DNA of 64,000 nucleotides from Methylophilaceae bacterium (GTDB lineage Bacteria > Pseudomonadota > Gammaproteobacteria > Burkholderiales > Methylophilaceae), in the NCBI GenBank assembly GCA_013141125.1, contig JABFRO010000003.1, forward strand, positions 358,458 through 422,457. Direction: 5' to 3'. The position numbers and the translations under genes were made by a program. This document shows positions 1 to 64,000 of the stretch, piece after piece. The notes below the pieces were generated by a model that was given only the letters and a program-made list of their open reading frames with translations, was not told the DNA's origin and did not search any database. Position 1 is the stretch's first letter. Each line of letters opens with the position of its first letter.

Positions 1-284
1 CCGGTCGCTTTGACCTTGACCAGCATCAACTCACGCTCGATAAAACGACCATCGTTAAGGTCGAGCACCTTGACTACATCGACCAGTTTGTTGAGCTGTT
101 TGATGATCTGTTCGATGACTTCTTCCGAACCGGAAGTTACGATGGTCATGCGCGACAAGGTGGGATCTTCGGTTGGAGCTACGGTGAGCGATTCGATATT
201 ATAGCCGCGCGCTGAAAATAATCCGGCAACACGGGATAATGCGCCGGCTTCATTTTCCATGAGTAGGGAAATAAGGTGTTTCAT
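1..284 (-). CDS. ilvH: Acetolactate synthase small (regulatory) subunit, partial at window edge
   Basis: Translating the minus strand from the ATG at 284 gives an N-terminal ACT domain beginning [19 protein letters not shown], with the family segments [13 protein letters not shown] and [10 protein letters not shown]. About 94 residues are visible and the C-terminal half lies outside the window. The subunit binds valine and stimulates and feedback-regulates the catalytic subunit in isoleucine/valine/leucine synthesis. Its ATG overlaps the stop codon of the upstream large-subunit gene by one base (TAATG), which indicates translational coupling. The family assignment is secure. ilvH rather than ilvN is chosen from the pairing with an IlvI-type large subunit. 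Confidence 0.93.
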
Positions 285-2005
285 TATAAATCCTCTACCG
301 TAATACGCTCAGCCAGAATGAGCTCGGATAGTCCTTTGCCATTGGGCACCATAGGGAAAACGTTTTCTTTTTGATCGGTGATGAAGTTCATGAATACAAA
401 GCGATCTTTCAAGGCAAATGCCTCTTTCAGCGCACCTTCAATATCGGCCGGATTTTCAATTTTCATGCCTACATGACCATAAGACTCTGCCAGTTTGACA
501 AAATCCGGTAGGCTATCCATATAAGATTCCGAATAGCGATTTTCATAGAAAAATTGCTGCCATTGCCGCACCATGCCCAGGTAGCGGTTATTCAGCAAAA
601 TTACCTTGATTGGCAAATGAAACTGATTACAGGTGGAAAGCTCCTGAATGTTCATCTGAATACTGCCTTCGCCGGTAATGCAGGCCACTTGCGCTTCTGG
701 ATGTGCGAGCTGTACACCCATGGCATAAGGCAGACCAACACCCATGGTACCCAAACCACCGGAGTTGATCCAGCGGCGTGGTTTATCAAATTTGTAATAC
801 TGTGCCGCCCACATTTGGTGTTGACCAACATCAGAGGTGACAAAAGCCTCCCCCTTGGTGACCTGCCAAAGTTTTTCGATCACATCCTGGGGTTTGATAA
901 TGTCACTGCTGCGGTCAAATTCCAGACATTTTTCTTTGCGCCAGCCGTTAATTAGTTGCCACCAGGCCTTGAGCGCAGATTCACTCGGTGTTTTGTCCGA
1001 TTCATCCAGCAAGGCCAGCATGTCGGTCAACACATTTTTGACATCACCGACAATGGGCACATCGACTTTGACGCGCTTGGAAATGGAAGACGGATCCACA
1101 TCTATATGGATGATAGTGCGTGGTTGATTGAGGAAATGCGCTGGGTTGCCGACTACGCGGTCATCAAAGCGTGCGCCAACGGCGAGAATGACATCGCTTT
1201 GCTGCATCGCCATATTGGCTTCCAGCGTGCCGTGCATTCCCAGCATACCTAAAAACTGTTCATCCGTGGCCGGATAGCCGCCCAAGCCCATCAAGGTGTT
1301 GGTAACGGGGTAACCCAGTTTTTTAACCAGTTTGACCAGCAAGGCAGACGCATCGCCCAGTACTACGCCGCCGCCGGTGTAGATCATCGGACGTTTGGCT
1401 TCAAGTAGCAGTTTGATGGCTTTTTTTATTTGGCCGGAATGCCCTTTTAAAACCGGATTATAGGAACGCATAGCCACGGTTTTGGGATAGGAAAATTTGG
1501 CTTTGAATTGCGTAATATCCTTGGGGATGTCGATGACAACCGGTCCCGGACGGCCGCTGGCGGCGATGTAAAAAGCTTTTTTAATCGTGCTTGCCAGTTC
1601 GTTAACATCCTTCACCAGAAAGTTATGTTTCACACAGGGGCGCGTAATGCCCACCATGTCCACTTCCTGAAAGGCATCCATACCAATTCCCGGGGTTGAA
1701 ACCTGACCGGAAATTACCACCATGGGAATTGAATCCATATAGGCCGTCGCAATGCCGGTAATGGCGTTGGTAGCCCCGGGGCCGGATGTGACCAGCGCAA
1801 CGCCCACCAGGCCAGTTGAGCGCGAATAGGCATCCGCTGCGTGCACGGCAGCTTGCTCATGACGCACTAGAATATGCTTGAAGTAATCCTGCTTGAAGAT
1901 TGCGTCATAAATGTCGAGTACCGCACCACCAGGATAGCCGAAAACAAATTTTATTTTCTCTTCCTGCAAACAGCGGGTAATAATTTCTGCGCCGGATAAT
2001 TCCAT
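284..2005 (-). CDS. ilvI: Acetolactate synthase large (catalytic) subunit
   Basis: A 573-residue thiamine-diphosphate enzyme condensing two pyruvates, or pyruvate with 2-oxobutyrate, in branched-chain amino acid synthesis. The N-terminal TPP domain carries the catalytic Glu in [16 protein letters not shown] and the stretch [14 protein letters not shown] central FAD/transhydrogenase-like domain follows, then a C-terminal PP domain with [13 protein letters not shown] and the metal-binding [14 protein letters not shown]. The metal motif reads GEG instead of GDG, a variant I believe is normal in betaproteobacteria. Length is typical. It precedes ilvH with a one-base overlap. The region upstream of 2005 is AT-rich and no promoter can be assigned with confidence. 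Confidence 0.97.
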
Positions 2006-2090
2006 AATAATACTTAATTATATTTATATTCACGAACCCTCAACACTAAAGGTTTGTGCGCTTTTGGTCAAGGCCACTTTAGCCAACATT

Positions 2091-2780
2091 TTACAACGTC
2101 CTGGCCACCACCCAACATTCCACCCGCCCAGCTCCGGCTTGTTTTAATGTTTTCGCCAGTTCATTCAGGCTGGCTCCCGTTGTCATCACGTCATCCACCA
2201 AGGCAATATGCAGCCCGTCAAAACGCTGTTCGCAGGCAAATGCGCCGCGCATGTTGCTGATTCTTTCTTTGAAGGGCAGGCTGGCTTGCGGGGCGGAGAA
2301 TCTGGTTCTGACGCAGGATTGATAATCCAGTTTGATATGGAGTTGCTTGGCGATGACGCGGCTGATTTCCAGTGATTGATTGAAGCCGCGTTGTTGCAGG
2401 CGTTGGGAATGCAAAGGCATGGGGATGATGAGGTCGGGCTGCGGCTGATTCATGAGCGCTTGCGCCATCAGTGTGCCTAAGGCTTCGGCCATGACCAGTT
2501 GATGCTGATACTTGTAACGTTTAAGCATGGCATCCACAGGAAAGGCGTAGCGAAACAAGGCATGTGTCGCGTCAAAAGCGGGTGGATTTTTGAGGCATGC
2601 GCCGCAGATTTGATGATGCGTGGAGGTCAGGCCGCATTGCGGGCAGCGCTCGGCTTTGTGCCAGGGCAAATCATGCAGGCAATCCGTACAAATCGCCAGC
2701 TCGCCACCGTCGCTGGCGGCGCACAATATGCACGTTTGCGGAAAAATGAATTGCTTGATTTTTGACCATTGGTTCATCAA
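2091..2780 (-). CDS. comF: ComF family phosphoribosyltransferase-like protein
   Basis: 229 residues. The N-terminus has a zinc-ribbon-like set of CxxC pairs (CILC, CTDC, CPQCG, CGAC) between about residues 17 and 60. The C-terminal phosphoribosyltransferase fold shows the PRPP loop IALVDDVMTTGASL near residue 195. ComF proteins are linked to DNA uptake (B. subtilis ComF, Haemophilus ComF, E. coli GntX). The exact biochemical role is unsettled, so no reaction is claimed. It is divergent from the membrane protein and bio operon and stands alone on this strand. Confidence 0.9.
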   Translation of the reverse strand: MMNQWSKIKQFIFPQTCILCAASDGGELAICTDCLHDLPWHKAERCPQCGLTSTHHQICGACLKNPPAFDATHALFRYAFPVDAMLKRYKYQHQLVMAEALGTLMAQALMNQPQPDLIIPMPLHSQRLQQRGFNQSLEISRVIAKQLHIKLDYQSCVRTRFSAPQASLPFKERISNMRGAFACEQRFDGLHIALVDDVMTTGASLNELAKTLKQAGAGRVECWVVARTL

Positions 2781-2795
2781 TTGTTAGTCCGATGT

Positions 2796-2825
2796 TTAAC
2801 AGCGTATAGCGGAACAGGTTATAAT
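2796..2825 (+). promoter_or_regulatory. Possible sigma70 promoter for the membrane-protein/bio operon
   Basis: TTAACA at 2796-2801 and a perfect TATAAT at 2820-2825 are separated by 18 bases, 35 bases before the ATG at 2860. It lies in the only divergent gap upstream of the bio genes. Supported by pattern only; start-site mapping would decide. Confidence 0.4.
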
Positions 2826-2859
2826 CCGCGCTCGGATTTTTTCCTGGTGGTGCCTCATT

Positions 2860-3267
2860 ATGTCGAATCTTCCTGATACTGCAACACCTGCCGGTGAATC
2901 GCTGATTTCTGCCATGCAACAGCGGCGTTCCGCGCAAGCATTCAACTTTTTCTCCTGTGTTGCCATCCTTATACCGGTGCTGATTCCCATCTGGATTGCG
3001 GCCTCTATTGTGGTGTATGCCACGGTGGCGCACCACCCCAATCAACAAGTACGCGATTTTTTGACTCCGGCCGGCTACCGCTTTTATGGCTTGGTGGGCG
3101 CGCTGGTGGTGACACTGAACTTTAGCTCAATGATGGCGGCCTGGGTGGGTGGCGGCCTGAATCTGGCGCTGATTATCTGGGCATCAGGATTTTTAATCGT
3201 ATTCCCATTGGGTGTGCGCGATATTATGCGGGCGCAAAAATTTCCCTGGCAAGACATCAAGGCATAG
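2860..3267 (+). CDS. Conserved hypothetical membrane protein upstream of bioB
   Basis: 135 residues with a hydrophilic N-terminus of about 28 residues. Hydrophobic segments follow near 30-55 (FFSCVAILIPVLIPIWIAAS), 74-92 and 95-112, predicting a small three-helix inner-membrane protein. No catalytic motif is visible and I do not recognise a named family. It ends 16 bases before bioB on the same strand and probably shares a transcript with the biotin genes. That position makes a link to biotin or pimelate metabolism possible but unproven. Confidence 0.75.
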   Translation: MSNLPDTATPAGESLISAMQQRRSAQAFNFFSCVAILIPVLIPIWIAASIVVYATVAHHPNQQVRDFLTPAGYRFYGLVGALVVTLNFSSMMAAWVGGGLNLALIIWASGFLIVFPLGVRDIMRAQKFPWQDIKA

Positions 3268-3283
3268 AAAAAAGGATTGAATT

Positions 3284-4303
3284 ATGTTGCAAGCTGTAGA
3301 TACAAAATCATGTAATGAAGCTGTGATAGATATGAGCGCGATGAAGAAAAGTGCGCGTGTAGTCAACACCGAAAACCGCTGGAGCGTGGATGAAATCGTC
3401 GCGCTGTATGAGTTACCCTTCAGCGATTTGATGCATAGAGCGCAAACTGTGCATAGAGCCAATTTTGACCCAAACGCGGTGCAGGTCAGCACTTTGCTGT
3501 CGATTAAAACCGGCGGCTGTTCGGAAGATTGCGGCTACTGTCCGCAGGCGGCGCGCTATCACACTTCCGTTGAAGATCAGGATTTGATGCAGTTGCAGGA
3601 AGTGCTGGAAGCGGCACAAGCCGCCAAGGACAGTGGTGCCACGCGTTTTTGCATGGGCGCAGCCTGGCGTAGCCCCAAGCAGCGTGATCTGGAGCCGGTG
3701 CTGAAAATGGTGGCCGAGGTGAAAGCCATGGGCTTGCAAACCTGTGCCACGCTGGGCATGTTGAAAGAAGGTCAGGCCGAGCAGTTAAAAGATGCCGGGC
3801 TGGATTACTACAACCACAATCTGGATACTGCCCCCGAATTTTATGGCGATGTGATTACTACACGCACTTATCAGGATAGGCTGGATACGCTGGACAGAGT
3901 GCGCGACGCGGAAATCAATGTATGCAGCGGCGGCATTATCGGCATGGGCGAATCGCGGCCACAACGTGCCGGTCTGCTGGCACAGCTGGCCAATATGTCG
4001 CAACCGCCGGAAAGTGTGCCCATCAATCTGCTCACGCAAGTGGAAGGCACGCCATTGCACGGGGTTGATGCACTAGACCCGCTGGAATTTGTGCGTACCA
4101 TCGCAGCAGCGCGCATCACCATGCCCACCAGCCATGTGCGCTTATCCGCCGGTCGTCAAAGCATGGGCGAAGCGGTGCAGGCCTTGTGCTTTCTGGCCGG
4201 AGCCAACTCCATTTTTTATGGCGAAAAACTGCTCACCACGGGTAACCCGGAAGTGGCTGCGGATAAAGCGCTGTTTGCCAAACTGGGCATACATCCGGCT
4301 TAA
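3284..4303 (+). CDS. bioB: Biotin synthase
   Basis: 339 residues. A radical SAM enzyme inserting sulfur into dethiobiotin. The [4Fe-4S] motif is C79-x3-C83-x2-C86 in [12 protein letters not shown]. Later family landmarks are [34 protein letters not shown] and the [2Fe-2S] Arg region [12 protein letters not shown]. The start at 3284 is preceded by AAAGGA at good spacing. The first 25 residues are less conserved than the core. First of five tightly spaced genes, bioB-bioF-bioH-bioC-bioD. No bioA is present in the window. Confidence 0.98.
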
Positions 4304-4315
4304 GGTTGGTTTTTC

Positions 4316-5485
4316 GTGACTGAAGATTTGCTGGCAGGCTTGCAAGCCGAGCTAGACCAACGTAAACAACAAGGTTTATTACGCCGCCGCCGTGTGCTGG
4401 AAAGCGCACAATCCTCGCATATTCAGGTGGATGGGCGGGAAGTTTTATCGTTCTGCAGCAATGATTACCTCGGCCTTGCCCAGCATCCGCGCCTGATTGC
4501 GGCTTTGCAGCAGGGCGCGGCAAGCGCCGGTGTAGGCAGCGGCGCTTCGCACTTGATTACCGGGCATCACCATTATCATCAACAGCTGGAACAAGCGCTG
4601 GCGGCATTTGTCGGCCTGCCCGCGGCCTTGCTGTTCTCCACCGGTTACATGGCGAATTTTGGTGTGATTACCGCGCTGATGGGGCGCAATGATGCGATTT
4701 TTGCCGATAAACTGAATCATGCTTCGCTCAATGATGCTGCCGTGCTCTCGCGTGCCAGACTGTATCGGTATGCGCATAATGATGTAGCTGCGCTGAAAAA
4801 ACTGCTGCAAGCGAGTCAAGCGCCGCGCAAGCTGGTGGCAGTTGATGCGGTATTCAGCATGGACGGTGATCTGGCACCGGTGCCGCAATTGCTGGCTTTA
4901 TGCGAGCAATACAACGCTTGGCTGCTGCTGGATGATGCGCATGGTTTCGGCGTGCTGGGTGCGCAGGGCAGGGGCGTGTTGCATCATTTTAATGTCAACT
5001 CAAACCGCATCATCTACATGGCAACTTTGGGCAAGGCAGCAGGCGTGGCCGGAGCTTTTGTGGCGGCGGATGCAGTGTTGATAGATTATCTGCTGCAACA
5101 GGCGCGTACTTATATTTACACCACGGCCAGCCCGCCGGCGCTGGCCGCCAGCTTGCTGGAGGCGCTGAAAATAATCGAACAGGAAGATGAACGCCGTGCG
5201 TATTTGCAGGCTTTGATCGCCACCTTGAAAAGCGGCTTGAAGCTGCAGCGCTGGCAGCTGCTGGATTCAGCCACCGCCATACAGCCCCTGATGGTGGGCG
5301 ATAACCACAGCGCTACCCAACTCAGTGAATATCTGCTGCAACAAGGTATTTTAGTCCCCGCTATTCGTCCACCCACCGTGCCCAAAGGCAGTGCCAGATT
5401 ACGCATTACGCTTTCTGCCGCGCATAGTGTGGACGATGTGCAGCGCTTGATTGCGGCATTAAACCGCGCTGAAAGCCGGTTTTGA
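4316..5485 (+). CDS. bioF: 8-amino-7-oxononanoate synthase
   Basis: 389 residues, GTG start. A PLP-dependent alpha-oxoamine synthase joining pimeloyl-ACP/CoA with L-alanine. Visible are FCSNDYLGLAQHPRL near the N-terminus, GSGASHLITGHHHYHQQLE, the PLP-contacting DDAHGFGVLG, and the Schiff-base lysine in ATLGKAAGVAGAF. Length is normal. It starts 12 bases after bioB and its stop overlaps the TTG start of bioH. Confidence 0.97.
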   Translation: MTEDLLAGLQAELDQRKQQGLLRRRRVLESAQSSHIQVDGREVLSFCSNDYLGLAQHPRLIAALQQGAASAGVGSGASHLITGHHHYHQQLEQALAAFVGLPAALLFSTGYMANFGVITALMGRNDAIFADKLNHASLNDAAVLSRARLYRYAHNDVAALKKLLQASQAPRKLVAVDAVFSMDGDLAPVPQLLALCEQYNAWLLLDDAHGFGVLGAQGRGVLHHFNVNSNRIIYMATLGKAAGVAGAFVAADAVLIDYLLQQARTYIYTTASPPALAASLLEALKIIEQEDERRAYLQALIATLKSGLKLQRWQLLDSATAIQPLMVGDNHSATQLSEYLLQQGILVPAIRPPTVPKGSARLRITLSAAHSVDDVQRLIAALNRAESRF

Positions 5486-6258
5486 GTTTGTATATGCAAC
5501 GCCATGCGGCGCAAACCGCAAGCACCGCGCCTGATTTGGTGTTGATCCACGGTTGGGGTATGCACGGCGGTGTCTGGCAATCGCTAATAAGCAAACTTAT
5601 ACCGAATTTTAATGTGCATGTACTGGATCTGCCCGGCATGGGCTTCAGTCCGCCGCTTGCCGAAAGTGGTACGCAGGCGTTGGCGGAACAAGTGGCGCAG
5701 CATTTGCCGCAAAAGGCGGATATATGCGGCTGGTCGCTAGGCGGGCAGGTGGCGATGCGGATTGCGTTATTGCAGCCGCAGCGTGTGCGTAGGCTGGTAT
5801 TGGTGGGCGCTACGCCCTGTTTCGTCAATAGTGACGATTGGCAGCAGGGCATGGAAGCCAAAGTGTTTGAAAAATTTGCCAGCCAGATTGGCGAGAATTA
5901 TCAAAGCACGCTGATTAAATTTCTCAGCTTGCAATGCATGGGTGCCAGCGATGCACGCGTGACCATCAAGCAACTGCGGGAAAGTCTGGCCGAGCGTCCG
6001 CTGCCTGCGCAGGGCGCGCTGGAAAATGCGCTGCGCCTGTTGCTGGAAACCGATTTGCGGGCGGAGATTAACCAGCTCAAGCTGCCGGTGTTGTTGATGC
6101 ACGGCGACCGCGATACGCTGGCACCCTTATCCGCTGCCCGATGGCTGGCACAGCATTTACCGGCCAGCCGCTTGCAGGTTTTTGCCGGTGCTTCCCATGC
6201 GCCGTTTCTCTCGCATTCCGAAACTTTTGTTGCGGCATTAATCGAGTTTTTAAAATAG
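5482..6258 (+). CDS. bioH: Pimeloyl-ACP methyl ester carboxylesterase
   Basis: 258-residue alpha/beta hydrolase that releases pimeloyl-ACP from its methyl ester and ends the chain-disguise cycle opened by BioC. Motifs are LIHGWGMHGGVW, the nucleophile elbow GWSLGGQ, the acid Asp in LLMHGDRDTLAP and the catalytic His in GASHAPFLSH. A TTG start at 5482 (MSLYMQ) overlaps the bioF stop by four bases. It is preferred because the MSLY strand resembles other BioH N-termini. An ATG at 5494 is the alternative. Confidence 0.93.
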   Translation: MSLYMQRHAAQTASTAPDLVLIHGWGMHGGVWQSLISKLIPNFNVHVLDLPGMGFSPPLAESGTQALAEQVAQHLPQKADICGWSLGGQVAMRIALLQPQRVRRLVLVGATPCFVNSDDWQQGMEAKVFEKFASQIGENYQSTLIKFLSLQCMGASDARVTIKQLRESLAERPLPAQGALENALRLLLETDLRAEINQLKLPVLLMHGDRDTLAPLSAARWLAQHLPASRLQVFAGASHAPFLSHSETFVAALIEFLK

Positions 6259-6263
6259 GTCAC

Positions 6264-7151
6264 ATGAACGAATATCTTATAGACAAAGCCCGTGTACGCG
6301 CTTCTTTTGACCGTGCCGCCAGCACGTATGATGCGGCAGCGGTGTTGCAGGCTGAAGTGCGCAGCCGCATGATGAGCCGATTGGAACTGGTTAAACTTGC
6401 ACCGAAAGTGATTCTGGACGCAGGCTGCGGCACCGGCCATGCCAGTGTGGAATTGATGAAGCGCTTTGCCGCCAGCCGCGTGATTTCGCTGGATTTGGCC
6501 TGGGGCATGTTGCAACAAACCAAGGCCAGCCAGCACTGGTTAAAGCGTACATTGGGCTTGATGCCGCAAAGTTTGCTGTGCGCGGATATAGAAAACCTGC
6601 CACTGCAATCGGACAGCGTAGATGTGATCTGGTCTAACCTGGCCGTGCAATGGTGCAATGATCTGGATCAGGTGTTTACCGAAACCGAGCGTGTGTTACA
6701 ACCCGGCGGCTTGCTCATGTTTAGCACCTTTGGCCCGGATACGCTGAAAGAGTTGCGGCAGGCAGCCAGCGCCGACCCCAACCATGTGCATGTCAGCCGT
6801 TTTATTGATATGCACGATATTGGCGATGCTCTGGTACGCGCCGGATATTCCGCACCGGTGTTGGATGTGGAGCATTTTGTGCTGACCTATGACGATGTGC
6901 TGGGTGTAATGCGTGATTTGAAGGCCATAGGTGCACATAATGCCGCCGCAGGGCGCAATAAAGGCTTGCAAGGAAAAGGGTTTTTAACCAAACTCACGCA
7001 AAATTACGAACATTTCCGCAAGGATGGCAAACTGCCCGCCACTTTTGAAGTGGTTTATGGACACGCCTGGAAACCTGAAACGAGCCGCGCTGAACCTTCA
7101 AGCCACTCGTTGAATGGCAGCATGCCAATTACAATACATAGACGAACATGA
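6264..7151 (+). CDS. bioC: Malonyl-ACP O-methyltransferase
   Basis: 295 residues from the ATG at 6264, directly after bioH. An upstream in-frame extension would overlap bioH by over 100 bases and is not used. A SAM-dependent class I methyltransferase that methylates malonyl-ACP to start pimelate synthesis. Motif I is VILDAGCGTGHASVEL. Motif II/III-like segments are DIENLPLQSDSVDVIWSN and LQPGGLLMFSTFGPDTLKEL, the latter typical of BioC. N-terminal DKARVRASFDRAASTYD is another family hallmark. It overlaps bioD by four bases (ATGA). Confidence 0.96.
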   Translation: MNEYLIDKARVRASFDRAASTYDAAAVLQAEVRSRMMSRLELVKLAPKVILDAGCGTGHASVELMKRFAASRVISLDLAWGMLQQTKASQHWLKRTLGLMPQSLLCADIENLPLQSDSVDVIWSNLAVQWCNDLDQVFTETERVLQPGGLLMFSTFGPDTLKELRQAASADPNHVHVSRFIDMHDIGDALVRAGYSAPVLDVEHFVLTYDDVLGVMRDLKAIGAHNAAAGRNKGLQGKGFLTKLTQNYEHFRKDGKLPATFEVVYGHAWKPETSRAEPSSHSLNGSMPITIHRRT

Positions 7152-7864
7152 CTGAACCAAAAAAGATAGCTTATTTTGTAACCGGCACGGACACGGACGT
7201 AGGTAAAACCCTGGTATCCGCCGCGCTTATTCAGTGCTTCGCCGATCAGGAGCTTAGAGTTATTGGCATGAAACCCGTGGCTGCAGGTTGTTATCAACTG
7301 GGCGATCAACTCATGTCGGATGATGTCGCCCAGCTCATTTTAGCCAGCAATATCGTAGCGCCTATTCATCATGTTAATCCTTACGCTTTTTCACAAGCGA
7401 TTGCACCCTCTATCGCGGCAGATATAGCGGGCATTGAAATTCGGATGGAAGTTATTGAACAGGCTTACGCACAGCTGGCGAAAGAAGCTGATGTGGTGAT
7501 TGTAGAAGGTGTGGGTGGTTTTTGCGTGCCCTTGAGTGCGCATTTTGATACCGCTGATTTGGCGCAAAAACTCGCACTGCCGGTCATTCTTGTCGTGGGA
7601 ATGCGTTTGGGCTGTTTGAATCATGCGCTGTTAACTGCAGAAGCCATCAAGACGCGGGGCTTGAAATTGGCTGGCTGGATTGCCAATCAGCCAAACTCAG
7701 AAATGGTCGCATTTGATGAAAACTTTCAAATTCTGAATCAGCGCCTGCAAGCGCCATGTCTGGGTATATTGGATTGGATGGACAGAGCCGATTTCAAGGA
7801 TGGCTTTGTGGAGCGCGTCGCCAGGCAGCTGCGGCTGGAAAAGCTTGGCGTACTGAAAGTCTAA
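7148..7864 (+). CDS. bioD: Dethiobiotin synthetase
   Basis: 238 residues. An ATP-dependent ring closure of 7,8-diaminopelargonic acid with CO2. The N-terminal P-loop GTDTDVGKTLVSAALIQ and GMKPVAAGC are diagnostic, followed by VEGVGGFCVPL. Last gene of the bio operon, with its ATG inside the bioC stop region. The 120 bases downstream show no clear terminator. Confidence 0.97.
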   Translation: MTEPKKIAYFVTGTDTDVGKTLVSAALIQCFADQELRVIGMKPVAAGCYQLGDQLMSDDVAQLILASNIVAPIHHVNPYAFSQAIAPSIAADIAGIEIRMEVIEQAYAQLAKEADVVIVEGVGGFCVPLSAHFDTADLAQKLALPVILVVGMRLGCLNHALLTAEAIKTRGLKLAGWIANQPNSEMVAFDENFQILNQRLQAPCLGILDWMDRADFKDGFVERVARQLRLEKLGVLKV

Positions 7865-7983
7865 ATCAGAACCTCGCCAAGAAATCACTGAGCCAGTTGT
7901 TTCAGCTAATCAGTTGAGTATTGATGTTGTCTTGTGTGACTCAAGTGAGAGTGATAAATTCTCAAATCGATGGAGTTTTTAAT

Positions 7984-8361
7984 ATGACCAAGCCTACAAT
8001 CCCAAATGCTTCGCGACTTGACCGCATAGTAGCCGAGGCGCATCGCCATAGTGAATCGCGAGAAAACACTTACCGCGAACGGGCACTTAAATTATTTCCC
8101 TGGATATGCGGCCGATGTGCCCGCGAGTTCGCTGGCGTGCGTCTGCGTGAGTTAACCGTTCACCATAAAGATCATAACCACGACAATAATCCGCCAGATG
8201 GTAGTAATTGGGAATTGCTGTGTATTTATTGCCATGAAAATGAACATGCCCGTTTTCTGGATCATGCACATGGTGGTGGTGCAAACCAACCGACAGCTGT
8301 CGCCACACATAATCCATTTGCAGAGTTGCAAGCCATGCTAAACAAGAAGAAACCTGATTAG
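7984..8361 (+). CDS. yajD: HNH nuclease family protein, YajD-like
   Basis: 126 residues from the ATG at 7984, with GGAG about eight bases upstream. The upstream TTG at 7921 would add 21 poorly conserved residues. Two zinc-knuckle pairs (CGRC and CIYC) flank the HNH core: LRELTVHHKDHNHDNNP, then GSNWELLCIYCHENEH. The C-terminus NPFAELQAMLNKKK matches the E. coli YajD type. The family has a nuclease fold but no established cellular role. It is monocistronic, between bioD and an unrelated gene. Confidence 0.88.
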   Translation: MTKPTIPNASRLDRIVAEAHRHSESRENTYRERALKLFPWICGRCAREFAGVRLRELTVHHKDHNHDNNPPDGSNWELLCIYCHENEHARFLDHAHGGGANQPTAVATHNPFAELQAMLNKKKPD

Positions 8362-8365
8362 CAAG

Positions 8366-8382
8366 CGGCTTTAGCCAAGCCG
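8366..8382 (+). terminator. Small hairpin after the YajD-like gene
   Basis: CGGCTT-TAGCC-AAGCCG gives a 6-bp stem and 5-base loop five bases after the stop codon. There is no U-run behind it, so terminator function is uncertain. Confidence 0.3.
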
Positions 8383-8579
8383 TCATACCTTTGAATGTTG
8401 GAATACAGCATCGTAAAAGTCACTGGATTTCCCCGTATCACGCAACGGGGCAGACTCAAACTCAGGCACGGAATGGTGAACAAATATTTTGGCTAGTTCT
8501 ACCAGACACTGTCCGTGTTCATTCAGGTTATCATTCAAATTCACCATTAAATTTGCCAGGTAATGTCGAGAGTACTTTT

Positions 8580-9527
8580 ATGAAGCCAATCGTTTACATG
8601 GAGGCCATGAACTGGCTAAGAAGCAAGCCCGCGTTCGAGGAGCTTTGTGCTAGATACCCGGTAGAATGGGAAGCCGTGCAACAGGAAATAGCCGTCATTG
8701 CTAAACGTGGTATCGCAGCAGAATTGAAAGCTTATCTGGGGCGTTTGTCTGTACAGGCTGCGCAGAACCAGGCCAGGCACGGCCAGCGCAAAAAAAGCCT
8801 GGAAGCTTCGCTGTCGGATGCAATCCATAGCTACATGGCGCATGAGGCGGTTAAAAAACTTTGCCTGACCAGCCTGAACGCCGATGCAGGTGTTAAAAAA
8901 GGCAAATTGCGCTTTAACTGGTTCAATGGTTTTATCATCCAGAATCTGCTGTTTTCAAAAGGCTTGGAGCGCAAACCGGCCTCCTTGTTCTGGTTTCGCT
9001 TGTGGTGGCCACTGCTTTGGCAGAAAAAACGCCTCATGCCTTTAGTGCAGCCCAAAGGTATTTATTGCTTTTATTCACGCGCATTGATCGTCGCCCTGAA
9101 AACTCTAATCGCCTCCAGAAGCTGTCTGGAAATTGCGGCGGGAGATGGAACGCTGACGCGGTTTCTGCAAACAGAAGGTGTTGCGCTCACCGCCACCGAT
9201 AATCATGGCTGGAAAAATGCGGTCAACTATCCCGAGTGGGTCATCCAGCAAGATGCCCGTGCCGCCTTGGCGGCCTATGCGCCAGAAGTGGTCATCTGCT
9301 CCTGGCCACCTGCTGAAAATGATTTTGAACGCGATGTGTTCAATACACCCAGCGTACAACTTTACATCGTTATCGGAAGCCGTCACCAGATTGCGTTCGG
9401 CAATTGGAAAGACTACCAACAACAAAGCACTTTTGCGCTTGAAAAAAATGAAAAGCTGGGCGCATGGTTATTGCCTCCCGAATTAGGGTCTGCAGTTTAT
9501 TTGTTTAGTCGCAAGCCGCTTTCATAG
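8580..9527 (+). CDS. Methyltransferase-like hypothetical protein
   Basis: 315 residues from the ATG at 8580. An in-frame start at 8391 would add 63 residues of low-complexity look. The C-terminal half holds a SAM-binding-like motif I (CLEIAAGDGTLTRFL, about residue 181 onward) and an acidic motif II position (LTATDNH). VVICSWPPAEN takes the place of the motif IV strand. The N-terminal half is helical and basic (AKRGIAAELKAYLGRLS) with a Trp-rich stretch LFWFRLWWPLLW. The fold prediction is reasonable. The substrate is unknown, and the neighbours (YajD-like, birA) give no clue. Confidence 0.7.
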   Translation: MKPIVYMEAMNWLRSKPAFEELCARYPVEWEAVQQEIAVIAKRGIAAELKAYLGRLSVQAAQNQARHGQRKKSLEASLSDAIHSYMAHEAVKKLCLTSLNADAGVKKGKLRFNWFNGFIIQNLLFSKGLERKPASLFWFRLWWPLLWQKKRLMPLVQPKGIYCFYSRALIVALKTLIASRSCLEIAAGDGTLTRFLQTEGVALTATDNHGWKNAVNYPEWVIQQDARAALAAYAPEVVICSWPPAENDFERDVFNTPSVQLYIVIGSRHQIAFGNWKDYQQQSTFALEKNEKLGAWLLPPELGSAVYLFSRKPLS

Positions 9528-9576
9528 TGCATTCAACGAAATGCACTCAGCTGGCAGTGCATCCGACGAAATGTGC
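9526..9576. repeat. Two tandem hairpin-forming repeats between convergent genes
   Basis: Two 21-base units start at 9526 and 9556 and match at 17 of 21 positions. The first contains a perfect inverted repeat GTGCATT-CAACGA-AATGCAC; the second is imperfect. They sit between the convergent 3' ends of the methyltransferase-like gene and birA, so they may act as a bidirectional terminator. Confidence 0.55.
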
Positions 9577-9587
9577 AACGTTGGTTT

Positions 9588-10574
9588 TCAAACGCCCCGC
9601 AGGCTGATTTCTCCTGATAACACCCGTTGTAATCCGGTCGGTGTTTCCACCAATAGTGTGCCATCGGTGGCTATGCCACTCACTTTCACTATCGTTTCGC
9701 TTCCATCAGGTGCGATCAGCCTTACTGGCTGGTTGTGGTAGGCATGATATTGCACCCATTCTGTACGTAAACTTTCAAAGCCTTTGTGTTCAAACTCTGT
9801 GAGAATTTCTGCCAGATGTTTGAGCAATAGGCCCAATAATTGATTTGGGTTGATTGTTGCGTTCAGCAAGGTGTGCATATCGGTAGCAGGCTGATCAATC
9901 GTATGAATTAAATTATTCGGCAAGTGCAAGTTGATACCTATACCAATAATCGCTGTGCTGGGACCTTCCATATCGCCTTGCAGTTCAATCAATATTCCTG
10001 CCAGTTTGTGGTATTTATTTTCATGCAAAACCAGTAGGTCATTCGGCCATTTGAGCTGCGCGCCGGGCAAGCCATATTCATGCAAGGCGCGCACCAGCGC
10101 CAGGCCGACAGCCAAACTCAAACCGGATAGGGCGGAAGCGCCGCATTGAAAGCGCCATAGCAGCGAGAAAGTCAGGCTGGCACCCAAACCGGCTTGCCAT
10201 ACACGCCCGCGTCTGCCGCGTCCTGCGGTTTGCAGTTCAGCCGCCACGCAAGTGGCATGTGGCGCGCCTTGGCTGCTGGCTTGCATTAAAAAGCTGTTGG
10301 TGGAAGCGAGCTGGTCGTGTACTTGCAGTTCAAAAATGTGGCGTTTTTCGCCTAGTGTGGCGAGTATTTCGTCTTTATCCAGCAAGCTTAAAGGTTCTGG
10401 CAAACGGTAGCCTTTGCCGCGCACGGAATAAACTTCAACGCCCAGTGCTTCGGCCTCCTGTAGCGCATTCCACACGGTGGTGCGCGATACTTGAAAGTGG
10501 CGCGCAATAGCCGCGCCGGAACGAAACTTAGCGTCGGCCAATAACCGCAGAATAGGGAAAGTGAGATTGTGCAT
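9588..10574 (-). CDS. birA: Biotin--[acetyl-CoA-carboxylase] ligase / biotin operon repressor
   Basis: 328 residues from the ATG at 10574. That start aligns the N-terminus MHNLTFPILRLLADAKF with BirA proteins; the longer in-frame extension to 10697 is rejected because it runs into the glnS start region. The N-terminal winged HTH (HFQVSRTTVWNALQEAEALG) suggests a bifunctional repressor. The ligase core has GRGRRGR for biotinyl-AMP binding and the catalytic KWPNDLL, and a C-terminal SH3-like domain follows. It senses biotin and probably controls the bio operon 3 kb away. Confidence 0.95.
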   Translation of the reverse strand: MHNLTFPILRLLADAKFRSGAAIARHFQVSRTTVWNALQEAEALGVEVYSVRGKGYRLPEPLSLLDKDEILATLGEKRHIFELQVHDQLASTNSFLMQASSQGAPHATCVAAELQTAGRGRRGRVWQAGLGASLTFSLLWRFQCGASALSGLSLAVGLALVRALHEYGLPGAQLKWPNDLLVLHENKYHKLAGILIELQGDMEGPSTAIIGIGINLHLPNNLIHTIDQPATDMHTLLNATINPNQLLGLLLKHLAEILTEFEHKGFESLRTEWVQYHAYHNQPVRLIAPDGSETIVKVSGIATDGTLLVETPTGLQRVLSGEISLRGV

Positions 10575-10659
10575 AGGTTTTGATATTAGCATGAGTGCGC
10601 CTATCGTTTGCATGGCGACTAGCGTGTAAAATGGGCGCATCATTTTTAAAGCTACCGCC

Positions 10660-12426
10660 ATGTCATCGACAAAAACTCCAATTCTCGCCGCTTCCAATTT
10701 TATTCGTCAAATCATTGAGCGTGATATTGAGCAAGGCACGTACGCCACTCGCCGCTGGGCGGGTTCACCGGGCGATGCCGCGTATCAGGCTGCAGGCTTG
10801 CCTGATCCCGCCAAAATTCGCACCCGTTTTCCGCCCGAACCGAATGGCTATTTGCATATTGGCCATGCCAAATCCATCTGTCTGAATTTTGGTCTGGCGC
10901 GCGATTATGACGGCGTGTGCCATATGCGCTTTGATGACACCAACCCGGAAAAAGAAGAACAGGAATACGTGGACAGTATCACCGATGCCGTGCAATGGTT
11001 GGGCTTTGGCTGGGAGGCTTTCGGCACTTCGCATTTGTATTACGCCAGCAATTATTTTGATTTCATGTACCGCGCGGCAGAGGCTTTGATTCAAAGCGGC
11101 CATGCTTACGTCGATCAGCAAACGGCGGAAGAAATGCGTGCCAATCGCGGCACGCTGACCGAAGCGGGCAAGGATTCGCCCTGGCGTAATCGTCCGGCGG
11201 AAGAATCGCTGGCGCTATTCCGCGAAATGCGCGATGGTAAACACGCCGATGGCAGCCTGATACTGCGCGCCAAAATCGACATGGCCGCGCCCAATATCAA
11301 TCTGCGCGACCCCGCCATTTACCGCATCAAACGTGCCACGCATCACAATACCGGCGATAAATGGTGCATTTATCCCATGTATACCTTTGCGCACCCGATT
11401 GAAGACGCGCTGGAACAAATCACCCACTCCATCTGTACCCTGGAATTTGAAGACCAACGCCCGTTTTATGACTGGCTGCTGGAACGGCTGGTAGAGGCGG
11501 CTTTGTTGGCACAGCCGCTACCCAAACAATATGAATTCGCCCGCCTCAACCTGACTTATGTGGTGCTTTCCAAACGCAAACTGATAGAGCTGGTGGAAAA
11601 CCATCACGTCAGCGGCTGGGATGACCCACGCCTGCCCACGCTGGCCGGTGCGCGCCGTCGCGGCTATACGGCAGAAGGCTTTCGCTTATTTGCCGAACGC
11701 ATCGGTGTTTCCAAGGCTGATTCCTGGATTGAATACACCATACTTGAAGATTGCATGCGCGAAGTGCTCAACATTTCCGCCGAACGCCGTATCGCCGTGC
11801 TCGACCCCATCAAGCTGGTAATCAACAACTATCCTGAAAACCAATCCGAAGACTGCTTTGCGCCCAATCATCCACTCAAACCAGAGCTGGGCAAGCGCGT
11901 AGTGCCGCTCACCAGAGAGCTGTGGATAGAACGCGAAGATTTCGAGGAAACCCCGCCCAAAGGCTATTTCCGCCTCACCCCCGGCGGCCTGGTGCGTCTG
12001 CGCTATGGCTATGTGGTGAAATGCACCGGGTTTGAAACAGATGCCGACGGTAAAATCACTGTGGTGCATTGCGAATACTTGCCCGACACCAAATCCGGCA
12101 CGCCGGGTTCCGACAGCATCAAAGTCAAAGGCAATATCCACTGGGTTTCCGTCAACCACGCCTACGCCGCCGAAGTGCGCCTGTACGACCGACTATTCAA
12201 GGAAGCCCACCCCGGTGCAGGCGATAGCAACTATCTGGACGACATCAACCCCAACTCAGTTAAAACCATCATCGCGCAACTGGAACTCAGCTTGAAGGAG
12301 GCTCATGCAGAAGACCGATTCCAGTTTGAACGCCACGGCTACTTTGTGGCCGACAGAAAAGACAGTGTGGCGGGCAGGCCGGTATTTAACCGGACGGTGA
12401 CATTGAGGGATGCCTGGCAGAAGTAA
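10660..12426 (+). CDS. glnS: Glutaminyl-tRNA synthetase
   Basis: 588 residues. A class I aminoacyl-tRNA synthetase charging tRNA-Gln. The HIGH motif is in PPEPNGYLHIGHAKSI and the KMSKS-equivalent is VVLSKRKL. GlnRS-specific stretches include MRFDDTNPEKEEQEYVDSI and WDDPRLPTLAGARRRG. The C-terminal anticodon-binding beta-barrels end with FNRTVTLRDAW. Length is slightly above E. coli GlnRS (554). Divergent from birA. Confidence 0.98.
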   Translation: MSSTKTPILAASNFIRQIIERDIEQGTYATRRWAGSPGDAAYQAAGLPDPAKIRTRFPPEPNGYLHIGHAKSICLNFGLARDYDGVCHMRFDDTNPEKEEQEYVDSITDAVQWLGFGWEAFGTSHLYYASNYFDFMYRAAEALIQSGHAYVDQQTAEEMRANRGTLTEAGKDSPWRNRPAEESLALFREMRDGKHADGSLILRAKIDMAAPNINLRDPAIYRIKRATHHNTGDKWCIYPMYTFAHPIEDALEQITHSICTLEFEDQRPFYDWLLERLVEAALLAQPLPKQYEFARLNLTYVVLSKRKLIELVENHHVSGWDDPRLPTLAGARRRGYTAEGFRLFAERIGVSKADSWIEYTILEDCMREVLNISAERRIAVLDPIKLVINNYPENQSEDCFAPNHPLKPELGKRVVPLTRELWIEREDFEETPPKGYFRLTPGGLVRLRYGYVVKCTGFETDADGKITVVHCEYLPDTKSGTPGSDSIKVKGNIHWVSVNHAYAAEVRLYDRLFKEAHPGAGDSNYLDDINPNSVKTIIAQLELSLKEAHAEDRFQFERHGYFVADRKDSVAGRPVFNRTVTLRDAWQK

Positions 12427-12428
12427 TC

Positions 12429-12758
12429 ATGCTCCCAAACGGAAAATCTGCTTTTGTAGATATTGCTAAAATCGCAGACTACTGTTTGAATGACCCGCAC
12501 CCTGAAGGAAGACACAAAGCCAGAGTTTTTCAATCCGTTTTAGGTTTGAATGTGAGTGATGCCTTGTATTTGCAAAGCATTATCTTCAAGGCAGCAGCGG
12601 AAAACACAGCAATCAAAACTGAAACCGATCAATACGGCGCGCGTTACATTTTGGATTTTGAACTAACGATCAATATGCGTAGTGCCATAATCAGAACTTG
12701 CTGGATAATTCGTACCCAAGAAGATTTTCCAAGGTTAACTACCTGTTATTTATTGTAG
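12429..12758 (+). CDS. DUF6883 domain protein
   Basis: 109 residues starting two bases after the glnS stop. Visible family-like segments are LPNGKSAFVDIAKIADYCL, GRHKARVFQSVLGL and the C-terminal TCWIIRTQEDFPRLTTCYLL. I recognise the DUF6883 pattern, which often sits beside a DUF4926 gene, as here 10 bases downstream. The biochemical role is unknown. The pairing and small size suggest a toxin/antitoxin- or toxin/immunity-like unit, which is inference only. Confidence 0.75.
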   Translation: MLPNGKSAFVDIAKIADYCLNDPHPEGRHKARVFQSVLGLNVSDALYLQSIIFKAAAENTAIKTETDQYGARYILDFELTINMRSAIIRTCWIIRTQEDFPRLTTCYLL

Positions 12759-12768
12759 AGGAGCAAAC

Positions 12769-12972
12769 ATGAAACTACTCGATGTGGTTGCACTTACCCA
12801 GAGTCTCCCGGAAAAACACCTTACGCGTGGTCAGGTGGGCACCATAATTGAAGAATTGGATACCGGCGTTTACGAAGTGGAATTCAGTGATCTGAATGGT
12901 AAAGCCTACGCCATGGCCGCAGTAGAAGAACGCAACTTGATGCCTTTGTTGCATTGCGCAATCGCGGCCTGA
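12769..12972 (+). CDS. DUF4926 domain protein
   Basis: 67 residues, ATG preceded by GAGGAG. The small beta-rich domain reads VVALTQSLPEKHLTRGQVGT, EVEFSDLNGKAYAMAAVEER, a good match to DUF4926. It follows DUF6883 by 10 bases and its stop overlaps the start of the decayed zeta-like gene (TGATG). This suggests one short accessory operon. Function is not established for the family. Confidence 0.78.
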   Translation: MKLLDVVALTQSLPEKHLTRGQVGTIIEELDTGVYEVEFSDLNGKAYAMAAVEERNLMPLLHCAIAA

Positions 12973-13299
12973 TGCCTCGCAAAAAAATCATCATCGCTTG
13001 CCCTCAACGGTGCAGGTAAAGCCAGTTTTGCAGGTAAATTTTTACCTAAATGGCAAAAGCCTGGGTATCACATTGAATTGATCTTTCTGGCATTACCCGA
13101 TGTCGAAATGGCCATACAACGCGTAGCTGCCCGAGTTGCTGCTGGTGGGCATTTTATTGCGGATGATGTGGTAAAAAGACGTTTTGAAAAAAGCCTGCAT
13201 AATTACCACCAAGTTTATAAACCCATAGTAAACACATGGGCAATGTACAATAACTTGGGTATAACGCCTGAAATTATTGAGGAACATCTTAATGGATGA
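12972..13299 (+). pseudogene. Broken zeta-toxin-like P-loop ATPase gene (frameshift plus internal deletion)
   Basis: The ATG at 12972 opens MPRKKIIIA and runs into the P-loop. It then shifts frame at about 13001-13005 and hits TAA at 13017. The next frame continues at once with NGAGKASFAGKFLP, so the Walker A motif is split by what looks like one extra base. After FLP the sequence jumps to QKPGYHIELIFLALPDVEMAIQ, then the basic VKRRFEKSLHNYHQVYKPIV typical of the C-terminal third of zeta-like kinases. Roughly 70 residues that normally hold the catalytic Asp and substrate loop are absent. Not expected to be functional. Confidence 0.8.
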
Positions 13300-13462
13300 T
13301 GATAAAAGCCAAATCAGCGAACCGATGAAAAATCCCTCTATCAGCGATGAATACAAAGCATTGCTACGTGCTGCGGAAAACGCGAAAAAACAGGCAGAAC
13401 TTTTGAGGGTGTCTTATGTTGGGAGAAATAGTTCGCCTTCATTGATTTTCAAGAAGAATTAG
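13292..13462 (+). CDS. Small partner protein of zeta-like toxin gene (putative antitoxin)
   Basis: 56 residues from ATG 13292, overlapping the end of the broken zeta-like frame by eight bases. The sequence is hydrophilic and helical (SDEYKALLRAAENAKKQAEL) with a short C-terminus. Small proteins of this kind with an ALRRA-like helix usually follow stand-alone zeta-like genes. It seems intact although its partner is not. Antitoxin function is inferred from position only. Confidence 0.55.
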   Translation: MDDDKSQISEPMKNPSISDEYKALLRAAENAKKQAELLRVSYVGRNSSPSLIFKKN

Positions 13463-13718
13463 CGTGAATTAAATCAGCACTGAGTCCAGCTTTCACTCGA
13501 TGTTTTTGATTTAAATCCATCGGACTCGGTGAAGTTTTAAGTTAACTCCCTAGCAAATTTAACTCATAAACCCGAATTGATTTCATACCTCTCTTGGTTG
13601 AATAAAATTGTATGAAGTCCCTTTAGGGGTTACAGATATGGCAACAGAAAACTTAGCAAGTGGATTTGGTTTTTGATCTATCAATTTATATCCGCAACAC
13701 TGTGGTATGGAGAATTTA

Positions 13719-14738
13719 ATGCTTAAAGATTTTGACATTGAGAATTTTGGCCCGATTAAAAATATTGCTGTTAAAAATTTGCAAAATATCAATCTTATTT
13801 TGGGGAAAAATGGTTCAGGCAAAACATTTTTATTGAAAATTTTATATAGCACGATCAAATCCCAAGAAGAGTTTGGTCGAGGAGATGATAAGCGGGACTT
13901 CGCGGAAGTTTTAGCTGACAAGCTATATTGGACTTTTCAAGCAGAAAAATTAGGAGATTTGGTCGCTCGTGGAGTGGGGAATCGACTTAAAGTTTCAGTG
14001 AGTATGTCAGATAACACTTTTCTCGCTTATGAGTTTGGTCAGGATACGACAAAAAAAATCGCACCAATTCATAATAATTTGCCTAAACGAAGCTATAACT
14101 CGATTTTTCTACCTCCCAAAGAAGTACTTACGTTAGAGAAAGTAATTTTGAAATCTGCCTTGCAAGACAAAGCATTTGGATTCGATGCAACTTATGCCGA
14201 CCTTGCGCTAGCGCTTAGAAACCCCACCATGCGGGGACGAAATTACGATGCTTTCATGAAATCACGACAACTCTTGGAAAAAATGTTTGAGGGGCGAGTC
14301 GAGTTTGATAGCGGAAGTGATAAATGGATATACAAACAAGGAACAAGCAAGTTTTCGATAATGACAACTGCCGAAGGCGTAAAGAAAATTGCTATCCTTG
14401 ATACTTTGCTTGGGAACCGTTATCTAACGCCTGAGTCAGTCATCTTTATTGATGAGCCAGAATCTGCCTTGCATCCATCGGCGATCGTTAAACTGATGGA
14501 TATTTTAGAGTTACTTGCAAAGTCTGGTATACAGATTTTTATTGCTAGCCATTCTTACTATGTTGTTAAAAAACTTTTCCTGATTGCGCAAAAAGAAAAA
14601 ATATCAATCCCAGTCTTGAGTGAGCAGCAAGACAAAGTTTGGGATTTTCAAGATTTGAAAGAGGGAATGCCTGATACTGAGATCGTTAATGAATCTATCC
14701 GATTGTATGAAGAAGAGCTTGAGGTTTCTCTGAAATGA
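13719..14738 (+). CDS. AAA family ATPase of a two-gene ATPase/ExK module
   Basis: 339 residues from ATG 13719, chosen because GGAG lies six bases upstream; ATG 13707 would add four residues. An OLD/RecF-like ABC-type ATPase: N-terminal FDIENFGPIKNI, Walker A GKNGSGKT (about 30-36), a helical/insert middle, a degenerate signature TTAEGVKKI, Walker B VIFIDEPESALHP (about 241) and the switch His in IASHSYYVV. There is no TOPRIM domain, unlike OLD nucleases. The stop overlaps the next gene by four bases (ATGA). The codons are A/T-rich compared with the flanking genes, which suggests transfer. Probably a defence ATPase, by inference. Confidence 0.82.
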   Translation: MLKDFDIENFGPIKNIAVKNLQNINLILGKNGSGKTFLLKILYSTIKSQEEFGRGDDKRDFAEVLADKLYWTFQAEKLGDLVARGVGNRLKVSVSMSDNTFLAYEFGQDTTKKIAPIHNNLPKRSYNSIFLPPKEVLTLEKVILKSALQDKAFGFDATYADLALALRNPTMRGRNYDAFMKSRQLLEKMFEGRVEFDSGSDKWIYKQGTSKFSIMTTAEGVKKIAILDTLLGNRYLTPESVIFIDEPESALHPSAIVKLMDILELLAKSGIQIFIASHSYYVVKKLFLIAQKEKISIPVLSEQQDKVWDFQDLKEGMPDTEIVNESIRLYEEELEVSLK

Positions 14739-15244
14739 ACATTAGTTTCGAAGAATCTGGGTTGATGTTTGGCCCTTTTGAAGCATTGAGTTTATTTCGT
14801 ATAGAAAAATCTAAGGGTTATATACAAATTCAACAGAATACAAAAATTGCTGAATTTCTTTGGTTGTCTGCTTCAAATAAACTATGGGTTGTTGAAGCAA
14901 AGTCATCAATACCCAAACCTGGTACCAAAGAATATGACAATTACTTTGATGAGATTAAATTCAAATTCATTAACTCTCTCGCACTTACGATAAATGGATA
15001 CTTAAAAAGAAACATGACTATATATGATGAATTTCCAGCGAAATTCAGTTCGTTGAATTGGTCTGAAATAGACTTACGACTCACTTTAATCATTTCAAAT
15101 GTCCCACGAGCCGACCTTCCACCCATCACAGATAAATTTAGAAAATTGATGTTATCAACAAGAAAAATTTGGAAGATTGAAGAGACTTCGGTAAGTGTCC
15201 TGAACAAAGAGGAAGCTATTAAAGTTGGATTGGCCTCGCCTTAA
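14735..15244 (+). CDS. ExK-motif protein paired with AAA ATPase, possible nuclease
   Basis: 169 residues, ATG overlapping the ATPase stop by four bases. The N-terminal half has a strand-strand pattern with E40 (KIAEFLWL) and E54-A55-K56 (KLWVVEAKSS). That spacing fits the second and third strands of PD-(D/E)xK nucleases, though E40 replaces the usual Asp. A helix (FKFINSLALTINGYL) and another strand (RLTLIISNV) follow, as in that fold. I do not recognise a named family. Coupling to an ATPase without its own nuclease domain makes an effector role plausible. AT-rich like its partner. Confidence 0.65.
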   Translation: MNISFEESGLMFGPFEALSLFRIEKSKGYIQIQQNTKIAEFLWLSASNKLWVVEAKSSIPKPGTKEYDNYFDEIKFKFINSLALTINGYLKRNMTIYDEFPAKFSSLNWSEIDLRLTLIISNVPRADLPPITDKFRKLMLSTRKIWKIEETSVSVLNKEEAIKVGLASP

Positions 15245-15264
15245 TTGAATAACTATACTCATCC

Positions 15265-16422
15265 ATGCGCCGCCTCCTAATCCCCCTTTCTATCATCGCC
15301 GCCCTCGCCACCGCCTTCTGGTGGTTCACCCGCCCGCAGTTCATTGCCGTAGCCCTGGTTGAAGTGAATAAAGGCAAAGTGGAAGCTAGCGTTGCCAACA
15401 CCCGTGCCGGTTCGGTGGAGGCTTGTCAGCGTACGCGGTTGTCGCCGATTAGTGGTGGGCGCATTGCGTTTTTGGGGGTGAAGAAGGGGGACCACGTGAA
15501 GAAGGGGCAGGTGTTGTTGCGTTTGTGGAATGAGGATCAATTGGCGCAGAGCAGTCTGGCGCAGACGCAGGTGGATAGTAGCCGCAAGCATATCAATGAA
15601 ATTTGTGCCATTGCCGACAATGCGGCGCGTGAGGCGGCACGTTCGGCAAAATTGCGCGCACGTGGTTTTATTTCGGAGAGTGGTGAAGACAAGGCGCGTT
15701 ATGAAGCGAAATCACGGCGCGCGGCTTGCGAAGCGGCACGTGCGGACGTAGTTCAGGCGCAGGCGCGTTTGCAGGTAACCAGAGTTGAGCAGAACCGCAC
15801 CGTGCTGGTTGCGCCATTTGACGGCATTGTGGCGGATATTGTCGGTGAGCTGGGCGAATACACCACGCCTTCGCCGCCGGGTGTGGCTACGCCACCGGCG
15901 ATTGATCTGATTGATGATTCCTGCCTGTATATCAAGGCACCGATGGATGAAGTGGATGCGCCCAAGATTCACGTCGGCCAGTTGGCGCGAGTGTCGCTGG
16001 ATGCGCTACCCGGTAAATCCTTGCCCGGCCATGTGAAACGCGTTGCGCCCTATGTGGTGGCGGTGGAAAAACAGGCGCGCACGGTGGATGTGGAGGTCTC
16101 GCTGGATAACGCCAGCGACAACAAAAACCTGCTGGTGGGTTATAGCGCCGATGTGGAAGTGGTGCTGGATAGCCATGACCAGGTACTGCGTATACCAACT
16201 TCAACGCTGTTGGAAGGCAACAAGGTGCTACTTTACCGCCCGGATACTAAAAAACTGGAACAGCGTGTCATTAAGGCGGGCATTACCAATTGGGAATATA
16301 CGGAAGTGCTGGATGGCTTGCAGCAGGGCGACCGTATAGTGTCCTCGCTGGAACGCGAAGGCGTGGAGGCCGGGGTTTTGGTTGCTCCTGAAGCCGATAC
16401 CAAAGCTGGCAAGACTAAATAA
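15265..16422 (+). CDS. HlyD/MacA-type periplasmic adaptor of an ABC exporter
   Basis: 385 residues. One N-terminal membrane anchor (LIPLSIIAALATAFWWF), then the biotinyl-lipoyl half-motifs GGRIAFLGVKKGDHVKKGQV and FDGIVADIVGELGEY. These flank a long coiled-coil hairpin of about 110 residues (DSSRKHINEICA to VVQAQARLQVTR), followed by beta-barrel and membrane-proximal domains. It links an inner-membrane ABC transporter to an outer-membrane channel. The ATPase gene follows after six bases. No TolC gene is nearby. The substrate cannot be deduced. Confidence 0.9.
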   Translation: MRRLLIPLSIIAALATAFWWFTRPQFIAVALVEVNKGKVEASVANTRAGSVEACQRTRLSPISGGRIAFLGVKKGDHVKKGQVLLRLWNEDQLAQSSLAQTQVDSSRKHINEICAIADNAAREAARSAKLRARGFISESGEDKARYEAKSRRAACEAARADVVQAQARLQVTRVEQNRTVLVAPFDGIVADIVGELGEYTTPSPPGVATPPAIDLIDDSCLYIKAPMDEVDAPKIHVGQLARVSLDALPGKSLPGHVKRVAPYVVAVEKQARTVDVEVSLDNASDNKNLLVGYSADVEVVLDSHDQVLRIPTSTLLEGNKVLLYRPDTKKLEQRVIKAGITNWEYTEVLDGLQQGDRIVSSLEREGVEAGVLVAPEADTKAGKTK

Positions 16423-16428
16423 CCCCAT

Positions 16429-17133
16429 ATGGCCGAAGCCGACAAACCGCTTATCCAGCTGCGTGGCATAGACCGCACGTTTTATCTGGGTGATAGCGAG
16501 GTGCATGCCTTGCGCCAAGTTGATCTGAATATCGCGCCCGGTGAATATATCGCCGTCATGGGGCCATCCGGTTCCGGCAAATCCACGTTGCTTAATCTGC
16601 TGGGCTTGCTGGATAGACCGGATGCCGGGACTTATCATCTGGAAGGCCGTGATGTCACCACACTTAACCCGGATGAACAAGCCAAAGTGCGTAGCGAGCG
16701 CATCGGCTTTATTTTCCAGAGCTTTCATCTGGTACCGCGCCTGACTGCCGCCGCCAATATCGAATTGCCCCTCATGCTGGCAGGTGTTCCGGCGGCTGAA
16801 CGCGCCAAACGCGTGACCCAGGCGCTTAAAGAGTATGGTCTCACCGAACGCGCACAACATCGTCCCAATGAGCTTTCCGGCGGCCAGCGTCAGCGTGTCG
16901 CCATTGCTCGCGCTACCGTGCAGCGCCCGGCGGTGCTGCTAGCCGATGAGCCTACTGGCAATCTGGATAGAGCTACCGGTGAAGAAGTGGTGCGGCTACT
17001 GGAAGCGTTAAATTCCCAAGGCATGACGCTGATTGTCGTTACCCACGATCAGGCGCTGGGCACACGTGCGCGGCGGCAAATCAAAATGGAAGATGGCAGC
17101 ATTGTGAGAGATGTCACGGGTGAGGCTGGCTGA
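16429..17133 (+). CDS. MacB/LolD-type ABC transporter ATPase
   Basis: 234 residues. Walker A GPSGSGKST near residue 44, Q-loop IFQSFHLVPR, signature LSGGQRQR, Walker B VLLADEPTGNLD and H-loop VVTHDQ are all intact. It belongs to the subgroup that works with MacB/FtsX-like permeases. It is next to the adaptor gene but 1.5 kb from its likely permease, because an IS630 element and a dead antitoxin gene lie in between. Confidence 0.93.
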   Translation: MAEADKPLIQLRGIDRTFYLGDSEVHALRQVDLNIAPGEYIAVMGPSGSGKSTLLNLLGLLDRPDAGTYHLEGRDVTTLNPDEQAKVRSERIGFIFQSFHLVPRLTAAANIELPLMLAGVPAAERAKRVTQALKEYGLTERAQHRPNELSGGQRQRVAIARATVQRPAVLLADEPTGNLDRATGEEVVRLLEALNSQGMTLIVVTHDQALGTRARRQIKMEDGSIVRDVTGEAG

Positions 17134-17265
17134 TAATTAGGTCAGATGTAAATTGTTTTACTTGAATGTCAAAATCTTAAGATAGAAACCACTTCATTAA
17201 GAGCCTTGTCGCAGTCTGTTGCTAACTGCGTGAAGTGAGTACGAAAGTTGCCGTGCTGTGTTCTA

Positions 17266-18408
17266 GTGCCTAATTGCATAAATTAACGATTGTATTACGG
17301 AGCTGCGAGCCTTTAACCTCACGTTTACGCCAAACAAAAGGATTGGCATTGTTGTTGTAAGCGGTAACAAAATCTTTGATGGCTTGCGTCAACTGTTCGA
17401 TGCTGCTGAAGCTGGCTCCGCGCAGGGTTTTGCGCGATAGAATACCAAACCAAATTTCCACTTGATTCAACCAGCTGGCTGAAGTGGGCGTGAAGTGAAA
17501 ATTTACATTGGGGTGTGCCGTCAGCCATTCATCGTTTTTCTTGTGCGTACAATAGTTGTCAAGAATGACATGCACCTCTCGATCAACGGAAACCTCGGCC
17601 ACCACTTCATCGAGAAATTCCTGAAAGTCGGGGCGCTTCTTGGTGGCGGTCGTTTTGGATTGAATGGCTCCCGTTGCGACATTCAATGCGGCAAAAAAAT
17701 TGAGCGTGCCATGGCGCTTATAGGTGCTTTTTAAACCGCGTACTATCTTCCCGCTGCTGGTGTGGACAAAGCCACCGGGTCTTTCTATGGCCTGAATAGA
17801 GGGCTTTTCGTCGATGGAAATGACCAGCGCGTTATACGGCGGATTCAGGTATAGCCCGATAATATCGGCCGATTTCATCGCAAACTCCGGGTCGGTACTG
17901 ACGCACCAGGAGCGATGGCGCTGGAGTTGAATGCCTTCTTTGCGCAATAGCCGCCAGACGGCATCATCGGAAACGCCCAGTGTTTGCGCCAACGATTTTC
18001 CATCCCATGTCGCCTGTCCTGCCGGTGGCGGCTGTTCAATTTGCTTTAGCAGTCGGTTACGCAATTCCGTGGCGGCGTGCTTCGGCGGCTTTCCAGGCCT
18101 TTGTCGATCACGGAGTCCATTCATGCCTTCCGTTGCAAACCGCTTGCGCCAGACAGCCACCGTACCGGGTCTTATAGCAAGCTCAGCCGCAATCTCGTCG
18201 TTACGCTTGCCTTCAAGGCATCCCATCACAATCTGCGCGCGCTCTCTCATGCGAATCTCATCGGTTCGGCTATGGATTAAACGCTCCAACTCCCGCCGAT
18301 CCTTGTCCAAACAACTGATCGATATTGCTACTCGCGCCATGGCTTCCTCCGTTTTATCCAGATAACGGAGCTATTATATTAAAGACGTATATTTATGCAA
18401 TTAAATAC
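17266..18408. mobile_element. IS630-family insertion sequence, complete
   Basis: 1143 bases between TA dinucleotides at 17264-17265 and 18409-18410, the TA target duplication typical of IS630/Tc1. The left end GTGCCTAATTGCATAAAT and the inverted right end GTATTTAATTGCATAAAT match at 15 of 18 positions, and similarity continues a little further in. One transposase gene fills the element. Insertion separates the ABC ATPase gene from its permease genes. Confidence 0.9.
17270..18340 (-). CDS. IS630 family transposase
   Basis: 356 residues. N-terminal HTH with RERAQIVMGCLEGKRNDEIA and AVWRKRFATEGMNGL, then a second helix-turn region. The C-terminal DDE domain has the first Asp in ALVISIDEKPSI, the second in VHVILDNYCTHKK and the Glu in SWLNQVEIWFGIL. 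All three catalytic residues are present and the frame is open, so the element may be active. Its stop lies close to the left terminal repeat. Confidence 0.95.
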   Translation of the reverse strand: MARVAISISCLDKDRRELERLIHSRTDEIRMRERAQIVMGCLEGKRNDEIAAELAIRPGTVAVWRKRFATEGMNGLRDRQRPGKPPKHAATELRNRLLKQIEQPPPAGQATWDGKSLAQTLGVSDDAVWRLLRKEGIQLQRHRSWCVSTDPEFAMKSADIIGLYLNPPYNALVISIDEKPSIQAIERPGGFVHTSSGKIVRGLKSTYKRHGTLNFFAALNVATGAIQSKTTATKKRPDFQEFLDEVVAEVSVDREVHVILDNYCTHKKNDEWLTAHPNVNFHFTPTSASWLNQVEIWFGILSRKTLRGASFSSIEQLTQAIKDFVTAYNNNANPFVWRKREVKGSQLRNTIVNLCN

Positions 18409-18435
18409 TAGATATGATTATCGGTAATGCGAAAT

Positions 18436-18528
18436 TTAATCAGGCTGCCTTGCCGGAATGCCTAGCTGTTAACTTAAGGCCTTATGGATGGTCACTTGTC
18501 CTTTGCTGGCCACCGATGTTGCTTGCAT
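18436..18528 (-). pseudogene. Remnant of an AbrB/MazE-type antitoxin gene
   Basis: The ATG at 18528 has AAGGAG upstream and opens MQATSVASKGQVTIHKALS, the swapped-hairpin AbrB signature (SSKGQVTIPKAL in intact members). A TAA stop follows, and then in the same frame QLGIPARQPD, the continuation expected of the domain, before a second stop. So an in-frame nonsense codon and loss of the C-terminus have inactivated it. No partner toxin gene remains nearby. It lies just outside the IS630 right end. Confidence 0.75.
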
Positions 18529-18678
18529 GATGGCTCCTTGATTTTGTGTAATACCGCATAATACTATCTTAATGTAGTCACTCTCTTAAGTGATGGTTTG
18601 AGCGGTTTACTGCACGAAATCGCCCTACAAGTAATACAATCCGCTGAACGCCATTACAACCAAACGGTAGGCCACTCT

Positions 18679-19887
18679 TTGAAAATCCTCGATATCTTAC
18701 GCTATGCCCGTGATGCCGCGACCGGTACACCGTTGCGTACTGGCCTGCTGATACTAGCGATGTCGATAGGTGTGGCGGCGGTGGTGATTTTGACGGCATT
18801 GGGTGATGGTGCGCGGCGTTATGTGGTGGGGCAGTTTTCTTCCATCGGCACCAATCTGGTGATTGTGTTTCCCGGGCGTTCGGAAACGCGCGGCTTTAAT
18901 CCGGCTAATCTGATTACCAATACGCCCAGGGATTTAACGGTTGAGGATGCGACAAGTTTGCTGCGCTTGCCGGGCGTGCAACGTATTTCACCGCTGGTGG
19001 TGGGTACCACCGAAATCAATGCCGCCGGAAAACTGCGCGAGGCCATGATGGTCGGCACAAATGACGATTTTATCCGTGTGCGCCAGTTGAAATTAGCACT
19101 GGGACGTTTTCTATCCAAAGATGATTTGGGGCGTGGCTCGGCTGAAGTGGTGCTGGGGGGCGTTATTCGGCGCGAAATATTTGGCGCGGAAAATCCCTTG
19201 GGCAAAACGGTGCGCATCGGCGATAGACGCTTGCGTGTGGTGGGTGTGTTGAGCGAAGGCGGGCAAGGCTTGGGCATGACCACCGACGAATTGCTCATCG
19301 TACCCGTTGCCACCGCGCAGGCCATGCTCAATACCAATACTTTGTTTCGCATCATGATCGAGGCGCGTAGCCGCGAGCAGCTGGCAGAAGTGAAGACCGG
19401 GGTGTTGAAAATGCTGACCCAGCGCCATGAAGGCGAAGAAGATGTCACCGTCATCACCCAGGATGCTGTGCTTAAAACTTTCGACAAAATCCTTGGTGTA
19501 TTGACACTGGGCGTTTCCGGCATTGCCGCCATCAGCCTGGCCGTCGCCGGAATATTGGTAATGAACGTGATGCTGGTCTCCGTCACCCAGCGCACGGCTG
19601 AAATCGGCCTGCTGAAAGCGCTGGGAGCCACCTCAATCGCCGTGCGCGAATTGTTTATGGTGGAAGCTGTGTTGTTATCGCTGACTGGTGGCGTGCTGGG
19701 CACCACCTTAGGCTATTTGGGCGCGGCCTTAATCCGCTATTTATATCCCAGTTTCCCCGCTTACCCGCCGCTGTGGGCGGTATTGGCTGGTCTCGGCACT
19801 GCGCTGGTTTCCGGCTTGATTTTTGGCGTGATGCCTGCAAGAAGGGCGGCGCGCATGGATCCGATACAGGCCTTGGCTAAACGCTAA
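18679..19887 (+). CDS. MacB/FtsX-type ABC transporter permease (first)
   Basis: About 402 residues from the TTG at 18679 (KILDILRYARDAA); an in-frame ORF extends to 18598 but the added 27 residues look non-conserved. First membrane segment TGLLILAMSIGVAAVVILTAL with the MacB-typical ALGDGARRYV. A periplasmic MacB_PCD domain follows, then three C-terminal helices including the FtsX segment TAEIGLLKALGATSIAVRELF. It ends MDPIQALAKR. It probably pairs with the ATPase at 16429 and the adaptor at 15265, from which it is now separated by mobile DNA. Confidence 0.9.
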   Translation: MKILDILRYARDAATGTPLRTGLLILAMSIGVAAVVILTALGDGARRYVVGQFSSIGTNLVIVFPGRSETRGFNPANLITNTPRDLTVEDATSLLRLPGVQRISPLVVGTTEINAAGKLREAMMVGTNDDFIRVRQLKLALGRFLSKDDLGRGSAEVVLGGVIRREIFGAENPLGKTVRIGDRRLRVVGVLSEGGQGLGMTTDELLIVPVATAQAMLNTNTLFRIMIEARSREQLAEVKTGVLKMLTQRHEGEEDVTVITQDAVLKTFDKILGVLTLGVSGIAAISLAVAGILVMNVMLVSVTQRTAEIGLLKALGATSIAVRELFMVEAVLLSLTGGVLGTTLGYLGAALIRYLYPSFPAYPPLWAVLAGLGTALVSGLIFGVMPARRAARMDPIQALAKR

Positions 19888-19919
19888 AATCAAGTGATAA
19901 CGGATTGACAAAGATTGAT

Positions 19920-20141
19920 ATGCGCGAAATAACCATAAGACTGCCAATAGAACTGATAGCATCATTGGATCACGCCGCAGCACAATTACGCCATACGCGT
20001 GTCGAGATAGTGCGTCAGGCCGTTGAATACTACCTGGAAGATTTTGAAGATATTTCGCGTGTCATTGAAGTGCTATGCGACCTCGCTGATCCGGTTCTGG
20101 ATTGGGAGCAAGTCAAACGCGACTTACTCATTCAGCATTAA
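19920..20141 (+). CDS. Ribbon-helix-helix (CopG-like) antitoxin, orphan
   Basis: 73 residues from ATG 19920 (an in-frame TTG lies at 19905). MREITIRLPIELIASLDHAA gives the DNA-binding strand, followed by helices RHTRVEIVRQAVEYYLED. The acidic C-terminus DLADPVLDWEQVKRDLL resembles the toxin-binding tail of RelB/ParD-type antitoxins. No toxin gene follows: a MITE-like repeat starts five bases after the stop. The toxin may have been lost to that insertion. Confidence 0.7.
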   Translation: MREITIRLPIELIASLDHAAAQLRHTRVEIVRQAVEYYLEDFEDISRVIEVLCDLADPVLDWEQVKRDLLIQH

Positions 20142-20145
20142 AGAA

Positions 20146-20249
20146 ATGCTGATTTATTCTTTTTTTGTCATTCCCGCGAAGGCGGGAATCTACTTTAATC
20201 GAAAGCTTGGATACGGGCTTACGCGCGGATGACGAATAAATCAGCGCAT
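20146..20249. repeat. MITE-like element with REP core
   Basis: The outer inverted repeats are ATGCTGATTTATTC (20146-20159) and GAATAAATCAGCGCAT (20234-20249), identical apart from two extra bases. Inside is a hairpin ATTCCCGC-GAAG-GCGGGAAT at 20170-20189, the common 'CCCGCGAAGGCGGG' extragenic palindrome. There is no coding capacity. Part of the outer repeat recurs at 30045. Confidence 0.7.
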
Positions 20250-20279
20250 CCCTAGCTCGTTAAATTTTTATGGAAAAAC

Positions 20280-22460
20280 ATGAAAGCAACAGAAGCAAAT
20301 CTGCTTAAGTTTCTCAAGAAATCACCACAATTCGTGATTCCAATTTACCAGCGCAATTACTCATGGAAAGATGTGGAATGTCGCCAGCTTTGGGCTGATC
20401 TGATGCGTGCAGGGCATGATGACAAAGTTAACGCCCATTTTATTGGCTCTATTGTTTACGTTGAACGTGCCTTATCTTCGGTCACTAGCCAAGAGGCGCT
20501 GTTGGTTATTGACGGTCAACAACGTCTGACAACGACCACTTTGCTAATTGCAGCGCTGGCTAAGCACTTTGAGGATCATGCTATTCCCGAATTGCTTGAT
20601 AGTTTTTCGGCTAAAAAACTTCGCAATTATTATCTGCTCAATCCAGATGAAGAAGGTGAGAGACATTTCAAGCTGCTGCTTTCTGAAACGGATAAGGAAA
20701 CCTTGCTCGCTATTTTGCAAACATCACTTATGTCATCAGAGAAAAGTACGCGAATAACCGAGAATTATGAGTTATTCCAAAAGTTGATAGATCAGAATCG
20801 AAGTGAATTAGAAGCAATTTGCAAAGGCATCGCCAAACTGGTAATCGTGGATGTTTCACTTGATCGTGCACAAGACAATCCCCAGCTTATATTTGAAAGT
20901 ATGAATTCCACTGGGCGTGAGCTTAGTCAGGCTGACCTTATCCGTAACTACATTCTCATGGGTTTAGAACCCAAGTTTCAAACCGAATTGTATAAGACTT
21001 ACTGGCATCCCATGGAAAAGGGCTTTGGTCAAGCGGCCTATGAAGTTCATTTTGATGCCTTCATGAGACATTATCTGACCACGAAAACTGGAGATATTCC
21101 GAATGTGCGTGATGTATATACAGCTTTCAAGGTTTACGCCCGCAGTTTGAAAGGCGACACTCGTGATTTGGTAGCAGACATACATATTTTTGCCGCTTAT
21201 TACTGTGCCATGGCGTTAGGTACCGAACCAGAACCAGACTTGAATCATGCGTTTCATGATCTGCGTGAGCTGAAGGTGGATGTGGCTTATCCGTTCTTAT
21301 TAGATGCTTACCACGATTACCAGCAACAGCGTCTAACGGCAGTAGAGCTGGTTCAGATCGTGCGATGGGTGGAGAGTTATGTATTCCGCCGTGCTATCTG
21401 TGCAATTCCGACTAATTCGCTTAACAAGATATTTGCCGGTATGAGCCGCAATCTCAAAAAAGATCGCTATCTTGAAAGTGTGCAAGCGGCCTTTCTATTG
21501 CTACCCTCTTACCGCAGGTTTCCTGGTGACGGTGAATTTCAACGAGATTTGAAGTTGCGCGATCTTTATAATTTTCGCAGCCGCAGTTACTGGTTGCGTC
21601 GCCTGGAGAACCATGGTCGCAAGGAACGCGTGGTGGTAGAGGACTATACGATTGAGCATATTCTGCCTCAAAACGAAGCTTTGTCTAAAGAGTGGCAAGC
21701 TGAGTTAGGTGCTGACTGGCAACGCATCCAGCAAACTTGGCTGCATACATTAGGCAATCTCACACTAACCGGTTATAACAGCGAATACAGTGATCGATCA
21801 TTTTTATTCAAGCGTAGTCATGCTACCGACAAGAACGGCGATATTGCCGGATTTGCAGCTAGTCCATTGAAACTTAATACCTGGAGTTTTGAGTTGGAGT
21901 CAATTAATGACCAAACGGGGGAAAAGGAAAAAAAAATCTTTACCCTGGCAAATGCGACCGCTTGGAATGAAGAGGCTGTCAAGGCTCGTGCAGACCGCTT
22001 AGCCACAGAGGCCACTAAAGTTTGGGGTATGCCACGGCTGGAAGCCGATGTGCTTGATACCTATCGTAGCGTTAAGATTGGTCAGCAACAATACAGCATC
22101 GATAGTCATCCTTATTTGGCAGGCGGCCAGATGCGTGATCTGTTCGAAGCTTTGCGGAAAGCTGTGCTCGCGCTAGACCCTTGCGTCAATGAAGAGTTTC
22201 TTAAGCTTTATGTAGCCTATAAAGCTGAAACCAACTTTATGGATGTTGTCCCTCAAGCCAAACGTTTACGGTTGTCGCTGAATATGCACTTTCACGAAAT
22301 TGATGATCCCAAAGGCTTGTGTGTCGATGTTTCTAGCCTTGGCCGCTGGGGTAATGGCGATGTTGAAGTGGGTCTGGCCTCGTTTGATGAGTTGCCTTAT
22401 GTGTTGGGTTTAATTCGCCAGTCTTTCGATCAGCAAATGAGCAATGCGGTCGATGCTTGA
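20280..22460 (+). CDS. DUF262-DUF1524-DUF5655 protein, GmrSD/BrxU-like putative defence nuclease
   Basis: 726 residues. N-terminal DUF262 (ParB-like fold) with IPIYQRNYSWK and the NTP-binding DGQQRLTTTTLL, then FESMNSTGRELSQADLIRNY. DUF1524 (HNH-type nuclease) has YTIEHILPQN near residue 460 and LGNLTLTGYNSEYSDRSF. The C-terminal 120 residues fit DUF5655. This combines GmrS- and GmrD-type parts in one chain, as in type IV restriction of modified DNA and BrxU. Partner methylases are absent. It sits as a lone gene between two ABC permease genes. Target and activity are inferred from family. Confidence 0.85.
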   Translation: MKATEANLLKFLKKSPQFVIPIYQRNYSWKDVECRQLWADLMRAGHDDKVNAHFIGSIVYVERALSSVTSQEALLVIDGQQRLTTTTLLIAALAKHFEDHAIPELLDSFSAKKLRNYYLLNPDEEGERHFKLLLSETDKETLLAILQTSLMSSEKSTRITENYELFQKLIDQNRSELEAICKGIAKLVIVDVSLDRAQDNPQLIFESMNSTGRELSQADLIRNYILMGLEPKFQTELYKTYWHPMEKGFGQAAYEVHFDAFMRHYLTTKTGDIPNVRDVYTAFKVYARSLKGDTRDLVADIHIFAAYYCAMALGTEPEPDLNHAFHDLRELKVDVAYPFLLDAYHDYQQQRLTAVELVQIVRWVESYVFRRAICAIPTNSLNKIFAGMSRNLKKDRYLESVQAAFLLLPSYRRFPGDGEFQRDLKLRDLYNFRSRSYWLRRLENHGRKERVVVEDYTIEHILPQNEALSKEWQAELGADWQRIQQTWLHTLGNLTLTGYNSEYSDRSFLFKRSHATDKNGDIAGFAASPLKLNTWSFELESINDQTGEKEKKIFTLANATAWNEEAVKARADRLATEATKVWGMPRLEADVLDTYRSVKIGQQQYSIDSHPYLAGGQMRDLFEALRKAVLALDPCVNEEFLKLYVAYKAETNFMDVVPQAKRLRLSLNMHFHEIDDPKGLCVDVSSLGRWGNGDVEVGLASFDELPYVLGLIRQSFDQQMSNAVDA

Positions 22461-22566
22461 ACAAGCTCGCGCTAAATTTTCTATGGAGTACTCATGGCAA
22501 ATCAGTGGTCATAGCGATTTTCAAGTTGATAAGGGCGATTAAGCCCGAAATGTTCAAGTAATTATC

Positions 22567-23769
22567 ATGCTCCTCACCGATTCCTCCCGCTTTGCCCTGC
22601 AGGCCATCACTTCGCACCGTATGCGCAGTTTCCTCACTTTGCTGGGGATTGCCGTCGGTATTGCGGCGGTGATTTTGCTCACATCCATTGGTGAAGGCGT
22701 GCACCGTTTTGTGCTGGCGGAATTCACGCAGTTTGGTACCAGTGTGATTGGCATTGCGCCGGGCAAGGTGAAAACCGGCGGTCAGCCACCTTCCGGTATT
22801 CCCACCACGGCACGTTTGTTGACGATAGAAGATGCCATGTCGCTCCGGACTTTGCCGCATGTGACGGGCTCTACGCCTACGGTTTGGGGCAACTCAGAGG
22901 TGCAGGGCAATGGGCGGTTGCGGCGTACCACGGTGTATGGCGTGGATGCGGATTTCACGCGGGTATTCAGTTCTGCGGTGCGCATAGGCAGCTTTTTGCC
23001 GCGTGAAGGGGCGGGCAGTTCACGTGCGCTGGTGGTGCTGGGAGCCAAATTGCGCAAAGAGTTGTTTGGCACGGTGAACCCCTTGGGTGCGCGGGTGCGC
23101 ATAGGCGGTTTGCATTTCCGGGTGATAGGCGTGATGGCACCCAAGGGGCAATTTTTGGGGATTGATCTGGACGACACCGCATTTATCCCTGCCGAACGCG
23201 CGCTGGAGCTTTATAACCGCGCCGGATTGATGGAAATTCATGTGCTGTATCAGGAAGGCGTGCCCTCCGCCACAGTGGCGGCTGCCATAAGGGAACGCCT
23301 CAAATTGCGCCACGGGCATGAGGACTTCACCATCACCACGCAGGAGGATATGCTGAAAACACTGTCCAATATTCTGAATATTCTTACTATGGCTGTGGGT
23401 GCACTGGGCGGAATCTCGCTGCTGGTGGGCGGGGTGGGCATCGTCACCATCATGACCATTTCCGTCACTGAACGCACCAGTGAAATTGGTCTGCTAGTGG
23501 CTTTGGGCGCGAGACAGCACACCATTTTGAATCTGTTTCTGAGTGAATCCATCATCCTCGCCGCGCTGGGCGGGCTATTCGGCTTGCTACTGGGGATCGG
23601 GCTGGCGCAGCTAATGCGGCTGGCGTTACCCAGCTTGCCCGTACATACGCCTTGGAGTTTTGCGCTGGGTGCTTTGGCCATGTCGGCGGGTATCGGTTTA
23701 CTGGCCGGTGTGTTGCCTGCCATAAGCGCTTCTCGACTGGATCCGATTGAGGCTTTGCGGGCTGAATAG
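22567..23769 (+). CDS. MacB/FtsX-type ABC transporter permease (second)
   Basis: 400 residues. N-terminal helix MRSFLTLLGIAVGIAAVILLTS with the conserved IGEGVHRFV, a MacB_PCD periplasmic domain, and three C-terminal helices with TSEIGLLVALGARQHTILNLFL. It ends RLDPIEALRAE. It is clearly a relative of the permease at 18679 but diverged, so the two probably form a heterodimer with the single ATPase upstream. 2.7 kb of accessory DNA separates them. The 106-base gap before it holds no gene. Confidence 0.9.
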   Translation: MLLTDSSRFALQAITSHRMRSFLTLLGIAVGIAAVILLTSIGEGVHRFVLAEFTQFGTSVIGIAPGKVKTGGQPPSGIPTTARLLTIEDAMSLRTLPHVTGSTPTVWGNSEVQGNGRLRRTTVYGVDADFTRVFSSAVRIGSFLPREGAGSSRALVVLGAKLRKELFGTVNPLGARVRIGGLHFRVIGVMAPKGQFLGIDLDDTAFIPAERALELYNRAGLMEIHVLYQEGVPSATVAAAIRERLKLRHGHEDFTITTQEDMLKTLSNILNILTMAVGALGGISLLVGGVGIVTIMTISVTERTSEIGLLVALGARQHTILNLFLSESIILAALGGLFGLLLGIGLAQLMRLALPSLPVHTPWSFALGALAMSAGIGLLAGVLPAISASRLDPIEALRAE

Positions 23770-23897
23770 CATCCTCGTATTTTTTGCCCACATGAAACAT
23801 CACACGCAATACGCTTGGCGTTTGGTAAAATGTCATTCTCCTGCAAAAATCTTCGACTGTTTTTTAAAACAGCTACTTAAATCAAGGAAGGCCTGCT

Positions 23898-25748
23898 ATG
23901 CCCGAATACCGCTCACGAACTACTACTCACGGCCGCAATATGGCCGGTGCCCGCGCTTTATGGCGCGCTACGGGGATGAAGGATGGCGATTTTGATAAGC
24001 CTATTATCGCCATTGCCAACTCGTTTACCCAGTTTGTTCCCGGCCATGTGCATCTCAAAGACCTGGGGCAACTGGTTGCGCGCGAGATTGAAAAAGCCGG
24101 TGGCGTGGCCAAGGAGTTCAATACCATTGCCGTGGATGACGGTATTGCCATGGGGCATAGCGGCATGTTGTACAGCTTGCCTTCGCGTGATCTGATTGCC
24201 GATAGCGTGGAATACATGGTGAACGCGCACTGTGCCGATGCGCTGGTGTGTATTTCCAACTGTGACAAAATTACGCCGGGCATGTTGATGGCGGCCTTGC
24301 GCTTGAATATTCCCGTGGTGTTTGTATCCGGCGGGCCTATGGAGGCGGGCAAGGTGAACTGGCAGGGCGAGGCGCTGAAGCTGGATTTGGTGGATGCCAT
24401 GGTGGCGGCAGCGGATAGCAAGGCCAGCGATGAAAAAGTGGAAGCCATTGAGCGCTCGGCTTGCCCCACTTGCGGCTCTTGCTCCGGTATGTTTACCGCC
24501 AATTCGATGAATTGTTTGACTGAGGCGCTGGGCTTGAGCTTGCCCGGCAATGGCTCGGCACTGGCCACGCACGGCGCACGTAAAGAGTTGTTTCTGAAAG
24601 CGGGGCGCTTGATTGTGGAAATCGCTAAGCGTCATTATGAGCAGGATGATTATTCGGTTTTGCCGCGCTCAATCGCCAATATCAAAGCCTTTGAAAACGC
24701 CATGGCGCTGGATGTGGCCATGGGTGGCTCGACCAATACCGTGTTGCATTTGCTGGCTGCCGCACATGAAGCCGAGATTGATTTCACCATGAGCGATATT
24801 GACCACATTTCACGCAAAGTGCCGTGTGTGTGCAAAGTGGCACCCGCCACGCAAAAATTTCATATGGAAGATGTGCACCATGCGGGCGGCGTGATGGGCA
24901 TTTTGGGTGAGTTGGATCGCGCCGGGGTGATTCATAGAGATACGCCCACCGTGCATAGCGCCACATTGGGCGCGGCGCTGGATCATTGGGATATTAAAGT
25001 CACCCAGGATGAAGAGGTGAAGAAATTCTTCCGCGCTGCACCTGGCGGCATTTCCACCACCATTGCATTTAGCCAATCCATGCTTTATCCCACGCTGGAT
25101 GATGACCGTGCCGAAGGCTGTATCCGCGATAAAGCCCATGCCTATTCACAAGATGGCGGTTTAGCAGTGCTTTATGGAAATATTGCACTGGATGGGTGCA
25201 TTGTTAAAACCGCAGGCGTGGATGACAGCATTCTCAAATTTACCGGCCGCGCGCGTATTTTTGAATCACAGGATGCCGCCGTGGAAAGCATATTGGCGGA
25301 TAACGTGGTCGCAGGCGATGTAGTGGTCATTCGTTATGAAGGGCCGCGCGGTGGACCGGGGATGCAGGAAATGCTCTATCCCACCTCTTATTTGAAATCC
25401 AAGGGACTTGGCAAGGAATGTGCTTTGCTTACGGATGGCAGGTTCTCCGGCGGTACATCCGGTTTGAGTATAGGCCATGCTTCGCCGGAGGCCGCAGAAG
25501 GCGGTGCCATTGGCTTGGTGGAAGAGAATGACACCATAGAAATTGATATTCCCAATCGCACCATACATTTGGCGGTATCGGATGAAGAGATGTCGCATCG
25601 TCGCGCCAAAATGATAGACAAAGGTAAACAGGCCTGGAAGCCCGTCAACCGGGTACGTCTGGTTTCACCCGCCTTGCGCGCTTATGCGGCGATGAGCACC
25701 AGCGCGGCGCGCGGCGCGGTGCGCGATGTTAGTCAGATTGAAAAATAA
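23898..25748 (+). CDS. ilvD: Dihydroxy-acid dehydratase
   Basis: 616 residues, ATG preceded by AAGGAAGG. It dehydrates dihydroxy-acids in valine and isoleucine synthesis, using an Fe-S cluster. The cluster cysteines lie in [10 protein letters not shown] and [18 protein letters not shown]. Other landmarks are [26 protein letters not shown] and [14 protein letters not shown]. Length matches the family. It is not linked to ilvI/ilvH here (22 kb apart) and stands alone after the export operon. Confidence 0.98.
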
Positions 25749-25779
25749 CTTGATTGGCTCTAATAAAATACGGCGAATA

Positions 25780-26682
25780 ATGAATATAGAAGAACTTAAC
25801 GCCCACTTTGGCAATAAAAAACAACTGAAATTTGTTGAAGATGCCAGTGGTATCGTCATGATAGAAATCGAGAATACCCTTGCCAGTGCAAGGGTGTGTC
25901 TGCAGGGTGCGCAATTGAAAACCTGGAGACCACGTACCACCTCTATTCCCGTGGTTTGGTTGCCTGAGGACGCGCAATGTATACAAGGTAAATCCCTGCA
26001 TGGCGGCGCGCCTATATGCTGGCCTTGGTTTGGCGTACACGCGACAGAAAAGAATTATCCTGCACATGGATTTGCGCGGGTTGCACCTTGGCAGTTGATA
26101 GCTGTGACTGAAGAAGCCGATGGTGCCACGCGTTTGGTGCTGCAAATGCAAGATAGCCCGCTGAGGCAGCAATACTGGCCACAGGCGAGTGAATTGACTT
26201 TAGCTATCACGATTGGCCATCAGTTGTCCATGCAGCTGACGACTAAAAACACCGGTAAGGAAGCTTTTAGTTTTACGGAAGCTATACACACTTACTTTCA
26301 AATTAGTGATATTGAGAAAGTCAGCGTACTTGGGCTGGCTGGCTGCACCTATATTGATACGGTAGGTGAAAGAACCAGCCGATTACAGGAAGGTAATATC
26401 CGCTTTGTTGCCGAGACCGATCGGATTTACATTAATTCTGAATCAGAATGCATGATTGAAGACACCGGCTTGATGCGTAAAATTCGCATTATTAAAAAAG
26501 GTAGCCATTCCACTGTGGTGTGGACGCCCTGGACTGAAAAAGCCAATAAATTGGCTGATCTGGCTAGTGGCTGGCGGCAAATGGTGTGTGTGGAATCCGG
26601 CAATGCAGCCGTGAATCAGTTGACATTGCCAGCGGGTGAAAGCCATGTGCTGGCAGTGGAGTACAGTACAACAGCGCTTTAG
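25780..26682 (+). CDS. D-hexose-6-phosphate mutarotase (aldose 1-epimerase family, YeaD-like)
   Basis: 300 residues from ATG 25780; the longer frame reaching into ilvD is rejected. A galactose-mutarotase-like beta-sandwich with LQGAQLKTWRP, GGAPICWPWFG and the catalytic-type His in YPAHGFARVAPWQL. Further family segments are FTEAIHTYFQISD and VWTPWTEKANKLAD, with a Glu in VCVESGNAA. It interconverts anomers of hexose 6-phosphates. It sits 53 bases before glgP, so the two probably work together in glycogen breakdown. Confidence 0.9.
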   Translation: MNIEELNAHFGNKKQLKFVEDASGIVMIEIENTLASARVCLQGAQLKTWRPRTTSIPVVWLPEDAQCIQGKSLHGGAPICWPWFGVHATEKNYPAHGFARVAPWQLIAVTEEADGATRLVLQMQDSPLRQQYWPQASELTLAITIGHQLSMQLTTKNTGKEAFSFTEAIHTYFQISDIEKVSVLGLAGCTYIDTVGERTSRLQEGNIRFVAETDRIYINSESECMIEDTGLMRKIRIIKKGSHSTVVWTPWTEKANKLADLASGWRQMVCVESGNAAVNQLTLPAGESHVLAVEYSTTAL

Positions 26683-26735
26683 GCTATTTTACAAATATCC
26701 GGGTTAGCCAAAAAATTACTTAAAAGAGACTACAA

Positions 26736-29279
26736 ATGACTACAGCTACGACAAAAACCGAAGTGAAACCTGCTAAAACCAAGTCTACGACGAAAGCCGG
26801 TACAAAAAAAACCGCCGTTAAACCGCCGGTATTGACTACAAAAAAAGCCTCTGTAGCACAGTCGATTCAAAATCATTTAGTATTTTCCTGTTTCAAAACC
26901 AACGGTGCGGCCACGCCGCGTGATTGGTATGAGGCCACGGCTCATACGGTGCGCGATCATGTGGTTGAGCGCTGGATCAAGACTTCCGATGCTTATTTCG
27001 AGCAGGATCCCAAGCGTATTTATTATTTATCGCTGGAATTTTTAATGGGTCGCATGATGATGAATGCGGCCTTGAATATCGACATGGCCGAACCGTTGCG
27101 TGAAGGGCTGGATCAACTTGGTCACAAGTTGGAAGATGCGATAGAAATGGAAATGGATGCCGCACTGGGTAATGGTGGCTTGGGTCGCTTGGCTGCGTGC
27201 TTTCTGGATTCCATGGCTACTATGGATATACCGGGTACAGGCTATGGCATTCGCTATGAATACGGTATGTTCAGGCAAGCTATTGTGGATGGCAAGCAGG
27301 TGGAAAATCCTGATAACTGGTTGCGCTATGGCAATGTTTGGGAATTTCAACGTCCTGAGAGTACTTATGTGATTCGTTTTTATGGACGTGTTGTTGATCT
27401 GCCTTTTGATGACGGCAAGCCGCATGAAACCAGCCATCACTGGGTAGATTCGGAGCATGTGGTGGCGATGGCCTACGATGTGCCAATTCCGGGCTATGGC
27501 ACGGATACAGTCAACACCTTGCGTTTATGGGCAGCCAAAGCCGCGCGTGAGTTTGATTTAGGCCACTTTAACGAAGGCAATTTTGAAAAGTCGGTTCAAG
27601 AGCGTAATGAAACAGAAAGCATCTCCAAAGTGCTATATCCGAATGATGCCTCGGCTTCCGGGCGCGAACTACGTTTAAAACAACAATATTTCTTTGTTTC
27701 CGCTTCCATTCAAGATATTTTGCGTCGCTTTTTAGCTAAACATAATGATTGGGATTTATTGCCGGAAAAGATTGCCATTCAATTAAATGATACACATCCG
27801 GCCATTGGCGTGGCTGAAATGATGTATCAACTGGTCGATTGTCATAATCTGCATTGGGATCATGCCTGGGGTTTGGTGGGCAAGATTTTCGCCTATACCA
27901 ATCACACCCTGATGCCAGAAGCGCTGGAAACCTGGCCGGTAGATATGTTTGGTAATTTATTGCCACGCCATCTGGAGATTATTTATGAAATCAATCATCG
28001 TTTTTTACAGATGGTGAACCATAAGTTCCCTGGTGACGCTGAATTGTTGGGGCGTGTTTCCATTATTGATGAAAGGCAAGGGCGTCGCGTACGCATGGCG
28101 CATCTGGCGGTTGTGGGCAGCCATACCGTCAACGGTGTGGCGGCGTTGCATAGTGAGCTTTTGAAAACAACACTGTTTGCCGATTTTAATCGTATTTATC
28201 CTGGCAAAATTACCAATGTGACTAACGGCATTACGCCGCGCCGTTGGTTGAATCAGGCTAATACCGGTTTAACCAGGCTGATTGCTTCAGCCATTGGTGA
28301 TGGCTTCCAGAAGGATTTGTCCAAGATTATCAAGCTGACACCGCTGGCAGATGATGCCGAGTTCCGTAAAGCTTTTCGCGAAGTCAAACATGCCAATAAA
28401 ATCCGCCTGGCGAATAAAATTGAAAAACTAACTGGCTTGAAACTGAATACCAACAGTTTGTTTGATATACAGATCAAACGTATTCATGAATATAAGCGCC
28501 AATTGCTGAATGTGCTGCATGTCATCACTTTGTATAACCGTATACGTTCTGGCCAAGCGCATGGAGCTATGCCACGTACGGTTATTTTTGGCGGTAAGGC
28601 TGCCCCCGGTTATTGGATAGCTAAGCAAATTATTCGGCTGATTAATGACGTAGCGGCAATCGTCAATGACGATCCGCTGGTGGGCGATAAACTTAAAGTC
28701 GTGTTCTATCCCAATTATGAAGTTTCTGCCGCAAAGTTGTTGTTCCCAGCAGGTGATTTATCCGAGCAGATTTCAACGGCGGGAACTGAAGCTTCCGGTA
28801 CCGGTAACATGAAAATGATGCTTAACGGAGCCCTCACCATAGGCACGTTGGATGGTGCTAACGTTGAGATGCAAGAAGAAGTGGGTGATGAAAACATCTT
28901 CATTTTCGGACTCACCACCGAGCAAGTGGCTGAAGTGAGAGCCAAGGGTTACAACCCCTATGATTACTACAATAGTAATGCAGAATTAAAACAAGTGCTG
29001 GACATGATAGACAGTGGTTTCTTCTCTGCAGAAGAACCCAATCGTTATCAGGCGATTGTGGATAATCTGCTGCGCAATGGTGATCATTACTTGTTGTTGG
29101 CTGATTATGCGAGCTATATTGCCACCCAGGATGAAGTGAGTGCGCTCTATCAGGATCAGGAAGAATGGTCACGTCGTGCCATACTTAATGTGGCACGAGT
29201 GAGCAAGTTCTCCAGCGACCGTACCATTAGCCAATACGCCAATGATATTTGGCATGTGAAGTCTTCAAAAGCTGAATAA
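26736..29279 (+). CDS. glgP: Glycogen/alpha-glucan phosphorylase
   Basis: 847 residues. It releases glucose 1-phosphate from glycogen. Family marks are YYLSLEFLMGRMM, GNGGLGRLAACFLDS, QLNDTHPAIGVAEMM, TNGITPRRWL and the PLP-lysine region EASGTGNMKMMLNGAL. The first 38 residues are an unusual Lys/Thr/Ala-rich tail (KTKSTTKAGTKKTAVKPP) absent from E. coli GlgP; the conserved domain begins near SIQNHLVFS. It follows the mutarotase gene and ends at a strong hairpin terminator. Confidence 0.97.
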   Translation: MTTATTKTEVKPAKTKSTTKAGTKKTAVKPPVLTTKKASVAQSIQNHLVFSCFKTNGAATPRDWYEATAHTVRDHVVERWIKTSDAYFEQDPKRIYYLSLEFLMGRMMMNAALNIDMAEPLREGLDQLGHKLEDAIEMEMDAALGNGGLGRLAACFLDSMATMDIPGTGYGIRYEYGMFRQAIVDGKQVENPDNWLRYGNVWEFQRPESTYVIRFYGRVVDLPFDDGKPHETSHHWVDSEHVVAMAYDVPIPGYGTDTVNTLRLWAAKAAREFDLGHFNEGNFEKSVQERNETESISKVLYPNDASASGRELRLKQQYFFVSASIQDILRRFLAKHNDWDLLPEKIAIQLNDTHPAIGVAEMMYQLVDCHNLHWDHAWGLVGKIFAYTNHTLMPEALETWPVDMFGNLLPRHLEIIYEINHRFLQMVNHKFPGDAELLGRVSIIDERQGRRVRMAHLAVVGSHTVNGVAALHSELLKTTLFADFNRIYPGKITNVTNGITPRRWLNQANTGLTRLIASAIGDGFQKDLSKIIKLTPLADDAEFRKAFREVKHANKIRLANKIEKLTGLKLNTNSLFDIQIKRIHEYKRQLLNVLHVITLYNRIRSGQAHGAMPRTVIFGGKAAPGYWIAKQIIRLINDVAAIVNDDPLVGDKLKVVFYPNYEVSAAKLLFPAGDLSEQISTAGTEASGTGNMKMMLNGALTIGTLDGANVEMQEEVGDENIFIFGLTTEQVAEVRAKGYNPYDYYNSNAELKQVLDMIDSGFFSAEEPNRYQAIVDNLLRNGDHYLLLADYASYIATQDEVSALYQDQEEWSRRAILNVARVSKFSSDRTISQYANDIWHVKSSKAE

Positions 29280-29316
29280 GCGTCTGAAGAAAAGAACGAA
29301 TAGTATGTGTAGAGCT

Positions 29317-29345
29317 TTAAGGGCAGGTTTCAAACCTGCCCTTAA
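29317..29345 (+). terminator. Rho-independent-like terminator after glgP
   Basis: A perfect inverted repeat TTAAGGGCAGGTTT / AAACCTGCCCTTAA around a single C, 37 bases after the glgP stop and ending 14-20 bases before the next gene. The A/T outer pairs give it symmetry on both strands. Confidence 0.75.
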
Positions 29346-29364
29346 TTAAACCGGGAGGATGATT

Positions 29365-30048
29365 ATGCAGCGAAAAATAGCTCTGTTAAGCATGGTGCTG
29401 TTTACTAATTACGCCAATGCTTTGGATATAGGTGATTTGAGCAATACCGAAGCCAGTGGTGGTTTGAAAGAGGCTTTGATTCAGGGTGCAGGCAAGGCTG
29501 TGGGCAAATTGGGTGCTGTCGATGGTTTTTTAGGTAACCCTGAAGTTAAAATTCCATTGCCTGGCTATTTAAAAAAAGCCGAGAAAACCATGCGCCTATT
29601 TGGCATGGGCAAGCAGGCTGATGAGTTGACGCTGAAAATGAACCGTGCCGCTGAAGCTGCAGTGCCTGAAGCCAAAGTGTTGCTGGTCGATGCGGTCAAA
29701 AAGATGAGCCTGGCGGATGCCAAGGGTATTCTAACTGGCGGTGATGATGCCGCCACCCAGTATTTCAAGAAAGTCACAGCAACGCCATTGGCCGAGAAGT
29801 TTTTACCGGTAGTCACCAAGGCCACCGCTAATGTGCAATTAGCCCAGCAATACAATAAATACGCTGAAATGGCTGGCAAATACGGTGTGGTAAACAAGGA
29901 TCAAGCTAGCATAGAGCAATACGTCACGCAAAAAACATTGGATGGCGTTTACTTGATGATTGCGCAGGAAGAAAAAGCTATTCGTACCGACCCGGTAGGG
30001 CAAGCGAGTGGCTTACTCAAAAAAGTGTTTGGCGCAGTTGCCAGATAA
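29365..30048 (+). CDS. DUF4197 domain protein, exported
   Basis: 227 residues from ATG 29365, with GGGAGG eight bases upstream (an ATG at 29359 is too close to it). Signal peptide QRKIALLSMVLFTNYANA. The mature protein matches DUF4197: GGLKEALIQGAGKAVGKLG, GYLKKAEKTMRLFG, MNRAAEAAVPEAK and DGVYLMIAQEEKAIRTDP. It is helical and periplasmic, and function is unknown. It has its own gap after the glgP terminator and no partner gene. Confidence 0.85.
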   Translation: MQRKIALLSMVLFTNYANALDIGDLSNTEASGGLKEALIQGAGKAVGKLGAVDGFLGNPEVKIPLPGYLKKAEKTMRLFGMGKQADELTLKMNRAAEAAVPEAKVLLVDAVKKMSLADAKGILTGGDDAATQYFKKVTATPLAEKFLPVVTKATANVQLAQQYNKYAEMAGKYGVVNKDQASIEQYVTQKTLDGVYLMIAQEEKAIRTDPVGQASGLLKKVFGAVAR

Positions 30049-30063
30049 ATCAGCGCCTCCCTA
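30045..30063 (+). repeat. Copy of the MITE end motif
   Basis: ATAAATCAGCGCCTCCCTA matches 20236-20254 at 18 of 19 positions and includes the DUF4197 stop codon. It may be a solo end left by a related small element. About 260 bases up to 30312 hold no gene, only the hairpin ATGCCGCC/GGCGGCAT (30151-30180) and a Fur box. Confidence 0.5.
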
Positions 30064-30265
30064 AGGCAAACGCAGTTTCATTTGCCGCTTATTAAAGGCG
30101 GCCAACTATTCTCTTTGCCCCCTCTTTGAGAAAATAATCCAAATATCAATATGCCGCCGTTGCGGCTCTGTGGGCGGCATCACAGGTTTAGTTGGTTTTC
30201 ATCGTTGATACGCAAATTACAGCAAGTAGCAGGATAAGCACCTTCCCCCTATTGTGTTTTTAAAT

Positions 30266-30284
30266 GAGAATGATTATCATTCGT
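30266..30284 (+). promoter_or_regulatory. Fur box upstream of porin gene
   Basis: GAGAATGATTATCATTCGT matches the 19-base Fur consensus at 14 positions and contains a perfect AATGAT-T-ATCATT palindrome. It lies 28 bases before the porin ATG, a position suited to iron-dependent repression of the porin/FMN/PepSY genes. Confidence 0.8.
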
Positions 30285-30312
30285 TTTTTTAAAGCTCATT
30301 AAGGTAATTAAC

Positions 30313-31551
30313 ATGCGTAAATCAATTTTAGGGGGGCTATTGGCTGCAATATTTTTTTCCAGCAATGCAATGGCTACCAGTGTTGAAGAAAAAATCGAGA
30401 TTTTGCAGCAGGAAATTGAAGCGCTTAAAGATCAGGTAGCTAATGCACCAAGTGGCAATAAAGCGGGTGGTATTCAATCTTTCAAAGATAAAACCACGAT
30501 AGGTGGTTACGGCGAGCTGCATTACAACAATTTTAGTGGTGGTGCGACCGATAAGGATATGGTTGATTTTCACCGTTTTGTGTTATTTTTCGGGCATCGA
30601 TTTAATGACTGGATCAGCTTCAAATCCGAATTTGAGATTGAACATGCCTTGGTGAGTGGCGATGGAAGTAGCAAGGGCAAGGTTGAATTGGAGCAGGCCT
30701 ATCTGGATTTCAACATTAATCCGCATTTCAATGCCAAGGCTGGTATTTTCCTGATTCCATTGGGTATGTTGAATGAAACGCATGAGCCACCCACTTTTTT
30801 CGGTGTAGAGCGTAATGAAATCGAAAGTCGCATTATTCCTTCTACCTGGTGGGAAGCGGGCGTAGGGGCTTATGGGGAAGTGATACCTGGTTTGAATTAT
30901 CAGTTGAATATCACATCTAGCCTGGATGCAGGAAAGCTCAAGGCCAATGATTTTAGTAAAGGTTTTCGTGATGCCAGGCGCAGTGTTTCTGAAGCGCCAG
31001 CGGAAAATATAGCGGTTTCCGGGGCGTTGAATTACACCGGCATTCCGGGGCTATTGATAGGTACCGCATTTTATACGGGTGCCACAGGACAGGATGGCGC
31101 ATCAAAGCCGGGACTGACCGGTGTGGATGCGCGTTTGACCTTATGGGATGTGCATGCGCGATATAATAAGGACAAGTTTGATATTCGTGCGCTTTATGCG
31201 CGTGGTCATTTGGACGATGCCGCTAAAATCAATGCGGCATTAGGTAATGGGGCAGGTAAAGGCGTGGCAACCTCATTTTATGGCTGGTATGTAGAAGGTG
31301 CTTACCATGTCTGGAAAAATGGCGAGCATGATCTGGCACCGTTTATTCGCTTTGAAAAATGGGATTTGCAGGATGAAGTACCTACTGGATCTATTAAAAA
31401 TCTGGCTTGGAGAAATAATGTATGGACGATAGGTGCTAATTATTGGCCACATCCACAAATTGTGCTGAAGGCAGACTACCAGTTATACGATCAGCCTGAT
31501 GGCACCAAAGGCGATAAGCGCTTTAATTTAGGCTTGGGCTATATGTTTTAA
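30313..31551 (+). CDS. Outer-membrane porin-like protein, Fur-controlled
   Basis: 412 residues. Signal peptide ending SSNAMA, then a short coiled coil (VEEKIEILQQEIEALKDQVA) as in trimeric phosphate-selective-type porins. A beta-barrel of alternating strands follows (TTIGGYGELHYNNF, FVLFFGHRFNDWISFKSEFE) and the protein ends with the terminal Phe of outer-membrane proteins (GLGYMF). The coiled coil plus barrel layout suggests OprO/OprP-like topology. The Fur box suggests a role in iron supply. The solute is unknown. First of three linked genes. Confidence 0.8.
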   Translation: MRKSILGGLLAAIFFSSNAMATSVEEKIEILQQEIEALKDQVANAPSGNKAGGIQSFKDKTTIGGYGELHYNNFSGGATDKDMVDFHRFVLFFGHRFNDWISFKSEFEIEHALVSGDGSSKGKVELEQAYLDFNINPHFNAKAGIFLIPLGMLNETHEPPTFFGVERNEIESRIIPSTWWEAGVGAYGEVIPGLNYQLNITSSLDAGKLKANDFSKGFRDARRSVSEAPAENIAVSGALNYTGIPGLLIGTAFYTGATGQDGASKPGLTGVDARLTLWDVHARYNKDKFDIRALYARGHLDDAAKINAALGNGAGKGVATSFYGWYVEGAYHVWKNGEHDLAPFIRFEKWDLQDEVPTGSIKNLAWRNNVWTIGANYWPHPQIVLKADYQLYDQPDGTKGDKRFNLGLGYMF

Positions 31552-31576
31552 ATGTATTTATTAAAGGTTGGGCATT

Positions 31577-32107
31577 GTGAATAGAGTCAAAAAACTGTTC
31601 TGTTTGTTATTCGTTGGCTTGTGGTGCTTGCCTTTGGCTCAGGCGTTGGAGATTTATCTCACGCCTGAGCAATTCTTGTCTGAAGTTTTTGCCAGCAATA
31701 TCCCTAAACCTGAGGTGCTATGGATCAGCAAGGATATAGCCAAATCGGCTGAAAAAATTCTCGGACATGCACCGGCACAATTACGTCAACGCTATTGGAA
31801 AAATTCTGAAAAGAGTGTCTGGATACTGGAGGAGATTGGCAAGGAGGAGCCAATAACTGCAGCTTATATGATAACAGGTGGAAAATTGGCGCAAGTAAAA
31901 GTGCTGGCTTATCGGGAAAGCCGGGGTGGCGAAGTGCGCTATCCCGCTTTTCTCAAGCAATATCAGGGGGCTGAATTGAAAGCGGAGAATTATTTAAATC
32001 GTACTATTGATGGTATTTCCGGCGCTACGCTGTCGGTCAGCGCCATGACCCGTATGGCGCGGCTGGCCTTGTATTTTGATCGCGTCAGCAGATCGGAATC
32101 ACCTTGA
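31577..32107 (+). CDS. FMN-binding domain protein, exported
   Basis: 176 residues from GTG 31577, with AAAGG about nine bases upstream; a TTG at 31568 is the alternative. Signal sequence KKLFCLLFVGLWCLPLAQA. The C-terminal FMN-binding domain carries RTIDGISGATLSVSAM, which matches the (S/D)GAT-x-S/T pattern where ApbE links FMN to Thr/Ser in RnfG/NqrC-type proteins. Located between a porin gene and a PepSY gene under a Fur box, so extracytoplasmic electron transfer, perhaps ferric reduction, is inferred. It overlaps the next gene by four bases. Confidence 0.82.
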   Translation: MNRVKKLFCLLFVGLWCLPLAQALEIYLTPEQFLSEVFASNIPKPEVLWISKDIAKSAEKILGHAPAQLRQRYWKNSEKSVWILEEIGKEEPITAAYMITGGKLAQVKVLAYRESRGGEVRYPAFLKQYQGAELKAENYLNRTIDGISGATLSVSAMTRMARLALYFDRVSRSESP

Positions 32108-32862
32108 CTCATTTAACCCGTGTGATCCGTTTTGTGCGCCATTGGCATGCGCGTTTGGGCGTGTTGCTAGCAATTTTCTTTCTGATACTTGCTGTTACCG
32201 GCTTGGCGTTAAATCATACCGATGCCTTGGGGCTGGCCAAACGCGAAATAAATGCTGCGTGGCTGATGCGCTGGTATGGGCTTGAATCTGCCGTACCTAA
32301 AGCTTATTTATTTAAAGATGGTTATCTCGCGGCGTTCGATGAACGCTGGGTGATGGATGGCCAGCGTTTGGCCGGGGCAAAACCAGTGCCAGTCGGTGCT
32401 ATAAGCTGGAGTGATCTGCGTGCAGTTGCAGAAAGGGATAATCTCTACCTGTTTATGCCGGATGGGCAAGTGCTTGATAAGCTTTCCGGGGCTGCGCTAC
32501 CGGGAAAAACCATAGAACAGCTTGGGCGTATGGGGAGCGAACTAGCCTTGAAAACCGAGCAGGGGATTTTTACAACCAGTGATGGATTGTCCTGGCAACC
32601 AGTAATTGCTAATGACAAGAGAATGGCAGAAGTGCGTTGGTCTGTTAAAACCAATCTGCCCAGTGCTACAGCGGCAGGATTAAACGAAATTTTAGCGCCA
32701 TCGTTACCATTGGAGCGCATTATTCTCGATTTGCATAGTGGTCGAATTTTTGGACATTATGGATGGATAGTGATGGATATTGCCGCGCTGGGTTTGGTGC
32801 TGTTGTCGTTATCTGGCGTGTGGATTTACTTGCGCAGTATCAGAAAAAGAAAAAATCACTGA
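32104..32862 (+). CDS. PepSY-associated transmembrane protein
   Basis: 252 residues, TTG start inside the preceding stop region. N-terminal helix VLLAIFFLILAVTGLALNH preceded by HWHARLG, a periplasmic middle domain of about 170 residues, and a C-terminal helix MDIAALGLVLLSLSGVWIYL. This is the short PepSY_TM layout found with flavinylated FMN-binding proteins. The His near the first helix could bind haem or quinone, but this is not shown. It is the likely membrane electron donor to the FMN protein. Confidence 0.8.
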   Translation: MTHLTRVIRFVRHWHARLGVLLAIFFLILAVTGLALNHTDALGLAKREINAAWLMRWYGLESAVPKAYLFKDGYLAAFDERWVMDGQRLAGAKPVPVGAISWSDLRAVAERDNLYLFMPDGQVLDKLSGAALPGKTIEQLGRMGSELALKTEQGIFTTSDGLSWQPVIANDKRMAEVRWSVKTNLPSATAAGLNEILAPSLPLERIILDLHSGRIFGHYGWIVMDIAALGLVLLSLSGVWIYLRSIRKRKNH

Positions 32863-32872
32863 TTTCGTTTTA

Positions 32873-32949
32873 GAGTAAACCAGTCTCTACACACGCCTTT
32901 CCCGCTTATTTTGAAATGCCTGGTTTACTCTGAAATGCCTGGTTTACTC
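32873..32949. terminator. Hairpin with tandem arm between convergent genes
   Basis: GAGTAAACCAG at 32873-32883 can pair with CTGGTTTACTC at 32920-32930 or with its second copy at 32939-32949. The second arm belongs to a 19-base tandem repeat (32912-32930, 32931-32949) that also forms the end of the NlpC/P60 gene. Likely a bidirectional terminator. Confidence 0.55.
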
Positions 32950-33492
32950 TGAAATGCTAGGCACAGCCTGATTACCTTCTTCCAGTCGGCGTGCACCCGA
33001 ATAGCGTTTGGACCAATAAGCGTCATCCAGACTGGTAACGTCAATATGTTTGCCAGAGCTGGGTGCATGTATAAATCGGTTATTGCCCATATAAATACCC
33101 ACATGTGAAATGGTATTTTTTAATGTATTAAAAAATACCAAGTCGCCCGGCTGTAATTGCGCCATGGGGATAGATTGACCCAATTGTGCCAATGCACGTG
33201 CGCTATGTGGCAAAGTCAAACTGGCGGCTTGTTGGAAAACATAGCGCACAAAGCCGCTACAATCGAAACCCGTTTCCGGCGAGCTGCCACCGGATTTATA
33301 TTTGATGCCGGTTAAACTAAGGGCATTCATGAGCACTTCTTGTGCAACGCTGGTCCAGGCTGTCCGCGTTGGCTCCTGCGTTTCTGTCTGATTCATCGGG
33401 TTGTTAAACGGTTCTGCCGCTTGAGAAGTAACACTGAGTAACACTAAAAAAGCCGCGCTTAGGCTCTGAGTTAGCTTGTTTGATCTATGCAT
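32944..33492 (-). CDS. NlpC/P60 family (C40) cell-wall peptidase
   Basis: 182 residues from ATG 33492; the frame extends to 33591 but the signal peptide begins at MHRSNKLTQSLSAAFLVLL. A gamma-D-glutamyl-diaminopimelate endopeptidase fold with catalytic Cys in GFDCSGFVRYVF, His in ISHVGIYMG and a third polar position at RFIHAPSSGKHI. It probably trims peptidoglycan in the periplasm. The last codons and stop (SISE) fall in a tandem repeat, as if the 3' end had been duplicated. Confidence 0.93.
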   Translation of the reverse strand: MHRSNKLTQSLSAAFLVLLSVTSQAAEPFNNPMNQTETQEPTRTAWTSVAQEVLMNALSLTGIKYKSGGSSPETGFDCSGFVRYVFQQAASLTLPHSARALAQLGQSIPMAQLQPGDLVFFNTLKNTISHVGIYMGNNRFIHAPSSGKHIDVTSLDDAYWSKRYSGARRLEEGNQAVPSISE

Positions 33493-33668
33493 GGGATAGA
33501 TTCTAAAAGGGAATGAGATGATTTGCAAACGATTGCTCCTTATTTTTCCAGTTTTGGCGTGATTGATGCTTGCAGCCTTCAGGCTATTCAATGCTTGCTT
33601 GGTGTTAGAATGTTAACGGCCAATGTTCACCACGTCTTTAATTTCCCTACTCAATAAGCCCAGCCCTC

Positions 33669-35363
33669 ATGATTCGTGAAACTCTTTCAGTAATGCGTGA
33701 TTTTGACCGCTTGCGTGCAATTACCAGTATTTTAATGCGCTATGGCTGGGGCGATATTGCCAAACAGCTAGGGAAAGGCAGTCTTATTAATTGGACTGGG
33801 CGGGCGATGAATTTCAAAGCCTCGCGCGAATTGATGCAATTGCCATCCGAGGTACGCGTGCGTTTGGCGATAGAGGAGCTTGGCCCTACTTTTGTTAAGC
33901 TTGGGCAAGTGCTGGCTACGCGACCGGATATTTTCCCCCAGAACTGGATTACTGAATTTTCCAAGTTACAGGATCAAGTACCGGCGGTAGCATTTGCTGA
34001 CTTATTGCCAGAACTGGAAAAAGCACTAGGGCAATCACCCTATGAGGTGTTTGTCGATTTTCAGCCGGAGCCAATTGCCGCAGCTTCCATTGCACAAGTG
34101 CATTTGGCCAAGCTGCAAGATGGCACACCGGTGGTGCTTAAAATACGCCGCCCGAAGGTACAGGAACGCATAGATGCCGATTTGCGTTTGCTGGCGCATA
34201 TAGGCCGTTTGCTGGAATCCGAGGTCGAAGAAGCCAAGCGTTTCCATCCGCGAGAAATAGTCGCGCAATTTGGCCGATCACTGAAAGCGGAGCTGGATCT
34301 GGCGTTGGAAGGCCGTAATACCGAGCGCTTCAGCCGCAATTTTGCCAAGGATGAAAATATAAAATTCGCCAAAATTCATTGGGATTTCACCAGTGAAAGC
34401 GTGTTGGTGATGGAGCGTATCAATGGTATCCCGGGACATCAACTCAAACAGGCCGCATCCGCTGGATTGGACTTGAAGTTACTGGCTGAACGTGGCGCAA
34501 ATGCCATTTTAAAGATGGTGTTGATTGATGGTTTTTTTCATGCAGACCCGCATCCCGGTAATGTGTTTTATCTGGTGAATAATCAGTTGGCAATTATAGA
34601 TTGTGGCATGGTGGGGCATATTACGCATGAACGCCGCAATCAGATTGCAGATTTATTGGCGGCTTTGGTATCGCAAGACGTAGACAGCATCCGTGACATT
34701 CTGATTGCCTGGGCGAGTGAGGCGGGTCTTTATGAATCCAAACTTGACGAGCGCAAGCTGGATGCTGATCTCGACGAATTTATTGGCAATTACGACAATG
34801 CACCTCTCAAGCACATACGCTTTAGTGCTTTGCTTAATGATTTAACGACTATCATGCGCGAGAATTATTTATCCGTACCACCAGACTTAACCATGTTGTT
34901 CAAGGCCTTGATTACCTTGGAAGGCTTGGGGAGGCAGTTGGATCCGGATTTTCAGATTATCAGTTACCTCACGCCTATCATCAAAAAAATTATTATTGGC
35001 CGTTATATGCCAGCCGCACTTTTTGAACGCGGTCGCCATGGCATTGCCAGTGTGGCCGGGGCTGTCACAGGTCTTCCCGGTGATGTTTCGCAGGTGCTGC
35101 GTGAAGCCGCACGCGGCCGTTTAAAGCTGAATCTTGATCTAAAACGTCTGGATCATTTCGGGCACCAGCTGGATCACAGCACCAATCGCATTGCTCTCGC
35201 CATGATTACGGCCGCGCTCATTGTCGGCTCTTCCGTTGTTATGACGGTAAATGGCGGCCCAACTATTTTTGGTTTGCCAGCTTTTGGTTTTTTGGGGTTC
35301 TTTTTTGCTTTTGTTATCGGCTTGGTGCTGGTTTTTTCCATCTGGCGCTCAGGGCGCGATTGA
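33669..35363 (+). CDS. ABC1/UbiB-AarF family atypical kinase-like protein
   Basis: 564 residues. The KxGQ motif (TFVKLGQVLATRPDIFP, about 76) and Ala-rich loop (AAASIAQVH) mark the ABC1/UbiB family. VVLKIRRP has the ATP lysine, FHADPHPGN the catalytic loop and IIDCGMVG the DFG-like motif. Two C-terminal membrane helices (LAMITAALIVGSSVVM and a second near 545) match UbiB, which supports ubiquinone synthesis. It is not embedded in a ubi operon, so it may be a paralog. It is 36 bases upstream of the rhomboid gene. Confidence 0.9.
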   Translation: MIRETLSVMRDFDRLRAITSILMRYGWGDIAKQLGKGSLINWTGRAMNFKASRELMQLPSEVRVRLAIEELGPTFVKLGQVLATRPDIFPQNWITEFSKLQDQVPAVAFADLLPELEKALGQSPYEVFVDFQPEPIAAASIAQVHLAKLQDGTPVVLKIRRPKVQERIDADLRLLAHIGRLLESEVEEAKRFHPREIVAQFGRSLKAELDLALEGRNTERFSRNFAKDENIKFAKIHWDFTSESVLVMERINGIPGHQLKQAASAGLDLKLLAERGANAILKMVLIDGFFHADPHPGNVFYLVNNQLAIIDCGMVGHITHERRNQIADLLAALVSQDVDSIRDILIAWASEAGLYESKLDERKLDADLDEFIGNYDNAPLKHIRFSALLNDLTTIMRENYLSVPPDLTMLFKALITLEGLGRQLDPDFQIISYLTPIIKKIIIGRYMPAALFERGRHGIASVAGAVTGLPGDVSQVLREAARGRLKLNLDLKRLDHFGHQLDHSTNRIALAMITAALIVGSSVVMTVNGGPTIFGLPAFGFLGFFFAFVIGLVLVFSIWRSGRD

Positions 35364-35399
35364 TGTGGTTTATGGTGCTGGAAAACGCAGGTCTTTTGT

Positions 35400-36521
35400 A
35401 TGAATAAGCCGTCGCCTACTATAGTGTTATCGCTACAGGATATGCTGTTGCAGCGCGTAGCGCGCGCTAGCATAACCCAGCTGCTTATTGTGGCTAATTT
35501 GTTGGTGTTTTTGGCTATGCTGATGGGCGGTGCCGGTTTCTGGCATTCACCCAATGGTATTCAGCTGGCTTGGGGTGCCAACTTTGGCCCGGCTACCCAG
35601 GATGGCGAGTGGTGGCGTTTGGGTAGCGCCTTGTTTTTACATTTTGGCATTGTGCATTTAGCCATGAATATGTGGGCGCTGTGGGATGGTGGACAATTTG
35701 TTGAGCGCATGTACGGCCATTTGCGTTTTCTGACTATTTATTTCATCAGCGGTTTAGCGGGAAATTTGCTGTCACTGGTGGTGCAGGGGGGGCATGCGGT
35801 TTCCGGTGGAGCATCCGGTGCCATTTTTGGCGTATATGGCGCGCTGCTCACTTTTCTCTGGCGTGAGCGTAACAATCTGCATCCTGGTGAATTTCGCTGG
35901 CTGTTCTGGGCAGCCGTGGGCTTTACCCTCTTTAGCATTACTTTGGGTTTTGTCGTACCAGGGATTGATAATTCAGCGCATATCGGTGGGTTCGTCACAG
36001 GCCTGCTTAGCAGCATGGTTTTGGCGCAGCCGCTAAATTCAACACAGCGCCTATCAGCTAAAAATCGTTGGCTTGCCGGCAGTGCATTTGTTGTGGCAAT
36101 CGCCATTTTGATCTATCAAATCCCCAAACCAGCTTATCGCTGGAGTGAGGAAGTGCAAGCACGTAAGGAAATTGATGAATTTATGCGTGAAGATGCGGCG
36201 ATCAAGCAAACCTGGCAAAACATTGTGACGCAAAGCAAGCAGAATAATGCAACATTGGATGGCTTGGCTAACCTGATTGATAGCGAAATAGCCAGGCATT
36301 ACGAGGAAAGCTTTGAGCAATTATCCAAGTTGCCTGTTAATTCGGCGATGCCTTCTTTCATGACCATAGAAAAACTGCTGGAATATACCGAAACGCGCCG
36401 CGATGAATCACGCGCACTCACGCGAGATCTACGCTTCAAGAGCGCAATTAAATCTATTACACAAGACATGGCTAACTCACCGGAAAACAGTGATTTGCCT
36501 GGAAAAAAAAGTAGCCAGTAG
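35400..36521 (+). CDS. Rhomboid family intramembrane serine protease
   Basis: 373 residues with six predicted helices in the first 220. The catalytic Ser lies in GGASGAIFGVYGALL, the His in NSAHIGGFVTG, and the HFGIVHLAMNMWAL helix carries the usual His/Asn. A soluble helical C-terminal region of about 140 residues is rich in charged residues. It cleaves membrane-anchored substrates, unknown here. It follows the UbiB-like gene and ends six bases before the DinG/YoaA gene, so a shared transcript is likely. Confidence 0.92.
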   Translation: MNKPSPTIVLSLQDMLLQRVARASITQLLIVANLLVFLAMLMGGAGFWHSPNGIQLAWGANFGPATQDGEWWRLGSALFLHFGIVHLAMNMWALWDGGQFVERMYGHLRFLTIYFISGLAGNLLSLVVQGGHAVSGGASGAIFGVYGALLTFLWRERNNLHPGEFRWLFWAAVGFTLFSITLGFVVPGIDNSAHIGGFVTGLLSSMVLAQPLNSTQRLSAKNRWLAGSAFVVAIAILIYQIPKPAYRWSEEVQARKEIDEFMREDAAIKQTWQNIVTQSKQNNATLDGLANLIDSEIARHYEESFEQLSKLPVNSAMPSFMTIEKLLEYTETRRDESRALTRDLRFKSAIKSITQDMANSPENSDLPGKKSSQ

Positions 36522-36527
36522 CAAAGT

Positions 36528-38480
36528 ATGGCTAATATAAGTAATAGCATAAATTACATTTTTTCTGACAAAGGCCCGTTAGCGGAAACCATCCCCGGTT
36601 ATCGTATGCGCAGCCAGCAGCTGGAAATGGCGCAGGCGATTGAAACTGCCATCCAGAAAAATCAGCAATTAGTGGCAGAGGCGGGTACCGGCACCGGCAA
36701 AACCTTTGCCTATCTGGTGCCGGCGCTGCTTTCCGGCGGCAAGGTGATTATTTCCACCGGCACCAAAACGCTACAAGACCAGCTGTATAACCGCGATCTA
36801 CCCGCCGTGCGCAATGCGCTCAAAGTGCCGGTGACCGTGGCCATGCTTAAAGGCCGTGCCAATTATGTATGCCATTTCCATCTGGAGCGTAGCGCCAGCG
36901 AAGGCCGTTTTATGTCGCGTGAAGATGCCAACTATGTGCATATCATCCGCAATTTTGTGGAAAACAGCCAAACCGGCGATAAAAGCGAACTGAACGCAGT
37001 GCCGGAAAACGCCACCATCTGGCCGGGCGTGACATCCACACGCGATAATTGCCTGGGCCAGGAATGCACTTTTGTGAAGGATTGTTTTGTGCTGGAAGCC
37101 CGCAAACGTGCACTGGCCGCAGATGTGGTGGTCGTGAATCATCATTTGTTTTTTGCCGATGTCATGCTGCGCGATGAAGGTATTGCCGAATTGTTGCCTT
37201 CGGCCAATACGGTGATTTTCGATGAAGCGCACCAATTGCCGGAAGTCGCAGGCTTGTTTTTTGGCGAAGATATTTCCACCAGCCAATTAATGGATTTGGC
37301 ACGCGATGCGGAAGCCGAATTTCTGACCACCGCCAGGGATTGCCCGGCCTTGCAGGAAGCCGCCAATAAACTGGAAAAAGCTGTGCGCGATTTCCGTCTG
37401 GTGTTTGCGCTGGAAGGCAGTCGTTTTCCGGTGCAAAAAGCGCTGGCGCTAAAGAATTTTGAAGCGGATTTTTCAACCATGCAAACCCAGCTGAAAGCTC
37501 TTGCCGATGTGCTGGAAACGCAAGCACCGCGTGACCCCGCGCTGGAAAACTGCTGGCAGCGCGCTGCGGCTTTGCAACAACAATTACAGCGCTGGCAAAA
37601 AGCCGAAAATGCCAACCTGGTGCGTTGGGTAGAAGTGTTCAGCCAATCGGTACAACTACACGCCACACCACTTTCGGTCGCCGAAGGCTTCGGCAAGCAG
37701 CTCGCCGCCCAGCCGCGCGCCTGGATTTTTACCTCGGCCACACTGGCAGTCAAAAGTGATTTCAGCCATTACCTAGGGCAAATGGGGCTGGCAGAAGCCA
37801 GCACCGGCTATTGGAACAGCCCGTTTGATTACGGCCAGCAGGCGCTGTTTTACGTACCGCAATCCATGCCCGACCCCAATAGCCCCAGTTATACCGCCTC
37901 GGTTGCGGCTGTGGCGTTGCCGGTTATCAAAGCCAGCCGTGGCCGCGCCTTTGTTTTGTGTACCTCGCTACGTGCCATGCGCGAAGTACACGCTTTGCTG
38001 AAAGAAGCTTTTGCCAATGACGGGCTGGATTACCCCTTGCTGATGCAGGGCGAAAGCTCGCGCAGTGAATTGCTGGAACGCTTTCGCAAACTGGGCAACG
38101 CCGTGCTGGTGGGTTCGCAAAGCTTCTGGGAAGGCGTGGATGTGCGCGGCGATGCGCTTTCCACCGTCATTATTGATAAACTTCCTTTTGCCGCACCGGA
38201 TGACCCGGTACTCGCCGCGCGCATCGACAAAATGAAAGAAGAAGGCAAAAACGCCTTCATGGAATATCAGCTACCCTATGCCGTGATTACGCTGAAACAA
38301 GGTGCCGGCAGGTTGATTCGCGACGAAGGCGATCGTGGTGTACTCATGATCTGCGACCCGCGCCTGATCAGCAAACCCTATGGCCGCCGTATCTGGCAAA
38401 GCCTGCCGCCAATGAAACGGACACGCGAGATTACAGATGTGGAAACATTTTTTACAGATAATTCAGGTGCAATTGAATAA
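36528..38480 (+). CDS. XPD-like ATP-dependent helicase, DinG/YoaA family
   Basis: 650 residues. Walker A EAGTGTGKTFAYLVP (near 45), DEAH box VIFDEAHQLPE, and C-terminal motif VI ITLKQGAGRLIRDEGDRG. Four Cys for an Fe-S cluster occur in YVCHFHLE, DNCLGQEC and VKDCFVLEA, placing it with XPD-type 5'-3' helicases. Length and lack of an exonuclease domain favour the YoaA type. It probably acts in replication-linked DNA repair. No LexA box is visible just upstream. Confidence 0.93.
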   Translation: MANISNSINYIFSDKGPLAETIPGYRMRSQQLEMAQAIETAIQKNQQLVAEAGTGTGKTFAYLVPALLSGGKVIISTGTKTLQDQLYNRDLPAVRNALKVPVTVAMLKGRANYVCHFHLERSASEGRFMSREDANYVHIIRNFVENSQTGDKSELNAVPENATIWPGVTSTRDNCLGQECTFVKDCFVLEARKRALAADVVVVNHHLFFADVMLRDEGIAELLPSANTVIFDEAHQLPEVAGLFFGEDISTSQLMDLARDAEAEFLTTARDCPALQEAANKLEKAVRDFRLVFALEGSRFPVQKALALKNFEADFSTMQTQLKALADVLETQAPRDPALENCWQRAAALQQQLQRWQKAENANLVRWVEVFSQSVQLHATPLSVAEGFGKQLAAQPRAWIFTSATLAVKSDFSHYLGQMGLAEASTGYWNSPFDYGQQALFYVPQSMPDPNSPSYTASVAAVALPVIKASRGRAFVLCTSLRAMREVHALLKEAFANDGLDYPLLMQGESSRSELLERFRKLGNAVLVGSQSFWEGVDVRGDALSTVIIDKLPFAAPDDPVLAARIDKMKEEGKNAFMEYQLPYAVITLKQGAGRLIRDEGDRGVLMICDPRLISKPYGRRIWQSLPPMKRTREITDVETFFTDNSGAIE

Positions 38481-38533
38481 AAACCAATCAAACAAAGTTT
38501 TAATCTGGTGGCATTTATGCTACCTTGGTTGCC

Positions 38534-38950
38534 GTGCGCATTGTCATTGATACCAATATTTTTTTGGGTGCCTGTTTGGGTACCGGAGCAGCCAATCAAG
38601 CCATAGCCGCTTGTCTGCGAGGAAAGTGTAAACCTCTCATGGGCACGGCCTTGCTGACCGAATACGAGGATGTCATGGGACGAAGTGAGCTTTTTAGTCA
38701 ATGCCGATTGAGTCTGGATGAGCGCAACGATTTGCTGGATATTTTTTTATCCGTTTGTGAATGGACGCGGGTGTATTACATCTGGCGTCCCAATTTGCCG
38801 GATGAGGCTGACAATCACTTGATAGAACTAGCTGTTGCGGGCGGTGCCGATTTGATTGTGACCCGTAATTTACGTGATATTCAGCGTGGTGAATTGCAAT
38901 TTCCGCCGCTGCGGATTATTTCGCCCGAAGCTTTTTTGAAGGAGATTTGA
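38534..38950 (+). CDS. PIN-domain toxin (putative VapC-type RNase)
   Basis: 138 residues from GTG 38534 (a TTG at 38525 is possible). The PIN fold has its first Asp in RIVIDTNIFLGA, a Glu in LLTEYEDVM, Asp in NLPDEADNHLIELA and the last Asp/Asn in ADLIVTRNLRDI. All acidic positions needed for Mg-dependent RNase activity are present. The gene precedes its RHH partner by one base, the reverse of the usual antitoxin-first order. Confidence 0.87.
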   Translation: MRIVIDTNIFLGACLGTGAANQAIAACLRGKCKPLMGTALLTEYEDVMGRSELFSQCRLSLDERNDLLDIFLSVCEWTRVYYIWRPNLPDEADNHLIELAVAGGADLIVTRNLRDIQRGELQFPPLRIISPEAFLKEI

Positions 38951-38951
38951 A

Positions 38952-39167
38952 ATGACTGCATTAACCGTGCGATTACCTGACGAGAAACATCGTCGGCTCA
39001 AAGCCTTGGCCAAAAGTCGTGGCACACCGCTCAATCGTTTAATAGATGAAGTTACCACGCTCATGCTGGCGGAATACGATATGGAAACAAGATTTCGCCT
39101 GCGTGCGGAACGTGGTATGGGAAATACCGATGTTGGGTTGTCTTTGCTTGATAAGGCGGCTGGTTAG
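38952..39167 (+). CDS. RHH/HicB-family antitoxin partner of PIN toxin
   Basis: 71 residues. TALTVRLPDEKHRRLKALAKSRG and TPLNRLIDEVTTLML make a ribbon-helix-helix DNA-binding domain. A C-terminal tail (RFRLRAERGMGNTDVGLSLLD) would contact the toxin. It starts one base after the PIN stop, with AAGGAG in the toxin's last codons as its ribosome site. Probably also autorepresses the operon. Confidence 0.8.
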   Translation: MTALTVRLPDEKHRRLKALAKSRGTPLNRLIDEVTTLMLAEYDMETRFRLRAERGMGNTDVGLSLLDKAAG

Positions 39168-39230
39168 CAGCTGATCATGAATGAAGCGAATGCGTGAGAT
39201 TGTATATGCAGAGAGTTTTTTTGTTTCGGT

Positions 39231-39881
39231 ATGAATATGAGCCTATTTAGACAATTTTTGAGAAGATTTTGGAAAAGATTATGGGGAAGAACAGAATTGC
39301 AAAGCTATAAGCGCCAACAGGTTAAATTTCGCAAGTGTTATCCAGATTATGAAATTGGTACTGGTACTTACGGTTTGCCTATTGTGCATGACCTGAAAGA
39401 GGGCGCAACGCTGAAAATAGGCGCTTATTGTTCGATTTCCAGTAATGTACAAATCTTCCTTGGTGGGCAGCATCGTCTGGATTGGGTGAGTAGCTACCCT
39501 TTCCCAGCTTTTCTGCATGAAGCCAGCCATATTAAAAACTATGGCGGAAGTCGTGGTGATGTGGTGATTGGTAGCGATGTCTGGCTTTGTGCCAATAGCA
39601 CAATATTATCAGGTGTAACTATTGGCCACGGAGCTGTTGTTGCCAATGGTGCTCTTGTAAGTCGTGATGTAGAGCCTTATTCGATTGTGGCAGGTAACCC
39701 TGCGCAACGGGTACGCTGGCGATTTGATGAGGTGACGAGGCCAGCCTTATTAAATTCAGTATGGTGGGAGTGGTCAGAAAATGAAATCCGACAAAATGTT
39801 GACAAATTATGTTCAGACAATATCGCTGAATTTATCGCCTACGCTAATTCTCGTAAGACTAATGGTTTGAAGTCTAAATGA
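39231..39881 (+). CDS. Left-handed beta-helix acyltransferase, CatB/XAT-like
   Basis: 216 residues. Hexapeptide repeats run from GATLKIGAYCSISSNVQI to DVVIGSDVWLCANSTILSGV, TIGHGAVVANGALVSRD and YSIVAGNPAQRVRWRF. The catalytic His lies in the QHRLDWVSSYPF region, where xenobiotic acetyltransferases carry it. It probably O-acetylates a cell-surface sugar, since it overlaps by four bases with an O-antigen ligase-like gene and starts a glycan block. Drug acetylation is less likely from context. Confidence 0.85.
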   Translation: MNMSLFRQFLRRFWKRLWGRTELQSYKRQQVKFRKCYPDYEIGTGTYGLPIVHDLKEGATLKIGAYCSISSNVQIFLGGQHRLDWVSSYPFPAFLHEASHIKNYGGSRGDVVIGSDVWLCANSTILSGVTIGHGAVVANGALVSRDVEPYSIVAGNPAQRVRWRFDEVTRPALLNSVWWEWSENEIRQNVDKLCSDNIAEFIAYANSRKTNGLKSK

Positions 39882-41185
39882 ACAAAAATAGTAATGTAAT
39901 TAGGTTGGCCCAGTTTAATTCGATACCGGCACGTGCCTTGGTGGTTTGTCTAACGATATTCCCATTGTTTTTATTGGTCATTCGCGGTTGGGTGGGCATT
40001 GTTCTTATACTGGCTTTTGCTATATCGGCTTACTTGCTGATTAGAAACAAAACCAAAGGGCTATCGATTAGCTCAGAAAATGCATCACGGAGTAATTTAT
40101 TCTGGCTCATTGCTACATTGGCTTCACCTATAGTCTCTGTATTCCTTGCGCAGCTTTTTAGGCAGGATTTTTCTTGGCGATTGTATGATGGCCCCGCGCA
40201 CATTCTGGTTTGCATACCCATACTTATTGTGATGCTTCAATATCGAATTGATATGGGCAACTTGCTGAGTTTAGCCGCACCCGGTGCAATTTTATTTACG
40301 CTGATTGAAATTATCGTTAATCCCCATGTGATTGGCGATCGCGTCACAACCAACTTTGCGGACTTGCTTACATTTGGCAGCCTAACATTGACGTTGGGTT
40401 TGTTCAGTTTAGTATCTATTAATTTGTACGGAACTGATTCAAAAGCAATAAAACTATTTAAATTATTTGGGTTTGTGGCGGGAGTTTATTTGTCGGCAAT
40501 TTCCGGTAGTCGTACTGGTTGGTTGGCATTTCCCTTTATTCTATTGTTTTGGTTAATATTTAATGGCTCTAAACATAAAATGTTCACTACAGTTATTGCA
40601 ATTGCAACAGCCGTTATGGCTTCAATTGCAGCGTACTACTTTTCAACAACGGTACAGCAGCGTATTGATTTGGGCGTTAGTGAGGTTTTGACTTACCATT
40701 GGAACACGCTTAATCCCGTCAGCTCGGTAGGGGATCGAATTTCATTTTTCCGCATTGCTTGGTTTTTGTTTTTGCAAAATCCGTTAGGGGGCTACGATGA
40801 TGCTGGTTTTTTAACGCAGGTGAATGCGCCAGAGTTGGCAAGATTTGCTACTCAATATACCAGGGAGTTTGTGTTTTATCATGGCTTTCATAATGAAATT
40901 ACAACTAGCATGGTGCGGTCTGGAATTTGGGGTTTGCTATCAAGTGTAGCTTTGTTTCTCGTCCCGGCATTATTTTTTACAAGCCGACTTACGTCTGCAT
41001 CAGCGCCCGTCAATAGGCTGGCTTTGCTTGCTACTTGCTTTATTTTTTGCGCATTTATTAATAGCATGAGTACCGAGATATTTAATTTAAAATACACTGC
41101 GTCATTTTATGCCCTGATGATTACCTGTTTGGCAGGATCGTTAATGGTCGTCGAAAAGCAGTCCGAAACGAGTTGTGATACGTGA
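39878..41185 (+). CDS. O-antigen ligase/polymerase-like membrane protein (Wzy/WaaL family)
   Basis: 435 residues with about 10-12 hydrophobic segments. A long periplasmic loop near residues 270-350 contains FYHGFHNEITTSMVRSG, the WaaL-type loop position. GSRTGWLAFPFILLFW in the middle is the typical conserved SRTG motif of the Wzy_C family. It joins or polymerises O-antigen or exopolysaccharide. It overlaps both neighbours, so it belongs to the acyltransferase/GT2 operon. Ligase versus polymerase cannot be decided from sequence. Confidence 0.82.
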   Translation: MNKNSNVIRLAQFNSIPARALVVCLTIFPLFLLVIRGWVGIVLILAFAISAYLLIRNKTKGLSISSENASRSNLFWLIATLASPIVSVFLAQLFRQDFSWRLYDGPAHILVCIPILIVMLQYRIDMGNLLSLAAPGAILFTLIEIIVNPHVIGDRVTTNFADLLTFGSLTLTLGLFSLVSINLYGTDSKAIKLFKLFGFVAGVYLSAISGSRTGWLAFPFILLFWLIFNGSKHKMFTTVIAIATAVMASIAAYYFSTTVQQRIDLGVSEVLTYHWNTLNPVSSVGDRISFFRIAWFLFLQNPLGGYDDAGFLTQVNAPELARFATQYTREFVFYHGFHNEITTSMVRSGIWGLLSSVALFLVPALFFTSRLTSASAPVNRLALLATCFIFCAFINSMSTEIFNLKYTASFYALMITCLAGSLMVVEKQSETSCDT

Positions 41186-42009
41186 TGAACCCACTTAAAT
41201 ACGCTATAACCTTTGCCTGTTACAATCAAGTAGATTACACCCGTCAGTGTATAGACAGCATGATTAAACATGGCCTTGATCTTAAGCGGCTGGTCGTCGT
41301 GGATAACGGCTCTACTGATGACACCCGTAACTATCTGGAAACACTTGATTTAGGCGGTCGCATTTTTAATCGAGCAAATCTTGGTTGTGGTGTGGCCTGG
41401 AATCAAGGTGCATTAGCACTTCAAGCGGAATGGACGATCATCATGAACAATGATGTACTGGTTTCTGCTGCCTGGATAGAAAATCTAATTAATACCGCCG
41501 AGCAAAATGGTTTGAAAATCATTTCGCCATCTCTCATCGAAGGCACTCTTGATTACGATTTTGAAACATTCGCCCGAGATGCTTCTATCAAAATGAAACA
41601 TGCCTTAAGAATGGGGGGGCGCCACGCTGTTTGTTTGGCGGTACATGAGTCTGTTTGGCTGGAAATCGGCTATTTTCAACCAATTCCGAAACTATTAGGA
41701 TATGAAGATACCATGTTTTTCCACGAGGTAGAAAAAGCGGGTATCTCTGTTGCCATAACTGGCTCATCCTGGCTGCATCATTTTGGCTCAATTACACAAA
41801 CGGCAATGAAGCAGGAGCGCGGCTTATCTCAAAAAGAAAATTTGCCCTATCGTTACAATTATCGATTATTGCAGCAAAGTTGGCTGGAAAGGAAACTCAA
41901 AAAACTAAAAAGAGTTCGTCAGATAAAGCTTTGGAGCAAACATGAATTGGCAGAATACAGCCTATCAATGCATGGGCTGAGAATTGATGGCGATTTTGTC
42001 TGGAAGTAG
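41185..42009 (+). CDS. Family 2 glycosyltransferase
   Basis: 274 residues from ATG 41185 (GTG 41182 also possible), overlapping the previous stop. GT-A fold: YAITFACYNQVDYTRQCIDS, VVVDNGSTDDTRNYLE, and MNNDVLVSAAWIEN as the DxD-like metal site. GYEDTMFFHEVEKAG supplies the ED catalytic region. Similar to rhamnosyl-type GT2 enzymes. Donor and acceptor are unknown. Part of the surface-glycan block. Confidence 0.87.
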   Translation: MNPLKYAITFACYNQVDYTRQCIDSMIKHGLDLKRLVVVDNGSTDDTRNYLETLDLGGRIFNRANLGCGVAWNQGALALQAEWTIIMNNDVLVSAAWIENLINTAEQNGLKIISPSLIEGTLDYDFETFARDASIKMKHALRMGGRHAVCLAVHESVWLEIGYFQPIPKLLGYEDTMFFHEVEKAGISVAITGSSWLHHFGSITQTAMKQERGLSQKENLPYRYNYRLLQQSWLERKLKKLKRVRQIKLWSKHELAEYSLSMHGLRIDGDFVWK

Positions 42010-42049
42010 AAATTGACGATGAATAGTTTATAGGAATCATTGAAACTGT

Positions 42050-42835
42050 ATGACTAAAATATCCGCCTATGTCATTGCCTATAACGAAGCCGAGAAAGTG
42101 GCTGCTACATTGGCTTCCCTTGGTTGGTGTGATGAAGTAATTCTGGTGGATTCGCACAGTACCGATGGCACCATAGAGATTGCCAACTCCATGGGGGCAC
42201 GCGTGGTGCAAGTGGATTTTCAGGGCTTCGGCCATTTGCGCAACGAGGCTTTAAAAGCTTGTAGCGGGAATTGGATATTAAGTGTGGATGCCGATGAACG
42301 CTGTACACCAGAGGTTCAGCAAGAGGTGCAGCAGATCATTCATGCAACAGATGCACTCGATGTTTATTTGGTGCCGCGTCGTAATTACTTCATGGGGCGA
42401 TGGATACGCCATTCGGGCTGGTATCCAAATTTCAGGCAACCGCAGTTATTCCGCAAAGGTGCTTTGAACTATGACCTGAAACCCGTGCATGAAGGTTATA
42501 TGCTGAATACCAACAAGCCCGTAGGAGTGCTGAAAAACGCCATCTGGCAGTTTCCATTCAAGAATACAGCGGAATTGCTGCATAAGGCCAACCGCTATTC
42601 CACGCTTGGCGCGGCCAAACTGGTAGGCAAAAAAGTCTCCATGAGCAAGGCCTTGACGCACGGGTTCTGGGCTTTTATCAAACACTATATTTTCAAGCTG
42701 GGCATTCTCGATGGCTGGCCGGGTTTTGTGATTGCTCTGGGTAACTTTGAAGGCACTTTTTATCGCTACGTCAAAGCACTTGAGAAGCAAAACGAGGAAA
42801 AGTGGAAGTCTCCGACCGGCATTCGGCCTGATTGA
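42050..42835 (+). CDS. WaaE/KdtX-like LPS core glycosyltransferase (GT2)
   Basis: 261 residues. KISAYVIAYNEAEKVAATLAS, VILVDSHSTDGTIEIA, and LSVDADERCTPEVQ match the LPS beta-1,4-glucosyltransferase WaaE group. ERC in place of ERV and the later YPNFRQPQLFRKG and PVHEG are also typical. It probably adds the first hexose to inner-core heptose. waaC lies 3 kb downstream. A 40-base gap separates it from the previous GT2 gene. Confidence 0.88.
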   Translation: MTKISAYVIAYNEAEKVAATLASLGWCDEVILVDSHSTDGTIEIANSMGARVVQVDFQGFGHLRNEALKACSGNWILSVDADERCTPEVQQEVQQIIHATDALDVYLVPRRNYFMGRWIRHSGWYPNFRQPQLFRKGALNYDLKPVHEGYMLNTNKPVGVLKNAIWQFPFKNTAELLHKANRYSTLGAAKLVGKKVSMSKALTHGFWAFIKHYIFKLGILDGWPGFVIALGNFEGTFYRYVKALEKQNEEKWKSPTGIRPD

Positions 42836-42921
42836 GTTTGTAGGCAGTGTGGGCAAATCATGAAATCAATCAACTCAATTTTCGTATTGACAAAGTAAAT
42901 ACAAAGCCTAAAATAATACGC

Positions 42922-43221
42922 ATGGATATTCGCTACGAGCTGAACGGAACCATTTTTATCTGGAACACGAAAAAAGCGGCGAGTAATCGAATCAAACATG
43001 ACGGGATTAGTTTTGAACAAGCCAGTACCGTGTTCTTTGATCCGTTTTTTCGACTGGTAGAGGCTGGGCGCAATAGTGAAGTGCGCGATGCCATTATCGG
43101 TTATGACATATCCGGTCTACTGTTGTTTGTGGTGCATGTTGCTACTGAAGGTGAAACTATTCGTATCATTTCCGCCCGCAAGGCGACCAACGAAGAAAGG
43201 CGAAATCATGAGTATTCCTGA
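42922..43221 (+). CDS. brnT: BrnT family toxin
   Basis: 99 residues from ATG 42922. FIWNTKKAASNRIKHDGISF, EQASTVFFDPF, and IISARKATNEERRNHE fit BrnT, a RelE-like ribonuclease toxin. The conserved RxxxARKAT...ER C-terminus is intact. It overlaps the downstream antitoxin gene by 14 bases. Inserted between LPS glycosyltransferase genes. Confidence 0.88.
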   Translation: MDIRYELNGTIFIWNTKKAASNRIKHDGISFEQASTVFFDPFFRLVEAGRNSEVRDAIIGYDISGLLLFVVHVATEGETIRIISARKATNEERRNHEYS

Positions 43222-43495
43222 ACGTATTAAAATGCGGCTTTCAAAAGATCGCCCGCTGATTTCCATCACTGTCCGCGTACCGGCCGATGTGGTGGAGTCA
43301 ATGAAAGAGATCGCACCATTACGTGGTTTTTCGGGTTATCAAGCTTTGATGAAATCCTATATTGGCGAGGGATTGCGCCGTGATGAAGCGCAGTATGCTT
43401 TTGGAAAAACCGCGCGTTTAATTGAGATGCTAAAGAAGCATGGTGTGCCAGAGGCGCTACTGGAAGCCGCCGCGCGTGAGCTTGAGGCCGCTTGA
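43208..43495 (+). CDS. RHH antitoxin partner of BrnT
   Basis: 95 residues from ATG 43208. SITVRVPADVVESMKEIAP and FSGYQALMKSYIGEGLRRDE form the RHH-type DNA-binding domain. It lacks the N-terminal acidic BrnA half, so it is a shorter variant, and its C-terminal helix (PEALLEAAARELEAA) could bind the toxin. Location and overlap with brnT support the role. Confidence 0.78.
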   Translation: MSIPERIKMRLSKDRPLISITVRVPADVVESMKEIAPLRGFSGYQALMKSYIGEGLRRDEAQYAFGKTARLIEMLKKHGVPEALLEAAARELEAA

Positions 43496-43521
43496 TAGAG
43501 TAAATATGGTGTCGAGTCTGA

Positions 43522-43617
43522 TACTTGATTTATCCCATTTTTGGTCATATGCGGCTTTGTCAGGTTGCACACAAGCAATATGATGCCATCCAGGCAGAAA
43601 CAATAGAATTGGAGTAA
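43522..43617 (+). pseudogene. C-terminal relic of a HigB toxin gene
   Basis: The frame from 43522 to the TAA at 43615 encodes 31 residues ending VAHKQYDAIQAETIELE. That is nearly the C-terminus of HigB toxins (VGTHKQYDAIDAETI type). No start codon or N-terminal two thirds are present, and a stop lies just upstream. It ends four bases before the HigA-like antitoxin ATG, the normal higB-higA order. The toxin is therefore dead and the antitoxin survives. Confidence 0.75.
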
Positions 43618-43621
43618 ACCC

Positions 43622-43990
43622 ATGAACATAAAGCCGATTCATAATGAGCAGGATTATCAAGCCGCATTGCGTGAATTATCTGTTTATTTTGATAATGAAC
43701 CCGAACCTGATACGCCAGACGGTGATCGCTTTGAAGTGCTGCTTACTTTGGTAGAGGTTTATGAAGCCAAACATTATCGGATAGATCCGCCAGACCCAAT
43801 TGAAGCGATTAAATTTCGCATGGAGCAAGAAGGCTTAACAGCAAAGGATTTAGTACCCATAATTGGCCGGGTGAATCGTGTGTATGAAATTCTTAACCGC
43901 AAACGTAGCTTAACTTCATCCATGATTTGGAAGCTGCATCTAGGTCTTGGGATTTCAGCTGAGAGCCTTATCAAACCCTCACAAACCTAG
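43622..43990 (+). CDS. higA: HigA-type antitoxin (HTH), orphan
   Basis: 122 residues. N-terminal part KPIHNEQDYQAALRELSVYF and the acidic DTPDGDRFEVLLTLVEVYE are characteristic of HigA. The C-terminal HTH reads LTAKDLVPIIGRVNRVYEILN followed by RSLTSSMIWKLHLGLGI. Its toxin gene upstream is reduced to a fragment. It may now only regulate or protect against related toxins. Confidence 0.85.
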   Translation: MNIKPIHNEQDYQAALRELSVYFDNEPEPDTPDGDRFEVLLTLVEVYEAKHYRIDPPDPIEAIKFRMEQEGLTAKDLVPIIGRVNRVYEILNRKRSLTSSMIWKLHLGLGISAESLIKPSQT

Positions 43991-44006
43991 GTTGATTGTG
44001 TATCCC

Positions 44007-44840
44007 ATGCCATCTATCTCCGTCATCGTAACGACTTATCAGCGCCCGCTGGCCTTGAATCGTGTGCTTGAAAGTTTGTATGCGCAAAAAGTGACCCCCG
44101 CTGAAATTGTGATTGCCGATGATGGCTCCGGGGCTGAAACCGCTGCATTGATTCAGTCCTGGCAAGCGCGTTTTGCATGTCCATTAATCCATGCTTGGCA
44201 GGCGGATGACGGCTTTCGTGCTGCCAGTGCGCGCAATCAGGCAGTTGCTGCCTCTAGTGGAGATTACCTGGTATTTCTGGATGGCGATTGTCTGGTTTTC
44301 CCGGATTTTATTGCGCGTCATTTGCTGCTGGCCGAGAAAAATTATTTGGTGGTCGGTAGCCGTATGTTGTGTTCGCCCGCGCTGACCGAACAGATAGAGG
44401 CAGGCAAAGCCGCACCATTATCCTGGAATATATTGCGCTGGATAAACGCGGCCTGGCGCGGTGAAATCAACCGTATTTTTCCTTTGCTTAATGTACCTGG
44501 TCAAGTCTGGCGCAAGCTGCGCGGCAAGAAATGGCGCGGCGTGCGCACGTTTAATCTGGCGGTTTGGCGCAAAGATTTTGAAAACGTCAACGGCTTTGAT
44601 GAGAGCTTTCAGGGCTGGGGACATGAAGATGCGGATTTGGCGATACGCCTGATGAATAGTGGCGTGCGACGTAAAGATGGGCAATTTGCCCTGCCCGTGC
44701 TGCATCTGTGGCATAAAGAGAGTGACCGTGGCCGGGAAGCTGCCAATCGGCAAAGGCTGAATGAGCGTATAGCGCATGGGCAAATCGGTGCGAATGTTGG
44801 CTTGGATACGCATCTTCATTCTGGAAATTTGCGTGAATAA
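44007..44840 (+). CDS. Family 2 glycosyltransferase with galactosyltransferase-type C-terminus
   Basis: 277 residues from ATG 44007 (GTG 43998 is possible). ISVIVTTYQRPLALNRVLES, IVIADDGSG and VFLDGDCLVFPDF give the GT-A core with its DxD. The C-terminal GWGHEDADLAIRLMNSG is the Glyco_transf_7C motif. It probably extends LPS core or capsule. The next GT4 gene follows after 12 bases. Confidence 0.88.
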   Translation: MPSISVIVTTYQRPLALNRVLESLYAQKVTPAEIVIADDGSGAETAALIQSWQARFACPLIHAWQADDGFRAASARNQAVAASSGDYLVFLDGDCLVFPDFIARHLLLAEKNYLVVGSRMLCSPALTEQIEAGKAAPLSWNILRWINAAWRGEINRIFPLLNVPGQVWRKLRGKKWRGVRTFNLAVWRKDFENVNGFDESFQGWGHEDADLAIRLMNSGVRRKDGQFALPVLHLWHKESDRGREAANRQRLNERIAHGQIGANVGLDTHLHSGNLRE

Positions 44841-44852
44841 TCGGGTCTCGTC

Positions 44853-45890
44853 ATGCAATTAATTCATATCGTTCGCCGTTATGGCCCGGTTGGCGGCATG
44901 GAGCGTTATGTGTGGGAGCTCACGCTTAATCTGCGCGCGCTTGGTCATGAAGTGTTGGTGCTGTGTGAAGTCTGTACGGGGGAAAAGCCTGATGGTGTTA
45001 GCGTGATTGAGCTGGGCGAAATCAGGCCGCGTCCGCGCTGGTTGGCATTATGGCGTTTTGGTCGGCGTGTGGCGCACTGGCTGGCAGAACATCCGCATGC
45101 GGGCAGTATTATTCATAGCCATGAGCGTTCAAGTTGTCATCAAGTGACCACGTTTCACGGCCCACCGTTTGCAACGGTGCTGGATAAACCCTGGTGGTGT
45201 TTGCTTTCCTTGCGTATCTGGATGCAGTTGTTTCTGGAGCGACGTGAGCTCGCCACGGCACAATTTATCGTACCCAATTCGCCTATTATCCAACAGCAAC
45301 TGGCACATTATTACCCCAAGCTGGCTTTTAAACTCACTGAGCCGATAGCGCCGGGCGTGGGGGAGCTGGCACAGCGTGTGTTCCACAAAGTACCCGCCGA
45401 TGGCGGCGTGATCGGTTTTGTCGGCAAGGAGTGGAAACGTAAAGGCTTGCCGCTGGCGGTGCAGGCAGTGGCGCAATTGCGCCGCACACGGCCTAATCTA
45501 CAGTTGCAAGTGATAGGCCCGGAAGCCGCAGAGATACAGTATCTGTTTGCCGGTTGGACGGGTGGTTATCGCTTGTTGGGTTGGAGCAATATGGCGCACT
45601 ATGCAGATTTTGATGTGCTGTTGCATCCCGCCAAAGCTGAACCTTACGGCATGGTCATTAGTGAGGCTATGGCGGCCGGTGTGCCGGTGGTGGTTTCGGA
45701 AGTTTGCGGCGCTGCGGCTCAAGTTGCAACCGATGCTGGCACGGTGCTGCCTCTAAGTGCACCTGTCGAGGTTTGGAGCGAGGCGCTGGAGGCGCAATTA
45801 AGCCGTAACGAGCCTGTTCCGCACTTTGTCAGAAGCTGGAAACAAGTGGCTCAGGAATTTGAGAAAATTTACAACAAGGTTAAGCCTTGA
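44853..45890 (+). CDS. Family 4 glycosyltransferase
   Basis: 345 residues. N-terminal IVRRYGPVGGMERYVWEL with the glycine-rich acceptor loop. The C-terminal GT-B domain has GFVGKEWKRKGLPLAVQAV, VLLHPAKAEPYGMVISEAMAAGVPV with the E-x7-E nucleotide-sugar motif, and SEVCGAAAQ. An LPS core or exopolysaccharide hexosyltransferase is likely. 80 bases separate it from waaC. Confidence 0.9.
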   Translation: MQLIHIVRRYGPVGGMERYVWELTLNLRALGHEVLVLCEVCTGEKPDGVSVIELGEIRPRPRWLALWRFGRRVAHWLAEHPHAGSIIHSHERSSCHQVTTFHGPPFATVLDKPWWCLLSLRIWMQLFLERRELATAQFIVPNSPIIQQQLAHYYPKLAFKLTEPIAPGVGELAQRVFHKVPADGGVIGFVGKEWKRKGLPLAVQAVAQLRRTRPNLQLQVIGPEAAEIQYLFAGWTGGYRLLGWSNMAHYADFDVLLHPAKAEPYGMVISEAMAAGVPVVVSEVCGAAAQVATDAGTVLPLSAPVEVWSEALEAQLSRNEPVPHFVRSWKQVAQEFEKIYNKVKP

Positions 45891-45971
45891 AAAATCAAGG
45901 CAACGGATAAGCGGGCTCAAATGCCGGACTGGCTTTAGATGTAAGCTTCATAGTGTGCGAAAATACGCCCC

Positions 45972-46958
45972 ATGAAACGCATCCTCCTCGTCAAGTTGTC
46001 GTCCATGGGCGATATTATTCATAACATGCCCATGTTGCATGACATCAAACAACATTTCCCGGAAGTGCAGGTCGATTGGGTGGTGGAGGAAGGTTTTGCC
46101 GGATTGGTTTCATTAAATCCGCTGGTGAATAAAATCATTCCGCTCGCCATGCGGCGCTGGAAAAAAGCGTTGTTTTTGCAAAGCACCTGGTCGGAGTTTT
46201 CGGCCTTCAAGCAAAATCTGCAAGACCAGCATTATGATGCCATCCTGGATACGCAAGGTTTGCTCAAAAGCGCGCTAGTGAGCCGCATGGCGCATGGTGT
46301 CAGCCACGGGCAAAGTGCAAAAACCGCCCGCGAGCGCCTAGCCGGCCGGCTCTATCATCAGGCTTATGACAACCCGTATACACTTCATGCCATTACGCGC
46401 AATCGTCAAATGGGTGCGTTGGCATTGGGGTATGCTCTGCCGGATTCGCCGCCGGTTTATGATTTTTTTGTTGAGCCGGTGGTTTTGCCCATTAACTTGC
46501 CAGAGCGTTTTGTGATGGGCTTTCACAGTACCGCGCGCGCAGCCAAGCACTGGCCTACCGAATACTGGATTCAAATCGGCCAATTTCTCGCGGCAAAAAA
46601 TCTAAGCTTTTTATTGCCCTGGGGCAGCGAGGCCGAATATCAACGCGCACTGGCCATTGCTGCGCCGTTAACGAATGCGGTCGTTCTGCCTAAAATGTCG
46701 CTCAAAGCACTGAGTTATTTGACCTCTCAAGCACAGGCCGTGGTTGGTCTGGATACCGGGCTGACGCATATTGCCGTGGCGTTGAATATTCCCACGCTGG
46801 CTATTTTTACTGATACTCATCTCTGGCAAGCCGGAGTAATGCCGACTTTGCCCGGACGAGCCGTGACTCTGGGTGGCAAGGGAGAAATCCCCGCGCCCGA
46901 AAGTGTCATAAGCACGCTTTCATCCTTGCTGTCCCTTGCTTTGAAAGCGGAAAAATAG
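45972..46958 (+). CDS. waaC: LPS heptosyltransferase I
   Basis: 328 residues. A GT9 enzyme adding the first L-glycero-D-manno-heptose to Kdo2-lipid A. Start KRILLVKLSSMGDIIHNMP is a hallmark of heptosyltransferases, with VDWVVEEGFAGLV, GFHSTARAAKHWPTEYW and VVGLDTGLTHIAVALNIPT. Length suits WaaC. It is followed after three bases by the late acyltransferase gene. Confidence 0.94.
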   Translation: MKRILLVKLSSMGDIIHNMPMLHDIKQHFPEVQVDWVVEEGFAGLVSLNPLVNKIIPLAMRRWKKALFLQSTWSEFSAFKQNLQDQHYDAILDTQGLLKSALVSRMAHGVSHGQSAKTARERLAGRLYHQAYDNPYTLHAITRNRQMGALALGYALPDSPPVYDFFVEPVVLPINLPERFVMGFHSTARAAKHWPTEYWIQIGQFLAAKNLSFLLPWGSEAEYQRALAIAAPLTNAVVLPKMSLKALSYLTSQAQAVVGLDTGLTHIAVALNIPTLAIFTDTHLWQAGVMPTLPGRAVTLGGKGEIPAPESVISTLSSLLSLALKAEK

Positions 46959-46961
46959 CAT

Positions 46962-47819
46962 ATGGCACCTTTCAAACTCAAGCTGTTACACAGTCTACTT
47001 AAAAGCCTGGGCCGATTGCCTTTGCCTGTGGTACATGCCTTGGGGCTTATGCTGGGTTGGCTGGTTTATCTGCTCTCGTCCAAACATGCGCGTTTGACGC
47101 GGGAAAACTTGCGCCTGAGTGGTACTTGCGCGGATGAGCCTGCGTTTCGTCGCACGCTGCGTCGCAATATAGGCGAATCCGGCAAAGCACTGTTGGAAAC
47201 CTTTGCCATCTGGTTTCGGAGTGATAAACAGCAAATGTTACTGGTGCAAGGCTGTCAGGGATGGGAGCATATAGTCACGGCATTGCAACGCGGCAAGGGC
47301 ATTATTTTCCTGACCCCGCATCTGGGGTGTTTTGAAATCACTTCCCTGTTTTATGCGGCCCTGCATCCGATTACCGTACTCTATCGCCCGCCGCGTCAGG
47401 ATTGGATGCTGCCCATGATAGAAGCGGGCAGGGCGCGCGGCAAAGTCAAACTGGCTCCGGCCAATGCCAAAGGCGTGCGTGATTTATTGCAGGCGCTGCG
47501 GCAAGGCGAAGCGATAGGCGTGTTGCCGGATCAAGTCCCCGCGCAAGGCGAAGGTGAATGGGCCGCTTATTTCGGCCGTCCGGCTTACACCATGACTCTG
47601 GTCAGCCGACTGGCGCAAAAAACCGGAGCCACCGTGCTGATTGCCTTTGGTGAACGCCTGCCTTGGGGGCAAGGCTATATTGTGCATGTGGATAAAGTGG
47701 CAGACGGTGCGATTGATACTGCCGCCGGACTCAATGCCGCTATAGAAAAACAAGTCCGCACTTGTCCTGAGCAATATTTGTGGAGTTATCCACGGCATAA
47801 GGCCAGGCGTGGTGCTTGA
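46962..47819 (+). CDS. Lipid A lauroyl/myristoyl acyltransferase (LpxL/HtrB family)
   Basis: 285 residues. An N-terminal membrane segment (VHALGLMLGWLVYLLSS), then the HX4E catalytic motif in LTPHLGCFEI, YRPPRQDWM and the VLPDQVP segment, which are typical of LpxL/LpxM. It transfers a secondary acyl chain to Kdo2-lipid IVA. Placed three bases after waaC, completing the LPS block. Confidence 0.9.
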   Translation: MAPFKLKLLHSLLKSLGRLPLPVVHALGLMLGWLVYLLSSKHARLTRENLRLSGTCADEPAFRRTLRRNIGESGKALLETFAIWFRSDKQQMLLVQGCQGWEHIVTALQRGKGIIFLTPHLGCFEITSLFYAALHPITVLYRPPRQDWMLPMIEAGRARGKVKLAPANAKGVRDLLQALRQGEAIGVLPDQVPAQGEGEWAAYFGRPAYTMTLVSRLAQKTGATVLIAFGERLPWGQGYIVHVDKVADGAIDTAAGLNAAIEKQVRTCPEQYLWSYPRHKARRGA

Positions 47820-47838
47820 GTCCGCCACTCTTTCACTG

Positions 47839-47913
47839 CTATTTCACAAACAGCGCGATCAGAATGATGATAGGAATGGGAATGCCAATAAAGTACAGTA
47901 GTAATGAGCGCAT
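47839..47913 (-). CDS. Tiny conserved-looking membrane protein
   Basis: 24 residues, MRSLLLYFIGIPIPIIILIA followed by LFVK: one transmembrane helix and almost nothing else. A perfect GGAGG lies six bases before the ATG at 47913. Small membrane proteins of this look occur near stress-related genes; I have no function for it. Translation is supported mainly by the ribosome site. Confidence 0.6.
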   Translation of the reverse strand: MRSLLLYFIGIPIPIIILIALFVK

Positions 47914-47969
47914 GATTGCCTCCGGAAAAGATAAAAATGATTGATTTGACGTTGCCTAAGCCTCACGGA

Positions 47970-48938
47970 TTAAGCATCACGACTCCGACCGCCAAAAGTA
48001 GCCGCCCAGCTGGCAAAGAATGCGCCGATCAGCAATGAAATAAATAGCCATAACCCGGCATAAGCTGAAGCTTTGCGCGCTTTGTCGGCGGCTTCTTTTA
48101 CTGTGATTTCCGCATCATGCAGCCTGGTTTGCAAGCGTGTAAAGGTCTCGCTCACGCGCTGCTCGGCATGAGTTTGCGATAGCCCTGTGTGCTGGGCAAC
48201 GATGCGACCCACATAGCGCAAATCATCTGCGGGAAGTGCTTTGCTGTGCATGCTATTTATAAAAATGAGCGCCACTTCATTGTTAACTTTGGCAGTGGAG
48301 GTTGCCTCTGTTTGTTTGGCAGAGTTACCCGCTGCATTTACATCCGCCCTGAATAGAGAATCTACAGAGTAAGCCAGCAATTCGCCGGCATTAGCTGCCG
48401 GTGTTAACTCACCCTTATTACTGTTGGCTACCACGGCTGTCGCAGAACTCGCCACATCACCTGCTACAGAAGCGCCAGCCTTGATGCCACCACCAATGAT
48501 AGACCCAATCACCGAGGTCAATAGCGCGGCACTCAATAGCGTAGCCACCGCCCAAGTGAGGAATCCATGTGCAGTGTCGCGGAAGTAAACTTCGTCAGTA
48601 TCCACGCCAGCCCAGCGCGTTCTCAGTCTGCCAGCAAGATAACCGCCCATACCGAAAGCCAGCAGTTGCGTAAAGCTGACCCAAAGGATGGCCGACCAGC
48701 CAAACGTAGTGGCACTGATGCCTTCATGCACCCAGGGTGAAACGGCGGTTAATCCCAAGCTGGTTCCCAATACCAAGAGAATCAGCGACAAAGCCGCAGC
48801 AACGGTGGCTCCCGCAAGGATAGCCGCCCATGACACCGCTGATGATGAGGCATGCGCTTGTACGTTATCAGGATGCACGCCTGCTAGCGTGGGTTTCCGA
48901 CCGAATTCATCGGCGGAAGCCAGATGGGAAAAAGTCAT
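47970..48938 (-). CDS. Multi-helix membrane protein, function unknown
   Basis: 322 residues from ATG 48938, with AGGAG seven bases upstream; the extension to 49013 is rejected. Hydrophobic segments are AAILAGATVAAALSLILLVL, a Trp-rich second helix, GFLTWAVATLLSAALL and a C-terminal YAGLWLFISLLIGAFFASW. A hydrophilic helical region of about 110 residues lies between the third and last. Similar proteins occur as uncharacterised envelope proteins. It groups with the other small membrane genes on this strand. Confidence 0.7.
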   Translation of the reverse strand: MTFSHLASADEFGRKPTLAGVHPDNVQAHASSSAVSWAAILAGATVAAALSLILLVLGTSLGLTAVSPWVHEGISATTFGWSAILWVSFTQLLAFGMGGYLAGRLRTRWAGVDTDEVYFRDTAHGFLTWAVATLLSAALLTSVIGSIIGGGIKAGASVAGDVASSATAVVANSNKGELTPAANAGELLAYSVDSLFRADVNAAGNSAKQTEATSTAKVNNEVALIFINSMHSKALPADDLRYVGRIVAQHTGLSQTHAEQRVSETFTRLQTRLHDAEITVKEAADKARKASAYAGLWLFISLLIGAFFASWAATFGGRSRDA

Positions 48939-49092
48939 GATGATGCTCCTAGGTGTTGGTGAGTTGAAATTATCGTTAAATGCGTTGATCGGTTTCTGTG
49001 CGTCAGCGTACATAGCGAGTTATAAGTTTTTTTGGCGGCTAATGACGGTACAGATTTGTCCAGGTTAGCCTTTGGTTTGGGATAGTGTCAGA

Positions 49093-49235
49093 AATAACTT
49101 TCCCCTTTAGAAAAGGGGGATTGAGGGGGATTTGATTTTACCCTTCACCTTTAAGCCATACATCTCAAATCTCCCCTAGCCCCTCTTTTCCAAAGAGGGG
49201 GGCTTGTAACAATATGCATAAATAGGGAAGTTATT
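49093..49235. repeat. Intergenic inverted-repeat element
   Basis: The ends read AATAACTTTCCC (49093) and, inverted, AATAACTTCCC (49235-49225). Two inner hairpins are CCCCTTTAGAAAAGGGG near 49102-49119 and CCCCTCTTTTCCAAAGAGGGG near 49180-49200. AAATCCCCCTCAATCCCCCT and AAATCTCCCCTAGCCCCTCT recur in opposite orientation. There is no ORF. It looks like a small non-autonomous repeat. Confidence 0.6.
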
Positions 49236-49248
49236 GTTAGCCAAATTC

Positions 49249-50571
49249 TTAGCGTTTATTTACGTTGTCGGAGCTTACACGCCACACTATATTGCCCACA
49301 TCGTCAGCTACTAGCAATGCGCCTTGTTTGTCCAGCGCCACACCGACCGGTCGGCCATAGGCATTACCGTCTGCGCTGAGAAAACCGGTCAGTACATCCA
49401 GCGGCTCGCCAGCAGGTTTGCCGTTTTTGAACGCTACAAAGATGACTTTATAGCCGCTACGCGGATCGCGATTCCACGAACCATGCTGGCCGATGAACAT
49501 GCCATTGGCGAAGCTGGCTGGCAACGTCGTTCCCACGGAAGAAGCCAAACCCAGCGAGGCGGCGTGTGAACCCAGCGCATAGTCGGGAGTAATCGCCTGC
49601 AGAACCAAATCCGGGCGCGACGGCTTTACCCGTTCATCCACATGCTGGCCGTAGTAGCTGTAAGGCCAGCCGTAAAAACCGCCGTCACGTACCGAGGTCA
49701 TATAATCCGGCACCAGATCGCTTCCTATCTCGTCACGTTCGTTTACTGCCGTCCACAATGCGCCGCTGTCATGCTCCCAAGCCAAGCCATTGGGGTTGCG
49801 CAGGCCGGATGCAAAAATGCGGTGTTTGCCACTGCCGATGTCTACTTCCCAGATCGCAGCGCGCTGGTTTTCTGCCTCCATGCCGCGTTCGCCTACGTTG
49901 CTGTTGGAACCCACCGTGACGTAAAGCTTGCTACCGTCACGGCTGGCAATCAGATTTTTAGTCCAGTGATGATTAATCTGTCCCGCCGGCAAATCCACTA
50001 CTTTTACGCCGAATGCCGTGATGTGTGTATCGCCAGTAGCATAGGGAAAGCGCACGACTGCGTCAGTGTTGGCGATGTACAAATTGTTGTCCACCAGTGC
50101 CATGCCAAACGGTGAGTTCAAGCCTTCCAGCAGCACCGAGCGCTTGTCGGCTATGCCATCGCCATTGGCATCGCGTAACAGCGTAATGCGGTTGGCGCTG
50201 GGCACAGCGGCACCGGCTTTTTTCATCACCAGCCCCATCACCCAGCCTTTAATGCCTTTGCCGTCGTCTGGCTTGGGCGGTGCATTGGTTTCCGCCACCA
50301 GCACATCACCGTTGGGCAACACATACAGCCAGCGCGGGTGGTTAAGCTTGCTGGCAAATGCTGCCACTTGTGTGCCAGACGCTGCCTGCGGTTTGGCTCC
50401 AGGCGACCAGCCTACAACCGGCGCGATATTCACTGTTGGAATCAACCTGTGATGCGGTGGTGGCAAGGTCGGCTTGGAACCTATGCCGGCCGAGATCGGT
50501 AACCTGGCTATCTCACCGCAAGCGGCGAGTGCCAATAGCATGACGCTTAGCAACAATCCATTCTGGCTCAT
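49249..50571 (-). CDS. PQQ-type sugar/sorbosone dehydrogenase-like lipoprotein
   Basis: 440 residues from ATG 50571 (ATG 50598 is possible). A lipoprotein signal ends [10 protein letters not shown] six-bladed propeller follows with [53 protein letters not shown] and [18 protein letters not shown]. These match the soluble aldose/sorbosone dehydrogenase group. PQQ binding is inferred from family. The gene ends near an intergenic repeat and lies after DUF3309. Confidence 0.85.
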
Positions 50572-50606
50572 GCGTACGTTGCCTGAACCAGAAGCCATAT
50601 GGCTTT

Positions 50607-50765
50607 TCACAGACGACCCAATAACAGCAACACCAGCAGAATTATGACGACCAACCCCAAGCCGCCGCTGGGTCCGTAACCCCATTCACGGCTGTGTGGC
50701 CAGCTTGGAAAAGCGCCGACCAACATCAGAATAAGAATAATTAATAATATGGTTCCCAAGCTCAT
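50607..50765 (-). CDS. DUF3309 small membrane protein
   Basis: 52 residues, start ATG 50765 with GGAG six to nine bases upstream. [20 protein letters not shown], then [15 protein letters not shown] and a second helix [18 protein letters not shown]. This is the complete DUF3309 pattern of two helices around a conserved WPHS-WGY-PSGG loop. Often found near stress genes; function unknown. Confidence 0.88.
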
Positions 50766-50797
50766 GATTTTCTCCTAATGGTTTTTTCTAAATAGAT

Positions 50798-51106
50798 TTA
50801 GTTGGTTTCAGCTGGCGATGCAGGCGGCGCGATGATAATGGTGGTATTGCCACCGGTTTTGCCAGTTTTTCCGGTTTCACCCTTGTCGCCGGCATCACCT
50901 TGGGTGCCGGTTTCACCTTTGTAGCCTTCATTGCCCTGATTGCCGGTATAACCCCGCGCGCCCTGATCGCCCTGATCGCCCGTTGCGCCTGCTGGTCCGG
51001 GTACGGCAACAGGTGTAGCGGGAACATTCACAACAGTGGGTTTGTCACAGGCACTTAAAACCAGTGCGAAAAATAGCGCAGTTATCAATATTGAACGGTT
51101 CATCAT
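50798..51106 (-). CDS. Collagen-like lipoprotein
   Basis: 102 residues. Lipoprotein signal with the lipobox LSAC20, then a linker, then 16 uninterrupted Gly-X-Y triplets from about residue 37 to 84 (GPA GAT GDQ GDQ ... GKT GKT), and a short hydrophobic tail NTTIIIAPPAS. The X-Y positions are mostly charged or polar, so a bacterial triple helix on the outer membrane is likely. Start is ATG 51106 (or 51103), with GGAG upstream. Confidence 0.83.
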   Translation of the reverse strand: MMNRSILITALFFALVLSACDKPTVVNVPATPVAVPGPAGATGDQGDQGARGYTGNQGNEGYKGETGTQGDAGDKGETGKTGKTGGNTTIIIAPPASPAETN

Positions 51107-51262
51107 AAATTCTCCAAAAGTTAAAAGTCATCACGGATTGGTGGTAGTTCTCTCCGCGTATTAACCGACGCAGCGCATTGGTTGTGCTCGGCATGTAGGC
51201 AACATAAGCGCTTAGCTACTGAAGTTCTGTGCGCTATCGTACACAGTTGAAAATTAATTCAA

Positions 51263-51302
51263 ATCAACTATACAACAATTCAATAATTGTTGTATAGTTG
51301 AT
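51263..51302 (+). promoter_or_regulatory. ArsR operator: perfect 18-bp palindrome
   Basis: Arm ATCAACTATACAACAATT (51263-51280), loop CAAT, and the exact inverse arm (51285-51302). The second arm ends two bases before the arsR ATG at 51305. ArsR proteins bind such palindromes over the promoter, so autorepression relieved by As(III) is expected. Confidence 0.85.
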
Positions 51303-51304
51303 AT

Positions 51305-51676
51305 ATGGACAAACTTACTGCAACAAGCGTTTTTGAATCACTGGCTTCCGGCGTGCGCTTGGATGTGTTTCGGCTTTTGGTCAAACAAGGGTTGGACGGC
51401 ATGGTGGCGGGTGAAATCGCCAGCACACTGGAGCTGCCGCCGACCAATCTTTCGTTTCACCTGAAAGCCTTGACGCAGGCGCGCCTGCTGCGTGTGGAGC
51501 AGGAAGGACGCTATCAGCGTTACCGCGCCAATATTCCCTTGATGCTGGATTTAATCGCTTACTTAACCGAAGAATGTTGCGCTGGCAATCCGCAGCAATG
51601 TATGGATCTGCGCGCCGAGTCCTGCTGTTCCAGTGATTTATTACCGCCAATTTCAGATAACTCAACCAAACTCTAA
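51305..51676 (+). CDS. arsR: ArsR family arsenic-responsive repressor
   Basis: 123 residues. A winged HTH with MVAGEIASTLELPPTNLSFH and LKALTQARLLRVEQEGRYQR. It lacks the ELCVCDL metal motif of the classic R773 ArsR. Instead, C91, C92 and C99 lie after the HTH (TEECCAGNPQQC), with more at C107-C108, a C-terminal As(III) site like the Acidithiobacillus type. It heads the ars operon. No ribosome site is visible because the operator reaches to two bases before the ATG. Confidence 0.95.
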   Translation: MDKLTATSVFESLASGVRLDVFRLLVKQGLDGMVAGEIASTLELPPTNLSFHLKALTQARLLRVEQEGRYQRYRANIPLMLDLIAYLTEECCAGNPQQCMDLRAESCCSSDLLPPISDNSTKL

Positions 51677-51679
51677 ACC

Positions 51680-52159
51680 ATGAACATTCTGTTTTTATGC
51701 ACCGGTAACTCCTGCCGTTCCATTCTCGGCGAGGCCACGTTCAATCATCTGGCTCCGGCCGGATGGCGCGCCATGAGTGCAGGCAGCCAACCGGCGGGTT
51801 ATGTGCATCCGCGTTCGCTGGCATTGCTGGCGGCGCAAGGCATCGCCACCGAGGGCTATCACAGCAAATCCTGGGCGGATTTACCTGCCGTGCCGGATAT
51901 TGTGATTGGCGTATGCGGCAACGCGGCGGGTGAAACCTGTCCCGCCTATCTGGGCGCGGTATTGCGCACGCATTGGGGCGTGGCTGATCCCGCGCGTGTG
52001 ACCGGCACGGATGAAGAAATTGAAGTTGCCTTCATGCAGGCTTACCGCATTCTGCGTGCCCGCATTGAAGCTTTTTTTGCATTACCGCTGCATCAGTTAC
52101 AGCACGATAAATCAGCGTTGAAAGTTGAAATGGACAAGATTGCCAGCCTCATTAATTAG
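51680..52159 (+). CDS. arsC: Arsenate reductase, LMW-phosphatase/thioredoxin type
   Basis: 159 residues. The P-loop CX5R is C7-TGNSC-R13, and other Cys fall in IGVCGNAAGETC, as in the thioredoxin-coupled ArsC family. It reduces As(V) to As(III) for export. It lies three bases after arsR; its stop is followed after ten bases by arsD. Confidence 0.93.
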   Translation: MNILFLCTGNSCRSILGEATFNHLAPAGWRAMSAGSQPAGYVHPRSLALLAAQGIATEGYHSKSWADLPAVPDIVIGVCGNAAGETCPAYLGAVLRTHWGVADPARVTGTDEEIEVAFMQAYRILRARIEAFFALPLHQLQHDKSALKVEMDKIASLIN

Positions 52160-52169
52160 GAGAAATCAA

Positions 52170-52535
52170 ATGACAAAATCAATAGAAATTTTCGACCCCG
52201 CCCTGTGCTGCAACACCGGCGTATGCGGGGTGGATGCCGATCAGGCCTTAATCAGTTTTGCTGCCGATGTGGCTTGGGCAAAACAGAATGGCGCGCAGAT
52301 TGAACGCTTTAATCTGGCGCAACAGCCGCTGGAGTTTGCCAACAATTTGGTGGTGAGAAGTTTTCTTGAGCGCTCCGGCCAGGAAGCCTTGCCGCTGATT
52401 TTGGTCGATGGTGAATTTGCTTTGGCAGGGCGTTATCCAAATCGCTTGGAACTGGCGCGATGGGCTGAAATCGCCCAGGCAGTTGTTGAAATAAAACCGG
52501 CAGGCGCATGTTGCAGCGGCAGTAAATGTTGTTAA
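52170..52535 (+). CDS. arsD: Arsenic metallochaperone/repressor
   Basis: 121 residues from ATG 52170 with AGGAG upstream. The As-binding Cys13-Cys14 and Cys19 are in DPALCCNTGVCGVD, and two more Cys pairs lie in the last ten residues (ACCSGSKCC). IERFNLAQQPLEFANN and LPLILVDGEFALAGRYP are family stretches. It delivers As(III) to ArsA, the next gene. Confidence 0.95.
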   Translation: MTKSIEIFDPALCCNTGVCGVDADQALISFAADVAWAKQNGAQIERFNLAQQPLEFANNLVVRSFLERSGQEALPLILVDGEFALAGRYPNRLELARWAEIAQAVVEIKPAGACCSGSKCC

Positions 52536-52549
52536 ATCAAGGCCATGCC

Positions 52550-54322
52550 ATGAACTTTTTAAATCACCCCCCGCGTTTTCTGTTTTTCACCGGCAAGGGC
52601 GGCGTAGGTAAAACCTCCATCGCCTGCGCTTCAGCCATACAGTTGGCAGAATCAGGCAAGCGTGTGTTGCTGGTGAGTACCGATCCGGCTTCCAATGTCG
52701 GGCAGGTGTTCGGCATCAGCATTGGCAACCAGATCACGGCAGTTCCCGCCGTGCCGCGTTTGGCAGCACTGGAAATTGACCCGCAGGCGGCAGCGCAGAC
52801 TTATCGCAATCGCATCGTTGATCCGGTGCGAGGCATTTTGCCCGAGGCGGTAGTCAAAGGTATAGAGGAGCAATTATCCGGCGCTTGCACCACAGAAATA
52901 GCCGCTTTTGATGAATTTACCGCCTTGTTGATTGACTCTGCGTTAACCGCTGATTACGACCATATTCTCTTCGATACCGCGCCCACCGGGCACACTATTC
53001 GACTCTTGCAATTGCCCGGTGCCTGGAGTGGGTTTCTGGAGGCGGGCATTGGTGATGCTTCCTGCCTTGGCCCTTTGTCCGGTTTGGCCAAACAACGCGA
53101 GCAATATCAGGCCGCTGTGGAGGCGCTTGCCGATGGTCAGCGTACACGGCTGATTCTGGTGGCGCGCGCGCAAACCTCCACCTTGCGTGAAGTTGCTCGC
53201 ACCCATGAAGAACTCGCCGCGATAGGTTTACAGCAACAATATCTGGTCATCAACGGCATTCTGCCCGTAGCGGAAGCAGACCATGATGCGTTGGCGGCAG
53301 CCATCTATAAACGCGAGCAAGCCGCGCTGAATGTCATGCCTGAAGTGTTGAAAGCGCTGCCGCAGGATAGCGTGGCGCTGAAAGCCTTTGATCTGGTGGG
53401 GCTAGCAGCCTTACGTCAGTTGCTGCAAACTACGCCGCAGGCCACCCCAGCCGCCAATCAAGCACCGATTAGCTTTAATAAACCCAGTCTTTCGCAATTG
53501 GTGGATAGCATCGCGGCAGATGGCCACGGCTTGGTCATGCTGATGGGTAAAGGCGGCGTAGGCAAAACCACCATCGCCGCCGCTATTGCCGTGGAACTGG
53601 CGCAGCGCGGCTTTGCCGTACACCTTAGCACCTCCGACCCTGCCGCGCATCTGGCCAATACGATAAATAGTGTGCCGAATAGCGCACTTGAAAATATGAG
53701 TGTGAGCCGTATTGATCCCCACGCGGAAACCGAGCGTTATCGCCAGCAGGTTCTGCAAACTAAAGGCGCACAACTGGATGCCGCAGGCCGCGCTTTGCTG
53801 GAAGAGGATTTACGTTCCCCCTGCACCGAAGAAATTGCCGTGTTTCAGGCTTTCTCGCGCATTATTCGCGAAGCGGGTAAAAAGTTTGTGGTGATGGATA
53901 CCGCCCCCACCGGACACACCTTGCTGTTATTGGACGCGACCGGTGCCTATCATCGTGAAGTGGCGCGCCAAATGGATAATGCCCATCTGCATTTCACCAC
54001 ACCCATGATGCAATTGCAGGATAGCGGGCAAACCAAAGTCCTCATCGTCACGCTGGCCGAAAAAACTCCGGTGCTGGAAGCCGCCAACTTGCAAGCCGAT
54101 CTGCGCCGAGCCGGTATTGAACCCTGGGCATGGGTGATTAACAACAGTGTGGCCGCCACTTCGACCAGCTCACCCTTATTGCGGCAAAGAGCCATTAACG
54201 AAATGCATGAAATCAAAAGCGTGGCCGAGCAACACGCCCGGCGCTACGCGGTTGTGCCCATGCTGAAAGAAGAACCAGTAGGCGTGCCAAGGTTGCTGGA
54301 GTTGGCTGGAAATCGCCATTAA
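52550..54322 (+). CDS. arsA: Arsenite-stimulated efflux ATPase
   Basis: 590 residues from ATG 52550 (in-frame starts lie further upstream inside arsD). Two homologous halves each have a P-loop ([14 protein letters not shown] near 20, [14 protein letters not shown] near 337) and a DTAPTGHT signal motif. As(III)-binding Cys lie in [26 protein letters not shown] and [11 protein letters not shown], matching C113/C172/C422 of R773 ArsA. It energises efflux through Acr3. Confidence 0.97.
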
Positions 54323-54363
54323 CTTTTGGCTTAAATTGCCGGAAAAACAGTCAAGAGGACGTT

Positions 54364-55437
54364 ATGAACCAACCAGCCAACCAACAAATCTGCAAAAACC
54401 CCGGGTTATCTTTTCTCGACCGTTATTTAACGCTGTGGATTTTTGCGGCAATGGCGCTGGGGGTGGCAATTGGTTTTGCTTTCCCTGCGGGTGTGAATGC
54501 TTTAAATAGCGCCGTTTCCGTAGGCACGACCAACATCCCCATTGCCATCGGTTTGATTCTGATGATGTACCCGCCGCTGGCCAAAGTGCATTACGAAGAG
54601 TTGGGCGATGTATTTCGCAACTGGAAAGTGCTGGCAATCTCGCTGCTGCAAAACTGGATCATCGGCCCGTTGCTGATGTTTGCGCTGGCGATTCTGTTTC
54701 TGCGCGATTACCCGGAATACATGACAGGCCTGATCTTAATCGGTTTGGCACGCTGTATTGCCATGGTGATCGTATGGAACGAGCTGGCACGCGGTGATAA
54801 TGAATATGCCGCCGGGCTTGTCGCTTTTAACAGCATATTTCAGGTGCTGTTTTACGGCGTATATGCCTGGTTGTTCATCACTGTATTGCCGCCGCTGTTT
54901 GGTATGCAAGGCAGTCTGGTCAACATCACTATAGGCGAGATCGCCAAAAGCGTGTTCATTTATCTGGGCATTCCCTTTATTGCCGGTTTTACCACACGTT
55001 TTGTATTGATACGCAGCAAAGGCCGTGATTGGTACCAGCACAACTTTGTGCCGAAAATCAGTCCGCTGACGCTGATAGCCCTGCTGTTCACCATCATGGT
55101 GATGTTCTCGCTCAAGGGCGATTTGATCGTGCAGCTACCACTGGATGTGGTGCGCATTGCCATCCCTCTGTTTATCTATTTTGTAGTGATGTTTTTGATC
55201 AGTTTTTTGATGGGCAAAGCGATTAATGCGGGTTATGAAAAAACCACCACACTGGCCTTCACCGCCGCCAGCAACAACTTTGAACTGGCCATCGCCGTTG
55301 CCGTTGCCGTGTTCGGTATCAACAGTGGCGTGGCCTTCGCCGCCGTGATTGGACCCTTGATTGAAGTGCCGGTGATGATCGCGCTGGTGAATGTGGCTTT
55401 TTACTTGCGCAAACGTGTATTCGCTAGCGCAATATGA
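54364..55437 (+). CDS. acr3: Acr3-type arsenite efflux permease
   Basis: 357 residues with about ten helices. The key Cys is in [16 protein letters not shown]-like [15 protein letters not shown], and the conserved Glu lies in [18 protein letters not shown]. Both mark the bile/arsenite/riboflavin superfamily Acr3 group. Located 42 bases after arsA. Completes the ars operon; converges with bufC. Confidence 0.95.
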
Positions 55438-55466
55438 GGCTGTATACGTCTTAATTTCTACATGCC

Positions 55467-56225
55467 CTACAGATGCATGGACAAGATAGTCTGTGAGCGA
55501 ATAAGCAGACCGAGAATGGCTGTAAGGTCAAAATCCTGATGGTCACGACTGGTTTGTTCCATTGCCATACCAAGCGTTGCCCCCTGTAACAGCTGCGCAA
55601 CAAAATCACCGGCACTGGCATGCAGGCGTATTGCTTCGACTTCCAATTGTGGCCGGATTACCAATGCGGTTTCGGGCGTGTAAGGGTCAATCGTTGAAAT
55701 ATCGGCAATCCCCTGATGTGCCGCCCACAGTGATACCACGGCGTATGGAGATTTAAGTAGGCTCAGTGCGGGGTGAAACTGAATCTGCAGTCGCGGTAAA
55801 TTTTCGCCATCAGTTAAAACTTGCGCGATGCTGTCGGCGCTTAATGCCAGCGCATCCGTAGCATGATAGGCATGCACCCGTTGCATTTCCAGGCGAGCGA
55901 CATCGGCTAAATACGGCACCGTGGCGGCTGGCGGAAACTGTTCAATAAAGCGGGCAAACGATACGCCATAGAATGCCAGCACGCGTGAGCGGGGTGGCTC
56001 TGCCTTAACATAAAGCTGTGCCATGGCACGAAAAAATGCCTCACCGACCAGTGCCTGCGTGACCGGAAACGTATCCGCCAGCGCATTAACCAGCGAAACC
56101 TGCACATTGTTGCGGTATACCGCGAAACGGGCGGCCGGGTCGGAGCCGTTCCAGGTAAGGAGTCCGGCAGGGGGCGGCAACTCGGCATTTAACAGGGCGG
56201 CGACGAATTTCTGCTGTGAGCTCAT
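55467..56225 (-). CDS. bufC: DUF2063 protein, bufferin partner BufC/HvfC-type
   Basis: 252 residues. An N-terminal DUF2063 domain with [32 protein letters not shown] and [17 protein letters not shown], then a less conserved C-terminal domain. The family helps the MNIO enzyme recognise its precursor. Its start overlaps the stop of bufB by four bases. Confidence 0.88.
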
Positions 56226-57124
56226 GCTTTGCTTGCCTGCACTGAATGCACTTGAAGCAAACGTTCCGCCAGCTGGCTTTCCGCGAATAGCACATCAAAA
56301 GTCGGGATGTCGTTGTCGCGTTCCAGCAGTGTTGGTGCAGTGCCGATTTGTTTCAACGCAAATGCATACAGTTGCCAAACCGCTTGGGCGACGGGCGTAC
56401 CATGGCTGTCGATCAGCAACGGGTCGCCATTGGCATCCTGTTCCTGTGCAAATCCGGCCAGATGAATTTCGCCCACAGCTTGCGGCGGTAAGGCACGAAT
56501 ATAGTCATGCGCATCGCGATGATGGTTAATGCAAGAGATATAAACGTTGTTGACATCCAGCAGAAGACCGCAGCCAGTGCGGCGCAATATTTCGTTGATG
56601 AACTCGGTTTCTGTCATGGATGATGCAGAAAATTCAATATACGTCGCCGGGTTTTCCAATAACATGCGGCGTTTGAGATGCGATTGCACCTGGTCTATAT
56701 GTTCACAAACCCGTTGCAGCGTTTGCGCGGTATACGGCACTGGCAGTAAATCGTTCAAAAACACTTCGCCATGGCTAGACCATGCCAGATGTTCGGAAAA
56801 CGACTGCGGTGCATAACGCTCGATCAATGCGGACAGTTGCTTGAGATGTGTCAGATCAAGTGCCGTTTCAGCGCCTATGGATAAGCCGACACCGTGGATG
56901 GAGAGTGGATAGCGTTCACGGATACGTGTCAGGTAATGATGGAAAGTACCACCGCCAACCATGTAGTTCTCGGCGTGAATTTCAAAAAAGCCAAGATCAG
57001 GCCAGGTTTCAACAATCTGCCGGAAATGTTCTGGTTTTAGCCCCACGCCGGCACGCAATGGCAGGGTGGTGGTTTGAGTGGAAGCGCCGCGAGGTGGTGA
57101 CACCGGGGTGTGGAGTGGCATCAT
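56222..57124 (-). CDS. bufB: DUF692/MNIO multinuclear iron oxidase, bufferin maturase
   Basis: 300 residues. The TIM-barrel metal ligands are spread over [57 protein letters not shown] and LIDSHG. The MNIO family oxidatively rearranges Cys in RiPP precursors (to thiooxazoles in bufferins, and in methanobactin). Sits between bufA1 and bufC. Iron content is inferred from family. Confidence 0.92.
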
Positions 57125-57149
57125 CTTGGGCGCTTCCTGTTTGATAGCC

Positions 57150-57440
57150 TTACTTGCTGTTCGCTTTAAATGCGGCCAGCTGTCCGTAACCCGTGGCTGA
57201 AGTTTTAGAGGCGGTTTTTTCGCAAGTGCCAGTCGGGACTAACTTCCAGGCATCAGCCTGGTAATCCGTTTTGGAACTGCCAGCGCACGAGGTGCCAGCG
57301 CCAGCGCAATCATTCTTGCCCTTGAGTGCAACACCAAAGCATTTTTCGCCATCAGCGGCGGCAACAGCGGGTACAGCAACAACGGTCAGAGCTGCGCCCA
57401 AAGCCATAGCAAGGGCGGTAGCGGTTGTTTGTTTCAACAT
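57150..57440 (-). CDS. bufA1: BufA1 (DUF2282) bufferin-type metallophore precursor
   Basis: 96 residues from ATG 57440, with AAGGAAAA upstream. A signal peptide ends near AVAAADG. The core has four Cys, C34, C45, C52 and C73, in [25 protein letters not shown] and GTCEKTA, as in bufferins that bind copper after modification. Upstream 290 bases (57441-57732) hold no gene and should contain the promoter. It is the first gene of bufA1-bufB-bufC. Confidence 0.92.
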
Positions 57441-57732
57441 GGGTTTTCCTTTTTGGTGAGTTATCATTTGCCCTGAATGATTAGCATCAATAGATTCAAT
57501 CATACAAGGGCACTTATCAAGCAAAGACAGGGTAAATAATACACAGTTGTGTCTGGTTTGTGCGCCTGCCTTTAGCTTGGACGCAGGGATGATTGATTCC
57601 TTACATTATTTTTCAAAATAATTTTGGCTTGCGCTTTGAGCGCTGAATCTACGATTGCTGGCATTTGAAATTGAATGCTTAGGCACTATGTGAAATACAG
57701 TGGGTAATTAAATTTCAATAGTTGCATGATAT

Positions 57733-59868
57733 TCAACCTCTTTTCCAATTGTGAAACTTTTCTACCCAGTTGAGGATACCATGCGGCACATGCGCACGTT
57801 TCCATTCGCCAGCGGCGTATTTGTTGGCTTCTGACCAGGTGGGGTAGGTGTGAATGGTGCCGAGGATTTTGTTTAAGCCTAGCCCGTGTTTCATGGCGAG
57901 TACAAATTCTGCCAGCAAGTCACCCGCGTGTTCGCCGACAATGGTTGCACCTAAAATTTTATCTTTACCAGGCACAGTGAGCACTTTGACAAAACCATGC
58001 GCGGCTTCGTCGGCAATAGCGCGATCCAGGTCATCCAGGCCATATTTCACCACTTCATAAGCTATGCCTTGTGCTTTGGCTTCATTTTCTGATAAGCCAA
58101 CGCGCGCGACTTCCGGGTTGGTAAACGTTGCCCATGGAATCACTGAGTAATCGGCTTTAAAGCGTTTTAGGCTGCCAAATAGCGTGTTCACTGCCGCATA
58201 CCAGGCTTGGTGCGCTGCGGTGTGGGTGAATTGATAAGGCCCTGCCACATCGCCTGCGGCGTAGATATTAGGGTAGCGCGTTTGTAGCCAGGCATCGACT
58301 TCAATAGTGCGGTTTTTTGATAATGGAATACCTAATTCTTCCAAACCAAAACCTTCGGTACGCGCGGTTCTACCCACTGCACAAAGTAGGGCATCAAATG
58401 CAATGGCTTCTTCTACACCTGCTTTATTGCGTACGATCAAGCGTTGTTGACCATTAATATCACGTTCACAGCGCACAGTGTTGGTGTGCGTCAATACTCG
58501 GATGCCATCTGCGATTAAGGCTTCTTCCACCAATGCGACGGCATCAGCGTCTTCTTTGCCCATCAGGCCGCTACGCGCTACTTGTGTAACTTGGCAATCA
58601 AGGCGAGCAAAGGCTTGTGTCAGTTCACAACCAATCGGGCCGCCACCCAGTACCACCAGGCGATTAGGGCGTTTGGTGAGCGACCAAATAGTGTCTGACG
58701 TATAGTGCGTCACTAGTTCCAAGCCTGGGATATTGGGGATTGTGGGTCGCCCGCCTGTAGCAATGACGATGGCACGGGTGGTGAGTGTTTGCCCGTTCAC
58801 TTCTACTGTCCAAGGCGAAGTGATGCGGGCATAGCCTTGCACCACGTCTACACCTAATTGGGTATAGCGTTCAACCGAATCATGCGGCTCAACGGTGCTG
58901 ATGACGCGATGCACACGGCGCATCACATCGGCAAAATCATAGTCAACAACCGCTTTGGCAATACCTAGTTTTGCTGCATGTTTTGCCTGATTTACAAAAG
59001 TAGCTGAACGAATAATGGCCTTGGAAGGCACACAGCCATAATTCAAGCAATCGCCGCCCATTTTATGACCTTCAATCAGCGTGACTTTGGCGCGTGTGGC
59101 GGCAGCAATGTATGAAGTCACCAAGCCTGCCGCACCTGCGCCTATCACGACTAAGTTGCGGTCAAACTTTTTAGGTTTAGGCCATTTTGCATAAAGCTGG
59201 CGTGTTTTATAGGCATTCACCGCCCATTTTGCCAGCCAAGGGAAAATACCGAGTAAAGCGAATGAGCCAATAAGGGCCGGGGATAGAATGCCAGACAGGC
59301 TGGTGAGTGAGGTCAGCTGTGTGCCTGCATTCACATAAACCGCCGTGCCAGCCGCCATGCCAGCCAGGCTCACCCAAAAGTAAGTGCTGGTTTTAAGCGG
59401 GGTCAGTCCCATCAGCAAATTGATGAGAAAAAATGGAAACACGGGGACAAGGCGCAAGGTAAACAGGTAAAACGCGCCGTCTTTTTCAATGCCAGCATTA
59501 AATGCTGAGAGTTTGTCGCCAAAATGTTTTTGGATAGAATTGCGCAACACAAAGCGCGCCGCTAAAAACGCCAAGGTTGCACCGATAGTGGCGGATACCA
59601 GCACCACAGGCACGCCCACCCACAACCCGAAAATAGCACCGCCCGCCAGAGTCATAATGGTCGCCCCTGGCAATGATAGCGCAGTGACGACAATATAAAT
59701 CACCGCAAAGATGGCGATAACCAATAATGGCTTGGCTTGATAGGTTTGCAGTAAACCATCGCGGCTGGCTTTGAGCGCGTCCAAACTTAAAAATCGCTCA
59801 ATATCAAAGGCAAAAAATAGCCCGATTAACACAATGACGAGTGCCATAATCCATGCACGATTTTTCAT
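57733..59868 (-). CDS. TVP38/TMEM64 membrane domain fused to MerA-like flavin disulfide reductase
   Basis: 711 residues. Residues 1-225 are a VTT/SNARE-associated membrane domain (TALSLPGATIMTLAGGAIFG, FTLRLVPVFPFFLIN), then a second GAGAAGL Rossmann motif begins at about 242. The flavin half carries redox C274-x4-C279 in GGDCLNYGCVPSKA, an NAD motif VVLGGGPIGCELTQ, FAD-binding IYAAGDVAGPYQ and the C-terminal HTYPTWSEA. It lacks a Hg-binding CC tail and heavy-metal domain. Last gene of the arsenic-associated cluster. The substrate is unknown. Confidence 0.85.
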   Translation of the reverse strand: MKNRAWIMALVIVLIGLFFAFDIERFLSLDALKASRDGLLQTYQAKPLLVIAIFAVIYIVVTALSLPGATIMTLAGGAIFGLWVGVPVVLVSATIGATLAFLAARFVLRNSIQKHFGDKLSAFNAGIEKDGAFYLFTLRLVPVFPFFLINLLMGLTPLKTSTYFWVSLAGMAAGTAVYVNAGTQLTSLTSLSGILSPALIGSFALLGIFPWLAKWAVNAYKTRQLYAKWPKPKKFDRNLVVIGAGAAGLVTSYIAAATRAKVTLIEGHKMGGDCLNYGCVPSKAIIRSATFVNQAKHAAKLGIAKAVVDYDFADVMRRVHRVISTVEPHDSVERYTQLGVDVVQGYARITSPWTVEVNGQTLTTRAIVIATGGRPTIPNIPGLELVTHYTSDTIWSLTKRPNRLVVLGGGPIGCELTQAFARLDCQVTQVARSGLMGKEDADAVALVEEALIADGIRVLTHTNTVRCERDINGQQRLIVRNKAGVEEAIAFDALLCAVGRTARTEGFGLEELGIPLSKNRTIEVDAWLQTRYPNIYAAGDVAGPYQFTHTAAHQAWYAAVNTLFGSLKRFKADYSVIPWATFTNPEVARVGLSENEAKAQGIAYEVVKYGLDDLDRAIADEAAHGFVKVLTVPGKDKILGATIVGEHAGDLLAEFVLAMKHGLGLNKILGTIHTYPTWSEANKYAAGEWKRAHVPHGILNWVEKFHNWKRG

Positions 59869-59906
59869 GGGTTTTTCCGATTCTATTTTAATAGTTGATG
59901 GAGCAA

Positions 59907-60848
59907 TTACATTTCGCTACAAGATGCGCCGTACCTAAAGCAGCTATAACAACGGTGGTGCTTCATGCTGACAGGTTCTTTCATGCTTTCCGTGAGGGTT
60001 TCAGCGAGTGCGTAATCAGGGTCATCATCCACCAGTGTGCAGGCATACACGCGCATTTTGTCCTTATCTTTTACTATCATCTTGCTAAAAGCGCACATAT
60101 AAGCACGGCGCGTATCCTCGGTTTGGTAAGTCACCATGCAGTTGGCACTGATGTGCGGCGTTGCTACAGCCAAACCTGGTGGATGAAAGTCTGGAAATTC
60201 CACACGGCGCAAATCTTCAGGCAAGCCTGCTTTTTTAAACACTTCAACAAAGCCTGCGCATGTTTCGGCAGGTGTGCTGTCAGCCAGCATTTGGTTGGCT
60301 ACCGAAACTGAGAAACCCAGATCGTGTAATGCACGCAAGCCTTGTAACGCCATTGCAAACATGCCCACTCCACGGCCGATGTCATGCTTAGTCGCATCAA
60401 AGTGGTCTAAACTTACACGGAAATGCAGTTTATTTTGATGCTGTAATAAGGGCTTGAGTTGTTTTAAACGCTCAATCAATGGCCCTGTAGCATTGGTCAA
60501 CACCATGCACGGGCGATGTTGCAGGGCATAATCTAAAATGCGTACCATATCTTTGGCGACAAATGGCTCGCCTCCCGTAAATGAAAACTGCTTCACGCCT
60601 AACGTGAGGGCTTCATCAATAAACGGTTGTGCGTCCGCAAAGCGTAACAACTGCAAACGCGTGTCCCCGGGTTTTGAGCCTTCCAGGCAAAACGGACAAG
60701 CCAGATTACAAGCCGTGCCGGTATGAAACCACAACTCATCCAGCGCATGGGGTTGAATAAAGCCACGCGGTTCGCCGGCTGGGGTTTGAAACCATGCCGC
60801 TGATTTTGCTGGTTTCTCCAGTTGAATCGGGATGATCTTCGTGTCCAT
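59907..60848 (-). CDS. Radical SAM enzyme of arsenic-associated cluster
   Basis: 313 residues from ATG 60848; it overlaps the arsM stop by one base. SAM cluster C47-x3-C51-x2-C54 in GTACNLACPFCLEG. Middle landmarks are FSFTGGEPFVAKDMVRIL and LHFRVSLDHFDATKHD. C-terminal Cys in YACTLVDDD and CYSCFRYGASC may bind an auxiliary cluster. It does not look like ArsS of classic arsenosugar loci, which has a different Cys-rich tail. It may replace that step, by context. Confidence 0.8.
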   Translation of the reverse strand: MDTKIIPIQLEKPAKSAAWFQTPAGEPRGFIQPHALDELWFHTGTACNLACPFCLEGSKPGDTRLQLLRFADAQPFIDEALTLGVKQFSFTGGEPFVAKDMVRILDYALQHRPCMVLTNATGPLIERLKQLKPLLQHQNKLHFRVSLDHFDATKHDIGRGVGMFAMALQGLRALHDLGFSVSVANQMLADSTPAETCAGFVEVFKKAGLPEDLRRVEFPDFHPPGLAVATPHISANCMVTYQTEDTRRAYMCAFSKMIVKDKDKMRVYACTLVDDDPDYALAETLTESMKEPVSMKHHRCYSCFRYGASCSEM

Positions 60849-61915
60849 TAGCAGCAAGCACCTGTGGCATCTGCGGCTTGGTTGGCATAGGGCAGGGCAG
60901 TGCCGCAACCAGCGAAAATACCAAAGTGCTTGTCAAAATTCCCAAAGAAATCAAAATGTTTGGCAAAGCGTGTGTCGTGCAACATGCGCCATGTGTTGCC
61001 GCACACGGGGAACTGCTTCCCTGTTTCAATAAAGTGATGTTTATCCAACACAAAAGCATGCGGATGATTGGGTATGGTGCCACGATAGACGACCGATTGC
61101 CCGTAATCCTCGCAAGCGGGTTCCAAGCCTGTTAATTTGAATAGCCGATAAGTGGCGGAGAAAAATTGGATATTGCCCGTGCGCGCTACAATGTCTTTAT
61201 TGTCTATGGTAATCGGTCTGTCATCTACCAGGCGCGGATCATCAAAGCCATGGGCTTTGGCGAGGTGGTGAAAATCATTCCAATACAGCGCACCGCCCAA
61301 GCATTCGCCATAAAGTACAGGGTCTTGGGTTAGGGCTTGGGGGATGCGTCTATCGGCATAGACATCAGAAAAATACAGCTCGCCACCAGGTTTGAGTACC
61401 CGGAAAGCCTCACGCAACACAGCGCCTTTATCCACCGCCAAGTTAATCACGCAGTTGGACACAATCACATCCACACTGTTATCGGCTAAATCCAGCTCGT
61501 GCAGGCGCTCAATGTAGCCGTGTAAAAACAGTACATTGCTTTCAGCATGACCAAATGCTATTTGATGATAATCTTGATGCTGGCGTGCGACGGTTAGCTG
61601 TTCTTCGGTCATATCCACGCCGATGACGTGCCCTTGTTCACCGACCAATTTGGAGATGACGTAAACATCGCGCCCTGCGCCGCAACCTAAATCCAGCACG
61701 GTTAATCCATCGAGCAATTCAGGCAACACCAGGCCGCAACCGTAGTAGCGCATCAAAACTTCATCATGCACTTGCGAGAGAATGGGTTTGACGTAATCAG
61801 GCAAGCCGGCATCGGTGCAGCAGGCATTGGTTTGTAAATCGGCAGAATTGGTCAGCGTTTTGCCATAATAATCTTGTACGGATTGTTGTATTTGTTGGGC
61901 GTTGGTGTTTTCCAT
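60848..61915 (-). CDS. arsM: Arsenite S-adenosylmethionine methyltransferase
   Basis: 355 residues from ATG 61915. SAM motif I LTVLDLGCGAGRDVYV. The As-binding Cys fall at C60 (YYGCGLVLPE), C155 (VSNCVINLAVDKG) and C205 (GECLGGALYW), the 155-205 spacing equal to that of algal ArsM. An N-terminal CC at 32-33 resembles a fourth site. C-terminal domain with LEPACEDYGQSVVYRGTIP. The product is methylated arsenic, a precursor of organoarsenicals. The rSAM gene overlaps its end. Confidence 0.93.
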   Translation of the reverse strand: MENTNAQQIQQSVQDYYGKTLTNSADLQTNACCTDAGLPDYVKPILSQVHDEVLMRYYGCGLVLPELLDGLTVLDLGCGAGRDVYVISKLVGEQGHVIGVDMTEEQLTVARQHQDYHQIAFGHAESNVLFLHGYIERLHELDLADNSVDVIVSNCVINLAVDKGAVLREAFRVLKPGGELYFSDVYADRRIPQALTQDPVLYGECLGGALYWNDFHHLAKAHGFDDPRLVDDRPITIDNKDIVARTGNIQFFSATYRLFKLTGLEPACEDYGQSVVYRGTIPNHPHAFVLDKHHFIETGKQFPVCGNTWRMLHDTRFAKHFDFFGNFDKHFGIFAGCGTALPYANQAADATGACC

Positions 61916-61940
61916 TGCATGATTCCGTTTTAAAATGAAT

Positions 61941-62633
61941 TTATAGTTGCGTAATGTGACTGCGGTATAGTTTGGCAAGCTGTTCAGGCGATTTCCCATA
62001 CGCAAAAGCCAGCGCAAATTGTCTGTTTTGAAGTGTACGCCGCCACCAGCCATCACGCTGCCAACGGCGCGGGTCAACAAATAAAGGTACATCCAAGGCC
62101 ATAAAACGGCCTGATTTGCGTAAGCCTTTTACCAGTGGTACCTCTTCAAATAAAGGCCAGGGTGCGTGTCCGCCTGCTTGTACATAAGCTTGTTTAGTCA
62201 TAAACAAGCCCTGGTCACCATAAGGAATACCAAAGCGGCAGCGCAACGCAATGGCAGGTTCTAATAAATAAGCTGGCCAAGCGCGTGGCGTATCAAACTT
62301 AAATTTAAAGTAGCCGCCCACCGCGCCTTTTTCAAGAGCGCGTTCCATTGCCGTAATGGGGTCTTTGGGTAAACGTGCATCAGCATGTAGAAACCACAAC
62401 ACCTCACTTTGTGCGATGGCCACGCCAGCGAGAAGCTGCTTGCCGCGACAAGGTTCACTTGGCAACCAAATGGCGTGAAATTGCTGACAAATGGCCTGGC
62501 AAGTTTGACTCGCTGCGCCGTCCACCACAATCACCTCGCGCGGTGTATGTGGCAAATGCTGAATTTGCGCGAGTAATTGCGCTAACTTTTGCTCATCGTG
62601 ATAGCACGGAATGATAATGCTCAGGCTAGGCAC
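61941..62633 (-). CDS. TIGR04283-type glycosyltransferase (arsenosugar-associated)
   Basis: 230 residues. Start MPSLSIIIPCYHDEQKLAQ, VIVVDGAASQTCQAI, LWFLHADARLPKDP and FGIPYGDQGLFMTK fit the short GT2 family that occurs beside ArsM and TIGR04282. It overlaps the next upstream gene by eight bases. It probably transfers sugar to or builds the arsenosugar scaffold. The role rests on gene neighbourhood. Confidence 0.87.
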   Translation of the reverse strand: MPSLSIIIPCYHDEQKLAQLLAQIQHLPHTPREVIVVDGAASQTCQAICQQFHAIWLPSEPCRGKQLLAGVAIAQSEVLWFLHADARLPKDPITAMERALEKGAVGGYFKFKFDTPRAWPAYLLEPAIALRCRFGIPYGDQGLFMTKQAYVQAGGHAPWPLFEEVPLVKGLRKSGRFMALDVPLFVDPRRWQRDGWWRRTLQNRQFALAFAYGKSPEQLAKLYRSHITQL

Positions 62634-63324
62634 GGTGTGCTTCCATCGTCCGCGTAACTTGCGCGGTTAGCTGATACAGTGCGCGTCTGGCTGGGCGTTT
62701 ATCGTCTTTCAGCGCACTTAACACCAAAGCCAAATCATCTACTTCGTCCACATCAAAGCCGCTAGCGAGCATCACCGTTGTATGGCCATCTTGCTTGCAC
62801 TGCAAGGCGAGTTCATCTCCCAATTCTGAAGTGCTCCAAGGCAAATCCGTTAAGTCTGGCCATGATTTGCGGCTTGCCATGAGTGAAACGCCACCATCCA
62901 AAGTTGGCTTCAATACCGTGTCGTTTATTAAAAGCAAGGCTATGCTTTCAATAAAATCCTGCGTGTTGAGCGTGGGCGCATCGCTCCCAATAAAAATGAG
63001 CTGGTTAAATCCTCTATTACGCAAAGTGCTATCCAAGGCATTTATGCGCTGCCCAAGATTACCGTCAATTTGCGGTAATACGCTTACATTCAAGCGGGCA
63101 TCGCCATGTTGCTTACCTAAAGTGTCCGCCCAATCTGCATCATGCGCACTCGCTGGCGCAATGACTACCGCACCGGCCCAGGCGAATACCTCCTCCAATG
63201 TGCAATCCAGCAGTGCCTGTGCAATTTTAAGAGCAACTTCTTGTCCCAATGCTGCGGCAATACGCTGCTTGCCCACCCCCAAGGCGGGACGTTTACACAT
63301 TAACACTAAGGCGGTTTTATTCAT
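62626..63324 (-). CDS. TIGR04282-type nucleotidyl/glycosyltransferase-like protein (arsenosugar-associated)
   Basis: 232 residues from ATG 63324. TALVLMCKRPALGVGKQRIA, LIFIGSDAPTLNTQDF and VLKPTLDGGVSLMASRKSWP mark the family (DUF2064). The GDA motif is in FIGSDAPTL. First gene of the five-gene minus-strand cluster, so its upstream region holds the promoter. The reaction is not established. Confidence 0.87.
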   Translation of the reverse strand: MNKTALVLMCKRPALGVGKQRIAAALGQEVALKIAQALLDCTLEEVFAWAGAVVIAPASAHDADWADTLGKQHGDARLNVSVLPQIDGNLGQRINALDSTLRNRGFNQLIFIGSDAPTLNTQDFIESIALLLINDTVLKPTLDGGVSLMASRKSWPDLTDLPWSTSELGDELALQCKQDGHTTVMLASGFDVDEVDDLALVLSALKDDKRPARRALYQLTAQVTRTMEAHRA

Positions 63325-63365
63325 GGAAGCGTGTTTTCCGTTGTTATTCAAATTTATTTGAAATG

Positions 63366-63403
63366 CCATGGATTTAGAAACCTATGGGCTATTTAATCCA
63401 TGG
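63366..63403. promoter_or_regulatory. Inverted repeat upstream of the arsenic-modification cluster
   Basis: CCATGGATT (63366-63374) and its exact inverse AATCCATGG (63395-63403) lie 42 bases before the first gene. Nine-base arms with 20 bases between could be an operator. It differs from the arsR palindrome. Confidence 0.35.
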
Positions 63404-63559
63404 ACTATTTGACGTTCTGCAAATGAATTCCTTACAACAAAGGTTTTAAAAGTTGGCTTATTTTAGGCATGTTGGGTTCACATTCAAAACACAATAATCC
63501 ACTAATTTCTGCTTGTGGTAATGTATTTCAAACGGGTAACCAAATATGAAGGGCAACGT

Positions 63560-64000
63560 ATGGAGGCATATTTAAGGTTGGGTATTTTTATAGGCGTGTA
63601 TTTATTGGCCGCCTTATTGGAAGCGTATTTTCCTAAACGGCCGCCCACACAATCCAGGCGCACACGCTGGCGGATTAACTTCAGCCTGGTGGGCATCGAC
63701 ATTTTGGTGCAACGGTTGACGGTTGGCGCTGCCGCTTATTTAACTGCTGTCTATGCCCAAACGCATGGCTGGGGCTTGCTGCATGTATTGGATTTGCCGT
63801 TTTGGCTGACGGCACTCATTGCTTTTTTAGCCTTGGATTTTGCCATCTATTTGCAGCATGTCATGTCGCACGCCCTGCCTGTTTTTTGGCGGCTACACAG
63901 CGTACATCATGCCGATTTGGATATTGATGCCAGTAGTGGGCTGCGCTTTCACCCGCTTGAAATCCTCATTTCTCTTCTGTATAAATCGTTAATTGTGGCG
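63560..64000 (+). CDS. Sterol desaturase/fatty acid hydroxylase family membrane protein, partial
   Basis: Frame open from ATG 63560 (AAGGG at 8-10 bases upstream) to the window edge; 147 residues visible. Hydrophobic helices MEAYLRLGIFIGVYLLAALL and LPFWLTALIAFLALDFAIYL. The di-iron histidine motifs begin with QHVMSH (HxxxH), then LHSVHHADLD (HxxHH) and RFHPLEI. The third His cluster would be beyond the edge. Related proteins are integral membrane hydroxylases of lipids or carotenoids. Divergent from the arsenic cluster. Confidence 0.85.
   Translation, partial: MEAYLRLGIFIGVYLLAALLEAYFPKRPPTQSRRTRWRINFSLVGIDILVQRLTVGAAAYLTAVYAQTHGWGLLHVLDLPFWLTALIAFLALDFAIYLQHVMSHALPVFWRLHSVHHADLDIDASSGLRFHPLEILISLLYKSLIVA

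Follow-up and report, generated by a model that had tools for sequence, protein, structure and literature searches.

The stretch of DNA analyzed here (the window) comprises 64,000 nt of contig JABFRO010000003.1 from a Methylophilaceae bacterium, with positions counted from its first letter. Five minus-strand genes lie at 57733–63324, and their coordinates and spacings agree with an earlier note on this DNA, which had described them as tightly packed or overlapping. Read along the minus strand, they encode a TIGR04282-type protein (DUF2064 in Pfam; 62626–63324), a TIGR04283 family arsenosugar glycosyltransferase of the GT2 type (61941–62633), an ArsM-like As(III) methyltransferase of 355 aa (60848–61915), a radical SAM protein with a twitch/SPASM-like C-terminal domain (59907–60848), and a fusion of a TVP38/TMEM64 (VTT) membrane domain with an FAD pyridine-nucleotide-disulfide oxidoreductase (57733–59868). 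The first two genes overlap by 8 nt, 25 nt separate the TIGR04283 and ArsM genes, the stop codon of arsM overlaps that of the radical SAM gene's start by a single base (TAATG), and 38 nt lie between the radical SAM gene and the TVP38 fusion. An alternative in-frame ATG at 63369 is possible for the TIGR04282-type gene. On one side the cluster adjoins a plus-strand arsenic resistance operon of ArsR, ArsC, ArsD, ArsA, and Acr3 (51305–55437), in which ArsA (920.5 bits) and Acr3 (461.1 bits) score above their profile cut-offs and ArsR, ArsC, and ArsD were named by eye from sequence alone. On the other side sequence comparison identified the start of a divergent plus-strand gene of the sterol-desaturase/fatty-acid-hydroxylase family (63560–64000), which runs past the window end and is a possible companion of the cluster.

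Among the partner proteins, the TIGR04283 protein exceeds its curated cut-off (197.5 versus 182 bits) and also matches Pfam GT2. The TIGR04282-type protein does not reach its cut-off (110.6 versus 134 bits), TIGR04282 being the sole family matched besides a weak match to CofC. Its AF2 model (pLDDT 96.7) resembles most closely the PDB folds 3cgx (Z 25.8) and 2i5e (Z 20.9), followed by the 3-phosphoglycerate guanylyltransferase 7p97 (Z 19.8 over 188 residues) and Rv2983 (Z 17.9 over 194 of 232 residues). The model thus predicts a CofC/FbiD-type nucleotidyltransferase fold over most of the protein's length, a fold class that does not fix the reaction. The ArsM-like protein matches NF008823 best, at 192.8 bits against a cut-off of 263, and also stays below the cut-off of the arsenosugar ArsM model NF038099 (94.4 versus 400 bits). 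It has cysteines in NACC, YYGCGL, SNCV, and YGECL, which we take to be the four known ArsM cysteines. The TVP38 fusion contains the Pfam domains PF09335 (residues 69–183), PF07992 (238–555), and PF02852 (577–685), with a CLNYGC motif in the oxidoreductase. Mercuric reductase (MerA) was considered for the FAD half and rejected, as TIGR02053 scored 367.5 bits, below its cut-off of 454.45.

The radical SAM protein (PF04055, 58.5 bits; AF2 pLDDT 90) contains both the CX3CX2C motif and the Cys-rich end reported in the earlier note. The motif lies near residue 50 of 313, and at least six further cysteines are conserved. Against the ArsS model TIGR04167 the protein scores 44.0 bits, where the cut-off is 300. 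Its best NCBIfam match is NF049973, the Rv1681 family, at 98.8 bits (110 in a relative), but this match covers the radical SAM core domain only and falls far under the 380-bit cut-off, which weighs against the reading we favor below. So do the closest solved folds, BlsE (7vob; Z 20.0, rmsd 3.3, 245 residues) and SkfB (6efn; Z 19.2, rmsd 3.2, 238 residues), neither of which is an arsenic enzyme; the list of solved structures, which rules nothing out, included neither an ArsL nor an ArsS chain. The earlier note had further held that the cysteines do not follow the ArsS layout, and here the alignment says otherwise. C273, C303, C306, and C313 (316-residue frame) align with ArsS cysteines in all of the sequences compared, namely 49/49 from the clade of the window's protein (clade A), 18/18 from a sister clade (clade B), and 29/29 from ArsS. 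This auxiliary-cysteine layout occurs widely in twitch/SPASM enzymes and hence is not diagnostic of ArsS.

The shared cysteines, together with an hhalign probability of 97.5% over 264 columns with ArsS, could be taken as signs of a true ArsS ortholog that has diverged strongly instead of a member of a separate family. We consider this very improbable given the TIGR04167 score and the phylogeny. In a tree that combined the 49 clade-A sequences of alignment A2, picked for spread, with ArsS and clade-B sequences taken as frames running from stop to stop and trimmed with a gap filter, clade A (49/49) and ArsS (29/29) were each monophyletic and separate from each other. One of the 30 ArsS loci and 2 of the 16 other radical SAM loci were left out as they had no usable frame. 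Clade B is closer to clade A than ArsS is, although the outgroup came from a single genome, so that the placement of ArsS relative to the two clades is not fixed, and with few or no twitch/SPASM families in the tree a distant common origin is possible. The claim that the radical SAM protein is not ArsS therefore holds, both by score and by its position outside the ArsS clade.

Relatives of the window's protein were collected by a scan of genome contigs that kept the best 80 of 248 confirmed matches, so that the counts given for them describe nearest relatives. Among the 85 loci examined (L003–L006 and L008–L088, with L007 and L089 left out as clade B), 76 have one or more of the cluster partners within 9 kb of the clade-A gene: ArsM in 47, TIGR04282 and TIGR04283 in 57 each, and the TVP38 fusion in 43. 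Of these loci, L046, L069, L082, and L084 were identified by tblastn. Sterol desaturase genes similar to that of the window occur at 5 of these 85 loci. Among the loci with less than 62% identity, whose gene orders vary, some partner is still present in 47/55, and this recurrence under different gene orders rules out chance linkage. The window's genome points the same way: of its 18 radical SAM matches only 1 lies near its single ArsM match. The linkage to arsM itself, which the earlier note had singled out, stands overall, in that clade-A genes are not mostly unlinked to it, but the margin is thin, as below 62% identity ArsM is nearby in just 19/55 loci, a count that speaks against our favored reading.

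An enzyme that acts on a non-arsenic substrate, or has a general role, and only travels with arsenosugar genes would account for the 9/85 loci that have no partner within 9 kb, although 3 of these 9 end no more than 150 bases from the gene on one side. It would also fit clade B, which is mostly unlinked to cluster genes and in which 5/16 loci lie near zwf/pgl-type genes, and three clade-A loci near transaldolase- and pgl-like genes (all named by eye). We regard this explanation as quite unlikely, since the linkage recurs under different gene orders even in the most distant band of relatives, the start codon of the radical SAM gene overlaps the arsM stop, and ArsS is missing from every searched genome that carries clade A.

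ArsS was found in 0/41 clade-A genomes, of which 40 are distinct (G140 and G247 yield identical coordinates); this set was drawn from the loci with a preference for longer contigs, and L074 was left out. ArsS likewise gave no match in the window's genome and was found in none of 21 further genomes, 4 with clade A and 17 with clade B. By comparison, ArsS is present in 116/229 class genomes. Of the 75 class genomes that bear ArsM, ArsS is present in 61, and clade A in 4 of the remaining 14. As the genomes are related to one another, these counts are not independent trials. A close ArsM is absent from 13/41 clade-A genomes, where a wider ArsM profile gave only weak matches, in 2/13. This counts against the favored reading, though that ArsM profile likewise has no match in 55 of the 116 genomes with ArsS.

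The cluster partners are also frequent at ArsS loci. Among 20 such loci that were sampled, TIGR04283 was present in 14, TIGR04282 in 12, TVP38 in 4, ArsM in 4, and a similar sterol desaturase in 3. On an Acinetobacter plasmid, ArsS is flanked by a sterol desaturase, mtnP, a methyltransferase, TIGR04282, TIGR04283, DUF547, and TVP38-FAD; the ArsM and TVP38-FAD of this cluster are 63% and 56% identical to the window's proteins, and its sterol desaturase is 44% identical to that of the window. Since the two radical SAM enzymes often share these partners and were mutually exclusive in the genomes searched, the clade-A enzyme appears to be a substitute within the same arsenosugar pathway. We therefore think it likely that the window contains a cluster for arsenosugar-type biosynthesis and detoxification whose radical SAM enzyme, from a clade of its own, has taken the place of ArsS, with every reaction inferred from gene context and fold. 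The earlier suggestion of a variant arsenosugar-type cluster with a non-ArsS radical SAM is supported, while its further suggestion of an alternative organoarsenical pathway becomes less likely. Among the openly licensed PMC papers listed, none recognizably describes such an ArsS replacement.

In some clusters the next gene encodes an adenine-type MTA phosphorylase (MTAP; TIGR01694), and the two of these that were scanned score just above the cut-off of 274.85 bits. MTAP lies within 9 kb at 12/85 of the nearest-relative loci (11 at more than 60 bits), a rarity that weighs against the favored reading. These cluster MTAPs share a D-x-D motif and fall together with the mtnP of the Acinetobacter ArsS cluster, away from the other sampled TIGR01694 proteins (the G133 row was left out of this comparison). 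Not all TIGR01694 matches are MTAP: the motif led us to reject those of G000, G140, G233, G235, G241, G257, and G261, which presumably are 6-oxopurine enzymes. G000 is the window's genome, where the only TIGR01694 match lies far from the cluster and lacks the D-x-D motif, and where no MTAN was found; this leaves adenine removal there without a candidate enzyme and weighs against the favored reading. All 7 tested genomes in which MTAP adjoins the radical SAM gene lack mtnA, so the cluster MTAP probably does not serve methionine salvage.

An adjacent MTAP could also consume the MTA expected from an ArsL-type reaction, in which the C-As bond made by the radical SAM enzyme would involve some other group, such as 3-amino-3-carboxypropyl, and a different organoarsenical would then be glycosylated. 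ArsL is a radical SAM protein encoded next to arsM, and together with ArsM it is enough to make arsinothricin (PMC8552651). We nevertheless find this explanation unlikely, as the MTAP hosts mostly have MTAN for MTA (6/7) and all 7 are without mtnA, the nucleotidyltransferase and glycosyltransferase partners better suit a ribose product, and the architecture of ArsL is different. A broader version, also rather doubtful, is that clade A is a second family forming C-As bonds, with a product other than that of ArsS, namely a new adenosyl or other alkyl arsenical, which would feed an undescribed glycosylated organoarsenical in ammonia oxidizers, methylotrophs, and marine bacteria. Arsenic that is not dimethylated is a possible base for it, because 13/41 host genomes lack a close ArsM.

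In the favored arsenosugar pathway, ArsM would methylate As(III) to dimethylarsenite, and the radical SAM enzyme would cleave SAM and move its 5'-deoxyadenosyl group onto arsenic to yield 5'-deoxy-5'-dimethylarsinoyl-adenosine, which we take to be the ArsS product. Where an MTAP adjoins, which is not the case in the window's genome, this enzyme may then remove adenine to yield arsinoyl-ribose-1-phosphate. The TIGR04282 protein, whose predicted fold is that of a CofC-type nucleotidyltransferase, might activate the sugar-1-phosphate or the aglycone, and the TIGR04283 glycosyltransferase would join the activated part with its partner, the aglycone or sugar-1-phosphate. The TVP38-FAD oxidoreductase may give redox power or membrane handling. 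The cluster thus looks like a gene set that turns toxic arsenic into arsenic-containing sugars, with clade A occurring in nitrifiers, methylotrophs, and marine bacteria without ArsS (including Nitrosomonas, Nitrosospira, Methylotenera, Marinobacterium, and Amphritea). If this is true, ArsS is not the sole bacterial route to arsenic adenosylation, and surveys that use it as a marker overlook potential arsenosugar producers, these genera among them. The candidate chain after adenosylation would be an adenine-type phosphorylase, a CofC-like nucleotidyltransferase, and a glycosyltransferase.

Several known systems resemble parts of this cluster. The Rv1681 family is the best NCBIfam match over the radical SAM core, but its cut-off is not reached, and BlsE and SkfB have the closest solved folds but share about 20% identity with the protein and act on non-arsenic substrates. 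MTA phosphorylase is found near some clade-A genes, but the cluster enzymes group separately and their tested hosts lack mtnA. ArsL of arsinothricin biosynthesis (arsQML) is likewise a radical SAM protein whose gene shares an arsenic operon with that of ArsM, but its published description (PMC8552651) gives it 428 aa, a motif at 194–201, only three conserved cysteines, and an ArsQ partner, an architecture that the window's protein does not share. ArsS (TIGR04167), the radical SAM enzyme of arsenosugar biosynthesis, adenosylates arsenic (PMC12159101). Clade A differs from it in an extra Cys240, in its low TIGR04167 score, and in its separate clade, and our searches found no genome with both. 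The likeness lies in the CX3CX2C motif, in the C-terminal MC...C...CX2C...SC cysteines, and in the partners, often TIGR04282 and TIGR04283, less often ArsM and TVP38-FAD, and once mtnP.

The five minus-strand genes described in the earlier note are all present. In transcription order they encode a TIGR04282-type protein (62626-63324), a TIGR04283 glycosyltransferase (61941-62633), an ArsM-like methyltransferase (60848-61915), a radical SAM protein (59907-60848), and a TVP38-FAD oxidoreductase fusion (57733-59868). Together they make up a genuine, conserved cluster of the arsenosugar type, in which a radical SAM that is not an ortholog of ArsS, the usual arsenosugar radical SAM, takes the ArsS slot. 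The first two genes overlap by 8 nt, and since the arsM stop and the radical SAM start have one base in common (TAATG), the radical SAM gene is probably translationally coupled to arsM. A sterol desaturase gene starting at 63560 adjoins the cluster. At lower coordinates lies a plus-strand arsR-arsC-arsD-arsA-acr3 set (51305-55437), and between acr3 and the cluster is a bufferin-type set (55467-57524) of BufA2-like peptide, MNIO maturase BufB, and HvfC/BufC-like DUF2063 protein, with BufB over its cut-off and the BufA2 and HvfC matches below theirs.

That the radical SAM protein is not ArsS, as originally proposed, is borne out by its score of 44 bits against TIGR04167, the ArsS model (cut-off 300), and by its separate placement in a 110-sequence tree. 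Its top family, Rv1681, reached 98.8 bits, far under the cut-off of 380. In the tree the window's protein belongs to a clade A (49/49 together, support 0.90) joined at 0.99 to a sister clade B (18/18, support 1.0), while all 29 ArsS sequences group together apart from both (support 0.998). The claim that its cysteines depart from the ArsS layout did not hold. All 96 sequences of clades A, B, and ArsS share, in the alignment, C273, C303, C306, and C313 (316-residue frame) as well as the three radical SAM cysteines, and one more cysteine lies upstream of the C-terminal ones in nearly all 96 (C255 in 48 of 49 clade A); relative to ArsS, clades A and B have an extra cysteine, C240. An hhalign comparison with ArsS gave 97.5% probability over 264 columns. 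The nearest solved folds to the AF2 model (pLDDT 90.0, pTM 0.88) are BlsE (Z 20.0) and SkfB (Z 19.2), a likeness that fits a predicted radical SAM core with a twitch/SPASM-like domain. Since this domain is widespread, the common cysteines are no proof of kinship with ArsS.

Matches to this radical SAM protein occur in 6/229 genomes of the class sample, five being clade A and one (G202) a 36% type. Hosts among the best 80 of 248 loci in a scan of named genomes are Methylotenera, Nitrosomonas, Nitrosospira, Nitrosovibrio, Marinobacterium, Motiliproteus, Amphritea, Emcibacter, and some Kiritimatiellae, Omnitrophota, and others; five of the six relatives with 83-86% identity are in Methylotenera assemblies, which makes a methylotrophic betaproteobacterium the likely host of the window. 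Four class loci and a plasmid bring these best 80 of 248 to a total of 85 loci, in which at least one cluster partner lies within 9 kb of the radical SAM gene in 76: TIGR04282 and TIGR04283 in 57 each, TVP38 fusion in 43, and MTA phosphorylase (MTAP, TIGR01694) in 12. The proposed linkage to arsM stands overall (47/85) and among relatives of at least 80% (6/6) or 62-80% identity (22/24), but thins out below 62% (19/55). Any partner is near in 6/6, 23/24, and 47/55 of these bands, so distant relatives are linked mainly to other cluster genes. For scale, 1/18 radical SAM matches in the window's genome is near its single ArsM match.

Nine of the 85 loci have no partner within 9 kb (L035, L051, L053, L056, L061, L064, L072, L085, L088); in L035, L053, and L085 the sequence stops less than 150 bases from the radical SAM gene on one side. 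L051, L061, and L072 have transaldolase- and pgl-like genes nearby (names by eye). In L088, a Marinobacter adhaerens plasmid, the unannotated radical SAM copy (~12000-12925) matches in two pieces and looks broken. Three alphaproteobacterial clusters (L052, L060, L063) carry an ECF sigma factor and a small anti-sigma-like protein between oxidoreductase genes and TIGR04282, a pair scanned in L063 only; sigma genes are found in 3/20 ArsS loci too.

Clade B is mostly unlinked to cluster genes, with TIGR04282 and TIGR04283 near the radical SAM in 2/15 neighbourhoods (14 plus L144). A Roseomonas plasmid (L089, 3013-6894) places a clade-B radical SAM beside a second radical SAM, DUF547, a phosphonate-type ABC transporter, and TIGR04282 as well. 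By eye, zwf/pgl-type genes are near the clade-B radical SAM gene in 5/16 clustered loci (L190, L195, L198, L199, L201).

Clade A and ArsS are mutually exclusive across the genomes searched. ArsS occurs in 116/229 class genomes (1e-30) versus 0/5 with clade A, a probability of 0.028. At a looser 1e-20 it was not found in 41 clade-A genomes (40 distinct, as G140 and G247 have identical coordinates), nor in 21 additional genomes (4 clade A, 17 clade B). Of 75 ArsM-bearing class genomes, 61 have ArsS, and clade A is in 4 of the 14 without (Fisher p 0.0008); both p values overstate independence because the genomes have common ancestry. ArsM was not found at 1e-40 in 13/41 clade-A genomes, a wider model giving weak matches in only 2 of these, and ArsM model NF008823 (1e-35) had no match in 55/116 ArsS-bearing class genomes. 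This gap, common to both groups, suggests that methylarsenicals are taken up or that another methyltransferase serves.

Clues to the chemistry come from MTAP, the gene next to the radical SAM in some gamma- and alphaproteobacterial loci. The seven genomes tested with MTAP in the cluster (G139, G248, G250, G253, G254, G256, G263) have mtnA in 0/7 and MTAN in 6/7; where the TIGR01694 match lies elsewhere in the genome (G000, the window's genome, and G133, G140, G257, G261), mtnA is in 5/5 and MTAN in 0/5. Neither was found in G235. Eleven aligned cluster MTAPs, including one from an Acinetobacter ArsS cluster, form one group, and all have D-x-D (TDYDCW, TDFDCW, or TDYDSW). In the seven non-cluster proteins that were readable, N takes the place of D (N-x-A in six, N-x-G in G140). 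As a rule, D in these phosphorylases goes with adenine and N with 6-oxopurine substrates. Cluster MTAP would be a phosphorylase for 5'-modified adenosines outside methionine salvage, consistent with the radical SAM making a 5'-deoxyadenosyl arsenical, and this is the reaction we infer for the window's protein in the ArsS slot. A point against this reading is that in the window's genome MTAN was not found and the sole TIGR01694 match has N-x-A.

Although named as a glycosyltransferase, the TIGR04282 protein has a fold matching CofC-type guanylyltransferases (3cgx Z 25.8, 2i5e 20.9, 7p97 19.8, Rv2983 17.9). This modelled fold suggests that it may activate a sugar-1-phosphate, or a glycerate/glycerol-type aglycone, ahead of TIGR04283.

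Among 20 ArsS neighbourhoods, TIGR04283 was found in 14, TIGR04282 in 12, and the TVP38 fusion and window-type ArsM in 4 each (clustering gave 13 each for TIGR04283 and TIGR04282), and a cluster-MTAP match in none. The plainest parallel for the radical SAM in the ArsS slot is an Acinetobacter portensis plasmid (L222, 3187-12244), with sterol desaturase, mtnP, phosphate transporter, methyltransferase, TIGR04282, TIGR04283, DUF547, TVP38-FAD, and ArsS in a row. Its ArsM, TVP38-FAD, and sterol desaturase are 63%, 56%, and 44% identical to those of the window's genome, and none of the 85 clade-A loci (best 80 of 248 included) contains a match to its ArsS. In published work, oxo-arsenosugar biosynthesis includes the adenosylation of arsenic by a radical SAM enzyme (PMC12159101, which cites the ArsS paper), and ArsL transfers a 3-amino-3-carboxypropyl group in arsinothricin biosynthesis (PMC8552651); no paper recognisable as describing an ArsS substitute was among the openly licensed papers listed.
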